A stretch of 64,000 nt of DNA from Naumovozyma dairenensis CBS 421. Its lineage: Eukaryota > Ascomycota > Saccharomycetes > Saccharomycetales > Saccharomycetaceae. This document shows positions 1 through 64,000 of the stretch, in pieces (position 1 is the first letter of the stretch; each line of letters begins with the position of its first letter). The position numbers and the translations under genes were made by a program. The stretch covers positions 620,001 to 684,000 of the forward strand of contig NC_016484.1 in assembly GCF_000227115.2 (NCBI RefSeq), given 5' to 3'. Below the pieces are notes generated by a model. It ran no database searches. It saw only the letters and a list, made by a program, of their open reading frames with translations, and was not told the origin of the DNA.

Positions 1-241
1 TGTCCATTCTCTTCTGTAGAGTCTTCAACTTATCTAGGGGTTTCCTCAATAATTCTTTCTCATAAAGTATCCGATGTTCTTTCTTCAAAGAATCTCGAAT
101 CTTCTTTACAGACAATATTAAAAAAGCTTCTGATTCTCTTAGTTGATTGATGGAATGATACAATTCGTCTAAATCTGACGAGAGAACAGAGTAAACACAC
201 AGCTCGACTGGATGAACTCCGCTGACTGTACGTTCTTCCAT
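1..241 (-). CDS. SNN1: SNN1, BLOC-1 complex subunit (C-terminus cut by window edge)
   Basis: Reading the minus strand from the ATG at 239-241 gives 80 uninterrupted codons running off the left edge. The stretch VHPVEL..YSVLSSDLDELY and the following INQLRES match what I recall of S. cerevisiae Snn1, a small coiled-coil subunit of the yeast BLOC-1 complex, which acts on endosomes to help control Rab5-type GTPase activity. The protein is about 100 residues in S. cerevisiae, so only some 20 residues should be missing. Its position next to a tricalbin gene and TOP2, all on one strand, is the S. cerevisiae arrangement. A longer overlapping frame on the same strand (60-254) is a shadow. Identification rests on remembered similarity plus gene order. 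Confidence 0.85.
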   Translation of the reverse strand, partial: MEERTVSGVHPVELCVYSVLSSDLDELYHSINQLRESEAFLILSVKKIRDSLKKEHRILYEKELLRKPLDKLKTLQKRMD

Positions 242-689
242 CTGCCTCAGACACCCTTGTTTATCGGTAAATTAGTTTGTTACGAAAGTTCTGTATCTTC
301 TATCATTTACTTTGTCTATCTCATATGCTTCTATAATGATAGCGTAGTATTCACATTTCAATAGTTGTGTCTTCGTAAAATTGTAGACGAATTACAGAAG
401 CTTGGTTAGTGGACAATTCATTGTAAAGACAGCAAATGGGAACAACTTTTGTCTTACAAAACGACAAAGGAATGCACCTACATGAAGACTTTACATCAGA
501 ATATAATACAGATGGCTGAAATGAAAATCGCTTGTATTTCAAGTTTTTGTCTTGTCTATATACGATTTCTTAATGTAGTTAAATATCTTGCTCGTCATCT
601 AACAAAATGAAGTACGAACCGTGAATTTTTAAGTTTTTAATGTATCTATAGTATAGTCTATAAACTAGTATCAGAGTATTTTCTAATGT
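242..689. other. Intergenic: TCB2 3' end and SNN1 promoter
   Basis: AT-rich spacer of 448 bp between two minus-strand genes. It should hold the TCB2 3' UTR and the SNN1 promoter. I see no RNA gene or convincing small ORF in it. Confidence 0.6.
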
Positions 690-3600
690 TCAGAAATGTA
701 CTGAGCCAGTAAGCTTCTTTTCGACACCTTTCACAATACCGGTTCTCAACCTTACTTGTCCTTCATCCATCATCTTACCGATCGTTACCACACTTGTATT
801 CAGAACAGTAGTACCTGCCCTTATCCCAGTATCGATACCCTTCTGAGCAAGATCTCCAATATTATTCTTAGATCGTTTTTGAACCCCTAAAGTATATCGT
901 GGGCTAAAGGTGAATTCAAGTTGTAAGAAACCACCTTTGTCTTCTTTTTCAGTAACAATTGGAACTTCTAATTTCGTCAATGCTGCTGGATCAATCTGAG
1001 ATAGGGGCAACATTGCCCATCCTAATAGATCATTCGAAAGTGCGCCATCCCAATCTACAACTTTGAACTTTATAAATGTATTGACTCGGTCATTGATTTG
1101 TAATGTTGTGGACTCATTCCAAACTGGATTCAATGTCTTTTTCGAAATTTTGGTCTTGAAAAATGATTTTTCATTATTATTCAGATATAATTTGACATAA
1201 GGATCAGAATATCCATTCCTGTCACCTGCTATCAGGTCATTAGCTCCCTTAATAGTAATAGTCAAATCACCGGTATTCGTTATTAAATCTGAAAGTGGTA
1301 ACTTCGTAACATGCAATGGGAAGTATGACACTTGGACCATCAATTTGGCAGTTGATATCCCTGAAAGATTCAATATACATGGTTCTCTATAACAATTGTT
1401 TATCAATTCAATAGTAGGAATTACAAATTCACTAATACCCACTTCAGCTTTGTTTAGACTTTTATTTTTAACAACTTTGAATGTTGTAACAGACCATTCT
1501 AGTTCTTTGATCGTTGCTTCACCTATCCAACCTGTTTTAATAGTTCTGATGGAACATTTCGGACTGATTATACTGGCATGACCAAGTGAATCCAAAAATG
1601 TTTGCACATAAAGACCGGGGAATGGTAATTCACCGCCTTGAACAGAAATGGTTAAGATTCCTGAAGGATATTGTATCAATTCATTTAAATCCAATTTCAT
1701 CTTATTACTGAATATATCTTCTAATTCATGGATTTCACACTCTTCATCCAATATTCTTTCCTTTAGTTCCTTGGATTCGGTTAGAGGATCAAGTGATGCT
1801 TTCTTTTGCAACAACTGTCTTCTCCTTTCCCTCACTTTCTCAAGATCTTCGATTTCTTCGCGAGTTAAAATCGGTAATGACGGATAAAAGGAAATATAGT
1901 ATGTAATTTCCCCACTAAGCCCTTTACGAGTAGTTAATTGTGAGCTTATAGCATTTTCATTAATGAACTCTTCGTATCTGTCATCATCCCCTTTTCGTAG
2001 TAGTCCACGTGGTGATATTTCTAATTGCCCCAATGAACGATCTCCCCCAATCAACCTAGAATCCATACATTCAAGAAGTATCTTTTGATTAGGCGAAGTA
2101 ATTGCCACATATATTGCTTGATTCCATATTGGGTTTAATTCATTTAACAGCTCATTTGTTCTACCAATCTCCAGATCATTAGTTAGAACTCTCGTGTAAG
2201 GATTAACCTCCATTATTTTATCCACATTATTGGTGAACTTTGCCTTATTAATCAATATACGGACAGTACCAATTGGTGCTGTATATATGGTGCCCTTCCC
2301 ATATAAACCTAACTCTACCGGTTTCCAGTATGTCATAATTTTCAAATCGCCCACACCGTTTTTCAAAGGTATGATATCTTTACTCATACTAGTTCTATCA
2401 ATTAACGCATTTAGATTTTGTACCGAAGAAGAGATAATTTGACTTTTTTTATCTTTGATAACAAACTTGCATCTAGTCATACTTCTATCAAGAATGATGG
2501 ACTCATACTGTGATTTCCATCGCCAATTATCCACACCAGATACCTTCTTTGTAGTGAAGACCTTCTTGGCATTGATGTAGAGCTCAACGTATGTATCGAA
2601 CTTTTTCTCAATTTCGTTGATTAACCTACTTTCTTGGATAACTATCTTTGCTAACCCAGTATTTAAATCAGGGATTTCTTCAACCTTCCCGTTTGGCAAC
2701 TTCTTTTGTTCTAAGACTGGACGGAAATGTAAATCAAAGTGTAAATACCCAATAGATTTAGAGTTTTTCAAAATGGGACTCTTTAAACGTTTCTGATGAG
2801 GTCGATGACGTAAAGAATTTAAATTGAATTCAATGCCACCTAAATTTTTATCTTTCAATGTTTTGTGTTTGTCAAAAAGTATGACTGATAATGGTTCTGT
2901 AAATGATTTGATCGGTATATGGACGACTTCGTGCCATATTGGGCTATTTGGATCTTTAGAAGCTGATGTTTTAGCTATGACTCGGTTCGAAAAAAGAAAT
3001 GAGACATATGGATGCCCTGGTTTTCCTAAGAGCTCGCCAAAATTTCTCTTGAAGCCTTTCACAGCTTTAACATTAATTTCCAGAATACCAATAGAGGTTG
3101 CCGAACCAGAGAGTAACTGTGGTAAGTTTAATTGTAATGAAAATGGAGGAAGCAATATTTCCGACATATATTTGTAAGCCATTTTGTTTGCCAGAGTTAG
3201 AAAACCCGGTAGAGTCAGAAGATCCATATTGAAAACAGATATATTAAATAATGATGCAATAAAATCTACATTTGGTACTTTCAATAATTGAATATTGATT
3301 GTTTCTATAATAGGTAATGCTGCCATCAATTGAAATTTTAACCTTGCCTTTATGTCAATTGCAAGGTCAGAAAGTGTCATTGGTAGTATAACCCCCATTA
3401 CATTGATCTTCAGTAGCACTTTTGAATTTACGAAATTTCTAACTTGCCTTGCATTCATATCAGCTTGGTCATGCGGTGTAAAGGATACATTCCAATCCAT
3501 AACTACGACATCTAAATGTGTATTTTGTAATGTTTTTACATACCCAATCCTAGGAGGTTTTATTCCCAATGTGAATTCGTCAATCCATATAGCCTTTATC

Positions 3601-4229
3601 CATTTTGGGATAGACATATTTGAAGCCAACTGTCCGTTGACCTGCGTAACTATTTTCTGAGACAAGGATGGTTCTAAAATAGGCCAATACTTTACGAATA
3701 ACAAGTTCGCCCATTCGACAGATTCGTAATCGTCTTCTATTTTTTCAACAGCTGATTCCTTCTCGATGAGTTCCCTAATACTGGACCTATAACCCTTAAT
3801 TAATGCTCTATAAACCAATGCTGCGGCAACAGCAATTAAATAGACTGGTGCAAACGAGAATTTGAAGTACCCTAAAAGAAATGAAGAAAATCCAGCAATT
3901 ATAAAGAGCAGTATTGGATGGTACCATTTACCGTAGAATTTATCAGGAATAATATTATCTAAGAAAGTGTCCTCATTTAACTCAAATAGCGAATCATATT
4001 CCCCTAGAGAGTCAACTTCCTCCCACCCCCCTATCTGTTTCCAACCGACATAGGACGCTACTCTACTAAAATGAGATTGGTTTACAGTAGAAGTCATCGG
4101 TGGTTTATTATAAGCCGCAACACCTTCAGAACTTTCTTCTTTGACCTCGATAGTAGACAGATTCCCAGGGATCAACTCTGCTTTAGTGTTCGACGGAGCA
4201 CTTTGCTTTTTGTAGTCATTAGGTGACAT
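690..4229 (-). CDS. TCB2: Tricalbin, ER-plasma membrane tether (TCB1/TCB2 type)
   Basis: The 1179-residue protein nearly equals S. cerevisiae Tcb2 (1178). Tricalbins are ER proteins that tether the ER to the plasma membrane and carry lipids. In order: a conserved PSYVGWKQ-like segment (SYVGWKQIGGWEE, residues about 58-71); a hydrophobic hairpin around 103-143 (ILLFIIAGFSSFLLGYF then a second hydrophobic stretch); an SMP lipid-transfer domain about 168-370 (ESVEWANLLFVKYWPILEP at its start); then several C2 domains. The last C2, near residue 1000, keeps Ca-binding loop features (GDRNGYSDPYVKL and VVDWDGALSND). The ATG at 4227-4229 is the first in frame. TCB1 and TCB2 are WGD duplicates, and gene order beside TOP2 favours TCB2. 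Confidence 0.92.
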   Translation of the reverse strand: MSPNDYKKQSAPSNTKAELIPGNLSTIEVKEESSEGVAAYNKPPMTSTVNQSHFSRVASYVGWKQIGGWEEVDSLGEYDSLFELNEDTFLDNIIPDKFYGKWYHPILLFIIAGFSSFLLGYFKFSFAPVYLIAVAAALVYRALIKGYRSSIRELIEKESAVEKIEDDYESVEWANLLFVKYWPILEPSLSQKIVTQVNGQLASNMSIPKWIKAIWIDEFTLGIKPPRIGYVKTLQNTHLDVVVMDWNVSFTPHDQADMNARQVRNFVNSKVLLKINVMGVILPMTLSDLAIDIKARLKFQLMAALPIIETINIQLLKVPNVDFIASLFNISVFNMDLLTLPGFLTLANKMAYKYMSEILLPPFSLQLNLPQLLSGSATSIGILEINVKAVKGFKRNFGELLGKPGHPYVSFLFSNRVIAKTSASKDPNSPIWHEVVHIPIKSFTEPLSVILFDKHKTLKDKNLGGIEFNLNSLRHRPHQKRLKSPILKNSKSIGYLHFDLHFRPVLEQKKLPNGKVEEIPDLNTGLAKIVIQESRLINEIEKKFDTYVELYINAKKVFTTKKVSGVDNWRWKSQYESIILDRSMTRCKFVIKDKKSQIISSSVQNLNALIDRTSMSKDIIPLKNGVGDLKIMTYWKPVELGLYGKGTIYTAPIGTVRILINKAKFTNNVDKIMEVNPYTRVLTNDLEIGRTNELLNELNPIWNQAIYVAITSPNQKILLECMDSRLIGGDRSLGQLEISPRGLLRKGDDDRYEEFINENAISSQLTTRKGLSGEITYYISFYPSLPILTREEIEDLEKVRERRRQLLQKKASLDPLTESKELKERILDEECEIHELEDIFSNKMKLDLNELIQYPSGILTISVQGGELPFPGLYVQTFLDSLGHASIISPKCSIRTIKTGWIGEATIKELEWSVTTFKVVKNKSLNKAEVGISEFVIPTIELINNCYREPCILNLSGISTAKLMVQVSYFPLHVTKLPLSDLITNTGDLTITIKGANDLIAGDRNGYSDPYVKLYLNNNEKSFFKTKISKKTLNPVWNESTTLQINDRVNTFIKFKVVDWDGALSNDLLGWAMLPLSQIDPAALTKLEVPIVTEKEDKGGFLQLEFTFSPRYTLGVQKRSKNNIGDLAQKGIDTGIRAGTTVLNTSVVTIGKMMDEGQVRLRTGIVKGVEKKLTGSVHF

Positions 4230-4661
4230 GGTTTAGTTCACCTATCCCTTAGCCTTTCAGCGAGCGAGTGAATAAATGACCAGTGGATAACTTAAGGGTT
4301 TCTTTCAAGAGTTCTCATCTCATCGCTACCTAATTTATATTTTATGTAGTGTAGACTAAGGTATGCTTTTCTGTTTTGAATTTCTCGAAGAAAAAACCTT
4401 CGCGAAACCGTCAACTTAAATTGCGGTGAAGTAAGGGAATTAATTCTCAACGTCACAGTAACATCTATAAAATGCGGCAGTTGCATCAACAAGAATGCAG
4501 ACTTGGCAAATGTATAGCACTATAAGATGTCTTACATAACCCGTTCGAAAATATCGTATTCGATTTCTGTCTTTCAGAATAGCAGGCTGATAGGTATTAA
4601 TAATGTAGATAGAAAATGTAGAAAAATAATTAAATAGTTCAAAAATTACGGGAACCCTCTA
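4230..4661. other. Intergenic: TOP2 3' end and TCB2 promoter
   Basis: A 432-bp spacer between tandem minus-strand genes. No motif beyond general AT-richness is recognised. Confidence 0.55.
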
Positions 4662-7600
4662 TCAATTGAAATCCCCATCAAAAGATTCATCGGAATCAGC
4701 TGGCTCATCCTCTTCAACAAAACTATCATCAGATAATTCGATTGGTTCTACGTATGACTTTTTCGGAGTAACAGCGCGGGTTACTCTTTGTCTTCTGGGC
4801 ATTACCACTTCTTCCTCTTCATCACTATCGGAGTTTCCAGCTTGATCAACTATTTCTAAATCGCTTTCGTCGCTCAGTTCAAAAGTTTTAGGTGTCTTTG
4901 GTACTTTGGGTGCAGGCGCTTTCTTAGCAGCCTGTTTCTTTACCACTGGTTTTTCCTTTATTGGTGTAGGTTCCTTAGTCCCAGTTTCGGTTGCTAGCTC
5001 TGTTAGTGACGCATTCTCATCAACGTTATCGAATGCCTTGGTCAGTTTCTTAAACTTGTCAGAAAATGCGCTCATGGAGTCCTTGGGTTCTTCTTGTCCG
5101 AGAACATCAGGAGAAGCTGGCGACATCGAAGTACGAGTACGACCTTCTTTCTTAATCATTTGTAAGGATGGCGATGTGGTTAATAAAGGTGTTTCTGATT
5201 TAACCTTTGTTATTCGTTTAGATTTTACGACTGCCTTAGGTTCCAGTAGAGTTCTTTTAAAATTCAAATCTTCTAGTTTAGTCTTACTTATCGCCTTTTT
5301 AGCCGTTTTCGTTTTCTTAGCAGGTGTATAGTCATCAGAATCCGCATTTTTTCTTTTACGTTTTCCTTTAGTCTTAGAACCACTGGCTTCAGAACCATTT
5401 CTATATTCTTCATCCAGAACAAGGAATTCTTCGTAGGATTTCATGAAGTCGTCCAAGTCAATATTCCATAGATCGGAGGCAGATAATTTTAACAAATCCT
5501 CTAATTCTATCTCCCTTTCTTTTTTTTGTTTCAATAATTGTTCATACCTTTCTTTAGTTAAAGACCAGATACGCATACCTAAAAGATATTCAAATGTACC
5601 GTAAGCTTCTTCAGGTCCATTAATAATTGCATCATCTGTAAGCACATCTTCATCATTGTCTATTTCTTCAGCTTCCTCATCCTCTTCAATCAATTCCTCA
5701 ACTTTCTGGGCAATTGAACCATAATATGGCTTCCCATCTTTATTAATTCTTGGAAAGCCAAACTCTTCTAATTCTTTAATAATATTCTTACGTGGTTTGT
5801 TAGTCACAATGAGTTCTCTCTCAATGATCATCTTAATAAATTTAACTTGAAATGATAATTTTTCAACTTCCCATTGTAATCTCTCACTCATGAAATCTTT
5901 TCTTTTTTGATAGTATTCCAACCTAACGTAGAAAAATTCCGTTAGAATGTCAAACACACTTTCATACTTCTTTATCTTACCTCTTGGATCGAAAGCTACC
6001 ATATTCATTAAACTTATAGGGGAAATCAATCTGAATCTTTCGTAGAAACCAATTTTCCTAGTCTTTTCCATTTCTTCTGGTGTCAGTTTGATAATGAACT
6101 TGATGTCATTCCCATGCTGTTCCTCCATGTCTTTAATCCAAGGTTTTGTCCTTTCATTCCCACTAATACCTAGTAACAAGTATTCCTTAATAGTTGACGT
6201 CCAAGTTTTTGCAGGCAGCTCTGTAATTTCCAATGTGTTTGGACCAATTTGTTCAATCCTACCATACATTCTGTAACGCTGATGTTCAACCTTTTCAACT
6301 GAACCACCCCAACCTTTAAACCATGGCATCATATTTTCAAGCTCTTCACCATTCATTAAATGTCTTAAGTTCTTCACGATATCAAGTGGATTGAATGGAG
6401 GAATATTAGTACTCCAACCAGTACCAATACCTTCAGCACCATTTACCAAAATCATTGGTAGAACTGGTAGATACCATTCTGGTTCAACGGTGGTTTCATC
6501 GTCTTGTACATATTTGAATAAAGGATCATCAGAGGGATGGAAAATTTTTCTTGTAATTTTACTTAATTCTGTGAAAATATATCTTGCAGCTGCAGCATCT
6601 TTACCACCAGTAGCTCTTGTACCGAAAGCACCATTAGGCTTCAATAAATTAATATTATTAGATCCAACAAAGTTTTGAGCTAAACCAATAATGGTCATAG
6701 CTAATGATTGTTCACCATGATGGTATGCACTACATTCTGCAACATATGGTGCTAATTGGGCAACTTTAATTTCTGATCTTAAATTACGTTTGAAACAACC
6801 AAATAAAACTTTTCTTTGCCCTGGTTTGAAACCATCAAGGACGCTTGGAATAGATCTAATGTTATCTGCTAAAGAAAACAAAATTAATTCTTTATTGATG
6901 AAGTCACTAATTGGAATTTCAGATATTTTTGGATCTAAGACAGTACCAGGTTCGTATAGTCTTAACCATTCTTTTCTATCATCTGCTTTCTTTTTCGAAA
7001 AAGCCAAATCAATCAAATCTTTATCATGACCTTGTAATGCGTGGAAAGTTTTCAGATGTTTGTCAAGATCTTTGAAATATTCTCGCACTTCTTGACCAGA
7101 TGAGGTACCCAAACCCTTGTAATACTTTTGCTTCCAAGTATAGTTCTGTGCTTCTTCTGCTCTCCATTGTTCATAATCTGGCATATTATAGAAGGCAATA
7201 ACTTGTCTGGATGGCTTAGTTACAGTAACTTTGATAATGGGTGTAATAAATTCCACCAAAAACCCTGGGATATCCAACAAACCTGGGAAGGAACTCTCCA
7301 GGAAATTAATTATCAAACCTTTAATATGAGAACCATCATGATCTTGATCTGTCATGATCATAAGATGACCGTATCGTAATGATTTAGTATCTTCGTATTT
7401 CTTTTTATGTTGTAACCCCATAATTTTCTTAATAGCTTGGATTTCTGCATTTTTTAGGATTTGGTCTGCACTTGCTTCTCTGACATTAAGCATTTTACCA
7501 CGAAGAGGATAGCAGCCATAAAAATCTCTACCAACAACGGCAAGACCTGCAACAGCTAATGACAAGGCAGAATCCCCTTCAGTCAAGATCAATGTACATT

Positions 7601-8924
7601 TATAACCATCTTTGGTACCTGCCTTATTAGCATCTTCTAGCTTAGGATAATCAGTAATTCTACTTTTCCTGGTACCATCAGATTTTTTCAAGGCATTAGT
7701 TTCATTCTCGTCAACAATTTCTGAGATCTTTGTGGCAAAATCAGTTTTCATTATTTTATTCACAAAATCATCGGAAATTAAACATTTGGAACCAAAATCT
7801 TTAACTCTTGTAGTCATTTGTTCCTTAGTTTGTGATGTGAAAGCTGGGTTTTGGATTAAACAATTAATGAATATAAACATGTTATTTTTTATTTGGAATG
7901 GTTTGATATTCTTCTTTTTCTTCTTCTTCAAAATATCTGACACTTTCCTAACGATTTGATCTGTAATATAATTAACGTGTGTCCCACCAGTAGTTGTAGC
8001 AATTGAGTTTACGAACGAGATTTGTTGGAAAGAAATATCAGATACTGCGAACGCTACTTCCCAGGATTCATTAACTCTTTCATAGAGAATTGGTGGAGTA
8101 TTTGATTGAATACTTGCATCCTCACCATTATCTAATTGTCGGCTTTTCTCTGATGAATTTAAATATAATTCAACATAGTTTTTAAAGTTTCTAATTTTCA
8201 ATGATTTACCATCTAAATAAACATTAACGTTACTAACAGAACCTCCAATATCGTAAACACGACGGCGCATAACCCCAAGAATATCTTTATCCAGTTCCTC
8301 CATATTAAACCTGGAAAGATCAGGTTTGAAGGATACCTTTGTATACGATTGACCTTTCGAATAAGGAGTTATCTTAGGAGGATGACATGTATTCATATTA
8401 TTTTCCCATTTTTGGACATATTTCTTCCCAAGTATTGGATCTGCAGTCTCCAATATGAATTCTGTAGAGAAAATATTACAAAGTTTAGCACCATACCCAT
8501 TTCTACCACCAGTGACTTTCTTTTCTTTATCATCATAATTAGAAGAAGTTAACAGATGGCCAAAAATTAATTCTGGGATATGAATTTTCTCCTTTTGATG
8601 TATTTCGATAGGAATCCCCTTCCCATCATTCTTGACCTCGATTAAATTCTCTTCTGGTCTAATGTTAACGTCTATTCTCTTCATAGTAGGGTCACGAACT
8701 TTATTATCTGCAGCGTTGACTACGATTTCATCGAAAATCTTAAAAAGACCAGGAACGATCTTGACGTGTTTCTCCATCATACAATCTGTTTCATCGTCAT
8801 AAATCCATTGTTCTTGTTCTTGGATTTCAACAGAACCAATATATGTATCAGGTCTTTTAAGAATATGTTCTAACTGAGATATCTTCTGGTATCTCTCTGA
8901 AGCTGTTTTTTCTTTAGTGGTCAT
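4662..8924 (-). CDS. TOP2: DNA topoisomerase II
   Basis: Type IIA topoisomerase, which passes one duplex through a break in another; it is needed to separate sister chromatids in the nucleus. The open frame reaches 9059, but the first in-frame ATG is at 8922-8924, giving 1420 residues beginning MTTKEKTASERYQK, like S. cerevisiae Top2 (1428). Visible parts are the GHKL ATPase (NDGKGIP, then GGRNGYGAKLCN), the QTKEQ loop, the TOPRIM metal site (EGDSALSLAVAG and DQDHDGSHIKG), and the catalytic tyrosine in AARYIF. That tyrosine falls at residue 782 from this start, the same number as in S. cerevisiae, which supports the start choice. The last 250 residues are a charged, low-complexity tail with acidic and lysine-rich patches, as expected. 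An MCB box lies 206 bp upstream. Confidence 0.98.
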   Translation of the reverse strand: MTTKEKTASERYQKISQLEHILKRPDTYIGSVEIQEQEQWIYDDETDCMMEKHVKIVPGLFKIFDEIVVNAADNKVRDPTMKRIDVNIRPEENLIEVKNDGKGIPIEIHQKEKIHIPELIFGHLLTSSNYDDKEKKVTGGRNGYGAKLCNIFSTEFILETADPILGKKYVQKWENNMNTCHPPKITPYSKGQSYTKVSFKPDLSRFNMEELDKDILGVMRRRVYDIGGSVSNVNVYLDGKSLKIRNFKNYVELYLNSSEKSRQLDNGEDASIQSNTPPILYERVNESWEVAFAVSDISFQQISFVNSIATTTGGTHVNYITDQIVRKVSDILKKKKKKNIKPFQIKNNMFIFINCLIQNPAFTSQTKEQMTTRVKDFGSKCLISDDFVNKIMKTDFATKISEIVDENETNALKKSDGTRKSRITDYPKLEDANKAGTKDGYKCTLILTEGDSALSLAVAGLAVVGRDFYGCYPLRGKMLNVREASADQILKNAEIQAIKKIMGLQHKKKYEDTKSLRYGHLMIMTDQDHDGSHIKGLIINFLESSFPGLLDIPGFLVEFITPIIKVTVTKPSRQVIAFYNMPDYEQWRAEEAQNYTWKQKYYKGLGTSSGQEVREYFKDLDKHLKTFHALQGHDKDLIDLAFSKKKADDRKEWLRLYEPGTVLDPKISEIPISDFINKELILFSLADNIRSIPSVLDGFKPGQRKVLFGCFKRNLRSEIKVAQLAPYVAECSAYHHGEQSLAMTIIGLAQNFVGSNNINLLKPNGAFGTRATGGKDAAAARYIFTELSKITRKIFHPSDDPLFKYVQDDETTVEPEWYLPVLPMILVNGAEGIGTGWSTNIPPFNPLDIVKNLRHLMNGEELENMMPWFKGWGGSVEKVEHQRYRMYGRIEQIGPNTLEITELPAKTWTSTIKEYLLLGISGNERTKPWIKDMEEQHGNDIKFIIKLTPEEMEKTRKIGFYERFRLISPISLMNMVAFDPRGKIKKYESVFDILTEFFYVRLEYYQKRKDFMSERLQWEVEKLSFQVKFIKMIIERELIVTNKPRKNIIKELEEFGFPRINKDGKPYYGSIAQKVEELIEEDEEAEEIDNDEDVLTDDAIINGPEEAYGTFEYLLGMRIWSLTKERYEQLLKQKKEREIELEDLLKLSASDLWNIDLDDFMKSYEEFLVLDEEYRNGSEASGSKTKGKRKRKNADSDDYTPAKKTKTAKKAISKTKLEDLNFKRTLLEPKAVVKSKRITKVKSETPLLTTSPSLQMIKKEGRTRTSMSPASPDVLGQEEPKDSMSAFSDKFKKLTKAFDNVDENASLTELATETGTKEPTPIKEKPVVKKQAAKKAPAPKVPKTPKTFELSDESDLEIVDQAGNSDSDEEEEVVMPRRQRVTRAVTPKKSYVEPIELSDDSFVEEDEPADSDESFDGDFN

Positions 8925-9427
8925 CTTGAGAGAGAGAAACAAACGAATGAAACAACTTCTTCGATAAGATCTACAGCAGTATACCTTTAAAGTAGGAATA
9001 CCTGCCTTGATGAATATCTTAATCAGTTTTGAACGAAGTAAAATACTATTGAAGATCAATAGTTTTTAGTTGAACTATTTGTTTTTATTCTGATCAAAAT
9101 TAGATATTTGCCATCGCGTAAAGTTGTTTACGCGTCACGAAACAAATCCTGGTTCGGGCTCTTGACAGCGCTATAACGACCAGTCGTTATTCTCTTTTAC
9201 TATTACTGCTTTTCCTTCTATAATATGATTGAATATAAATTATGCTGATTCAATTTTATAAATTCTAATTTGGATAACTAATGTCATATCATCTTTATAT
9301 ATATCAGAGTTACTGGTAATCGATAGCCACGCTTAGGTATATGTCTATCCACCCGTGAAGATTCTTCCAATAGTTACGGAATAGCAAGTAAAATCATTAA
9401 CGTTTTTGTCTCATCCTCACTTTTCTC
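8925..9427. other. Intergenic: RHO2 3' end and TOP2 promoter
   Basis: A 503-bp spacer between tandem minus-strand genes. It contains one ACGCGT (annotated separately) and a nearby partial copy, TCGCGTAAA, at about 9114. Confidence 0.6.
9130..9135. promoter_or_regulatory. MCB box (MBF site) in TOP2 promoter
   Basis: One exact ACGCGT, the MluI cell-cycle box bound by MBF at G1/S, sits about 206 bp before the TOP2 start. A single box is suggestive only; function is inferred. Confidence 0.55.
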
Positions 9428-10000
9428 CTACAGAATTGTGCAGCAGTTTTGACCTGGATCCTTATTTACAAGAAGACTTGTCCTAGTTGCCAATTCAAAT
9501 ACATCATCCACACCCGCTCCCGTCAGTGCACTACATTCCAGATATTTTTTTGCTCCGACCAGCCTGGCAACATGTTGTGCATCTTCGGGCCTTACCATTT
9601 TCTTATTACTTGTCCCATTTCCTTGTTCTCTTAAATCTCCTTTCAATCCAACCAGTATTATTGGTGCATCGGGACAATATCGTAAGACTTCCTCAGCCCA
9701 TTTCGTCCTTGCGTTCTCCAATGATTCTATATCATCCACAGCAAACCCAACCAAAATAATATCTGCGTTAGAATAAGAAAATGGCCGTAACCGTTCATAT
9801 TCTTCTTGACCTGCTGTATCCCATAACGTTAGCGATACTTTGATCCCATCCACTCTACAATCTGTAACATAATTTTCAAACACCGTGGGATGATACTCCT
9901 GCGGGAATTCTCCTAATGTGAAAACATATAGTAACGATGTCTTACCACAACATCCATCTCCTACAATAACTAGTTTTCTTCGAATTGCTTTCTCCGGCAT
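9428..10000 (-). CDS. RHO2: Rho-family GTPase Rho2
   Basis: A 190-residue small GTPase (S. cerevisiae Rho2 has 192) acting at the membrane in cell polarity and actin organisation. Sequence marks: P-loop GDGCCGKTSLLYVF near residue 13, effector loop YHPTVFENYV, switch II DTAGQEEYERLRPFSY, and SALTGAGVDDVFE in the guanine-base loop. It ends in CCTIL, a CAAX box with a preceding cysteine; the final Leu predicts geranylgeranylation and the extra Cys possible palmitoylation. The P-loop reads GDGCCGKT where I recall GDGACGKT in S. cerevisiae. It lies between TOP2 and NST1 in the same order and strand as in S. cerevisiae. Confidence 0.96.
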   Translation of the reverse strand: MPEKAIRRKLVIVGDGCCGKTSLLYVFTLGEFPQEYHPTVFENYVTDCRVDGIKVSLTLWDTAGQEEYERLRPFSYSNADIILVGFAVDDIESLENARTKWAEEVLRYCPDAPIILVGLKGDLREQGNGTSNKKMVRPEDAQHVARLVGAKKYLECSALTGAGVDDVFELATRTSLLVNKDPGQNCCTIL

Positions 10001-10461
10001 AATATTACCTTCTATTTCAAATCGCAGTGGAAACGTTTCTGATAGTCCTTTACCTAACAGACCTATCGGTATCTATATCTGACCTACTATATCGATCAGT
10101 TTATCAAAGGGTTTACTTCTTCTGCTTCTTCTGGATCAAGTTATTTTGGAAGTGGCATAACATAAGCCTCCTTTACATATTTGTACGTAGATGGATTCTT
10201 ATAACGTCAAGCTTTTTTCACCTTTTTACGACAATTTATAGGTAAGGCCCGAGAAAGAAAAATGCCTACGTAGAAAGAAGAACAAAGGCTGTTGCTGAAG
10301 AAACACTGGGAAGGCAATACAATAGATATAATATGATCTTGTTAACGTCTAGTTAGAATAATACTAAATATCGATGTGACAAAAATTTAATAGAACTTAA
10401 TATAGTAGTAATATAATATATATTCATGTAAGCGGATGATATTTCTATAAACAAGGCCGTT
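10001..10461. other. Intergenic: NST1 3' end and RHO2 promoter
   Basis: A 461-bp AT-rich spacer between tandem minus-strand genes. No specific element is recognised. Confidence 0.5.
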
Positions 10462-13400
10462 TTAAACATTAGATGGTATTCCATTTGCTGACTGCGATGA
10501 TGTACTTGTAGTATTGGATGATGATATAGTATTGTTTGCATTCAAATCCATCATTAATGGTCCTTGATTGAAAGGATCTATGTTCCCACCTGTTGCACTA
10601 TTAGTACCCAAATTGAAACCAATACTATTCAACAAACTTGAAGATTGCCTTGCCATACGTTGTTGGGGACCCAACATTTTAACATGTGTAGCTAAGCCTG
10701 TATTGTTGGGTAATAAATCTGCATTATATGTAATACGCATGTCCCATAATGCCTTAATTAATGATGGATAGTCTAATCCTTCGCCCAGTAGATTTTGATA
10801 TAGGATATCGATCGAAACGTACTGGGTAGTTAAATCTCTTCCTGCAATCATCAAATAGTTATTATAAATGTTTTCAAAAAGGTTTGAACCATTATTACTT
10901 CTTACAGTGGAATACGCCTGTGGATCTAATAATGAAGATGTAGTTACACCAGCTCCCGGAGCGGTAGTGCTTTTAGATATTCCACTATTAGGGAATGAAC
11001 TATTCCAAATATTAGAAGTTAAGAAGCTTGGGGATTCACTATTCTGTGGAATACCAGCAAGTTGTGATGGTGTATCAACATGAATATCATTTCTGATGCT
11101 GGGTGGCATTATTCCCAATCCATGTGAAGATGAAACACTATCGAGTAGTATATTCGTTGTAGCAATTCCTGATGAATGTGTATTCAAACTATTGTTCATA
11201 GCAGGTGTGGCAGACCCCCAAATTGAACTTCTGTGAGACAGTGAAGAATTCATATTTTGCATGGAAGGTAATGTGTTTACATCGGTTAGGTTTGACGATG
11301 TTGATGCAGGAGTTAAGGGATGGTTTATTTCTAGCTGGGTACTAGCGGTATTAGGTGTTGCAGTTGTATTCCATAACGAAGTTTGTTTGAAGCCAGAAGA
11401 TGTAGAAGCTGAAGCGGTTGGAACAAAATTTGGATCATCTATACCAGCAGACGACAATATGTTTGTCAATGATTGCAGTTCATCAGCAAATGATTTTCTA
11501 TGATTTTCTCCTACTGGCGGGAAGGTTGTTGGGTTGTGTTGTTGTGATTGTGAATGTGATTGTGGTTGTAAATAAGTTTGAGCTGACATATCATTACCTG
11601 ATGTTTGCATTGCATTCAATATCGATTGCTGCTGTTGCTGTTGTTGTTGGGGATGATTCATTACAGAATTCCAGTTTGGCAAGGCATACGACTGAGGTAT
11701 CAATCCTAATGGGCCCGACATTTGGTGCATTTGGAAAGGTTGCTGTTGCTGTTGCTGCTGCATTTGTGATGGCATCGGATGCATGGAATATATATTATCA
11801 AATGACATCTGCCCTTGTTGCGAGGAGATATTGGGCGCGAACATACCATTTGTTGGTAATTGTGGTTTCAATGTCTCGAAATCGGAATCCTGCTTTTTCA
11901 ATGTTTCCGTTGATAATTTGTTATTATGAAGAGGATTCACTAAATCATTTAGATGTGATGGTGACACAGATTTTGAATTTGAAGCTGTTGCAGCATTGAC
12001 GATTTGCAGAATATCGTCTGAAACTGATTGATATCCAGTGGAAATGGAAGTGTTGTTAGCAATTCGAAAATTTGAAGCTTGAATAGTAGTGTTTACATCT
12101 TTTGTAGAACTGGATGAAGATACATTTTGAGGAGAAGTTTGACTTAAAACAATCGGCCCTGTGAATGCCGTTGGCGGAAGTGCGTTACTTTTTGAACTTT
12201 TAGATTTTGCTTGTTGTTGCGATGCTTTTTCTTTCAATTTTTGTTGCCTTTCTTTTTCCTTCTTATTTGCTTCTTCCACTTGCTTTAAACGTCTTTGTCG
12301 TTCTATTTCATCTTTTCTCGCTTTCTCTTGCAATTCCTCTTTCAAACGTTTCTGTTCTTCCTTTTCTTTCTTTTCTACTTCCTTCTTCTGTCTTTGTTCC
12401 TCCTTTAATCTCCTTTGTTGTTCTTGTTGTTCTTCTCTACGACGTTGCTCTTGTAATTTTCTCTTTTTCTCCTCGTCTTTCTTTCTTTTCGCTTCTTCAA
12501 CTTTCTTTCTTTGCAGTTCACGTCTTTCTTGTTCTTTCCTTTCATTTTCTCTTTTTTGTCCTTCAAGTTCTAAAATTTTCTTACGTCTTTCTTCTTCTTT
12601 AGCTAATTGTAATTGTCTTTTCTTTTCCTTTTCCTTTTCTCTCTTTTTTTGTTTTTTCTCTTCTTTTTCCTTCTGTTTCAATTTTTCATCTTCTAATTCT
12701 TTCAATAATTTCAAACGATTATTTTCAGCTTGTTTTTCATGATATGATGCCATAATTCTACCCTGTAACAATTTCGTAATGGCAATTTGAATTAATTTCC
12801 TACCTTCCTCAAGACGATCTTCCTCATCGATACCACTATCATACTCCTCCTCTTCTTCATCTTCGTCTTCATCTTCGTCCTCTTCTTCATTTTCATGTTC
12901 ATGTTCATGCTCATCTTCGCCTTCATCTTCATCTTCATCTTCATCTTCTACCTCATCTTCAATCTCGTCTTCGATTTCATCTTCATGACCATGATCGATA
13001 GGTTCATCATGTTCAATAAGCCCATGGCGATGCTGATGTTGATGTTGATGATGCATATGATGACGATGCATATGATGACCATGTATTTCAGCTTCAACAT
13101 GTTCCTCATCTTGGACATGATCATATGCATGATCATGTGTATGATCATCATGAGATAGCATATGTTGTTCCAGTGCACGTTCTAATTCTTCTTCATCACT
13201 AAAATGTTGATGTTGATGTTGATGATTACGATCATTACATTCATGCAACGCATATGATTCTTCATCCCTTTCATATTCTTCCTCTTCGTCTTCCTCTTCC
13301 TGTTCTTCGTAGTATTCACTTTGATCTTCTTCATATTCTGATATCAAATCACTTTCCTCATCGTTGGATTCACCATCATCATCATCATCATCATAATACA

Positions 13401-14955
13401 TATATTCTTCATCCTGCTGCTGCTGCATCGTTTGAGAATGAGAATGAGAATGAGACTGAGTAATGGACGCGGTTGCAGCTGCAGCAGCTGCCGCAAGAGA
13501 AGCACTAATGGAAGTCCCACCGAATTCCTTATCGAATTTATTTCTAAATGAATTCATTACTAATTCTCCGAATTCCTTCCTATCATTACCGAACATGAAA
13601 CGGGTGAATAATTCCTTTTCTAAGGGGGAAACTTCATTGAATTTATGTCTTTTGGAATCGTATGAAGAGGTCATTCTTTCTGCTATGTTTCTTTGAAGGT
13701 CAAAATATTCTTTTGATGTTAATGGGGTGCCGTTATGTAGCATGGTTGTGAATTCTCTTGGGTCTTGAATCATTGAGTTTGAAGAAGAAGAAGAAGAATC
13801 CGAGGATGATGTGGTTGGGTCAGATGAAGAAGATGTGGTGGTGGTATTTTCCATTACGAAATTTTGTAAAGCTGTCACGAAATTTTTCCCATTTGTGGTG
13901 GATATGTCAGTGTTTTTAATCAGATCATCTGTTATTGCTTTCATTGTTGGATACTGGAGTAATTTTTCTACGTAATCTTGGGCTATTTTCGGGTGTGATG
14001 TGACGAATGCCTTTGTAAATTCTAAATATTTTGTTCTTAATTGTTCCTCATGATTGTCGCTTTCATCTAGTTGTTGTTGCTGATGTTGTTGCTGTTCTTG
14101 CAATAATTGTAATTGATGTTTTTTAAAATTTTTGAAATGACGTACTTCATCTTGTAATGAATCTTCGTTATGTGTCGGTTGTTCATGATGTTCTATTGAT
14201 TGATTATGTATTTCATTTTCATGTGGTGACGGCTGCTGCGACTGTAATTGTTGCTGCTGTTGTTGTTTTTTAGATATTTGTAGTTCCTTTATGATCCCCA
14301 AATGGAATTTAATTGGGTTAATTTCCGGATCTTTAATCTTATCTATATCGTACAATATGTTATAGATTCTTTCCATTTCTTGATCCATAGCCAAATGACG
14401 TCTACCACATACAGTACAAGAACATGAATGATCATTTTGATATCTTTTGATTACGTTAAATACTTCATTTTTTTCTATTCTTAAGATTGATTTCTTTTCA
14501 TTTGGAGATAATGACTCCCAATGAGAGTCTAACGTGAATGCCATGGATGATTTATTATTCTTGTTCTTGCTACTGGTGTCCTCATTGCTATTATTATTGT
14601 TATTATTATTTTTCGATTTTTTCTTACTTTTCTTGTTGTTGTTATTGGTATTATGAAGCTGAAGCTGATGCTGATGCTGATGCTGATGCTGATAATGATG
14701 AGGATCAGTATCAATATTATTATCGTTCTGATGTAAGGATTGTACTACGACATCACCATTGGGAGCTCTTTTAATGACTCGTGAAGTTGGATATTCTTCA
14801 TTTTGGTCATAAATTTCTGTTTCAATATTGGAGGGCAAAGTGGAGCATAAAGTATCTGTATTCTGCGTCGACGTAGTATGATGGTGATCATGAGCCTTTT
14901 TCTGTTGATTTTTGGATTTACTCTTCTTCTTCTTATTCCTTGATGAAGGCGGCAT
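10462..14955 (-). CDS. NST1: Nst1, low-complexity coiled-coil protein of salt tolerance
   Basis: A 1497-residue protein, longer than S. cerevisiae Nst1 (1240), whose known link is salt tolerance and interaction with the splicing factor Msl1; its biochemical role is unclear. The N-terminus (MPPSSRNKKKKSK) is basic. A cysteine pair motif CSCTVCGRRHLAMDQE near residue 180 is a folded-looking conserved block. The middle holds His-rich and Asp/Glu-rich runs (residues about 590-740), followed by a long Glu/Lys/Arg-rich coiled coil (about 740-970), and the C-terminal third is Gln/Ser/Asn-rich. Gene order (RHO2 neighbour) and the block pattern support the name. Repeat lengths make the exact length strain-dependent. 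Confidence 0.88.
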   Translation of the reverse strand: MPPSSRNKKKKSKSKNQQKKAHDHHHTTSTQNTDTLCSTLPSNIETEIYDQNEEYPTSRVIKRAPNGDVVVQSLHQNDNNIDTDPHHYQHQHQHQHQLQLHNTNNNNKKSKKKSKNNNNNNNSNEDTSSKNKNNKSSMAFTLDSHWESLSPNEKKSILRIEKNEVFNVIKRYQNDHSCSCTVCGRRHLAMDQEMERIYNILYDIDKIKDPEINPIKFHLGIIKELQISKKQQQQQQLQSQQPSPHENEIHNQSIEHHEQPTHNEDSLQDEVRHFKNFKKHQLQLLQEQQQHQQQQLDESDNHEEQLRTKYLEFTKAFVTSHPKIAQDYVEKLLQYPTMKAITDDLIKNTDISTTNGKNFVTALQNFVMENTTTTSSSSDPTTSSSDSSSSSSNSMIQDPREFTTMLHNGTPLTSKEYFDLQRNIAERMTSSYDSKRHKFNEVSPLEKELFTRFMFGNDRKEFGELVMNSFRNKFDKEFGGTSISASLAAAAAAATASITQSHSHSHSQTMQQQQDEEYMYYDDDDDDGESNDEESDLISEYEEDQSEYYEEQEEEDEEEEYERDEESYALHECNDRNHQHQHQHFSDEEELERALEQHMLSHDDHTHDHAYDHVQDEEHVEAEIHGHHMHRHHMHHQHQHQHRHGLIEHDEPIDHGHEDEIEDEIEDEVEDEDEDEDEGEDEHEHEHENEEEDEDEDEDEEEEEYDSGIDEEDRLEEGRKLIQIAITKLLQGRIMASYHEKQAENNRLKLLKELEDEKLKQKEKEEKKQKKREKEKEKKRQLQLAKEEERRKKILELEGQKRENERKEQERRELQRKKVEEAKRKKDEEKKRKLQEQRRREEQQEQQRRLKEEQRQKKEVEKKEKEEQKRLKEELQEKARKDEIERQRRLKQVEEANKKEKERQQKLKEKASQQQAKSKSSKSNALPPTAFTGPIVLSQTSPQNVSSSSSTKDVNTTIQASNFRIANNTSISTGYQSVSDDILQIVNAATASNSKSVSPSHLNDLVNPLHNNKLSTETLKKQDSDFETLKPQLPTNGMFAPNISSQQGQMSFDNIYSMHPMPSQMQQQQQQQPFQMHQMSGPLGLIPQSYALPNWNSVMNHPQQQQQQQQSILNAMQTSGNDMSAQTYLQPQSHSQSQQHNPTTFPPVGENHRKSFADELQSLTNILSSAGIDDPNFVPTASASTSSGFKQTSLWNTTATPNTASTQLEINHPLTPASTSSNLTDVNTLPSMQNMNSSLSHRSSIWGSATPAMNNSLNTHSSGIATTNILLDSVSSSHGLGIMPPSIRNDIHVDTPSQLAGIPQNSESPSFLTSNIWNSSFPNSGISKSTTAPGAGVTTSSLLDPQAYSTVRSNNGSNLFENIYNNYLMIAGRDLTTQYVSIDILYQNLLGEGLDYPSLIKALWDMRITYNADLLPNNTGLATHVKMLGPQQRMARQSSSLLNSIGFNLGTNSATGGNIDPFNQGPLMMDLNANNTISSSNTTSTSSQSANGIPSNV

Positions 14956-15297
14956 TCTCTTGGATATGTTTATATAGTATTTCTTTTCTTATTGCTAGTA
15001 GACGTAGTCACTGAGTGTATATCTCTCTCGTTCTCTCTTTCCTCTCTTTCGTTTTGCGAGAGGATGGTTCTTAATGAAGACTATGGTAAGGTCTCGTTTT
15101 AGTATAGAGATCTGACTGATCAGTAGCAGACGAGTAATAGATATCTTGTCTTATTATCAAGTGTGGTATCTGTTTGTATGTCTCTACACTATACAACTAT
15201 AACTTAACTTAACTTACACGATACAGACAAGCAAACAGACAAACAAGCAAACGAATCTGCTATCAAGCAATGAACTGTAAAAAACTGTTAACCAGTG

Positions 15298-15313
15298 GAT
15301 GGGTGTCTGGGTG
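15298..15313 (-). promoter_or_regulatory. Rap1-like site resembling yeast telomere repeat
   Basis: The plus strand has GATGGGTGTCTGGGTG. The core GGGTGTCTGGGTG is equal to one and a half units of the TCTGGGTG repeat known from Naumovozyma castellii telomeres. Its complement (ACACCCATCC) is close to the Rap1 consensus ACACCCRYACAY. A role in the divergent NST1/TMA46 promoter is inferred. Confidence 0.5.
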
Positions 15314-15660
15314 GACTGCACAGAGAGATCGGGAATGAGAGGCTCGATAGGCGCCAACTGGTCGGGATAATTTCCCCAGGGTATCCATGGTTTTGTCACG
15401 GATACATCACTGCACACGGAGTTATTGAAGATTTTAGAAAAAAAAAATATTATTAATATTGAACAGTTAGTTAAAGTCTTGTAGTAAATTGTAAAACTCG
15501 ATGAGCTTGCAATTACAACTAGGTATAGTTAGTTATCTGAAATTAGTTGACAAATACACATCTAAGGACAGATCATTTATTTAAGTGGCACATCTCATAA
15601 GCTACATGAACTGCTAAACATAATAAGTGGATCCAATACAATACATACAAACAGCACACG

Positions 15661-15736
15661 GACACACAGACACACAGACACACAGACACACAGACACACA
15701 GACACACAGACACACAGACATACATACATACATTCA
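15661..15736. repeat. (GACACACA)7 microsatellite followed by (TACA)n
   Basis: Seven perfect GACACACA units run from 15661 to 15716, then GACA and TACATACA repeats up to a few bases before the TMA46 ATG. The array is therefore probably transcribed as the 5' leader. Confidence 0.95.
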
Positions 15737-15739
15737 AAG

Positions 15740-16825
15740 ATGCCACCAAAGAAGAAGCAACAGCAAAAGCAAGAGGGGAAGAAGAAGGATAACGTGGACA
15801 AAACCTTCGGTATGAAGAATAAGAATAGATCCACGAAAGTACAGAAATATATTAAACAAGTACAATCTACTTCTATGGATCCTAAAAAGGAGGAAATGAG
15901 ACAGAAAAAATTAGAAGAGAAACGTCTTAAAGAAGCTGCTGAAGCTGAAAAAAGAGCTTTGTTTAATCCAGCTATGGATCAACGTATTAGAGCTGGTGTA
16001 GATCCTAAGACTGTCCTTTGTGTAATGTTTAAGATGGGGAATTGTAATAAGGGGAAGAATTGTAAATTCTCTCATGATTTGAATGTGGGTAGAAGAGTTG
16101 AGAAGAAGGATTTATATCAAGATGTTAGAAATGAAAAGGAAAATGATACTATGGATAATTGGGATGAAGAAAAATTGAGAAACGTTATCATGTCTAAACA
16201 TGGGAATCCAAAGACTACTACAGATAAAGTTTGTAAATTTTTCATTGATGCAGTTGAAAACGGGAAATACGGATGGTTTTGGATTTGTCCAAATAATGGG
16301 GACAAATGTATGTATAGGCATTCGTTACCAGAGGGTTTCGTTTTGAAAACAGCAGAACAGAAAAGATTGGAAAGAGAAGCTCTAGAGAATCAACCAAAGA
16401 TTACATTAGAAGAATTTATTGAAACAGAGAGAGAAAGATTATTAGGTAAAATTGATAAATCTAAATTGACTCCAATTTCCATGGAAAATTTCGCTGTTTG
16501 GAAACAGAATCATATCATTGAAAGGATTAATGAAGAAAATAAATTAAAGAAGAAATTATCAGGTCGTGAAATTGTTCAAAAAATGATGTTAGATAATAGT
16601 TATTACGCTAATGATAATGACGATAATAATGATAATGATAATGATAACACCAAGACGAATGAAACTAGTGAGGACAAAGGTTCTGCATGGGATTTGACTG
16701 AATTCACCGATGCATTAAGAGAAGCTGACCATAAAGATGATCAAGCTATTAAAGATTATGGTGATGGTTCAAATCCAACTTTTGAAATTGCAAAATCGTC
16801 TTCTCCCTCTCCAATAACTGCTTGA
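15740..16825 (+). CDS. TMA46: Tma46, ribosome-associated CCCH zinc-finger protein
   Basis: A 361-residue member of the DFRP1/ZC3H15 family (S. cerevisiae Tma46 has 345). The family protein binds and stabilises the GTPase Rbg1 on translating ribosomes. The N-terminus is Lys-rich ([16 protein letters not shown]). A CCCH finger [19 protein letters not shown] lies at about residues 93-112, and a second, atypical Cys/His cluster begins CKFF and ends CMYRH near 175-195. The C-terminal half carries the partner-binding domain ([10 protein letters not shown]) and an acidic Asn/Asp run. In S. cerevisiae this gene is on chromosome XV, in the sister block of NST1-APP1; its place here fits differential loss after WGD. 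The ATG follows immediately after a microsatellite. Confidence 0.93.
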
Positions 16826-17108
16826 GAGCACAAAACAAAACAGAAAACAGAAAAACAGAAAAAAGCATTATCGCCATAATAATATCCACACTCAGCTTTC
16901 AATATATATATATCTGCAAACCAAAAAGAACTTCACAAAGCCTAGAATGTACAATATCTATACAAGTTGATATTACAACACCTTCTTCCCTAAAAAAATG
17001 AAAAAAAACACATACATCCTATCAGGTTAGTAGTAGGTATATATATATATATATGTTTACATAAACGTTTTTCTATCACAAGTTTTTATCATTATCGGTG
17101 GAATTTTT

Positions 17109-17550
17109 TCACTCTATATCCTTTGTACCTTGAAGACAAACCTCCAAAGCAACACCTGGTTCCATAAAGAATAACAATTTAGGTTTTATAAAATTATCCG
17201 TATTATTTCCCATAGTATCATGATCATGAAGGTTATTCAATTTTTCAATTCCGACGCATACACGACGTTTCCAATTTTCTGCCTTGGTATCAACAAATCC
17301 GGTTGCCGTGGTGGTGGTGGTGGTTTGAAAATTACCATAATCATCTTGACTTGATGGCAATTGATATCCAGATTCTTCAATCGATGACGATGACGATAAA
17401 AAAGATGACGATGACGAGAGTGAGCTACCATTGGTACTAGTATTTGATATCGTTACATTCAATGCTGCCTCTGAGGATGATGATGTATTTCTTGGTGTTG
17501 GGATAGGTGGTGGTGGTGGCCGAGATCTCAGTTTTGAACTTGCCGGTCTT

Positions 17551-17584
<34 letters not shown>

Positions 17585-19250
17585 CATTTGTTGTAATGAT
17601 ATTGTTTGGTCCTCTTCTTGACAGCTGTATCATTTCCTTTTGTTTAGGGGACAATTCAATATTTTTCCTTGATGGAACTACAGGCGGTATTAATGGACTT
17701 GACCTACGAGGAGGACTGATGTTGTTATTTGTGGATTCAGATATTTTTGTGTCCTTTTTTAATGTTTTCCCTGGTTTAGGATGATAATTCTCCTTCAGTA
17801 TATCATTTATATCATTCATAACTTTTTCTTCATGTGATCTTTCACCAGAATCGCTTAATGAATTACTACAACATCGAATATAAATACCTGCGATTTGTTC
17901 AGGGAAAGTCATTGCAATGGAAATATAAGCTTCAAAATCCATTTCACCTGAATCACCCACTAGTATAAATTTTTTCTTTGGGAAATCATTCAAGATATTA
18001 GTTATTGGTTGTAATTTCCTATTTGCGCTTGAAGTCATTAAACTTGCTAAGAAATTCCCTGAATATTGTTTTAAAAATAATGGACCATCAGGATAATTCC
18101 CCGTAATGAACTCCTGTAAGATGGGGAACATTTGTAATGGTGAATTTGATACATAAAAGAAGTCCGCATTTTTAATATCTCTCAAAGTGTTATACCATAA
18201 TGGCATCCCATCAATTAGCCATGATTTTATATCGTGTATGAAGACGTTTCTAAACATTGATCTTCTATCTCCTGTGATACCTGTATGTTTAATTGTATCA
18301 TCAATATCACTTATTAATCCGATACCTCCTTGTTTAATTAGATTGATTGGATACTCTATTTTGAGTGGTTCATCCTTACTTGTTGTTGTTGTTGTTATTG
18401 TTGGTGCTGCTGCAGGAATATTATCAATTGAGATGATAATGTTCCTAGGATTGAATTTAGTTGGTAACTTCTTTTTTTGTCTAATGTTTCCTGATTGATC
18501 TGTTATTTCATGTAATTTCAAATAATCTCTTTGAGGGTCATTTCCGATTAATTCTATTGTTAGTGGGATACCTATAATTCTTCTAGCGAAGAACCCTGAA
18601 ATTCTTTTTTGCAATACTTGTACTTCATCCATGGGTGCATTATTGATATTATTCTCTCGTGTAGTTATAGTCCCTGTTAGTGGTAGTGGTTGAGGTGTAG
18701 GTGTATATGAAGGTTGGGAGTTTATAGTCAAGTCATCATTATCTTCTTCTTCTTCATTGTTAGTATTATTTTTGTTGTTGTTGATCGCTATTGAATTGTT
18801 AATATTATTGTTATTAGTTTTCAAATATTGTCCACATAATTTCAAAATGAATCTATTTTTCCTACTTGCTTGATTTCCCGGAGTATATACATTGAATCTT
18901 ATGAATGTTTGTAATGATTGTATTTGATAATTCCATGTAGTGTATGTGGGATAACATTGAAATTTCAGATCTTTTGGCCATAATTGTTGTGTAGTAACAG
19001 CATTATTATTATTATTACTAGTAGTAGTAGATAGAGAAGGTGAAGTAAGACCATTCCTCAATGAGTCATTAACATTTGTTGCTGATTCAAATTGTTGTGA
19101 TATTGTTGATTTTAAGTTTGGAATATAGACTTCTCTTGTATTCTTCATAAGGTTATAAAATCTTTGACGTTTATTCATCGTTGTTGTTGTTTCGCTATTA
19201 TTTCGTACTATTCCTGCATCTTCCTCTTTATCACGATGTGTATTATCCAT
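17109..19250 (-). CDS. APP1: App1, actin-patch phosphatidate phosphatase
   Basis: The open frame starts at 19454 without an ATG; the first in-frame ATG is at 19248-19250, giving 713 residues (S. cerevisiae App1: 587). App1 is a Mg-dependent phosphatidate phosphatase of cortical actin patches. The HAD-type DxDxT motif is intact as DIDDT at residues 315-319, within GLISDIDDTIKHTG, followed by DRRSMFRNVFIHD, YVSNSPLQMFP, FLKQYSGNF and LVGDSGE. The C-terminal part is Pro-rich (PPPPPIPTPR), the type of site bound by SH3 proteins of the patch. Extra length comes from Asn/Thr-rich insertions around residues 80-230 and 540-620. Neighbour order (NST1 side to YNL095C-like side) matches chromosome XIV. 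Confidence 0.94.
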
Positions 19251-20307
19251 TGTGTTATTTTTGTTCCTCTTCAATTTTTTATAACGATTCGGTTTCAATT
19301 TCTGTAATGATATAGATCTTTTCGTTTGAAGTGGTAGTACATAAATACTATTTGTAATTAGAGGTGGTAACAAACCGACAATGGGTATCTTAATTATTCC
19401 GATAATTTTTTTGAGAATATATGTTAAATAATACGAGGAATTTTTGGAATCCAATCAATGGAAAAGGGAGCCTTTTTTTTTCCTTCCAGTTAGCGATGTG
19501 TAATTTTCTTTTTCCTGTATCTTGTTTTCAGGATATCAATGTTTCATTAAAAAGATACAAATTAAGTTTATGCTATGGTAAAGACTGTGTAGTTATTTCC
19601 CATTCGATTGTTCTATTGCTTGTTTCAAGACTAGAGCCCACTATTTGTACTACCCAAGGATATAAGATCCGCAGCCATCCATCCATCCTTTCTTTATAGC
19701 TTTCTTAAAGGTGTATACCGTTAATTTCCTTTCTTCCTTCTAACCCGGCGGACATTTTTTTTCTACCCTCGGGTGCTATACGGATACCTCGCTTGTTATT
19801 ATTTACATTTCAGCGGTGGTACAGTATGTAGTTCTATTGTTTATATATATATATACTAATATTCTACAAGAGGAGGAGGCCAAATTAAGCAGCATAATTG
19901 TGATGGTGTGGCTGCGCTAGAACCATGGGGGGGGCCTCTGCTTCTGTTACTCTACCTGAGAGTTATCAGTGTGCTCTTGAGTTCTCAGGTTGTTTGCATT
20001 GATATTTTTGTCGTTATGTAGTAGCGTATATATGTTGATTCACTATATCTCTTTGTTGTTCGGTACTCTGTTATTCAGTTTATTTATATATGCAAGGAGA
20101 GTCTCTCTAATCTTCTATCTTATTACTTTGGATCCATTTATATATTCCACACAGCGGTTTAATTGAAAATGGGCTGATCGAAAACTACTTATGTTCGTTG
20201 ACTCACACAATAATATGCACGTGACATGGGTTATATATTAGAACGAACCGGCAGTTTCCAAGTAAAAAAGCGTTCCGCCATTAAGTCCCCATAATAGACC
20301 CCACATA

Positions 20308-20323
20308 CAGGCCTGGGACGGAT
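20308..20323 (+). repeat. Left terminal inverted repeat of MITE candidate
   Basis: CAGGCCTGGGACGGAT, an exact inverted match to 20646-20661. Confidence 0.9.
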
Positions 20324-20645
20324 TAGGATTAATGGATTGAAAAAGCAAGGATTGGGCGTGAAAATGTTGAAAAAAAGGTAGGGTAGAAATCAAATATTAT
20401 GGATTGAGAACAGGGTTGGTCTATTCTGGCCATGGATTGGGGCATGGATTGAAAAAAAAAATTGAAAAATAGTAGTCGTATAATATGATTTTTATAGTAT
20501 TTTCTCATAAATTATATAATAAAAAAATGGATTGGATTAGGATAGACATTGGGTTAGGATAGGATTAGGATTGGGTTGAAGAATTTGGCGGGGATTAAAA
20601 AAAGGTAGGGTAGGCCCAAATTCCCTTAGGTAGACCAGAAATCCT

Positions 20646-20661
20646 ATCCGTCCCAGGCCTG
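20646..20661 (-). repeat. Right terminal inverted repeat of MITE candidate
   Basis: The reverse complement reads CAGGCCTGGGACGGAT, identical to 20308-20323 over 16 bases. Confidence 0.9.
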
Positions 20662-20949
20662 CTCACATATATAATAGCTGACTTGTGACAACGACGCGAG
20701 GGATGTCTCATCACGGGTTGTCTCCTCACAGATATGGACGGACGGACGTAGTACGGAAACCGTAAACCGGAAACCGGAAACCGGAGACAGAGACAGAGAC
20801 AGAGACGGGGAGGGTTTTCCGTTTCCTTTTGGCATTGTGTATCTTTTTTTTTTGTTTAGGCTCAGCCGCATCTCCTGGGAAGCCGTCCCTGTGTCCATAT
20901 TCTATATTCTATATATAGCTTCCACTCAGTAAAGGATATACAGTAAGGG

Positions 20950-21005
20950 TAGATGTAGATGTAGATGTAGATATAGATATAGATATAGATATATATATAT
21001 ATAGA
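20950..21005. repeat. Compound GTAGAT / ATAGAT / TA microsatellite
   Basis: GTAGAT units pass into ATAGAT units and then into a TA tract about 190 bp before the start of the ECM3-like gene. Confidence 0.9.
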
Positions 21006-21193
21006 TCCCTGATATGTTATGAAATATAACTCAACTTAATTAGAAAGAAATTACAGTAATCACAAATCAAAATAATGCATCAGAAAACACTCACACTATT
21101 ATATTAGGAATTTTGCACTACAAAAAATTAGAAAAGTATCCTTTTGCCCATCACCGTAATACTATAACATACCAAACCACTCCAGGAGCAAAT

Positions 21194-23143
21194 ATGTCAA
21201 TCTCAGTAGGACAAGCAATCTGGTCCTCTGTAAAACCAATAATAAAAATATACCTAATCATCGGTGTAGGGTTCCTCCTTGCAAAATCTGCCATCTTAAC
21301 AGTCGAAGCAACAAGAACAATATCAGACATAGTCCTAACAGTCCTATTACCATGTTTAGCGTTCAATAAAATAGTAGCAAATATCGAAGGTAATGATATA
21401 AAATCAGTAGGGATAATCTGTCTAACATCATTGTTGATCTTCGGTACAGGTGTCTTCTTCGCATACCTAGTGAGGAGATTATTATGGGTCCCGAAACAAT
21501 GGAATGGCGGAATATTAGCAGGTGGGATGTTCCCCAATATTAGTGATTTACCAATCGCATATTTACAAACAATGGATCAAGGTTTCATTTTCAGTCCAGA
21601 TGAAGGTGAGAAGGGAGTAGCGTCTGTCATTATCTTTTTAGCCATGTTCTTAGTTTGTTTGTTTAACCTTGGTGGGTTCCGATTGATCGAAATGGATTTC
21701 GAATATAAAGATGAAGAAAGTCAAATCACCCAGGATGAAATACATTCGTCAACTATGCCCTCTTTACAAGACTCGACAACGAATAATTCGAATGGAAGTA
21801 ACCATCCTGTGGTTTGTTCACTAGGAGACGAGAGGGAGAAGCAAATTTCAAATCATACTAGTAATGAGAGTAGTACACTTTCCAAGAGTGCATCTTCTAT
21901 TCAACAAGATGATTTGGATGTCAACAATAATACAGCAATTGGATCTTCTAAACACGAACCCATGAATGAAACCAATGATTTAGGTCTACTCAATGGAAAT
22001 TCAAAACATATGGACGGTGATGAAGAAAGTGTTCTAACACAAGAAAGTAGTACAACTACAACTACAAATAATAGTTTACATACAATCGAATCCTCAATAT
22101 CTTCCATACCTTCCATCCCTGATACCATACCTTCAGATATTAATAACAATAACAATAATAATACTATGAATAACCCTAATTTATCATCCACAAGACAAAG
22201 AAGTCAACCAATAGCATTTACACAAAATAATAGTAGCCTTACACAACAACTCACAGATAGTAGTATAACAAGTGGTACACAATTGAGACCAATAAGATCA
22301 CTTGATATGAGAAGTTTACCCTTACAAAATATGAATGACCTAATACGTGAATATTCCAACGTTGATCAATATGGGAACCCAACACCATCAATTCAAGATC
22401 AAACTCCCATTGAATCACAAACAATGTTACAACGTGTACGATCATCTAATCTAACAAAGATTTTAACCTCTGACGCAACAGTAAGTAGAAACGATATCAG
22501 TGAATCAGGTACATCATTACCTAAATGGATTCAAAAATTTCCCCTAACACCATTATTAGTCTTTTTTCTAAAGAATTGTTTAAGACCATGCTCCATTGCG
22601 GTCATTTTATCACTCACAATTGCCTTCATACCATGGGTAAAGGCATTATTCGTCACAACACCAACGACACCTATAATCAATCAAGCTCCTGATCAACAAC
22701 CAGCCTTAAGTTTCCTAATGGATTTCACCGCATACGTTGGAGCTGCATCTGTCCCATTCGGATTAATCTTATTAGGTGCCACTTTGGGTAGATTGAAACT
22801 AGGTAAATTATACCCAGGATTTTGGAAATCTGCTTGCGTATTGGTATTCTTAAGACAATGTATCATGCCAATATTTGGTGTCCTTTGGTGTGATAGATTA
22901 GTGAAGGCAGGTTGGTGTAATTGGAAAGATGATAAGATGTTACTTTTCATAATCGCATTAAGTTGGGATTTACCTACAATGACTACGTTGATTTATTTTA
23001 CCGCAAGTTATACTCCTCCTGATGTGGTACAACCTATTCAAATGGAATGTGTTTCCTTCTTCTTACTAATTCAATATCCTTTGATGGCTATAAGTATGCC
23101 ATTTTTAGTTACTTATTTCTTAAAGGTTCAAATTGGAATATGA
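21194..23143 (+). CDS. ECM3: ECM3/YNL095C-family membrane transporter (auxin-efflux-carrier fold)
   Basis: The frame is open from 21113, but the first ATG is at 21194 (MSISVGQAIW), giving 649 residues. The family (S. cerevisiae Ecm3 and Ynl095c, a WGD pair) belongs to the bile-acid/auxin permease-like transporters; substrate and exact role are unknown. An N-terminal bundle of about five membrane segments spans residues 10-175 (IYLIIGVGFLLAKS, ISDIVLTVLLPCLAFNKI, IICLTSLLIFGTGVFFAYLV). A Ser/Asn/Thr-rich loop of about 250 residues follows, then a second bundle at about 450-645 including SVPFGLILLGATLGRL. The strand agrees with YNL095C and with ECM3 in its sister block, so I cannot decide which duplicate survived; the symbol marks the family. 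Confidence 0.85.
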   Translation: MSISVGQAIWSSVKPIIKIYLIIGVGFLLAKSAILTVEATRTISDIVLTVLLPCLAFNKIVANIEGNDIKSVGIICLTSLLIFGTGVFFAYLVRRLLWVPKQWNGGILAGGMFPNISDLPIAYLQTMDQGFIFSPDEGEKGVASVIIFLAMFLVCLFNLGGFRLIEMDFEYKDEESQITQDEIHSSTMPSLQDSTTNNSNGSNHPVVCSLGDEREKQISNHTSNESSTLSKSASSIQQDDLDVNNNTAIGSSKHEPMNETNDLGLLNGNSKHMDGDEESVLTQESSTTTTTNNSLHTIESSISSIPSIPDTIPSDINNNNNNNTMNNPNLSSTRQRSQPIAFTQNNSSLTQQLTDSSITSGTQLRPIRSLDMRSLPLQNMNDLIREYSNVDQYGNPTPSIQDQTPIESQTMLQRVRSSNLTKILTSDATVSRNDISESGTSLPKWIQKFPLTPLLVFFLKNCLRPCSIAVILSLTIAFIPWVKALFVTTPTTPIINQAPDQQPALSFLMDFTAYVGAASVPFGLILLGATLGRLKLGKLYPGFWKSACVLVFLRQCIMPIFGVLWCDRLVKAGWCNWKDDKMLLFIIALSWDLPTMTTLIYFTASYTPPDVVQPIQMECVSFFLLIQYPLMAISMPFLVTYFLKVQIGI

Positions 23144-23816
23144 ACCTATCATCTATTTCTGCCTCCCCTCTATATATTATTTGTATGCTACCAAAAACAT
23201 TTAGCATTTTTATTTATAAGCCTTGTATATTAAAAGAAAAAAAACTAAGCTTTTAGTCATATCCAATGGCTTTCTTCTACTTACGGGCCTTAATAGTACT
23301 ACATACCATATTTTATATGTAGTAGTCTATGCACATATTAGATTATTAAATAAAATTGTTGTGCATTCATGATTTGACGTTTTTATTTTTTCAATTTTTC
23401 AGATCGCGGAGTTGATTGTTGCTATTCATTCGCCCTCCGAAATGGCAAGACCGTTAACACCCGTACATACCCAAAATCCCCTCTCTAAAAAATTCCCACT
23501 GATTGTCCCAAGAAAAGACAATATGGAGGATAAAGTCAGTCTAGCCGCGGTGGAAGGGACCTTGCCGAAGTCTAGCCTCAGAATCTATCGAGTTGTTCTG
23601 CCTACAACAGACCTCCACTTGGGACGCCGACAAAGATCCTCCTGTCTAACACCCTCTCGTCCTAGTGGAGGCTTGCCTAATTATGGAGATCTCTTAGAAG
23701 GCTCTCAATAATATCAAAAAGTGACTTAAAATAAATAAGATTATTGAATCTTTAAAAAGAAAGGGAAGAAAAAGGAAACCGTCAAGAACAGCTAAGGAAA
23801 CCCGTATTAAAACAAA
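23144..23816. other. Intergenic: ECM3-like 3' end and RPS7 promoter
   Basis: A 673-bp region with a Rap1 site at 23457-23469. Between that site and the RPS7 start it is locally richer in G+C than its surroundings and carries an 89-codon ATG frame (23442-23711) and an 8-bp inverted repeat. I do not call a gene there. Confidence 0.6.
23457..23469 (+). promoter_or_regulatory. Rap1 binding site of RPS7 promoter
   Basis: ACACCCGTACATA fits the Rap1 consensus ACACCCRYACAYM and lies 360 bp before the RPS7 ATG, as is typical of ribosomal protein genes in WGD-clade yeasts. Confidence 0.85.
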
Positions 23817-24866
23817 ATGTCCTCCGCTCAAGCTAAGATTTTGTCTCAAGCTCCATCTGAATTGGAATTACAAGTTGCCCAAGCTTTTATCGATTTGGAA
23901 AACTCTTCCCCAGAATTGAAGGCTGAATTGAGACCTTTACAAATCAAATCCATCAGAGAAGTATGTTTTTTTAAAAGTCCCTTTATATTTTAAATTACAA
24001 GTGGTTAAATGTTTGAAAAGGAAACAATAATGATTTGACGTGTTAAGAGATTTAAATGTCCTGAGAAAAAATATTATGAATTTGACCCAAAGAAGATCAT
24101 GTCCATAGAAATTAGCTCTGCTACTAGAAGGATGACCAAAATGAAAATATATGATCTCACCAATCTGTATATGTTGAAAAATGAACTGATTGAAAAGAAA
24201 AAAAAACTATAAGTTATGTATGTGAACAAAACAATACATTAATAACCGAAAAGCTACACAGGAACTATCCAGGAACGACATGCGTATACAGTAAGAAATG
24301 AAAAATTTAATAAGAAGCTGACAAACACGAAAGTCGTTATTGAAAACATTTACCAATAATTAACATTGTTAATTGCAAAATTTTACTAACAAACTAATAT
24401 TCCTCACTTTTTCATTGTGATTTTTTTATTATAACAGATCGATGTTGCTGGTGGTAAGAAGGCTTTGACTGTCTTTGTTCCAGTCCCATCTTTAGCTGCC
24501 TACCACAAGGTTCAAACCAAGTTGACCCGTGAATTGGAAAAGAAATTCCCAGACCGTCACGTTATCTTCTTGGCTGAAAGAAGAATCTTACCAAAGCCAG
24601 GTAGAACCTCTAGACAAACTCAAAAGAGACCAAGATCTAGAACTTTGACTTCTGTCCATGACAAAATCTTGGAAGACATGGTTTTCCCAACTGAAATTGT
24701 CGGTAAGAGAGTCAGATACTTAGTTGGTGGTAACAAGATTCAAAAAGTTTTGTTAGATTCTAAGGATGTTCAACAAATTGATTACAAATTGGAATCTTTC
24801 CAAGCTGTCTACAACAAATTGACTGGTAAGCAAATTGTTTTCGAAATCCCAAGTGAAACTCACTAA
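23817..24866 (+). CDS. RPS7: 40S ribosomal protein S7 (eS7), two exons
   Basis: Exon 1 is 23817-23960 (48 codons, [15 protein letters not shown]... to KSIRE) and exon 2 is 24438-24866 ([13 protein letters not shown]... ending PSETH). Together they give 190 residues, the length of S. cerevisiae Rps7a/b. eS7 is a small-subunit protein needed for 18S rRNA processing. The split falls on a codon boundary, with donor GTATGT, branch TACTAAC at 24384-24390 and acceptor CAG. Codon choice in the exons is strongly biased (GGT, AAG, GTC, TTG) as expected for a highly expressed gene. RPS7A and RPS7B are duplicates on XV and XIV; both map to this point, so no A/B letter is given. Confidence 0.97.
23961..24437 (+). 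other. RPS7 spliceosomal intron (477 bp)
   Basis: Begins GTATGT and ends AACAG, with a perfect TACTAAC branch point 48 bp before the 3' splice site. No convincing C/D or H/ACA box RNA is seen inside. Confidence 0.95.
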
Positions 24867-25294
24867 ATTTTAACATATTCTTAATATAATATAAAATATA
24901 AGAACATAAATAAACTTTTACCTCTTTTTAAGTTTCTACTTTAAAGGCAAAAAAATTCAAATATAATTTAAACGATATCTTTTCCAACTAACAATATATC
25001 TATATATATATTTAAAAAACGCAGAAACTCCGTCATTGTAGTCTAGTCATACATAAATATAGGAAAATATGGACAAAAAAGAGGATAAATGACAGAAATA
25101 TACGTACGTAGCGCAATATATGTTTCGGTTCAGAATCAGCGAGAATCTAGTGCAACAACGTATGTAATAACGCTTAAAACGCACATGTATTTAAATATAT
25201 TTATAAGTTATAAATCTCTGCAACAAAAAGAAATAACAAGCCTAATCTCGAATCGTTTTAATTTGCGAAATGAAAACCTCTAAAAAAAATTAAT
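24867..25294. other. Intergenic: RPS7 3' UTR and tRNA-Leu downstream side
   Basis: A 428-bp AT-rich region. It holds the RPS7 3' end signals and the Pol III terminator of the tRNA gene (25282-25289). No Ty-type LTR is recognised, although tRNA flanks are common insertion sites. Confidence 0.6.
25282..25289 (-). terminator. Pol III T-run terminator of tRNA-Leu
   Basis: Eight A on the plus strand read as T8 on the transcribed side, starting five bases past the end of the tRNA gene. Confidence 0.85.
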
Positions 25295-25417
25295 TGGTTG
25301 CTAAGAGATTCGAACTCTTGCATCTTACGATACCTGAGTGTTCCTGTAGTTTTCTACAGTCAAAGATATTTTGATTTTCCTTGAATCAGGCGCCTTAGAC
25401 CGCTCGGCCAAACAACC
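25295..25417 (-). tRNA. tL(CAA): tRNA-Leu(CAA) with 41-nt intron
   Basis: The reverse complement starts GGTTGTTTGGCCGAGCGGTC and ends GAATCTCTTAGCAACCA (discriminator A, no encoded CCA). Exon 1 is 25417-25380, the intron 25379-25339, and exon 2 25338-25295; the mature length is 82 nt with a long variable arm. The anticodon stem CCTGA/TCAGG encloses TTCAAGC, so the anticodon is CAA, reading TTG. The intron sits one base 3' of the anticodon, as in all eukaryotic nuclear tRNAs, and carries a CTGTAG-AAAA-CTACAG hairpin. A and B boxes (GGCCGAGCGG, GTTCGAATC) are intact. Confidence 0.98.
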
Positions 25418-25656
25418 ACGTTTAGTTATTTTTAGAGGCGGTAAGAGTCCAGGACATTGTTATAAGATAAGCATGAGGACTCATATCAACCATGGAAGAA
25501 TAATACCAATTGATTAAAACCGTAAACGTTTAAAGGTTTAAGAATGAAAAATTATTGAGATAATAAATAATAGAGACAGAAGGTGTTGTTCCTTATGAAT
25601 CTAGTTTATCAGTAAGACACACAAGAGTAAACGACGACAAAACTACTCCTTACACG

Positions 25657-26667
25657 ATGAATAGAGCAGCAAACTTGTATCCCGGTTTGAATGATATAGC
25701 GGATGTTCTTGAAGAATTCCCCGTCCAAACATCAAGATACTTGACACTTTTACATGAGATAGATGCTAAATGTGTTCATTCCATGCCACTTTTGAATTCA
25801 AACATTGATTCATTTTTAAGAGAGAAGAAGAAGAAGAAAAATGCTAAATCAGGTGTTATGAAGAATGAAACCAAAGGTAATAAATTGAGAGATATAAATG
25901 AATTATTTGAAGAATTAATGCCATCTTTAGAGGAGAAAATGCATGTCTCTTCAATTATGTTGGAATCATTAAAGAAAATGACTACAAGGATGGAACTGGC
26001 TTACGAAGTTGCGTTGAAAAATGGTGAAATACCTGAAACGTTAAGATTGGGTGTGAATAATCATCCTGCTATGCATTTACATAATGAATTAATGGACAAG
26101 ATTGAAAATAAGACCAATAGTAAATCATCACAGGCATTAAAGAGTGAGTCACGTAGAGAAGCTATGGCTGCAAATAAGAAAAATGTTACGGAAAAAGGTG
26201 GTAGTGCTGAACGTGCAAATAATACCAACACAAATAATTCTAGAGCTGATACTCCTCAGAATACAAATCCTAGGAAAAGAAATAATACATCTACTAACAA
26301 TGATACTTCGACAGCTAATGGCGGTGAAACTAGGAAACGTAAGAGAAGAGCAAATAATATTACTACCACGCCCAATACAACAAATACGACAGCAGCATCT
26401 TCAACGACGACGACAACAACAACAGGAGGGGGTAAAGTCAAGAAATCTAACGCCACCACTACAGTATCGATTGCTGCTCTACCCAAATATAATGAAAACG
26501 GTGAACCTTTATATTGTTATTGTAATCAAATAGCATATGGTGAAATGGTGGGTTGTGATGGACCTGATTGTAAATTAGAATGGTTCCATTTACCATGTAT
26601 TGGATTGAAAACATTACCTAATGGTAAATGGTATTGTGATGAATGTAAAAAAGAATTAGGGAAATAA
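25657..26667 (+). CDS. PHO23: Pho23, ING-family PHD-finger subunit of Rpd3L
   Basis: A 336-residue protein (S. cerevisiae Pho23: 330) of the Rpd3L histone deacetylase complex, where the PHD finger reads H3K4 methylation. The N-terminal ING domain starts NLYPGLNDIADVLEEFP and is helical to about residue 135. The middle is Asn/Thr/Lys-rich with basic RKRKRR-type patches. The C-terminal PHD finger (about 288-331) reads CYCNQIAYGEMVGCDG, CKLEWFHLPCIGL and KWYCDEC, with all Cys4-His-Cys3 ligands present. The ATG is the first in frame. Strand and place agree with chromosome XIV, after RPS7 and before OCA1. Confidence 0.95.
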   Translation: MNRAANLYPGLNDIADVLEEFPVQTSRYLTLLHEIDAKCVHSMPLLNSNIDSFLREKKKKKNAKSGVMKNETKGNKLRDINELFEELMPSLEEKMHVSSIMLESLKKMTTRMELAYEVALKNGEIPETLRLGVNNHPAMHLHNELMDKIENKTNSKSSQALKSESRREAMAANKKNVTEKGGSAERANNTNTNNSRADTPQNTNPRKRNNTSTNNDTSTANGGETRKRKRRANNITTTPNTTNTTAASSTTTTTTTGGGKVKKSNATTTVSIAALPKYNENGEPLYCYCNQIAYGEMVGCDGPDCKLEWFHLPCIGLKTLPNGKWYCDECKKELGK

Positions 26668-26888
26668 ATAAGGACGTTTTTCTTGTACGATATGTCGTAT
26701 ATAACGAATTAATACTTTAATATTATTTTTATTTTTATATATGTATGGTTAATTTAGGGAATTATGAATTGTTAAGACTAGTTTCAAACTACATACTCTC
26801 TTTGATATATATTTCCATATCATTTGATTGTGAAAATCCATCATACAGAGACGGTTTTTCCTTCATGAAATTTATTCCCAGTAAAAAA

Positions 26889-27323
26889 TCAATTGATGAA
26901 ATGAATACAAATGAAGTGTAGTATCAAACTTGCCAATACAAATTCACCGAATGCTCTGTTCTTAGGAATACCTTCAAATGGATTCAACAATTGCAATCTT
27001 AAACTAATCAACAAAACAAATTGACCCACACATATTATAAATCCAGCTAAGAAAGCATTGAATGGGTAATTATCTCTAATTAGACATACGAATGCGAATT
27101 GAATGATACCAACGACTACTAAGAAGGCACAAAATAGATCAATTAATTTTAATTTGTTATTACTTGCGATTTGATCCCAGTAAGATTTCATGGAAGTAGT
27201 ATATGCTTCTTGGAAATCCTTGGCGATGTATTGAGTCTTTGCTGAAGTAGCCGAAGCGGTTGATGTAGCGGCCTTATTAGATTCCTTCTTCTCCTTCATT
27301 TCAGTGGTATTTTTAGAGCCCAT
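26889..27323 (-). CDS. OST2: Ost2/DAD1, oligosaccharyltransferase subunit
   Basis: A 144-residue protein (S. cerevisiae Ost2: 130) of the DAD1 family, an essential small subunit of the ER oligosaccharyltransferase that N-glycosylates proteins. After a Lys/Ser/Ala-rich N-terminus, the family block begins YTTSMKSYWDQIASNNKLKLIDLFCAF. Three membrane segments follow (LIDLFCAFLVVVGIIQFAFVCL, NAFLAGFIICVGQFVLLISL, EFVLASLILHFICIHF), with the conserved signature LRLQLLNPFEGIPKNRAFGEF between the second and third. In S. cerevisiae OST2 is on chromosome XV in the sister block, again consistent with mixed retention of duplicates. It is convergent with PHO23 and divergent from OCA1. Confidence 0.96.
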   Translation of the reverse strand: MGSKNTTEMKEKKESNKAATSTASATSAKTQYIAKDFQEAYTTSMKSYWDQIASNNKLKLIDLFCAFLVVVGIIQFAFVCLIRDNYPFNAFLAGFIICVGQFVLLISLRLQLLNPFEGIPKNRAFGEFVLASLILHFICIHFIN

Positions 27324-27656
27324 TCTTTCCTTGTCCGTTTCTATAATTTTTAGACACGATTGCTAAGGAATATATTTCAACTACTAATAACCCTAGCCTT
27401 CTTCTAAGATATATTCTCTCTGGAAATCGGTTATACTTTTATTGCTTTTGTTAAGGAAAGAGACCACGTCCTGTTTTTGTTCGTTAAATTTCACTGCGCT
27501 GTAGGAATATGAAAGCAGACTTTACTCTAAACATAATGTGAGAATGAAATAAAATATACACAAGTGAAAAAGAACATGAGATGATGAGTATTCATATAGC
27601 ATAGCAAAGCAAAAGTCCCTAGCTAATCTCATACTGCTAAGACTATACACAAAGCA
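27324..27656. other. Divergent promoter OST2/OCA1
   Basis: A 333-bp region. No recognised motif apart from A-rich leader sequence before OCA1. Confidence 0.5.
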
Positions 27657-28421
27657 ATGAGTATTCTGAAACCTACCCATGACATCGCGTCGTCTCAAAA
27701 TGACGAAGTAAATACCATTTCAGCTGACTTAATAATAAGCAGTCTCACCAACCAGGACAACAGAGGTAACATATGCGCAGTAGAGACAGAAGTAGAAGAA
27801 GAAGAAGAGTACGAAGAAGAAGATGACAATAACATATATATCAATGAAGAAACTGAGAGCGGTAAGGAACAAGTTCACGTATCTCATGCTCCAGAAGAAC
27901 GTATAGTCCCACCATTGAATTTTTGTCCTGTTGAAAGATTTTTATATAGATCGGGACAACCATCACCTGTTAATTTCCCCTTCCTTTTGAATTTGAATTT
28001 GAAAACTATAATATGGCTCGCTAATGAAGAACCTCAAGATACGTTGTTAGAGTTTTGTGATGCTCATGAGATTGAGTTGCAGTTTGCTGCTATTAATCCG
28101 GATGGTGGAGAGGATGATAATCCATGGGATGGATTAACTGAACATTCTATAATAAATGCTTTACAAACTATAGTGAATCAAGATAATTATCCGTTATTGG
28201 TTTGTTGCGGTATGGGGAGACATAGGACGGGGACTGTTATTGGATGTCTCAGAAGGATAATGGGATGGAATTTGGCAAGCGTCTCGGAGGAATATAGAAG
28301 GTTTACAGGTAGTAGAGGTGGGAGAATCCTTGTCGAGTTGTTAATAGAGGCATTTGACACAAAATTGGTAAGAATTGAGCGAAATACAGCACCAAGTTGG
28401 TTATTGAAGGCATTGAAATAA
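27657..28421 (+). CDS. OCA1: Oca1, Siw14-family dual-specificity phosphatase
   Basis: A 254-residue cytoplasmic protein (S. cerevisiae Oca1: 238) of the plant-and-fungi atypical dual-specificity phosphatase group (Oca1/2/4/6, Siw14), linked to inositol pyrophosphate signalling and oxidant-induced cell-cycle arrest. The N-terminal 75 residues are acidic with Glu runs. The fold starts [22 protein letters not shown], and the CX5R active-site loop is intact, CGMGRHR at residues 184-190. [15 protein letters not shown] before it matches the family insert. Gene order before MIC27 follows chromosome XIV. Confidence 0.93.
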
Positions 28422-28614
28422 GGTTTAAATCGAATTAGTTATTTTTTTTCTTTTTGTGTTTAAGGAGGAATATTGATAGTGAGGAATAGTCTACATACAT
28501 ATACTTACGTCTCATATTTGTAGCTATCGTCGGACTCAGGAGGTATATAGACAACTACTATACTTTATATATACATGCTCTTTCTGTTGCCGGGACCTTC
28601 AAGAATTTGTTCCA

Positions 28615-29355
28615 TCATTCATAGAGCTTTTCAAATAGATACATTCTTGTATGTCTTACGCCAGTTTGTAAGAACTTGTTTATTCGAGATGCTATTTGAT
28701 CGTTATTCAATGATAATTTCCCCTTGATTCGTGAGTTAAAGTCATCAATTTTCTGAATGGTATTTGAAGGTTCCTGCCTAATCGATTTTTTGAAATTCTT
28801 CCAAGTAACAGGGATGCATACTGATAAAGTATACCCTGCAAGAACCCATGGTAAAATTAATCTTGATGGTAAACTAGTAGTAACTTTCCCAACCAAACTT
28901 TGATTTCTATGGAATAGTTTATTCTTGAACCCCCAATTCTTTTTATTGCTCACAATCATCCCAGCAAACGCAGCTTCCAGTGCCAACACAGACCCTGGAA
29001 CTAATTGGTTTTTATTTTCTTCTTCATTGTTGAATATATTATACGATAAATAATCCTTTGTAAGGTAATATTTGCTTTTAACGAATCCTTCGCATAATTC
29101 CCATCTCCTATGACAAAAATTATCCACTTGTATTATACTACGCCTTCTGTTTGTGAACCATTTAGTTAAGCCATCTAGTTCAATTATTCGGTTTCCTTCT
29201 GGTAAAGTTGTACAGTTAATATCCGTTAATCCCTTAAAATATCCATGTAGATCAAATTTAATGTTTTCCTTCGTTGGGACTACTTGTGACGGAGGACAAT
29301 AATAAAATTTGGATTTATCAATCCTATGTGGTAGTGTATTATATAATACTTCCAT
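28615..29355 (-). CDS. MIC27: Mic27 (Aim37), MICOS complex subunit
   Basis: A 246-residue protein (S. cerevisiae Mic27/Aim37: 234) of the ApoO/MICOS family, in the mitochondrial inner membrane at crista junctions. The recognisable parts are FYYCPPSQVVPTKENIKFD near the N-terminus, a central region, then two hydrophobic stretches (SVLALEAAFAGMIVSN at about 138-153 and LILPWVLAGYTLSVCIPVTW at about 177-196) flanking GFKNKLFHRNQSL, followed by a helical C-terminal tail. Position between OCA1 and AVT4 on the minus strand is the chromosome XIV arrangement, which carries part of the confidence because the sequence evolves fast. Confidence 0.85.
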   Translation of the reverse strand: MEVLYNTLPHRIDKSKFYYCPPSQVVPTKENIKFDLHGYFKGLTDINCTTLPEGNRIIELDGLTKWFTNRRRSIIQVDNFCHRRWELCEGFVKSKYYLTKDYLSYNIFNNEEENKNQLVPGSVLALEAAFAGMIVSNKKNWGFKNKLFHRNQSLVGKVTTSLPSRLILPWVLAGYTLSVCIPVTWKNFKKSIRQEPSNTIQKIDDFNSRIKGKLSLNNDQIASRINKFLQTGVRHTRMYLFEKLYE

Positions 29356-29722
29356 ATTTTGGTATATCCTTTTTGTTGTAGTGTTAGCTTGACTTCGAGA
29401 AAGTAATTAGAAATGATGATGTTATTAAGTTCTAATTTATCTGGTTGGTTAATTTCTGGATTTTATATATAACGCTCGGGAAGCCGAAACAATAAATAAC
29501 TTATTTCCACGCCGCACAATAAATAAATGGAAATACTATCAATCCAGGTTACTATAGGATAATTATTAGATAAATTATATTATACTATATTATAATACAT
29601 TCAAAGGTCTTACTTTTACGACGTCTAGAAAACTTACTTTTACATAAACGAATCTTTCATATATAAGATCTCATTAGTATCCCTTGGCCTGTACGACCAA
29701 GCTTGCAGCTTATGCACCATAT
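29356..29722. other. Intergenic: AVT4 3' end and MIC27 promoter
   Basis: A 367-bp AT-rich spacer between tandem minus-strand genes. Nothing specific is recognised. Confidence 0.5.
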
Positions 29723-31855
29723 TTACGTTCCAAACATACTTTGATATGATGTATATATCATACTGATACCTCCGAATACCACTAGAATATGATCCAGTAC
29801 TAGTTTCCATTTCGAAGGGTCACCCGATGGTGACTGACTTCGACTTCGACTTCGAAGGTGCAGTAGTGGAGGATAAATATAAACCAAAGGTATGCAAGCG
29901 AATGAACCAATTAAAGAAACAACTTTATCTAAATTATCCACTTCATAATATGCAAATATAATGACGAATGAAACAATGATCGATCTGACAAAATTTTTGA
30001 GCCATTTCACTTTCCAATTTGCCTTCCCAGAATTTAATCTAAATTCAACATCACATCTATCACCATCCCCTTCCACGTATATTTTCGTAAATCTAGGAAA
30101 CACTTTATTTTCTATTATCTTAATCGCTGGAAACATTTGTAATGGTGTAGATAACATAATAGCCAAGGAATAAAATAATTGAATGGAAATGACAAATATA
30201 CTATCTTGTGGTAAATTCAATAAAATGACAACCTCTGTGCTAGAACCATATGATAGGTAGCCAATGGAGGCAATAGTAATAAAGAGAAATGTAGCTGCTA
30301 TCAACACGAATCCTAACACTAACGGGAATTTTTCTGGATTTTTCATTGAATCTTGTATTGGAATAATTAGCCCAATTCCTTCAAATGCAAAAATTGCTGT
30401 ACCAATAAACATTGTCCAGCGATCTGAATTTAAACCTGGTATCACTCCCGCTGCAGGATGCAAATGTAATTCTAGGAATAGATGCCTAACTAAGAAGAAT
30501 AAAACGATTGCTAATCCTGTCATGACGAAGACATTGGCAATTAATGAAGGTAATGAAAGTTTAGAAACTTTCCTTGACAAATGATAATGGGATGAAAAAA
30601 ATAATTGGAAACCCATTAGGTAAATAAAATTTATATCTTCCAAAAGGAAGAAATTCTGACAAAATGCATTCAAGTTCTTGGCGGTGAATATCATATATGC
30701 TGCTGAAAACCCTAATTGTGTTAATACCAATGAAAAAAGAATGATAAATTTCATAGAAGGACCATATAATTTCAATCCTATATCACCAAATGAAGATTGC
30801 CCTGTGGCTACTTTTGCCTTTGTTAAGATATAGTAACACCAATACGAATAGATACCAAAGAAAAACAACATAATGATTGAGAATAACAACCCACCATTAT
30901 GGAATGCGGCAGGAAGAAACAGTATACCAGTACCCATAAAGGATTTCAACAATAATAGAAAGGTCTTTGCTGTGGAAGTGGTACCTCTTGCTGAATGAAT
31001 TGCAGCTTTCGATAATCTACTTTGGGAAGGCAATAAAGGAGTTCTTTCCGTCGTCGACAGTAGATATTCGTTATCATCTTGTAAAAAATCATCTTCAAAT
31101 GATTCACCAGCGAAATGACCGTATATATAGAGAAATTCTAAGAAATTTCTCGTTAAGAATGGAATTTTATCAAAATTTTCAGCTCCATCGGATAAAGCAT
31201 CAGAGTTTATTGAAAAGTTAGATGATGTTGGCCTCAAATGGTTTTGTTGTTGCTGTTCTTGCCTTACTTTATTAACAATAAACTCCCGTCTAAATCCACC
31301 TGGTACATTCAATCCACTGGCAGTGGATTGTCTTCTTTTATTTTCCATCGCTAGAACTATATCTTCGGTAGATTTGACCATTATATTATTTTTACAGTTG
31401 TTGCTTGTTGCAATCTTATATATGTCTCGTGTTATATCAGCACCAATCTTGCCGATGTTATGATCATCTACGCTGTCGATATGCCCATCAATATTTGATA
31501 TTTTCTCAGAGGGTGTCAAATAGACACTTGGTGAACTAACACCTCTCTTAGATGGATCAGAAGGAGTTACATTTTGATCTTGTTGGAAATGATCGGTGAG
31601 ATAACTTGCTCTTAAGCTATGTATAATATCATCTTCATTGCCAGACTCATTCATTTTAAAATTTGGAGATCTTATGTCAATCATAACATGCGAATCAACG
31701 CTCTTCTGCAAACTTGGTCTCAATGACTGTGCCATTGAACCTTTCCGACTAAATGAACTCGAACCATTGGCGGTTGATAATTTCCGGCAGGGTATCCTGA
31801 TATCTCTGGAGATACCTGAGCTTCGTCTCGCATCTGATGTACTATTGTTTTCCAT
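29723..31855 (-). CDS. AVT4: Avt4, vacuolar amino acid exporter
   Basis: A 710-residue protein (S. cerevisiae Avt4: 713) of the AAAP family, exporting neutral and some basic amino acids from the vacuole. A long cytosolic Ser-rich N-terminus (about 290 residues) carries phosphosite-like repeats. The transporter core begins STAKTFLLLLKSFMGTGILF, followed by FHNGGLLFSIIMLF, YWCYYILTKAK, an LGFSAAYMIFTAKNL stretch and the conserved AIFAFEGIGLIIPI segment. About eleven membrane spans lie between residues 295 and 700. The closest relative within yeast is Avt3; the neighbours MIC27 and POL1 point to AVT4. Confidence 0.93.
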   Translation of the reverse strand: MENNSTSDARRSSGISRDIRIPCRKLSTANGSSSFSRKGSMAQSLRPSLQKSVDSHVMIDIRSPNFKMNESGNEDDIIHSLRASYLTDHFQQDQNVTPSDPSKRGVSSPSVYLTPSEKISNIDGHIDSVDDHNIGKIGADITRDIYKIATSNNCKNNIMVKSTEDIVLAMENKRRQSTASGLNVPGGFRREFIVNKVRQEQQQQNHLRPTSSNFSINSDALSDGAENFDKIPFLTRNFLEFLYIYGHFAGESFEDDFLQDDNEYLLSTTERTPLLPSQSRLSKAAIHSARGTTSTAKTFLLLLKSFMGTGILFLPAAFHNGGLLFSIIMLFFFGIYSYWCYYILTKAKVATGQSSFGDIGLKLYGPSMKFIILFSLVLTQLGFSAAYMIFTAKNLNAFCQNFFLLEDINFIYLMGFQLFFSSHYHLSRKVSKLSLPSLIANVFVMTGLAIVLFFLVRHLFLELHLHPAAGVIPGLNSDRWTMFIGTAIFAFEGIGLIIPIQDSMKNPEKFPLVLGFVLIAATFLFITIASIGYLSYGSSTEVVILLNLPQDSIFVISIQLFYSLAIMLSTPLQMFPAIKIIENKVFPRFTKIYVEGDGDRCDVEFRLNSGKANWKVKWLKNFVRSIIVSFVIIFAYYEVDNLDKVVSLIGSFACIPLVYIYPPLLHLRSRSRSQSPSGDPSKWKLVLDHILVVFGGISMIYTSYQSMFGT

Positions 31856-32447
31856 CTTTAATATGCGTTAGATTTCGATGACAATATAGTCAGCCTTTAC
31901 TGTTACGGACAAACGTTCTTTTGGTTAGATATATCTACGCTTTTATTTGTCAATAATGAATAGTCGCTTTTATCTCGAATTTTTGAAAATATACAAAATC
32001 ACTTTTGGGTAGTGTAGATAATATCAAGAAAGTCCAAAGGTATATACTTGTATTCATTGTGCAGGATCAAATAAATCAGTTGCACTGAAGTGCATTGGAT
32101 ATTATTTCTCTCGAATGGTGCATATAACTTTATAGATTCTCGAAGCAGATAAGCCTTATCGGAGAATTCGTCAACATTACAGCTTCACCTATTATTTGAT
32201 AGCGTCACACAACAGTTTTCCTTATGGCTAGAGAGAAAAAGTTTCCAAAAACCATTTGATAAGTTACTGTTCTGAAACCGTAGCTAATCTATTATAGGTC
32301 TAGAGCGTTGTAACATGCTAAATAGAAAAGCAGTAACATTCAATTATGTCTTAATATTATAGGTAATAAAATACAAAAGAAATCTATGTGTAAAGAGAAA
32401 TAAGACCTTTATTTAACCAATGCTACTCTCAGAATATTACATCATTT
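31856..32447. other. Intergenic: POL1 3' end and AVT4 promoter
   Basis: A 592-bp AT-rich spacer between tandem minus-strand genes. No gene or clear motif is seen. Confidence 0.5.
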
Positions 32448-35400
32448 TTATGCCATAAACTCGAATATGCTGCCCATATCAACATAACGACGACCACAAT
32501 CACTCAAGTATTTCTGTACCACTCCTCGATTAACCTCGAATAATTCCCTATTTTGTTCACTTAATGCACGGATTGAGGAATCATTTAGTTTTTCCGTTGG
32601 GAAATCTGGATCTCCTTCATGGTATAATGGTTTGATTTCTTGGTTCTTGTTTTTCTCTCTATCGAACAAAGAATCAAAATAAAGTAGTTGGTTATACAAT
32701 TGTTTATCTGTGTATCTGTATCTCATCACACCCGTGCAACCGTCATTGAGACAACGTTTACCAAAGACAGATATCTGTCTTGTTACGTTACCGCAGGTGA
32801 TGTCATCACATATTAACCATCCAGCATAGTAGAGCGATATGTGTGAACGTATCGAGCTTTCTAGTTGTGATGTTAATTGAATGGTGCTAAATATTTTCTC
32901 ACAATTCTTACATTGAAGACCATTATAACACATCAAATAATGATTCGATGGAACAATACCACCAAATGGAAATTCACTGGAACAATTTGGACAGTGTAAA
33001 TCTAAAGTAGTAGCATCTTTAAATCTTTCCATATCAGAGATGGTTGTTTCTAAAGGTTGCAGAGCATCGATATTGTTAGAGTTTATATTGTCGTTTCTTC
33101 TTAAATATTTCTTACTATCCAGACCCAAAGCTTCACTTAATCTCACGACATCGAAACTTTCTATTCTTTCTAATAGTCTTTCCACTGGTGAAAAGATTTG
33201 TTTCTCTAGATAATATTCAGCATCAGGAATCAACTTGTTACTTTTCACCATAACTTCATTCAATGCGAAAGCTCTATCAGCAGGGCTGAGTTTCTCGTCC
33301 TCTTTTCCTTCTTCTTGTTTTCCTTTTGTTATTACGAACGTAATGACAGAACCAGCTTTGACAACTCTACCAGCTTTACGCATCTTGAGGGCAACCTGGA
33401 CGGCTGGCATATTTTTACCACCAGGGTATGCTTGTGGATCCTTTGATAATTTCATATTAATCTTATATTTATCAACTCTGATTTCATTGTTTTCCATTTT
33501 ATTTCTTATATCTTCGAGGTAACCATATATTTCTTGTAATGCAGCTTCAGGATCTTTATCTGAGAGAATTGTGTTCAAAACATGGGTAGACACATCCTTA
33601 GATAATGGGCAAAATTCACGACGTTTCATATCTAAACCTTTCACCTCTAAAGTTAAACGTTCAGAACCGTCCTTATTTAATGTCACATTCAAAGCAGCAT
33701 ATTTTTTCTTAGCATGTAGTAGTAATCTCTTGAACACATTATCAATATCAATTTCTAGTAATTTATAGCGTTCATTAACCAGTTTTTTGAAATCATTACC
33801 AATTTTAATTGCGTCAGCGTATGTATCACAACCAGTATCAATCATAACAGAATCTGTATCACCATAAACAACGAGTAAATTCATACTTTCAGCCAATTGT
33901 CTAGTATTCATTAAAATTTCTCTACCTTTATTTGTGACAAGCATGGCAAGCGGTTTAGCATAGAATCTACTATTCACGTAACCTAAACAACCATACATGG
34001 AATTAGCAGTTAATTTCAAAGCTTGTTGTCTAATATCACATTGAATCTTCTTATGTGGATCTGTTTCAGTCTTCATAATTTTCTTAACTTCACGACGACG
34101 ATCCACTAAATTAGCCAATAATCGTGGTAAGACACCTTGTGCAATATCAGAGGAAGGTACCTCGGGAAGTTCATCAATATCATCTTGATTTCTTTCCACA
34201 GTAGTGAAACAAATATTATACTCCTGAATAATGGATGGATATAAAGAATTGAAATCCATGACCAAGATATAGTTTTTGTGAAGTCCCTTTTCTGGTTCGA
34301 AAACTAACCCACCTTGATATTTAGCTTTTTTGGAGGAAACTGGAGCGTCACCATCTTGTTGATCTCCCATTTGCTTTCTTTGCCTTTGGGTTCTCATTTT
34401 ATTGGTTTCCTTATCAGGTACAATAAAACCGTTTCTAGTGAATTCATGTAATAAAATATATTCATTTCTACCGGCCCTAGTACCGCCTAAAGTTTGAGCC
34501 CATGCGTTACCAGCTAAGTTCGTTAATTGTTTAGTTAATGATAGCATTTGGATTCTAAAGGATATTTCAGCTGTAATAAGTGAGTTGGTAATATTTTCCT
34601 GAAGTGCCATTGTTAATAAATTGGTATCATCTTGATATTGTGGATTTTGATAATTAATATCTAAAGGTTTATGATTACCATCACAGGTGACTTGATACAT
34701 TTCAGATAAATCCCAGCTTTGACATTTAGGAGTCAAAGATTGACCCATTTCATTGCCAATATCACATAATAATCTACCAGCAAATAAATCACGAATGTAA
34801 AAATGATTCATACCAGAAGTACCCTTGCCAAACCTCTCTGGCCAAGTTTTCTTAGAACGACGACCAATTGTACTGAAAGTAGGGATTTTCAAATCATAAA
34901 TTCTATGAACCAAAACATCTAAATATACACTATCTAAACGATGGCCAATTAATACGTCAGCATCATTTACTTTCATTAACGCACAAAAACATTGTAGTAA
35001 TGTTTTTTCATCATTAAATAACCTAAGGTTACCATTCAATTTTTGTTTCGCTAATGCAGCCAACCCCAATGGGAATGAAGTACCTTGTGGTGGTCTAAGT
35101 AAAGTGATAATAGAATCTGGTTTCAAACCTTCTGGAATAGGAGAATCAAGTGATATTCGATTGAAGATTGACATTGTTATGGAGACGATTTCTTGTTTAT
35201 TTGCTTTAGGGTTCATCATTGTTTGCAAGGACAAAGATATTGACTTCAAATCTGGAATTGTCTTAATATCCAAGGGAATAACATTTTGAGGTTTATTAAC
35301 AGCAACTTCAATACTACAATGAGACGCATTTTGAAGTGCTGTAAAATCGCCATCTTTAATTTCTAACCAGCATGGCCCCATAATTTTATTCTGAACTACA

Positions 35401-36875
35401 AAGGCTTCAAAAATATTTGTGTTCCCACCGAAAACATGACTAAATGTATCACTTGATAAATCTGGTGGAATCAAATCATTACTACTCTTCGGAGTATTAA
35501 ATGGCATTAAGACTTTCAAATAGTTAGCCTCATGTGGTATATCTGGTAATTCAAAAGCATATTTTTTTTTCTCTGGCTTGGCCCTAATATTATCAAGACC
35601 ATATTTTTCCAATAATAATGGAACAATTTCTTCATGAATTTCTTCTGGAGTATTATTTTCTCTTGGTAAAAAATATAATTCTCTACAGAGACCATTTATT
35701 TGAACCATGGCTGAGATAAAGGAGCCATCTAAAGTTTTTGCCTTACCAAATAAAACCAATGTATTGTTCACTTCAGTGAAATCTAACCAGAAAAATTGGA
35801 ATGAGCCTGTTTTGGTATCCACAATTTGATCTTTAGTATATCTAGCTGAACTGAAAGTTAGATTTTGGGCCGTTGAAGAATATACTGGTTTCTTCTCGAC
35901 GTTTTTGATATTGGCTAGTGGTGTACCTGGAGCAGTAACGAAGGGAGATGTTGCAGGATTACTCTTGGATGTGAAATTAATTTGTCTTTTTGCCGTGACA
36001 CTCCTTAGAGTTCTCCTTGTATACACTATATCGTCATCGTCACTGTCGTCACCAACGTTGCTTTTTGGTTCAGCATTATCTGTCGTACTATCGATATCAT
36101 TGTTTTCTTCAATTTCTGCTTTAGTTCTGACCATAGTTGGTGAATTTTCAACATCTTGCATTAAACTCTCTATGTCGTCCTCCACTCTATCGTTCATTTT
36201 GACTTTATGAGATTTCAAAGGAGATGAATCCATCATATCAAGGTCTTTGTCGATACTTGAGTTTATATCAACTTTAAGTTTCTTATTATTCAATTGCTCA
36301 CTGTTATTGAATGATCTTTTTCTTGGTCTCATACTATTTAAAGGTGAAGATGGAAGTTTCTTTGGTATTAATTTAGCTTTGGTTTTTCAATGTCACCTGC
36401 ATCAAACTCACCTAAAATATCATCGAAATCATCAATAGCAATAGATTTCTTACTGAAATTCGTGGTATTAGTAATGGATGATAATTTACTTGAAATGTTT
36501 TTTTTTGTAATGTTGTGCACGTAACATATCACTAATTTTATTCTTGTTATATTTCAGTTTCTTCATATTTGCATCCCCATCAACATCCCCGTCATCATTA
36601 TTGTCATCATCATCATAATGTTTATTCGATCTTGAATTCCAATTTTCATCATCGACACCACGATCAACATAACCGTCACCGTCATCATCTACAACGAAAT
36701 CATCTTGTAATAATTTTTGACGTTGTCTTTTTCTATATTCCTTTTCATCTATGATATCATATAATTTGGTATCATCTTCTTGATCTTCTAATTCATCATC
36801 ACTGATTGATAACCCTTTACGTTTTGCCTTAAGTTTTTTAAGAATTTCCAATTTGTTTTTGCTGGTAGAACTCAT
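32448..36875 (-). CDS. POL1: DNA polymerase alpha catalytic subunit, with two compensating frameshifts
   Basis: Catalytic subunit of Pol alpha-primase, which starts Okazaki fragments. The main frame (36332 down to 32448) has motif A ([10 protein letters not shown]), motif B ([12 protein letters not shown]), motif C (YGDTDS) and two C-terminal Cys4 clusters. The true N-terminus lies upstream: 36875-36486 encodes [19 protein letters not shown] and [20 protein letters not shown], matching S. cerevisiae Pol1, then meets a stop. Between the two, the conserved [10 protein letters not shown] segment lies in another frame. A single-base excess at A9 (plus-strand T9, 36498-36506) and a single-base lack near A5 (36383-36387) would explain it, giving about 1475 residues (S. 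cerevisiae 1468). Because the gene is essential, assembly error is the simplest reading. Confidence 0.93.
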
Positions 36876-38158
36876 GCCTTTTTTTAACGAAGCTTATAAT
36901 AAGTTTGTGAATTGAGATTAGTGTAAGGAAGTATGTAAGTAAAATAGCGGGTTGGTGAGCTTTTCCAGATATTATTAAATTTGGGAGAGCAAGAAGGTTT
37001 ATTATTATTTTGTTTTTAGTTCTTCAAGAATGAAATGAAGATAGATCTTGTTCTTCGAATTTACTTTATTCGAGATAAAATAGTTTACGCGTCATCTTGA
37101 AGCAGCACGCGTAAACAATCTGAACGCGTCATTCCCGTCAATATCAAGTCGATTTGCTAAGAATTTTTTATAGTACGTAGTTATTTGGTGATTTCCAATA
37201 CTGGAAGCTTCTACTGTTCCTCTTTCTATTGTTCTTTTCATGATCTGATGTAGATGAGGACTGCTTTCATCATATTAATTGTAAAGAAGCTTCCATTGGG
37301 GTTCAAACATATCTGATGGAATAGTCTAATCGACCAATATAATAACATTGCTAGAGGTACTTTATTTCTTTTTGGTATTTTACTGCCCTCCATTAACAAT
37401 ATATATATATATATATATATACGTTACTTAATTTTTATATAATAAGCATAAAACGAGAATAAGATGAATATCTTAAGGTTCTAAGATTGGTAAGGTATCA
37501 GTCAACTATTCTGAATTGTGTGTGAATCGAGTGAGTGAGCTCCACCGCCACTCATACTTAACATTTTCCCTCTTTAACATGACTTATTTTTTTTTTGTTA
37601 TTGACAAGACTTCTGACATGTATTTGTCTAAGGTAAACAAAGACAGCTAACATAGTAGGTTGATCTGACTTTTATAGTCCTGTCAGACTATAAAGATCAG
37701 CTCAACTTTCCGGAGTTGAACGTTTGGTATAGTGCAACCCAGACACCCATACCCGTCAGGTCCATCGCAGATACTTTCTCTTTTTCTTTTTCACAATTTT
37801 TTTCACGTTTTCGACGTTTCAATATTAGTCAACTACTCTACGTACTACACAACACAGTTTTTGCCATTATATTTGGTAAACTATGGCAACCTCTTGCATT
37901 TTGAAGACTTGATGTTTACAATCTAAAACGAGTGTAAGAAACAGTACACTATCATTATAACAATATCATCTCATTCCGAGGACATCATTTGTTGTATCAC
38001 GAACTTTCCTTGCTGAAAGAACAAGCATCACCGTCTTTTTATAACATTACCAGAAAGAAAAACAAAAAACTGTGGCTAATAATAATACAGCAAATTAAAT
38101 ATTGATTACAGAAGCAAAAAAACTACAACACGTATCTCACAGCCACCAAAAAAAAGAA
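36876..38158. other. Divergent POL1/MET4 intergenic region
   Basis: A 1.28-kb region with three MCB boxes near POL1 (37087-37129), a TA tract at about 37399-37422, and a Rap1-like ACACCCATAC at 37743-37752. Short ATG frames around 37716-37926 look random. Confidence 0.6.
37087..37129. promoter_or_regulatory. Three MCB boxes (MBF) in POL1 promoter
   Basis: Exact ACGCGT at 37087-37092, 37107-37112 and 37124-37129, about 210-255 bp before the POL1 ATG at 36875. Clustered MCBs drive G1/S transcription of replication genes, and POL1 is a classic MBF target. Confidence 0.9.
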
Positions 38159-40188
38159 ATGGACAGTATTAGCACACGTGATACTGATAAAGATAAGAAT
38201 ATAGCAAATTCTTATAAGCAAGAATTTGCAAACCTGTTCGGGTCAGATAATATTCCACATAACAATAGCACGAATATTGTACCAACACCTACCAGTTCTT
38301 CGACCGATGGCAATACTATAGGCGGCTCAAATTTATTATCGAATAATAATAATAATACTACTAATATCAGCAACACCGATGGCTTTGACAGTAATATTAC
38401 ACCAAGTATACTATTGGAACAACTAGCGTATGTAGATAATATACTACCCTCCTTAGAACAAGATTTCGGTAATTTAGACTCATGGATCCTAGGTGAGTCT
38501 AACAACAACAATAATAGCCATCCAAACCAATTGAATAACAACAACAACAACAACAACACTAATAATGATATAATAGGTTCCTTCAGTAGCAATACTATGA
38601 TCATGAATAATATGAACTCCTTTGGCTTAGATGAACAATTAGCTGTAGAATTAAGTGCATTCGCTGATGAATCATTCATATTCCCAGATGAAGATAAACC
38701 ACCGAGAAATGATGATGACGATGCTAACGATGGTGATGATGATAAAGAACATGATGATATCGAATCATCTCTTCATACAACGTTCAATAATGATAACACT
38801 AGTAATGATACGCAGCAAATCGATGGGAAAAAGAAGAAATCACATTTTTTGACTCAAAGGAAAAATAACTTCTTAAAATCACAATATGAACAATCTAAAT
38901 TAAGGTTCTCTTCAAAGAGAAATAATAATAATAATAATAATATGAATATGAATACAAATGAATCATCACAACATATCAACAGTCCGTCAAATAGTAATAG
39001 CAATCATGGCGGGTTCACTAATTTTGAAGTAGATGATGATTCCATGATAACTACAACTCCAACTACAACTACAACAAATAACTCAACTAATATGGATACT
39101 CTATATCAAAGGTATCATCCAACTAATGCTTCTCCATTGAATAATGTAATAATACCATTCCAATCACCGTCACCATCGCAATCACCATCGCAATCGCAAT
39201 CGCAATCACAGTTACATTCTCCGATTATGGATACAAATACTAATAACAGTAGGAACAATAGCCTTAATAATAATAGTAATGATACTGAAAATTATTCTTC
39301 AAGATCTCAACATAATGAAACCATACCTAATTCACCATATGTGATACCAACTTCTTTTACCCATGATTCAACCAATAATAATTACCAACAGCAACAGCAA
39401 ACGGTGAATAATAATATTGAAATGCCCGACTATTCAAAAATACCTACAGCCACTTTAGCAAGCTTACATCCCCGTATTAAAATACCGCCAGGTGCATATA
39501 ATTCATTACGTAATTCAGGGTTTAAACCAGATCAAATAGACGCAATCTCTGTAATAATAGCTTACAATGAACAACAAAAATTAAAACATAATAATAATTC
39601 ATCTTCACCTTCCCTTTCCCCTTCCTCTTCATTCTCATCCTCTTTTGTGCATACCAATTCGAAAGAAAATAGGAATAGTAATTCTACAACTACGACTACA
39701 ACGACGAATGACGACGATGAAGGTGCTACCTCAAGGAATGCTCATTTATTATTGAACTTATTATCAAATGGAAACACATTCACTCATCCTGCGGTGCCTA
39801 CTCCTCCGGTACCTATTCCTGCTACAAATGTCGCTCGTATTACTGAACAAAATACAATGGTACCGTTTCAAGATAAGAAAAGGAAAAAAGTGAAATTGAT
39901 AACAATAATACTAGGGAAATGAAGAAAACTAAAAGTGAACCAACGATAATAAACGTGACGAGGAAGAAATCTAATGAATTGAAAAAAAATAAAGAAAAAC
40001 AATTGGAAGACTCATTGAATGAATTAAATCAATTAGCTTTATCTTTACAAGATAAAATTAGTAATTTAGAAATGGAAAATAAACTTTTGAAAAAGTTGGT
40101 TCATAATACAATGGATAATAATAATACCGATGATGCTGAACAACAACAACAACAAGGAGAAAGCAAGGAGGAAGAAAAAAGTGTATAG
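38159..40188 (+). CDS. MET4: Met4, sulphur-pathway activator; bZIP separated by a frameshift
   Basis: Transcriptional activator of the sulphur amino acid pathway, recruited to DNA by Cbf1-Met28 and Met31/32 and controlled by SCF-Met30. The start is the first ATG at 38159 (the frame is open from 38102). Diagnostic blocks match S. cerevisiae Met4: ILLEQLAYVDN, LDEQLAVELSAFADESF followed by IFPDEDKP, and a GAYNSLRNSGF domain. The first frame ends at TGA 39920-39922, after 587 codons. The leucine zipper (LEDSLNELNQLALSLQ, then KISNLEMENKLLKKL, Leu every seventh residue) lies in the -1 frame and ends at 40188. The shift must fall within 39877-39919, where an A6 run (39884-39889) is the likely spot. 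One added base gives about 676 residues, near the S. cerevisiae length. Confidence 0.9.
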
Positions 40189-42063
40189 AGTTATATATAT
40201 ATATATATATATATATATGCGTATATGTGTATATGTGTGTTTTCACTTTAAAAATTATTAACTTCTATTATAAGAATTAAAGAGAATAATCTGCTTTTAT
40301 AGGAGAATATATATTATATATTAGTTTTAATAAAACAATAAAGTGGCGGGGATCGAAAAGACTACCATTAGACTCTGACTCTATCTCTCTATTTAGAATT
40401 TTATTACACCTTAATAGCTTCTATTTCTTAAAATTAAAAGAATGTATAATAATATATCAAAAGTAAACTGATAAGGAAAAAAATGCTAATTCCAAGCCGT
40501 CTCACATACAATGGAGTGGAGTAGTTTTTGTTCTGTTTTTGATCCCTTTGTGTTCGATTACCTCATTCGGGATTTGTGGATGGTGTGAGGGCGCTAGCAT
40601 CTTAAATTTTTGTTTTCTGAAGTTTGAAGAAACCGGAGTTTTGTATTTTAGTGACTACCGTTCTTTAGTTCTCCGAGATTTTCATTTCGGCGTCATACAA
40701 TCTTTTCTGACAGCATCCATACATAAGCAAAATAAATACAAAGTTGATAGTGGTGTCAGGACTTGACTGTCCGATAAAAATGATATTCTTTTATTATCTT
40801 TGGTATATTTTTGGAGCAGAATTGAACCAGAGAGCACTTATTAGGAGGATAAATAAAACTATATGCAATTGAATCGAGTGCTTCAATACGTTCCCGCGCA
40901 ACACAAAACAAAGAAAACCAAAAACAACAACAGAAGCGTACTTTAAATTCACCATATTGAGGTTCAAAGCATTCAACTACTTCGAAAAGGGTTTTCCAAA
41001 AGCAAAAAAAATGTAGTGGGAATATTTTTAAAAAACAAGCGAAAGAAAATTTCAATTGTAATTGTCGACCTTTTTCCCCACTTATAGACAGGTCGGTGGT
41101 TTTCCAATAAGTGTTTTTATCTCTTCATACTCTTATTTGTTATTTGAGAGTTTGATAGTGTATTTATTCTTTATTGGGACACAGAATATATATAACCAAA
41201 ACCATACTTATAACAAAAAAAAGAAATACTTCCTAAAATATAGTGAAGCCTTGAACGAGGAAGATAACGGTGAATTTCTAAGATTAGTAGTGCTTACTAG
41301 CTCAGAGAAGAACCAGAAGGAGTTAGAGTGGAATGGAATCTTTGCGGAGTTCGGTCTCCATCAACGACGTATACCACCGTTCAACATCTACGTCGCTGAC
41401 ACTTCCTGATTACGTAGACATCGTACAAGTGGGACTATATAGGGGTAATTATAGTATACTATTAGTATATAGTATATACGTAGTATGGATATAGTATTAT
41501 CGTATTTTAGTATTGAGACAGAGAAGAAGACGCTTCGGCGTAGAAAGTTTCCGCATTATGTTTAGACTATAAGTTTTGAGATAAACCCAAAGGAGCGTCG
41601 GTGACGGCGTTTTGGTGTTAGCGTCAGTGTTATTATTGTTAGAAGACATGGTATATTAGTAAAAGATAGCTGAATATGCAGTTATTTTACTTGCAAAAGA
41701 TTGTTGTTTTCTATGTATGAACTATATAATAATAATAATAGAACGGAAAGGAAATAGTATATAAAAAATATAAACTGTCCTCCTTTTTATATGTTTCTCG
41801 AATAGTGTTATTTCTCTAATCTATATCTCGACCCCCTGATGGATTTCCTTAAAGTAATAATTATCCCTTGAAATTATATTTTGTGTCTAAGACACGTTTC
41901 TACAATAGCTATTATGGAATACAGTAATCCGTTGCACGCCATCAGATATTTCTATCTATACGATGATGTGTTCCCATTAATACTGTGCATCATATATAAC
42001 TTATCTGAAACTTCGTTGCTTCTGTGTTTTAGTCTATAACTCTCCATTCAACTGTTCCGTTTC
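40189..42063. other. Gene-poor region downstream of MET4
   Basis: Begins with a TA tract (about 40193-40219) right after the MET4 stop. It contains AT-rich sequence and open frames without ATG starts (for example 41062-41409), which I do not support as genes. LEU4, expected here from S. cerevisiae order, is not found. Confidence 0.6.
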
Positions 42064-42796
42064 ATGCTCAATACTTCCACTGCTCATGCCCAGAGGTCAT
42101 ACCCGGCCGACACCTTACCACATAAACTACCAAACATCAACCAAACCGGTTATTCTTCTCCTAAACCACAATGGAATCAAGACAAGTCTCATACTAGGTT
42201 CAACACACCTAAACGTCCACAATTCATCAACAATACCAAACCCCATCGTAATTTCAAACAATTCTCCAAGCGTCGTAATTACCAGCATTCCAACAGGAAT
42301 CAATCCAATCAACATAACACATGTTGTAGAGACCCTCAAAATAAATTAAAACAGAATTGCTCCAACGCTTTATCAAAGGCTCCAAAACCAGGTGCTCATG
42401 AGGTACAACATATTGCAGAACATGAACAAACACACTTCAGATCCCTCAGCGATTCCTTCACCTTCTGAAATAGTTCCTAACTTCCCTAGCTACCACAATA
42501 TAGGCTCCAGATCTTCTTCTACCAAATATAAGAATCATATCTTATTTGATAATGCGGCCCATGCACATATAACTAACCATCCAAAATTGCTTCATTCAAT
42601 CGTGTCATGTAATACCATAGTAACCGCTTTCAACAAACAACTTGTCCCGATCATTGCCAAAGGTATCTTCTCGTTGCAACTAGGCAACATCAAACTGGAT
42701 CTACCCACCTTCATCGCCAAGGACTCTATTTCCTTCGCTATGATAGTTTCTGAAATCCAACTGCGCTCATTAAATATTTTTATATCCAATATATAG
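42064..42796 (+). mobile_element. Ty1/copia-type retrotransposon relic (gag tail and start of pol)
   Basis: Two overlapping frames form a gag-pol pattern. Frame one, 42064-42468, encodes a basic, Asn/Gln/His/Arg-rich stretch (KPHRNFKQFSKRRNYQHSNR) like the nucleic-acid-binding end of Ty Gag. Frame two, shifted by +1 and open from 42392 to 42796, contains HILFDNAAHAHITNHPKLLH, resembling the aspartic protease start of Ty1-copia Pol (hydrophobic-D-S/T-G-A), though the DSG core reads DNA. The +1 relation is that of Ty1 gag and pol. No LTRs, integrase or reverse transcriptase follow; the fragment ends in a TAGTATTA repeat. Assignment rests on motif resemblance only. Confidence 0.6.
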
Positions 42797-43105
42797 TATA
42801 TAGTATTATAGTATTATAGTATTATAGTATAGACTACAACTGTCAATACGCGCCGTTGGCTTTCTCTCTTCAACAAACCTTTCTCACTATGGCGAGGATC
42901 TTAACCGTCTCCTATTGTTAGTTATTACCAGATCTTGGTCAAAAAAGATGATCAGACAAAAGAATAAATTAACAAAAATATATACAGATACTCACAGATT
43001 ACACAGTTATATCTGGTGTTTTTCAATCCATTTCAATCTTGTATCTAGTTCGTCCATTTTATTTTATTCATCTACCCACTTATTTCATTTAATCAGATAT
43101 TGCAA
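42797..43105. other. Repeat-edged spacer before INP52
   Basis: Starts with an imperfect TATAGTAT/TAGTATTA repeat (about 42797-42832), then AT-rich sequence that should contain the INP52 promoter. Confidence 0.5.
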
Positions 43106-46100
43106 ATGATTATACTCTTGTCTGTGGCTGACAATGAAAGGAAAATCTCATTAGTATCAAAATCATATGCTCTGGTATTCAAATCATTAAATATACCGTC
43201 TAAGAATGACAACAATAATAATAACAATAATAATGACGGAAATATCCCATATTGTTCCATAGAACTAGTCACGAAAGCATCCATATTAAATGATAGAAAC
43301 TATAAACGATTGCTCCGTCATACGATCCATGGGTTTATTGGATTAATTGAAATTAACAATTTCATCTTCATTGGTTTAATCACTGGAAGTTCCAAATTAG
43401 CACAACCAATCCCAAACGAAACTATTAATAAAATACTCTCTGTAGATTTCGTTTGTCTGAATGATTCTACTTGGGATTTCATGGAATTGGGTGCCTTGGA
43501 TTATTATGATCATTCATTATCATCTTCATCCTCTTCTTCACAGATTGATAAAGATATTGGTGATCCACAACAAAGGCATCCGTGTCATGATTTGAAAAAA
43601 CTGTTGTCAAATGGTTCCTTTTATTATAGTTCTAATTTCGATTTAACAACCACGCTGCAAAATAGATACCTTAACAATAAAACCAAAGGAGGCATTGGTG
43701 ATGAAGATAAAGATAATGATACAAATTCAAACATGAATGAAGCATTCATGTGGAATTCATTCATGATGAATGAAATCATGAATTATAAAAATCATCTAAA
43801 CGTAAACCATAAAAAAATACTAAACAATGAAGGATTCTTAACATCAGTAATTCGCGGATTCGCAAAGACTTTCATATCATACATTAACCATTTGAAAATT
43901 GCCCTAACAATCATTTCAAAACAAAGTTGGAAAAGAGCCGGTACAAGATTTAATTCCCGTGGTATAGATGATGACGGTAACGTATCCAATTTCGTAGAAA
44001 CAGAATTCATAATGTATTCTTCACAATATTGTTATTCATTTACTCAAATAAGAGGAAGTATCCCAATCTTTTGGGAACAAGACACTTCACTCATTAATAA
44101 TTCAAGGAAAATTCAAATTACAAGATCAGTGGATGCAACTCAACCTATTTTTGATAACCATTTCATACAATTGATCGAAAAATATGGTCCCGTACATATC
44201 ATTAATTTACTTTCAAAGACTAAATCAAATGAATTGAAATTATCTAAAGCTTATAAACATCATTTAATAAATTCAAATGAATTGCGTTTGGATGAAAATG
44301 TGTTTTTAACTGAATTTAATTTCCATAAGGAAACTGCACAAGACGGATTCTCAAGTGTTAAGAGAATACTGCCCCTAATTAATGAATCCATCTTGACCAA
44401 CGGTTATTTTTCATACGATGTCAAAGAAGATAGAATTATTTCAAAACAAGTAGGTGTTTTCAGAATAAATTGTTTGGATTGTCTAGATAGAACTAACTTA
44501 ATTGAACAAACGATCTCATTTGCTAATTTCAAAGTTTTCCTAACGGATTTCAAACTAATGAATAATAATAACAATATGAGGTTTATAGATGATCAAGATT
44601 TTGCAATTAAATTAAACACATTATGGGCAGATAACGGTGATCAAATCTCACAAATATATACAGGTACAAACGCATTAAAATCTTCATTTTCGAGAAAGGG
44701 GAAAATGTCATTAGCTGGTGCATTATCAGACGCAACAAAATCAGTTAGTAGAATGTACATTAATAATTTCAGTGATAAAAAGACACAACAAAATATAGAT
44801 TTGCTTCTTGGAAGATTACCTGATCAATATCCCGTCCAATTATTTAACCCAATGAATGAATTCATCAATTCGAAACTAATTTCCATGGCTGATAATTTCA
44901 CATCTTTTTCATCAGCTAATATATTGATTGGAACATTTAACGTCAATGGGATGTCTTCAAATAAATCTCTTGATATTTCAAATTGGTTATTCCCCATTGG
45001 TGATAAATTTAAACCTGATATGGTAGTATTGGGATTCCAAGAAGTTATTGAATTAACTGCAGGTTCAATATTAAATGCTGATTATACGAAAAGCTCATTT
45101 TGGGAAACAACTGTAAAGGATTGTTTGAATCAATACGTTGATGATGAAAATGAAAAATATATTTTGTTGAGAGTGGAACAAATGTCCTCTTTATTGATTT
45201 TATTTTTCGTGAAATCAGATAAGATTAATCAAATTAAAAAAGTCGAGGGGTCCACTAAGAAAACCGGGTTCCGTGGTATGACAGGGAATAAAGGTGCAGT
45301 TGCCATTAGATTTGAATACGGAAATACGTCATTCTGTTTCGTTAATGTTCATTTATCTGCTGGTGTTAATAATATTGAAGACCGTAGAAATGATTATTTT
45401 TCTATTATGAAAAACATAACTTTTGCAAACTCTAGGAAGATTTCAAATCATTCTTCAATATTTTGGTTAGGAGATTTGAATTATAGAATTACATTAAGCA
45501 ATGAACAAGTTCGAAAGGAATTGTACACTGAAAATGATGGATACATTGAAAGATTATTAGAATATGATCAACTAACTAAAGAAATTAATTCAAATGTCAT
45601 ATTTCAAGGATTTTCCGAACCAACTGTACAATTCAGACCAACTTACAAGTATGATTTTGGAACTAATAACTATGATTCTTCAGAAAAAGCAAGGACCCCA
45701 TCATGGACAGATAGAATCGTTTATAAGGGAGATAACTTGTCACCATTAGCTTATTCAGCATCTCAATTAATGATTAGTGATCATCGTCCAGTTTATGCTG
45801 CTTATAGAGCCAAAATTGAAATCGTTGATGAAGTTTCAAAAGCAAATATAACAGAAAAATTATACCTAGAGTATCAAAGAGACCATCCCGATGAAACAAT
45901 TGATTTTTCTGATACGGAGGAGGATTATGATAACGATGATGATGATGGTGATGACGATAGAGATTTAATTCATTTTGAACCAGGAAAATATATTAATCCT
46001 GTTGCAGTAGCACCAAAATTTGATGGTAATTTAACACTTCCAGTAGATATAGAGAAAACTATTGCGAAAACTCCACCGCCATTACTTCCAAAGAGAAAGA

Positions 46101-46831
46101 TACCTGCTCCACCTATTTCAAGAGATTCTTCATCACTTTCATTCAGATCTGTGCCACTAATTCCTTCAAGGACGCCGTCCAGTAGGGTAAATTCAATGAA
46201 TCCACCTATTCCTCCACCACCAAGAGTACAAGTCAAGAAAGATATAGACGTTAGTAAAAATATAGCTACGGTTGAAAATTCAAAAAAGGAATTCAAGGAA
46301 GAAAAAGAGGAGAATATTAAGCGCTCAATTGAAGAACAAACAGATACTTTAATCGTATCTAATAAGAAATCTATAGAGCCATCAAAATTATCTTTTGAAT
46401 CAGTGTCAATACAGCGGCCTCCTGTTCCGAGGAAACCAAAAATTTTCACATCGATTACAGATACACTGTTGGTTGAGAACGATCGAAAATCTAGTAATAG
46501 TGTTGGATCCAAAGAAACCCTACCACCTGCCACCGACGATTTAAAAACGACAAATTCTATTAACAGTAGTTTCAAAGATACAATCGAATTACTTTCTGAG
46601 GATGATGATGATGATGATTCCTCTTCTTCCATTAAGAAATCATTTAGCCCAATTGAAATGACCAATGTCACGAGTATCACGAGTACTAATAACCAAGATA
46701 AGTTAAAACAGTCAGGAAACTCTAATATACAAAAGAAAAAGAAGAAACCTCCTGCGGTCCCAGTAGAGAAAGAATCATTAGAAAATTTACCCATACATAA
46801 ATGGAAACCTTTATCCCCCAAACAAAAATAG
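43106..46831 (+). CDS. INP52: Synaptojanin-like polyphosphoinositide phosphatase
   Basis: The first ATG at 43106 gives 1241 residues. Synaptojanin-type enzymes strip phosphates from PI(4,5)P2 and other phosphoinositides at the plasma membrane and in endocytosis. The N-terminal Sac domain has an intact CX5R motif, CLDCLDR at residues 456-462 in RINCLDCLDRTN, so it should be active. The inositol 5-phosphatase domain starts at about residue 608 (GTFNVNG) and keeps FWLGDLNYRI, SWTDRI and SDHRPVYAAYR. The tail is acidic, then Pro-rich (PPIPPPPRVQ and PRKPK motifs), suited to SH3 binding. INP52 (XIV) and INP53 (XV) are duplicates; order relative to YNL108C suggests INP52, but INP53 is possible. Confidence 0.92.
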   Translation: MIILLSVADNERKISLVSKSYALVFKSLNIPSKNDNNNNNNNNDGNIPYCSIELVTKASILNDRNYKRLLRHTIHGFIGLIEINNFIFIGLITGSSKLAQPIPNETINKILSVDFVCLNDSTWDFMELGALDYYDHSLSSSSSSSQIDKDIGDPQQRHPCHDLKKLLSNGSFYYSSNFDLTTTLQNRYLNNKTKGGIGDEDKDNDTNSNMNEAFMWNSFMMNEIMNYKNHLNVNHKKILNNEGFLTSVIRGFAKTFISYINHLKIALTIISKQSWKRAGTRFNSRGIDDDGNVSNFVETEFIMYSSQYCYSFTQIRGSIPIFWEQDTSLINNSRKIQITRSVDATQPIFDNHFIQLIEKYGPVHIINLLSKTKSNELKLSKAYKHHLINSNELRLDENVFLTEFNFHKETAQDGFSSVKRILPLINESILTNGYFSYDVKEDRIISKQVGVFRINCLDCLDRTNLIEQTISFANFKVFLTDFKLMNNNNNMRFIDDQDFAIKLNTLWADNGDQISQIYTGTNALKSSFSRKGKMSLAGALSDATKSVSRMYINNFSDKKTQQNIDLLLGRLPDQYPVQLFNPMNEFINSKLISMADNFTSFSSANILIGTFNVNGMSSNKSLDISNWLFPIGDKFKPDMVVLGFQEVIELTAGSILNADYTKSSFWETTVKDCLNQYVDDENEKYILLRVEQMSSLLILFFVKSDKINQIKKVEGSTKKTGFRGMTGNKGAVAIRFEYGNTSFCFVNVHLSAGVNNIEDRRNDYFSIMKNITFANSRKISNHSSIFWLGDLNYRITLSNEQVRKELYTENDGYIERLLEYDQLTKEINSNVIFQGFSEPTVQFRPTYKYDFGTNNYDSSEKARTPSWTDRIVYKGDNLSPLAYSASQLMISDHRPVYAAYRAKIEIVDEVSKANITEKLYLEYQRDHPDETIDFSDTEEDYDNDDDDGDDDRDLIHFEPGKYINPVAVAPKFDGNLTLPVDIEKTIAKTPPPLLPKRKIPAPPISRDSSSLSFRSVPLIPSRTPSSRVNSMNPPIPPPPRVQVKKDIDVSKNIATVENSKKEFKEEKEENIKRSIEEQTDTLIVSNKKSIEPSKLSFESVSIQRPPVPRKPKIFTSITDTLLVENDRKSSNSVGSKETLPPATDDLKTTNSINSSFKDTIELLSEDDDDDDSSSSIKKSFSPIEMTNVTSITSTNNQDKLKQSGNSNIQKKKKKPPAVPVEKESLENLPIHKWKPLSPKQK

Positions 46832-47288
46832 CATGGATAGAAAAGAACCCACATTTTTGTTTTATAGAGAGACTCATTACATACGCATTATATAGAAATA
46901 GAGATAGAATAATTTTTCGTAAATGAAAACGTCAACAATTGCATCATATCATTTGGCATTAATTTGAATATACAGGCCTCGTGCGTTCATTCTAAAACGT
47001 TCATCAATTGGAATGTCTTCCTTCCGGAAGCCGAGTTGTTTTCAATTTTTCCTGAAGACTTATGTTTACCTTTTCTTGACACTTTTTGACACATTTATTT
47101 TTTCATCACGTAACCTTAACCCCTTCAAAATATGTTTCTTCAGAATAAATGCGTAAGTAGAGGGAGGGAGAAGAGTATATATATAGAGAGAGCTCAAATT
47201 TTTACAATAAGTAAGAAAATGTCTTTCAATACCATGATAATATACCACTACTACCAGAACAATTTCAAACAGTATCCTATACACGAAC
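46832..47288. other. Intergenic: INP52 3' end and YNL108C-like promoter
   Basis: A 457-bp spacer. YAF9, next to this position in S. cerevisiae, is absent. No other element is recognised. Confidence 0.5.
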
Positions 47289-48128
47289 ATGGCAATCAAA
47301 GTAATTTATGTCGCAAGGCACGGTTATAGATCAAATTGGGTACTAAAAGGTCCCTATCCAGACCCTCCAACAGGGATTGAAAATGACGTACCCTTGGCCC
47401 AACATGGTCTCGATCAAGCCAAGGAACTAGGTGAATATATGAAGACGAAGATTGATCCATCATTAAAGCCACAATTGATCATATCATCACCATTTTATCG
47501 TTGTTTACAAACAGCTCAGCCAACCAAAATGGCTTTGGATTTACCATTGTGTGTTGATCGTGGTCTTGGTGAATGGTTTAGAGTGGAAAGAGCCACTATC
47601 CCGTACCCTGCTGATGTGGGAACTTTAAAGGAATTATTTCCTGGATTGATCAGTGATGACACTGATGCTGATGATGGTTGGGAAAATTGTAGCATGCCAA
47701 GCCGTCATGGTGAAACTGAAGAAGATATTTTTAACAGATGTAAAGAATTCTTGTCTAATTTTTTTATGGAAGCAGAAAAAAAGTTCCCAGATGTGGAGAG
47801 AGTTATGTTTTTCACTCATGCTGCTACAAAGGCTGCATTGGGGATGAACCTATTAGGGTTTTCCAGTGTTAGAGATACATTAGATGATTCTGGTAAGATC
47901 CTTAACAATCCGAGTTGTTCCTTGGATAAGTATGAAGCAACTGGAGCTGGGTGGAAGATTACCATGAATGGTAATACTTCATATTTGAGTAAAGGCGCTG
48001 AAATGAATTGGAGTTTCCAGAAGGGATTCAGAGAAGCTTCTGATGAAGATATCAAAATCAGGTTAGCAGCAGATGCAGCTATTGCAGCAGAAAAGGGTGC
48101 AAAGGTAGCTGCAACAATGGCCGATTAA
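47289..48128 (+). CDS. Histidine-phosphatase-fold protein (YNL108C/TFC7 family)
   Basis: A 279-residue protein of the phosphoglycerate-mutase-like fold, close to S. cerevisiae Ynl108c (270 residues). Its WGD duplicate TFC7 encodes the 55-kDa TFIIIC subunit and is longer (435), so length favours the YNL108C side. Catalytic signs are intact: YVARHGYRSNW near residue 6-16 (RHG), SPFYRCLQTAQP, and the second histidine in MFFTHAATKAALGMNLLGF. NPSCSLDKYEATGAGW and MNGNTSYLSKGAEMNW are family-typical. The C-terminus is Ala/Lys-rich. Substrate is unknown. Confidence 0.88.
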   Translation: MAIKVIYVARHGYRSNWVLKGPYPDPPTGIENDVPLAQHGLDQAKELGEYMKTKIDPSLKPQLIISSPFYRCLQTAQPTKMALDLPLCVDRGLGEWFRVERATIPYPADVGTLKELFPGLISDDTDADDGWENCSMPSRHGETEEDIFNRCKEFLSNFFMEAEKKFPDVERVMFFTHAATKAALGMNLLGFSSVRDTLDDSGKILNNPSCSLDKYEATGAGWKITMNGNTSYLSKGAEMNWSFQKGFREASDEDIKIRLAADAAIAAEKGAKVAATMAD

Positions 48129-48515
48129 TGGTGATAGCAACTATGCATTTTTGGGTATATGTCTCATACCAACAAATAAAAGATTAAGAATATACATCTA
48201 GGAATATTTTTCTTATATATATATATATATATATGGGTGTATTATTTTCTGACATTTCTCAGTCTCCGATACGACTGTGACGCCTTTTTTTGACGTGAAA
48301 AATGATCTTTAAAAATTTTCCGCGTAGAAAAAATTTCAGAAGAAAAATGGAAACTCAACTCATCTCATCGCAAAACCATAGTGACAATAATTGATAATAA
48401 AGTTCAATGCTATGTATGATATTATCAAAGGGATCGGTTCGATATAGAATTCATTGGTAGAAATCCAAAGTTGTATCAATATTCTCAGTGGCATAATTAT
48501 ACAACAATAAACGTA
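48129..48515. other. Intergenic: YNL108C-like 3' end and NOP15 promoter
   Basis: A 387-bp region with a TA tract at about 48216-48234 and the RRPE and PAC motifs listed separately. Confidence 0.65.
48311..48371. promoter_or_regulatory. RRPE and PAC motifs of NOP15
   Basis: AAAAATTTT (RRPE core) at 48311-48319 and CTCATCTCATCGC, the complement of the PAC motif GCGATGAGATGAG, at 48359-48371, about 145-205 bp before the NOP15 ATG. This pair is the mark of ribosome biogenesis genes. Confidence 0.88.
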
Positions 48516-49196
48516 ATGGTTAAATCAGTGATAAAGAAAGGAAAATCTATCAAAGATACATCATCTCCAAAGGAAGAAAATATTCAAGAACAACAACAAG
48601 AAGAAAATATCCACGTTGTATCTTCATCTGATGAAAGAGAAGATGAAGAAGCGAACAAAGATATTGATGACGAAATTGACGGTCTATCCGATGCACAAAG
48701 TGATAGCGAGACCACGAAACATAAGATAAAGAAGTTAGATCCAAAAAAGAAGGAACAAGATAATAATAGTAATAAGAAGAAGAATGCACTTGCTGATTAT
48801 TCTAGTATCATATATGTGAGTAGATTACCACATGGGTTCCATGAAAAGGAATTGAGTAAATATTTCTCCCAATTCGGTAATTTGAAAGAAGTTAGATTGG
48901 CCAGAAATAAAAAGACTGGGAACTCGAGACATTATGGGTTCATTGAATTCACAAGTAAAGATGATGCAAAGGTTGCGGAAGATACCATGAATAATTATCT
49001 ATTGATGGGCCATCTATTACAAGTACGTCTTTTACCGAAGGGTACCAAGATTGAAAAATTATACCAATATAAGAAGAGAGCATTCAATGATATGAAGGTG
49101 AAAAAGAGCTCTGAGCAGCTAAAGGAAAAGGCCAAGAAGAAGCATGAAGAAAGAGTAGCCAAATTAGTTGAAAGCGGCATTGAATTCAAATGGTAA
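48516..49196 (+). CDS. NOP15: Nop15, RRM protein of 60S ribosome assembly
   Basis: The start at the first ATG (48516; the frame is open from 48471) gives 226 residues (S. cerevisiae Nop15: 220). Nop15 binds pre-rRNA near ITS2 in nucleolar pre-60S particles and also affects cytokinesis. An acidic, Lys/Glu-rich N-terminus is followed by one RRM at about residues 100-178 with RNP2 IIYVSRLP and RNP1 RHYGFIEF; KKTGNSRHYGFIEF and YLLMGHLLQVRLLPKG are nearly unchanged from S. cerevisiae. It ends ESGIEFKW, where yeast has KSGIEFKW. PAC and RRPE motifs upstream support co-regulation with ribosome biogenesis genes. Confidence 0.97.
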   Translation: MVKSVIKKGKSIKDTSSPKEENIQEQQQEENIHVVSSSDEREDEEANKDIDDEIDGLSDAQSDSETTKHKIKKLDPKKKEQDNNSNKKKNALADYSSIIYVSRLPHGFHEKELSKYFSQFGNLKEVRLARNKKTGNSRHYGFIEFTSKDDAKVAEDTMNNYLLMGHLLQVRLLPKGTKIEKLYQYKKRAFNDMKVKKSSEQLKEKAKKKHEERVAKLVESGIEFKW

Positions 49197-49820
49197 ATCC
49201 TTATCGGAACTATAGAATAGCTATATATATATATATATAGACTATACTGAAAAATATTATAAAATGTAAATTACTGCTATAAACGAATTGAACCCTGAAG
49301 AATAAAAACCAGGTCTTATTTGGAAATGAAAGGTATGTACCCTAAAGTGTGGCCTAACTTTTGTAGCTCGGACTTGTCGGTTGATAAAGCAGAAATGATC
49401 CGTTAAATACCAACGGATAAAGGATAACAATACGCCCCTCTTAGAAACAATAGAGACCGATGTTTCAGAAGTATCTGTTGTTCATTCGGGAGTTACTTTC
49501 CTTCACCACTCAGAAGAACCCTAATGCATGTTTTTGTCGGTCCATGTAAAAAATAATTTCAGAATTAATGATAATAATCCGATATGACATAAAAACAGTA
49601 AGCGAACGTAAACGAAATTTAACGACAGCTTTCTTGCGCTTGTGTTACGTGAAACTTTCCGTCCCTCGAGCCATTTATATATATATATATATAAGTAGTT
49701 TTCGCAACTTCATTCATTGTCTGTCTCGAGTTCCGTTCTCTTTACCTCTCCAATTATTAACACAGTCGAGCACCTCTATAGCGAAACAGCAACAACAACA
49801 CAGTAATACCTGGAAAAAAC
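49197..49820. other. Intergenic: NOP15 3' end and CYB5 promoter
   Basis: A 624-bp region with TA tracts at about 49221-49240 and 49677-49693. No other element is identified. Confidence 0.5.
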
Positions 49821-50186
49821 ATGTCTCAAATTTACACTTACGAAGAAATTGCTAAACATAACTCCCCAGATGACACTTGGATTGTCATTGAAGGTAAAGT
49901 CTATGACGTGTCCAAATTCTTAGATGAACATCCAGGTGGTGAAGAGATTATCTTCGAATTAGCCGGTACAGATGCTACTGAAAATTTCGAAGATATTGGT
50001 CATTCCGATGATGCTTTGAAAATACTAAAGAAAATGTACATCGGTGATCTAGATAAAGCTAGTAAACCTGTTAAAGTGGTGCCTAAAGTGGAAGTTACAA
50101 GGAAATCAGATGAAAATGGTGGTCTACTTGTTTGTATGATCGGTGGCATTTGTCTGGCGATCGCTTACTACTATTTGAACGATTAA
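49821..50186 (+). CDS. CYB5: Cytochrome b5
   Basis: A 121-residue tail-anchored ER haemoprotein (S. cerevisiae Cyb5: 120) that passes electrons to sterol and fatty-acid modifying enzymes. The haem domain is complete: MSQIYTYEEIAKHN, VYDVSKFLDEHPGGEEII with ligand His37, and EDIGHSDDALK with ligand His61. A single membrane anchor near residues 98-117 (LLVCMIGGICLAIAYYYL) ends in ND. Highly used codons near the start suggest good expression. It lies between NOP15 and DBP2, as on chromosome XIV. Confidence 0.98.
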   Translation: MSQIYTYEEIAKHNSPDDTWIVIEGKVYDVSKFLDEHPGGEEIIFELAGTDATENFEDIGHSDDALKILKKMYIGDLDKASKPVKVVPKVEVTRKSDENGGLLVCMIGGICLAIAYYYLND

Positions 50187-50653
50187 ACTTAGTAGCTTAG
50201 AGAATAAGAATTATTACGCACTATTTCACTCAACCTTCTACTTCATATTTATAAACATATTATCATTATTATTTTTACCTTTTGGTTATGTACCATATTT
50301 ACTCAATCTAATTTATTCGGCTACCAAATAAGCCAAGCATTTATAATACTGTTCCTGTAACTTTATATATCAATTTAATATAATTGTCTTTGAATCTGTC
50401 AATGTATATATAGGGCAACACGGAACGTTCCATTTTGCATAATGATCAAAGAAATGTGTATAGAAAATTAAAGCGAATATTTTTTCTTAAAGGGATGGGA
50501 AAAATATACTTATATAAATATAAGTAAGTATAATATACAGGTCAAAAATTCTTACGGTTTATGGTTTATCAAAATCTATCTAGCAGGGTTTGGAATAGGC
50601 TAATTTACAAATTAATACGATGGAGAATGGATGCAAAAGTGGTACTTAATTGA
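50187..50653. other. Convergent 3' region CYB5/DBP2
   Basis: A 467-bp AT-rich spacer between two gene ends. No gene is seen. Confidence 0.5.
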
Positions 50654-53842
<3,189 letters not shown>

Positions 53843-54292
53843 TTACATATCTCTTATCTTTTGAGTGAATTTTTCTTCTACTACATCACATAGATCCATT
53901 AAATCTTGTAAACCTTTGTGTAATGCTTCCACTGCTGTAATTTCACCATAAGTTTGAATTCTAATATTTAAAAATTCTTCCGATGGATGAGGTATAGAAT
54001 ACCCACAAAATTCCACTTGAGGGTTTTTCATTATAATATAACGAAGGGCATTACCTAGGGTATGATCTTCTTGTAGTATTTGGAAAGATGCAGAACATCC
54101 ATCTTCGGATGCACCTTGTTGTAATATTTTAATTTTTTCTCTATCAGGTTCATCTTCCTCTTCTTCTTCTTCTTCTTGTGATTGGGATTCGTTGGCTAGC
54201 ATATCAACGTCCTTTGGTTCGACATCTTCAGTTGTTGCTGTTGTTGTTGGATTAGCTGTCGTAGTGGGTTCTTTTATACTTTCCGTAGACAT
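53843..54292 (-). CDS. RPC19: Rpc19 (AC19), shared subunit of RNA polymerases I and III
   Basis: A 149-residue protein (S. cerevisiae Rpc19: 142) of the Rpb11/alpha-like family, pairing with Rpc40 in the core of Pol I and Pol III. A variable acidic N-terminus (Glu runs around residues 39-48) leads to the conserved part: SFQILQEDHTLGNALRYIIM, NPQVEFCGYSIPHPSE and LNIRIQTYGEITAVEALHKG, followed by a helical C-terminus, LQDLMDLCDVVEEKF. Place between DBP2 and the YNL115C-like gene is the chromosome XIV order. Confidence 0.96.
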   Translation of the reverse strand: MSTESIKEPTTTANPTTTATTEDVEPKDVDMLANESQSQEEEEEEEDEPDREKIKILQQGASEDGCSASFQILQEDHTLGNALRYIIMKNPQVEFCGYSIPHPSEEFLNIRIQTYGEITAVEALHKGLQDLMDLCDVVEEKFTQKIRDM

Positions 54293-54775
54293 CTTTATGT
54301 GGTTTACAATAATTTTATGTTGTTATCGAAAATTGTAGGCTATTCCCAGATATCACCACCTATTCGCTGCCGTAAAATTGAAGAATACCTCACTATCATA
54401 TCATACCATATCTTATCATATCTTATTGTATCTTATTGTATTGTATAAGATCTTGTTCAATTTTTTGGTATTTTCCAAAAAAAAAAAAAAATTTTACAGA
54501 AATAAAGGTTACCCGGAGATTAGAAAGCTTTCTGGCGGCGCTACCATTAACATTTTTAAAGGGAGATGAGGGGGAAACAAAGGAAGGAACAAGAATAATA
54601 AGGATAGTAAATAAATAAATCATTGTTGTTATATGATGAAAAGAAGACAGTTAAATATAGATAAAGTGGTTAAAGTCCCCCAGATTTTGATACTTTGTCA
54701 CCACTGTTATCTTTTTTGCATTCTGGAATTCTCAAAAAAAATAAGGCATACATCTGAAGCTATCATTACAGAAAA
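54293..54775. other. Divergent promoter RPC19/YNL115C-like
   Basis: A 483-bp region with a TATCTTAT-type repeat (about 54408-54440) and an A14 run near 54478-54491. No clean PAC motif is seen before RPC19. Confidence 0.5.
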
Positions 54776-56731
54776 ATGTCAAATACTGATGGTATAGACA
54801 CATTCGAAAGGCCAATAGAAGAAGTAACAGATGGTAATACATTTGCTACAAATGAAGGGACTGGGTTACAAAATGAAGAGAGAGAAAGATTACTAAGTAA
54901 CCAAACAGAAACAAATTATCATACTAATGAGAACTCTTCCACTATTGTACCAAAACCTTCTCATAGAACTCCCATAGGCTCTACTACCACTGATGGTACT
55001 GCTGCAAATACTACTGCTATTACGACAAACCCACATAGCAATGATTTAGAATCTACCACCTCAGACGGACCTATGAGAAGGCAATATGAAATTCAAAAAG
55101 ATTACAGAAATTTTTATCATAACTCAAGAATTCTTTTGATTATTGTTGTGTCCATGTCAGCAATATGGTTCATCATTTCATTAATTTCCGATTTCTTCTT
55201 CAATTTTAGATTTAATAATAAATTAACGAGTTTCAATAACATAATATTACTCTTAATATCTATGGTTGCTAATTCGTGTAATTACATCTTTAATGACATT
55301 GAATTATATTCACAATTAGATTATTCTCTAAACATAATCCTAGCATCTTTAACATGGTTCAATTTGGTACTACTATACTTGATTAAATTCACAAGATCCA
55401 GACTATCATTCACTGACAAGGCAATCTATATATGGACTATATTCACATTTATACTAGGTGCCACATTAGATTGGCAAAATCATAAATATGCAATACAATT
55501 AAATAGACAAGCACCCACCACTATTGACGGGAATGATGAAATGAGACAGCCAATAACTTCGAAACACACAATAAATGAATGGTTACAAATAGCAACAAGA
55601 AATATAATAAAATTGTTCTTATTAGCCGCATTAATTTCATTAACCTTAACTCAATTATTATACACAATCGATCTTCATCGTACTGCACCAGCTAGGAGTG
55701 AATTCCAATTCACTGACCCTACAAACAACACACAGATTCATATAAGGTGTCATTTGAAAAACTTGCATGGTAGCGGCGGCGAGGGAAACAGTAACGACAA
55801 GAAGACAACCCATCCAATCATATTGTATGAACATGGTGGATTTGATACATGGTATGAATCAGCAGATTGGATTAAAGAATTGTATCAATTAAATAGAATA
55901 GATTCTTATTGTGTTTATGAAAGGGCTGGATATGGATTTAGTGATTCCATGGGGGCACCTACTTCTATTTCATTACAAATTGAATCATTGAATCATGCTT
56001 TGAATTCCATTATTAAAGAAAATACAAAGGATTTTGAGGGTGCGGATATGAAATTTGTGGCTGTTGGATTTGGGTATGGTGGATTGTTTTCCAGGAGTTG
56101 GTGTGCTGAGAATTTAGATCTATGTGATGGGATGATTTTGGTCGATTCTTGGCATGAAGATTTATTATTGAAGAATTATATTTCCAGATTATTACCTGAT
56201 CCAGATCATGATGATGATGATGGTGACGACAATAATCGCGATGATGACAATGATAATCATAATGGTAAGAAACGTAAAGAATGGAGATTTACTAAAGAAT
56301 TAGGTACAAGGAATGGATGGAAATTATGGTGGAAAGGATTTTGGAATAGTTTTGGTTTAAATCTTCAATTATCATGGATTTTAAAACATCATGGTTCCAT
56401 GGATAGAATTCTTGGAAGAGAAATGAAATATCAAAATAGATTCCTTAGAATGAAATATTTGGAAACTGTTACTAGTTCCATATTGAGTTATAATGAGATT
56501 ATTAAAAATAATAAGAATTTGAAACATGTGAAAACTACAGTTGTAAGTTCTAAAGAAATGATTAGAAGATCAACCCAATGGGGTGATTGGCAAAGATCTT
56601 TGACAAAATTATCTTCCAATACTAAAGAATGGAAAATTGTGGAAGGTGATCATGAAATTTATAAGTATGGACTTGGAAAAGAACAATTACAAAATGTCTT
56701 GTTAAGATTCCTTGAATTCGAGATGGTCTAG
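54776..56731 (+). CDS. Multispanning membrane protein with alpha/beta-hydrolase-like domain (YNL115C type)
   Basis: A 651-residue protein of unknown function, about the size of S. cerevisiae Ynl115c and in its position. A Thr/Asn-rich N-terminus (about 115 residues) is followed by roughly five hydrophobic spans (ILLIIVVSMSAIWFIISLIS, IILLLISMVANSCNYIF, IILASLTWFNLVLLYL, AIYIWTIFTFILGATL, IKLFLLAALISLTLTQLL), then a soluble domain from about residue 305. That domain looks like an alpha/beta hydrolase: ILYEHGGFDTWY (oxyanion HGG), YCVYERAGYGFSD, and a nucleophile-elbow site near residue 429 reading VGFGYGG. The usual serine (GxSxG) is not present there, so it may be inactive. An Asp/Asn run lies near 480-500. 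Confidence 0.82.
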   Translation: MSNTDGIDTFERPIEEVTDGNTFATNEGTGLQNEERERLLSNQTETNYHTNENSSTIVPKPSHRTPIGSTTTDGTAANTTAITTNPHSNDLESTTSDGPMRRQYEIQKDYRNFYHNSRILLIIVVSMSAIWFIISLISDFFFNFRFNNKLTSFNNIILLLISMVANSCNYIFNDIELYSQLDYSLNIILASLTWFNLVLLYLIKFTRSRLSFTDKAIYIWTIFTFILGATLDWQNHKYAIQLNRQAPTTIDGNDEMRQPITSKHTINEWLQIATRNIIKLFLLAALISLTLTQLLYTIDLHRTAPARSEFQFTDPTNNTQIHIRCHLKNLHGSGGEGNSNDKKTTHPIILYEHGGFDTWYESADWIKELYQLNRIDSYCVYERAGYGFSDSMGAPTSISLQIESLNHALNSIIKENTKDFEGADMKFVAVGFGYGGLFSRSWCAENLDLCDGMILVDSWHEDLLLKNYISRLLPDPDHDDDDGDDNNRDDDNDNHNGKKRKEWRFTKELGTRNGWKLWWKGFWNSFGLNLQLSWILKHHGSMDRILGREMKYQNRFLRMKYLETVTSSILSYNEIIKNNKNLKHVKTTVVSSKEMIRRSTQWGDWQRSLTKLSSNTKEWKIVEGDHEIYKYGLGKEQLQNVLLRFLEFEMV

Positions 56732-57010
56732 ATTAAATGAATTTCATTTATTTACAAGAAAGGAAAAAATTTACATTCTTATATAAAATTATGCTATACG
56801 TACTGTAAACAGAAAACTATTCTACAAAAAAAAAAAATATAACAAAGAAGGGAGAAGGAAATATAAAAAAAATAATAACGGTAAGTGGAGAAAGCAAAAC
56901 AAGTGGTAATAGTAATAGTAATTTTTTCTAAATAAAATTATACGGAGAAAAAGGAATAAGAAAAAGAAGGTTATATAATGTAAGATAATAATGATAATAA
57001 TATATATGTC

Positions 57011-58675
57011 TCAATTCTTGGCATTGGAATTTGCAGTTGGAATATCCACAATTTGGTCTCCTTCACTTTCCAATTCACTTTCACTTTCTTCATCACTACT
57101 CTCTAGTGAAGCTTCCAAATCACATGCGGATCTACAATTAGGACAAACGAATTGAGGATAAGTTAACATGACCAATCTTCTAATACAATGGAAATGCCAA
57201 CTATGAGCACAAGGTGAGATGAAAATAGCTTGGCAAGCTTTAATCTTTGATAAACAAATGGAACAATCTTCATCTTCATTTGCATGATCCTGCTCCTGTT
57301 GTTGTTGTTGTGATGGATCTTGAATCATAATTTTTTGTAAATTTTTTATTCGTTGTAATGCTTCCTTGTTAAATGCATTAGCTCTTAATTTCCATGATCT
57401 ATTTAATTCCACTCTCATTCTAACACAACGATAAATTTCTTCAGTACCACCTCTAAAATCCATTCCTAATTGAATAATATCACCATCATGTAATAAAATA
57501 TCTTTGGACATGGTTGATGCGGGAGATAATCTTTGATGATTTAAAAAGGTTCCACTTGAAGACTTCACATCTCTTACGAACCAATTCCCCATTTCATCCA
57601 CTTTAAAACAACCGTGAGTTCTTGATACGACTTTTGACTTGAACACTACAGGGTGATATTGTTCAGGGATCTTTGATATGGCTTCTCTCACTCGTTCAGT
57701 GTATCTTCCAATGACTAATTGAGATCCGGGACCTGCAGTTCTAATTACTGGATCAAAGAATAAACCTTGATTGGAAGTAGATGATGTATCAATGAATGGA
57801 GTCAATCTGATACTGAAGAAACCTCGTTTATTTTTACGTTCTTGTAAAGTTTGTGAGTCAATGGAATCAGGTAATGTTGTATCAGGTGGTAAATCTAATG
57901 ATAATATTTCTTTTACATTTTTTTGATCTGGTCCGTAGACAAAATGACGTAAGTTTTTTGAATTAAGTATATTATTATCATTATTATTTTCATTAGTAGG
58001 ATTAGTGCTGTTGACAATATTGGGATCAATTAGTTGTTGATTATTATTATTATTATTATTATTACTATTCGTGTTATGACCACTATTTTGGAAGAACGGA
58101 TTGGTGCTTGTATTCGAAACGTTATTGCTAGCTGTGTTTGATGGGAATGATTCCATTGTATTTGTAGCACGAGGGTTCACAGTATTATATTGCGATTGTG
58201 ATTGTAATTGTGGTTGATCAATACCGTGATCCATATTATTATTTGACTCTTGGATATTGGCATTTGATTGTGGTAGAGCAGTTAATGATAATGATATAGG
58301 CAGATGATACCTTGAATGATTGGAATGAGTTAAATGAGCTTGTGATTGTATTTGCATTTGAATTCTTGGATCTTGCCGAGTATCTGGTTGCTGTTGCTCT
58401 TGGTGGCCTTGGTGTTCTTGTTGTTCTTGTTGGATGGCAGGCAGGTTTTCTATACTATTCAAATTTGAAGCGAAGGGTGTGGACCCAGATAGACGTTGCT
58501 CGTTTGGATGTTGTTGTCTTATGCCTATGGATGTCAATAAAGCGTTAAAGCTAGAGCCCCTTGATCTTTGGGCTGGAGTATTCCCGTTGTGGTTACTATT
58601 ATTACTTGAATTACTTCCAGAAAGTTGATTTACGATGACTGTATTTGTAGTTACTGGAATAGGTGTATATACCAT
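57011..58675 (-). CDS. DMA2: Dma2/Dma1, FHA-RING ubiquitin ligase
   Basis: A 554-residue E3 ubiquitin ligase (S. cerevisiae Dma2: 522) of the Chfr/Rnf8 group, acting in spindle position checkpoint and septin control. The N-terminal half is Gln/Asn/Ser-rich. The FHA domain starts near residue 318 (GSQLVIGRYTERV) and keeps VVSRTHGCF and VKSSSGTFLNHQRL, the phosphothreonine-binding residues. The RING finger lies at about 469-514: CSICLSKIKACQAIFISPCA, HSWHFHCI and CPNCR. The tail is Ser/Glu-rich. DMA1 and DMA2 are WGD duplicates; the neighbour MLS1 favours DMA2. Confidence 0.94.
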   Translation of the reverse strand: MVYTPIPVTTNTVIVNQLSGSNSSNNSNHNGNTPAQRSRGSSFNALLTSIGIRQQHPNEQRLSGSTPFASNLNSIENLPAIQQEQQEHQGHQEQQQPDTRQDPRIQMQIQSQAHLTHSNHSRYHLPISLSLTALPQSNANIQESNNNMDHGIDQPQLQSQSQYNTVNPRATNTMESFPSNTASNNVSNTSTNPFFQNSGHNTNSNNNNNNNNQQLIDPNIVNSTNPTNENNNDNNILNSKNLRHFVYGPDQKNVKEILSLDLPPDTTLPDSIDSQTLQERKNKRGFFSIRLTPFIDTSSTSNQGLFFDPVIRTAGPGSQLVIGRYTERVREAISKIPEQYHPVVFKSKVVSRTHGCFKVDEMGNWFVRDVKSSSGTFLNHQRLSPASTMSKDILLHDGDIIQLGMDFRGGTEEIYRCVRMRVELNRSWKLRANAFNKEALQRIKNLQKIMIQDPSQQQQQEQDHANEDEDCSICLSKIKACQAIFISPCAHSWHFHCIRRLVMLTYPQFVCPNCRSACDLEASLESSDEESESELESEGDQIVDIPTANSNAKN

Positions 58676-61600
58676 TGTTAGCTTCGTCTGATGTTTATGG
58701 CAGAGACAATAGGGGAATTTTGATGCTATGATAGTCGTAGGACCGGCAAACAGTTAGAGCAGAGTAAATAGATTAAATGAAAGTTATATCAAAGGATATT
58801 AAGAAACAGTTGATGATGAGAATTGGATCAAACAGTGGATATGTAACTATGTTGCAAATTATAAGTAGGTTCCTATGATCTTCCAATTCTTCTTCTTGTT
58901 CTTCTCCACCTTCTCGTTGCTTGTTGCTCCTGCCCAGGAAAAAAATGGAGACTCGTAAATTATTTACTTTTTTAGGATTTTGTAAGAAAAATGAAAAAAA
59001 TTCTGTAATTCGGGGGTTAAAATATTTTGGTTAAAAAAATACTATGTCCTAAAAATTTTTAATATAGGTTAAAGATAGTTATAAGAATAGGGTCTTATTC
59101 CAGGCCCCGCCCCCACAAATTATTCTCAGCAGCGGACACAGAACTCTTTGGCTTTTATGGCCCCATACGGTTAAAAGCCAGGGTTTTAAAAATTTCGCGA
59201 GCCAAACATCAATTTCAAAAGAAAAAGGGGGTCATAGTGCACAGGGTAACAACTACCTTCAGGGAAACTGATGTCACAAAATATATCACGTCTCTCTAAA
59301 GTCTTCAAAGTCTGAAGAGATTAAAAAGATTGAAGAGACTGTAACAACCTGAGAGGTCTCGATTATTAAACTATATTATACTTACATATGTATATGCTCT
59401 CGTCTCTCAAAAAATTCAGATGTTAGTCAACCAATTATGTTTTTTGTACATACTTAGTATTTCTTCAGAACAGTCTTTATTCCACCACCGACAACTCATT
59501 GAGACTTTTAATTCTAAAGCCTCGGAGCAAATAACTGACCTAATAAGGGATAGCTCATTTACTTCTCCCTTTTTATGCCTTATAGTGGCCTTAAAAAAAA
59601 GAAAGGTTGGAATTCCTGGTTAGTTCATATTGGTAGATCCTGCAAGATGACACTCAGTAAATTGAGGTCCTCCTTAGAAAAATCTTGCTTGAATTTTTAG
59701 CCGGAACAAAAAGCCGTAGGCTAAGAATGATATAAAGCAAATAGTTTGTAAAGCTTTGATGCAATAAATCAAGCTGTAAATGCACCTCAGCTGACATTCA
59801 GGAAACAGCATTTAATGAACTTTATTTTGGAACTAGTCTTGATAACGAACTGAGTTAAATGGTAGAAAATTAGTCTTCAAGTAGGGTTAGGTCAACAGAA
59901 TGCGTCTACGCGCAGTCTAAACTCTATCATACTTCATACCCACTCGATTTTTCTTCAAATACAATTCTACTCCAGCAAAAATGCTTTTTGCTGTTTAATG
60001 ATTTACCTTTTCAATTGGGAATTTATTCTCAAAGTACTTCTAATAGATTCCGAGAGCGTTGTTGTCTAGTGAAAACCACGTGAAGGTGTATGAATGCGGG
60101 TGGATAAGAGAAGTCAAACAATTTCGGATTTCACAAAAAGAAATTCTTTTAAATAAATCTCATAAGAACAGAAAAAGAAGTATAACTCTTCTCTTGTGAT
60201 ACACGAAATTATTTCCTTGAAGTAAGCGATTAAAACGAACCTAACCATGCCAATCCAACGCATACATGAACTTTATTTTACCAACCAAAAAACTAGTTTT
60301 ACCAGTAATATCCCTAGGAGTTCTTGATATTGAGTTTGTGAAGCCTTGTTAGGGAAAACGGCATATACTCATACCAGCAGAAATCCTCTAAACTAGCTAA
60401 TGCTGGAAAAAAAGAAGGAGGAAGAAAAAGGAACTATTTTAAGTACTTCTCACAAAGGAAAGGATAAGGAAAACCTTTAGTTTGTAAATTTTCATTTTGC
60501 CATTGATGAAAAAATAAAAGGGAGACACCGGAGTGGCGTAGGGATCCTTTCGGTTCGATGCACCTTGATTGAAACATTTGGAAAAAAGCAACTGGGACAG
60601 TTTTTAAATGGGGGCGTAAAATGCTTGACCATCTTGTGACTAGAGACAACGTTTTTAGATTCTTGTGCTGCCCAATGGGCATTTCCACCTTATTCTAATG
60701 TAATGAAAACTGTTGATGTTTAAAAAGTCGAAAGAAATGTATTACCCCTCCAAAAGAAAGTTGAAAACGATACCAAGAGCAACAGTTGCAAAAGCCATTG
60801 ATGTTGATATTGTTTCATCCTTTCCGTTTGGGGGGGGGGGGGGGTTCCAAACTTTCTTGCTTTATTAGGAAAGCAACAAGTATACTGAAAATGACAAAAC
60901 AAAAGAACCCCTTGGCTGTACTGACTTACTTTTGACAGGAATATAATGAAGGATATTTATATGTTTCAGAAAACTCAATTCTGTCTGTATTCATCAACAT
61001 TGCATTCCTAAGTGGGTAGTAATCAAATACTTTATTTTGAGGTTTATCACGTTATCTATAAATAAATTGTCGCCCCAAAAAAAAGAAATAAAAAAGTACC
61101 ACGTTTCTCAATGGTAATTCCATGAACACCCAACAACTGGTAAACTACGAAGATCTCAACTAGTTATGTTTCTGTAATAACTTAAAACTTTATAGCACAA
61201 TTTCCCTGTGACATTTACCCACAAAAAAACTTCCTCATCGCGGACAACGGGATTAAAAGTCCGACATATGCTACAGCTTTTGACAGCAAACTTAGATCGG
61301 ATGATGAATACAAGCTGTATGACACGTAATTAAAGTAGAAAATCGTAGAATCAATTAGAAATATTTTTACTGAAGTGACCAAAAAGGGTCCTCATTCATT
61401 TTTGTGGTGATAACTATGACAATTTGTGTTTTTTTGTTCATTTTTTTGGGAAATTAGATGATCCCTTTTTTTTTTTATTTTTTCTCCATATTTATGAATG
61501 TGCGGGCGCTACCAAACCACGTGCCTAGGGGATCGGAGTTGTTGTTATTTCAAAGCATATAACCGAAATGATGATTATATAATTAAAACATCTTGAAGAA

Positions 61601-62560
61601 ATTTTTCATACAAATATAATTACCATGTAAATATATGATAGAAAATATACAAGATATAAGTACAGTGGTTGGTTCACCTTGTTTAAGTCGTTCCACTTGA
61701 TAGACCTACCAAACAAATGTTGAGGAGAGTACCAAAAAATCCTTTTGTTAAATAACCTCAAATACGCTGGAATATCAAACAAGTCGTGGGTAATACTGCA
61801 TAGCAACATACACTCTAAAACAAAACGGTTTACAACTGCATTCTATCACAGTCATCTCTACACTTTGAGCATATTAATTCTATAACTCAATGTCCCAAAC
61901 TTTAAAGATGCTCACGAACCAGTGCCCCTAAGTGGTATGATAACGTCTTTTCCAAATCTCCAATACTTACTCTTCACACTAATTTAAAGATATTACCTAC
62001 CCTTAAGAAAACTCTATATAATCAAGAATGTATTTCAGGTTCTTACGTAGACAGCTGATGATCATTTGATTTCAGCGCACATGAACAAATATTCAACATG
62101 ATTTGTTCGGTATTATTTTCTACGGACATAATGAACCTTACAGACACGTACGTTTAATCTGGTTGGGTTATTTATTCTATAAATATAATATAAACTAAGT
62201 TAGATATTAAGAAACATTCTTTTTATTAAAGACATAGTTTCTTAATATTATTCTCTTCCAATATATAGTGAAAACATTTTTCATTGGGAAACGCCTTTTT
62301 CTGTTACCCGCCGTAACCATGAATTCAGGCTGTTATTGATTCGAAACTCATCATGATTTGATATCATCACCCGACGGTAAGAGATATATATCGAAAAACT
62401 TTAGTAAACCCATATATCAATATGTTAGTGCTGTGAAGATAAGAGAGGAAAGAATATTGATTGACCAGGTTATCATGTCATACCTATATATATATATATA
62501 ATATATTTATGTTCAAATAGAAAGAAAAAGAGAATAAGTATTGTAGTTTTTAGATTTCTT
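58676..62560. other. 3.9-kb region without recognisable genes between DMA2 and MLS1
   Basis: All six frames give only short ORFs (at most about 84 codons) without family resemblance. The stretch contains the DMA2 promoter at its left end, CACGTG at about 60077 and 61519, a C-rich CAGGCCCCGCCCCCAC at 59101-59116, a G15 run (60830-60844), T-rich tracts around 61425-61485, and a TA tract (about 62483-62502). I see no tRNA, LTR or centromere with the usual CDEI-CDEII-CDEIII order. A decayed gene or an unknown ncRNA remains possible. Confidence 0.6.
60830..60844 (+). repeat. Poly-G run (15 G)
   Basis: Fifteen consecutive G, the longest G run in the window, within AT-rich gene-free sequence. Confidence 0.95.
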
Positions 62561-64000
62561 TTATAATTTACTCAAGTCAAAAGGCCTTTGCTTTGGAGTA
62601 ACGATTTCATCATATAATAAAGTAGTCAAGAAATCACTAAATTTTTCTCCAGTAATTTCTGGTAATAAATACTTCGCAGCCAAATCGAATTTATTTTGAT
62701 TACCCACAGGACTAACTTGTTTCAGTTTATCAACTTGTTCTTTCAATAATTTCGAAGTTAATTGTGGAGTCACTTTAATACCATCAGATGTCATTACAGA
62801 ATGAGTAACCCATTGGTATAATTGACAACGTGATACTTCTGCCGTGGCGGCATCTTCCATTAAACTATTAATTGGAACACAACCAGAACCTCTTAACCAA
62901 GCTTCCATATATTGTAAACCGATATCCAAATTTTGTTTAATACCTTCAATACTAACTTTCGCATTTATAATATTTGTATTAGTTAAATCTTGTGCGGTAA
63001 CTTTAGTCCCCTCTGATGGTACAAAATGAATTTGATTTGGAGTCCCCATATTAATGAAAACATCATTACAGATTTGAGCCAAAGCAGGATGGGCAATCCA
63101 AGAACCATCATGACCATTAGTCAATTCTCTAATCTTATCAGTCTTTACCTTATTCATAGCTGCATCATTTTTAACAGGATCATTTTTAATTGGGATTTGA
63201 GCAGCCATCCCACCCATAGCATGAACGTTTCTACGATGACATGTATTAATTAATCTTTTCACGTATGCATCCATGAATGGAGAAGTCATAGTCACTTGAT
63301 CTCTATCAGGTAATATATGATTTGGATCATTTTTAAATTTCTTAATTGTGGAAAAGATATAATCCCAACGACCACAATTCAAACCTGAAGAATGTTGACG
63401 TAATTGCCAAATAATTTCCTCCATTTGGAAAGAAGCTGGTAAAGTTTCAATCAAAACGGTAGCTCTAATAGTCCCTCTTGACATTCCTATATAATCTTGA
63501 GCCACGTTAAATATATCATTCCATAATTTTGCCTCTAAATGATGTTCCATTTTGGGTAAATAGAAATAAGGACCTTTACCTAATTGAACAGATTTTTCAG
63601 CGTTATGGAAGAAATACAGACCGAAATCGAAAATGGATGCAGAAATTGGTTCATTATCAACTAATAGATGGTTTTCAGTCATATGCCAACCACGTGGTCT
63701 TACTATAATAGTTGGAGAATCTTGTACTTTTTTATTTAATTTGTATGATTTACCCTTAATTGAAGTGAAATCGATTTGGTTTCTTAATACATCGTATAAA
63801 TTAATTTGACCACCGATTAAATTTGTCCAAGTTGGTGAGATGGAATCTTCAAAATCAGTCATGTAAGTGTTAACGTCTGAATTTAGAGCGTTAATTAACA
63901 TGTTTCTTAACGGTGGACCTGTGATTTCACATGATCTGTTGATCAAACCTGGAGCTAAAGAAGGACCTAACCATGTTGGATCGTTCCGAATTGAAACTGT
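62561..64000 (-). CDS. MLS1: Malate synthase (N-terminus beyond window edge)
   Basis: The frame runs off the right edge; 479 codons are visible of an enzyme of about 554 residues. It condenses glyoxylate and acetyl-CoA to malate in the glyoxylate cycle, needed for growth on C2 compounds. Visible features: DPTWLGP and [21 protein letters not shown], the catalytic Arg in [10 protein letters not shown], metal/substrate segments [12 protein letters not shown] and [12 protein letters not shown], the family signature [20 protein letters not shown] region, [19 protein letters not shown] with the catalytic Asp, and the C-terminal SKL peroxisomal targeting signal. DAL7 is the close paralogue used for allantoin; gene order points to MLS1. 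Its promoter is outside the window. Confidence 0.96.

Follow-up and report, generated by a model that had tools for sequence, protein, structure and literature searches.

A 354-bp element of Naumovozyma dairenensis CBS 421 is, with very little doubt, a non-autonomous MITE, derived within the N. dairenensis lineage from a hAT transposon that lost its interior. It lies in a stretch of 64,000 bp (the window), and the MITE reading offered for it by the first-pass annotation is borne out by further copies in the genome, by target-site duplications and by a larger element with the same ends. It belongs to a genuine family of hAT-type MITEs, the kind being one already known. The features of the window that bear on it are as follows (window coordinates).

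17109..19454, minus strand: APP1-type phosphatidate phosphatase gene, a neighbour outside the element (PF09949, 176.3 bits)
20300..20307, no strand: left copy of the target-site duplication, CCCACATA (flank comparison)
20308..20661, plus strand: hAT MITE, 354 bp (inverted ends, and matches to genome copies and to the 4,018-bp element)
20308..20323, plus strand: left terminal inverted repeat, CAGGCCTGGGACGGAT, 16 bp (exact inverse at the right end)
20308..20518, plus strand: counterpart of bases 1-211 in the 4,018-bp element, 82% identity (alignment, C6:640308-640518)
20332..20455, plus strand: left-half subterminal direct repeats, ATGGATTG type, with copies at 20332, 20399 and 20444
20428 and 20440, plus strand: repeat pair related to the ATGGATTG-type repeats (repeat and motif counts)
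20519..20521, no strand: internal-deletion junction, three bases between the matched segments (alignment to the 4,018-bp element)
20522..20661, plus strand: counterpart of bases 3879-4018 in the 4,018-bp element, 89% identity (alignment, C6:640522-640661)
20529..20571, plus strand: right-half subterminal repeats, GGATTAGGAT type (repeat listing)
20646..20661, minus strand: right terminal inverted repeat, 16 bp (the left repeat inverted, exact)
20662..20669, no strand: right copy of the target-site duplication, CTCACATA (equal to the left copy at seven of eight positions)
21194..23143, plus strand: ECM3-family membrane transport protein gene, a neighbour outside the element (PF03547; homologues named ECM3)

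The exact inverted 16-mers bounding 354 bp and the flanking 8-mers, seven of eight positions alike, had both been described in the first-pass annotation, and both were found again when rechecked in the sequence. The hAT superfamily has short terminal inverted repeats that frequently begin CAG or TAG; those of the MITE measure 16 bp and begin CAG. Searched with up to three mismatches, the 16-mer matches the window at the two MITE ends and nowhere else, against a chance mean of 0.06, and two matches were reached in 0 of 100 dinucleotide shuffles. The whole window holds one pair of exact inverted 16-mers spaced 16-400 bp apart; of 20 single-base shuffles, one held one such pair and 19 held none. 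The window copy differs from the family consensus by 2.8% and its two duplications by one base, and is therefore not a very recent insertion.

Further copies with the same ends had been named as support for the reading, and at least 21 end-to-end copies (bases 1-354) are present in the genome. They are among at least 43 pieces that match the MITE, a minimum figure in that the scoring covered 40 of the 55 candidates; the 22 partial pieces, some of which are two halves of one element, are excluded from the copy counts. As expected of MITEs, the copies are short, non-coding and similar in length: they measure 323-360 bp, and none of the 21 overlaps an open reading frame of at least 100 aa. All except L024 (77%) and L028 (75%) are more than 90% identical to their consensus, and among these 19 the mean pairwise identity is 92.9% (range 87.3-98.6%). 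The top pairwise identity, 98.6%, gives no hint of a burst in the very recent past. Genome-wide, the 16-mer end finds 93 matches at up to three mismatches, compared with seven for a reversed control pattern. An exact 16-mer scan of viral contigs gave one match apiece in four contigs, which we take as chance.

The duplications at other copies are specific to one width. At width 8 the duplication is perfect in 11 of the 21 copies and has at most one mismatch in 15, so that the 8-bp duplication of hAT elements is present at the level of the family, as had been proposed from the window copy. No copy has a perfect duplication at widths 6, 7, 9 or 10, and at width 9 two have one with up to one mismatch. 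When flanks were paired across different copies as a control, 0 of 420 pairs were perfect and four of 420 had at most one mismatch. The six copies without an 8-bp duplication (at most one mismatch, exact ends) are L003, L004, L005, L012, L017 and L028. Two of these, L003 and L017, do have one on visual inspection, a single base off.

Sites without the element were sought by joining the flanks of 20 of the 21 copies, minus one duplication, and matching them against the genome. Matches that span the junction were found elsewhere for three of the 20 (L011, L013 and L003). For L011 there are three places with a single target copy and no element, at C2:124670-124807 (95% identity), C4:97779-97918 (92%) and C3:14493-14620 (87%). 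These empty places hold one ATCGGGGA, and L011 itself has ATTGGGGA on each side of the element; its flanking repeats run unbroken through the insertion point, i.e. these are paralogous empty sites, found for one copy of the family. A fourth candidate place for L011 is a search match at C7:9131 (74%). At the C3 place an old MITE relative, L029, lies 14 bp away and not at the insertion point. The matches for L013 (74%) and L003 (79%) were set aside, their divergence being too great for a reliable call.

These observations bear on whether the family is a transposon at all. A dispersed repeat of another sort (solo LTR, subtelomeric repeat or satellite) with inverted ends by chance might be thought of, given that L011 lies 5 kb from a contig end and inside another dispersed repeat. 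Against such a repeat are the sharply defined ends, accompanied at most of the 21 scattered sites by 8-bp duplications, and the flanking repeats that are unbroken where the element is absent, and we give this reading practically no chance. The superfamily is a separate matter. The MITE could derive from some other superfamily with 8-bp duplications (P or Merlin, for example) and be like hAT at its ends by accident: 8-bp duplications alone are not diagnostic of hAT, and on the 4,018-bp copy the hAT dimerisation family PF05699 reaches 16.1 bits where its cut-off demands 21.4. We consider this very improbable, on the grounds that the 4,018-bp element contains pieces collinear with a 900-aa homologue and bearing the motifs SDDW, TTDN, CLGH, RW and SVNCERSFS, and that its RSF-like N-terminus belongs to a group placed in hAT in the excerpted text of PMC2675101. 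The hAT assignment of the first-pass annotation accordingly stands, on the 8-bp duplications and on the decayed hAT-type transposase of the larger element.

That larger element, 4,018 bp long, is at C1:1704285-1708302 with flanks ACGACAAC and GCGACAAC. It has the same ends as the MITE and an interior of ~3.7 kb without counterpart in the window copy; in the alignment, the left end of the MITE corresponds to the element end nearest the transposase C-terminus. The suggested search for a full-length element with these ends and a hAT transposase frame thus had a favourable outcome, in an element with these ends whose hAT-type transposase is decayed. Five more elements with two related ends, ~1.6-2.2 kb long, have part of the interior missing; their sizes and number are approximate because two contain N runs and two on C8 are one segmental duplication. 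Of these shorter forms, that at C5:1092951-1094883 has a perfect duplication, ATTGGGAC, and that at C1:294435 has a flank match two bases out of place; duplications are missing from the three on C8. The C8 segments (L032 247-4302 and L037 2167-6216, ~157 kb apart) form an inverted duplication of ~4 kb at 95.5% identity that begins at the end of one larger element. Flanks of the C8 elements are common to different elements and not within one, as if recombined.

The left half of the MITE diverges by 17-20% from each larger element compared and the right half by 8-24%. This divergence exceeds that among most MITE copies; the direct parent was therefore not found, and the 4,018-bp element, judged by these alignments, is not it. 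A second group of hAT relics is also a possible source of transposase, because in one of its members, L045 (C3:123408), the left end resembles the MITE about equally well (81% identity over 115 bp); its hAT dimerisation region lies ~370 bp inside that end.

The transposase of the 4,018-bp copy is interrupted by frameshifts and stops. When its read-through pieces were joined and compared with proteins, the sole homologue among 7,991 scored candidates was P0121, a Maudiozyma exigua protein annotated as hypothetical and 900 aa long (identity 34%, query coverage 94%, E 5.9e-132). In the reverse direction, tblastn with P0121 finds collinear pieces in the 4,018-bp element that contain SDDWLS, TTDNCS, CLGHQ, IRWHI and SVNCERSFS, which we take to be the hAT catalytic (D, D, E; C..H) and C-terminal motifs. 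The D/D/E and C..H signature of hAT is on that assumption present in the broken frames. In P0121 itself, N and D replace H and E at two motif points. P0121 has 21 matches in the genome, and a relic at C7:535176 carries the same motif series as the 4,018-bp element. For a further relic, on C10, the search lists an open frame of 869 aa; the frames that we read there are interrupted, the longest joined one being ~360 aa.

The transposase had no match to a Pfam catalytic family. Genome-wide, PF05699 gave eight matches, of which four exceed the cut-off, all of them outside the 4,018-bp copy; by tblastn, six of the eight (L039, L040, L042, L043, L044 and L045) belong to the second hAT group. This group consists of relics with another C-terminal signature, such as SVNSERSF..GRYYGQNRHNLADETMESLLLIK. 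At C1:1613992 (L041) there is a long frame, 1,191 aa in the search output, of which 618 aa were read within the locus. Its hAT dimerisation match is weak, 21.8 bits in one search and 18.6, below the cut-off, in another. L041 may be a VID22-type domesticated gene; VID22 is named as a domesticated gene in the excerpted PMC2675101. One frame of the decayed transposase, with stops as X, had no match among proteins, and one transposase piece and P0121 had none in sequence searches of the PDB. An AlphaFold model of P0121 from the single sequence had a mean pLDDT of 32.8 and was unusable.

In composition, the MITE matches ~211 bp from one end of a larger element and 140 bp from the opposite end. A full-length relative would have supplied the transposase in trans; this enzyme, recognising the subterminal repeats together with the inverted ends, would have excised the element and reinserted it where the target strands were cut 8 bp apart. 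The genome stretches read hold no intact transposase of the MITE family, and the family is therefore probably no longer moving in CBS 421.

DNA transposons are scarce in this yeast family. Rover hAT MITEs were reportedly described in Lachancea by Sarilar et al. in 2014, whose abstract is said to mention remote Rover copies in N. dairenensis. The sequence of mar, a hAT MITE of Drosophila, presumably differs from that of the N. dairenensis MITE. Drosophila hAT MITEs such as mar are likewise short non-coding derivatives with terminal inverted repeats, in a different host (PMC3517528, in excerpt). The first-pass annotation regarded short hAT-type copies as little described in this clade, which needs qualifying: the excerpted text of PMC6025943 reports MITEs with Rover hAT elements in Torulaspora microellipsoides, also of the Saccharomycetaceae, where, likened here by description, they occur alongside intact and degenerate copies. 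The kind is already known because hAT MITEs have been reported in Torulaspora (PMC6025943) and, reportedly, in Lachancea. Roamer, a hAT family reported in Kazachstania saulgeensis (PMC5501885), is represented there by hAT pseudogenes in the same yeast family as N. dairenensis, and is again likened by description.

Also close by description are the RSF1-related hAT elements of N. castellii and Vanderwaltozyma polyspora, whose proteins of ~900 aa are reported in PMC2675101 (in excerpt). They are alike in protein size, in an RSF1-related N-terminus and in belonging to the same yeast family, and they occur in several copies at species-specific sites, as here. They differ in that the copies described are protein-coding, with short derivatives unmentioned in the excerpt, whereas those of N. 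dairenensis are decayed. No publication on MITEs in N. dairenensis was recognised among the matches listed, which does not imply absence from print. For this species, the present analysis describes a family of MITEs together with its shorter deletion forms and a larger, decayed element.

In the excerpted account of Gordon, Byrne and Wolfe (2009, PMC2675101), Saccharomyces RSF1 is a truncated, domesticated hAT element. The larger N. dairenensis element fits the RSF1-related hAT group, which links the MITE family to the transposon group reported there as the source of RSF1. With the RSF family PF14876 (cut-off 30.4), the 4,018-bp copy scores 32.8 and 31.8 bits over its N-terminal piece; in a genome-wide search the copy scores 29.0 bits, below the cut-off. 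Four of the eight genome-wide matches pass: two host genes, at C4:542204 (283.9 bits) and C6:1103551 (281.9 bits), the C10 relic (41.8 bits) and a relic at C3:125486 (37.7 bits). P0121, at 21.3 bits, is below the cut-off. The C10 relic is 87% identical in DNA to the 4,018-bp element, and the C3:125486 relic may belong to the second hAT group. Between one of the host RSF proteins and the C10 relic there is an alignment of 58 positions with 28% identity (E 5e-07).

The two host frames, L068 847-2289 (C4:542204, 480 aa) and L069 1279-2424 (C6:1103551, 381 aa), have an RSF domain and low-complexity stretches and are without the transposase core. They are 28% identical to each other over 239 aligned positions, which suggests old or separate domestications. 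The frame that follows the C4 gene resembles, we presume, ZPR1. About 210 bp downstream of the C6 frame, a fragment at C6:1104686-1105011 matches the 4,018-bp element over bases 2964-3289 with 90% identity. The N-terminal domains of P0121, L033, L047, L068 and L069 have a common C..C..H-x4-H pattern, with C-x10-C spacing in four of the five and a longer spacing in L068; the pattern presumably resembles a BED-type zinc finger, of unusual spacing.

The subterminal repeats of the MITE would presumably have been bound by the ancestral transposase. If the RSF proteins still recognise them, the MITEs would be ready-made sites for a domesticated transposase, and N. dairenensis would keep both halves of a regulatory circuit built from a transposon, the RSF genes and the MITEs as candidate sites. 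We regard this as a long shot. Should RSF-type proteins bind MITE ends, the yeast would be a tractable case of a transposon that supplied both a regulator and its sites.

As the first-pass annotation had it, the window copy lies between the APP1 and ECM3-family genes; the intergenic region is divergent, both genes pointing away from the element. N. dairenensis CBS 421 also has an ECM3-type paralogue, NDAI_0B04090 (C2). Co-option of some copies, this one included, as promoter elements, in line with the first-pass idea that the element could have brought regulatory sites, is unlikely. In its favour are the position of the window copy between two divergent genes, the lack of overlap between any of the 21 copies and a frame of at least 100 aa, and the 13 of 21 for which, on one side or more, the nearest frame of at least 100 aa within 1.5 kb turns its start side to the element (a raw count, with no control). 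Against it, selection against broken genes is expected to give the same placement. Compared with other positions, the motif sites of the left subterminal repeats are slightly better conserved (a value attained by 15 of 194 circular shifts), a weak effect, and those of the right are less conserved (93 of 123 circular shifts). The host-factor motifs TTAGGG and TTACCC are absent from the motif counts of the MITE. TAGGGT/ACCCTA occurs four times on both strands together (shuffle mean 0.44, maximum 6), inside the GGTAGGGTAG repeats.
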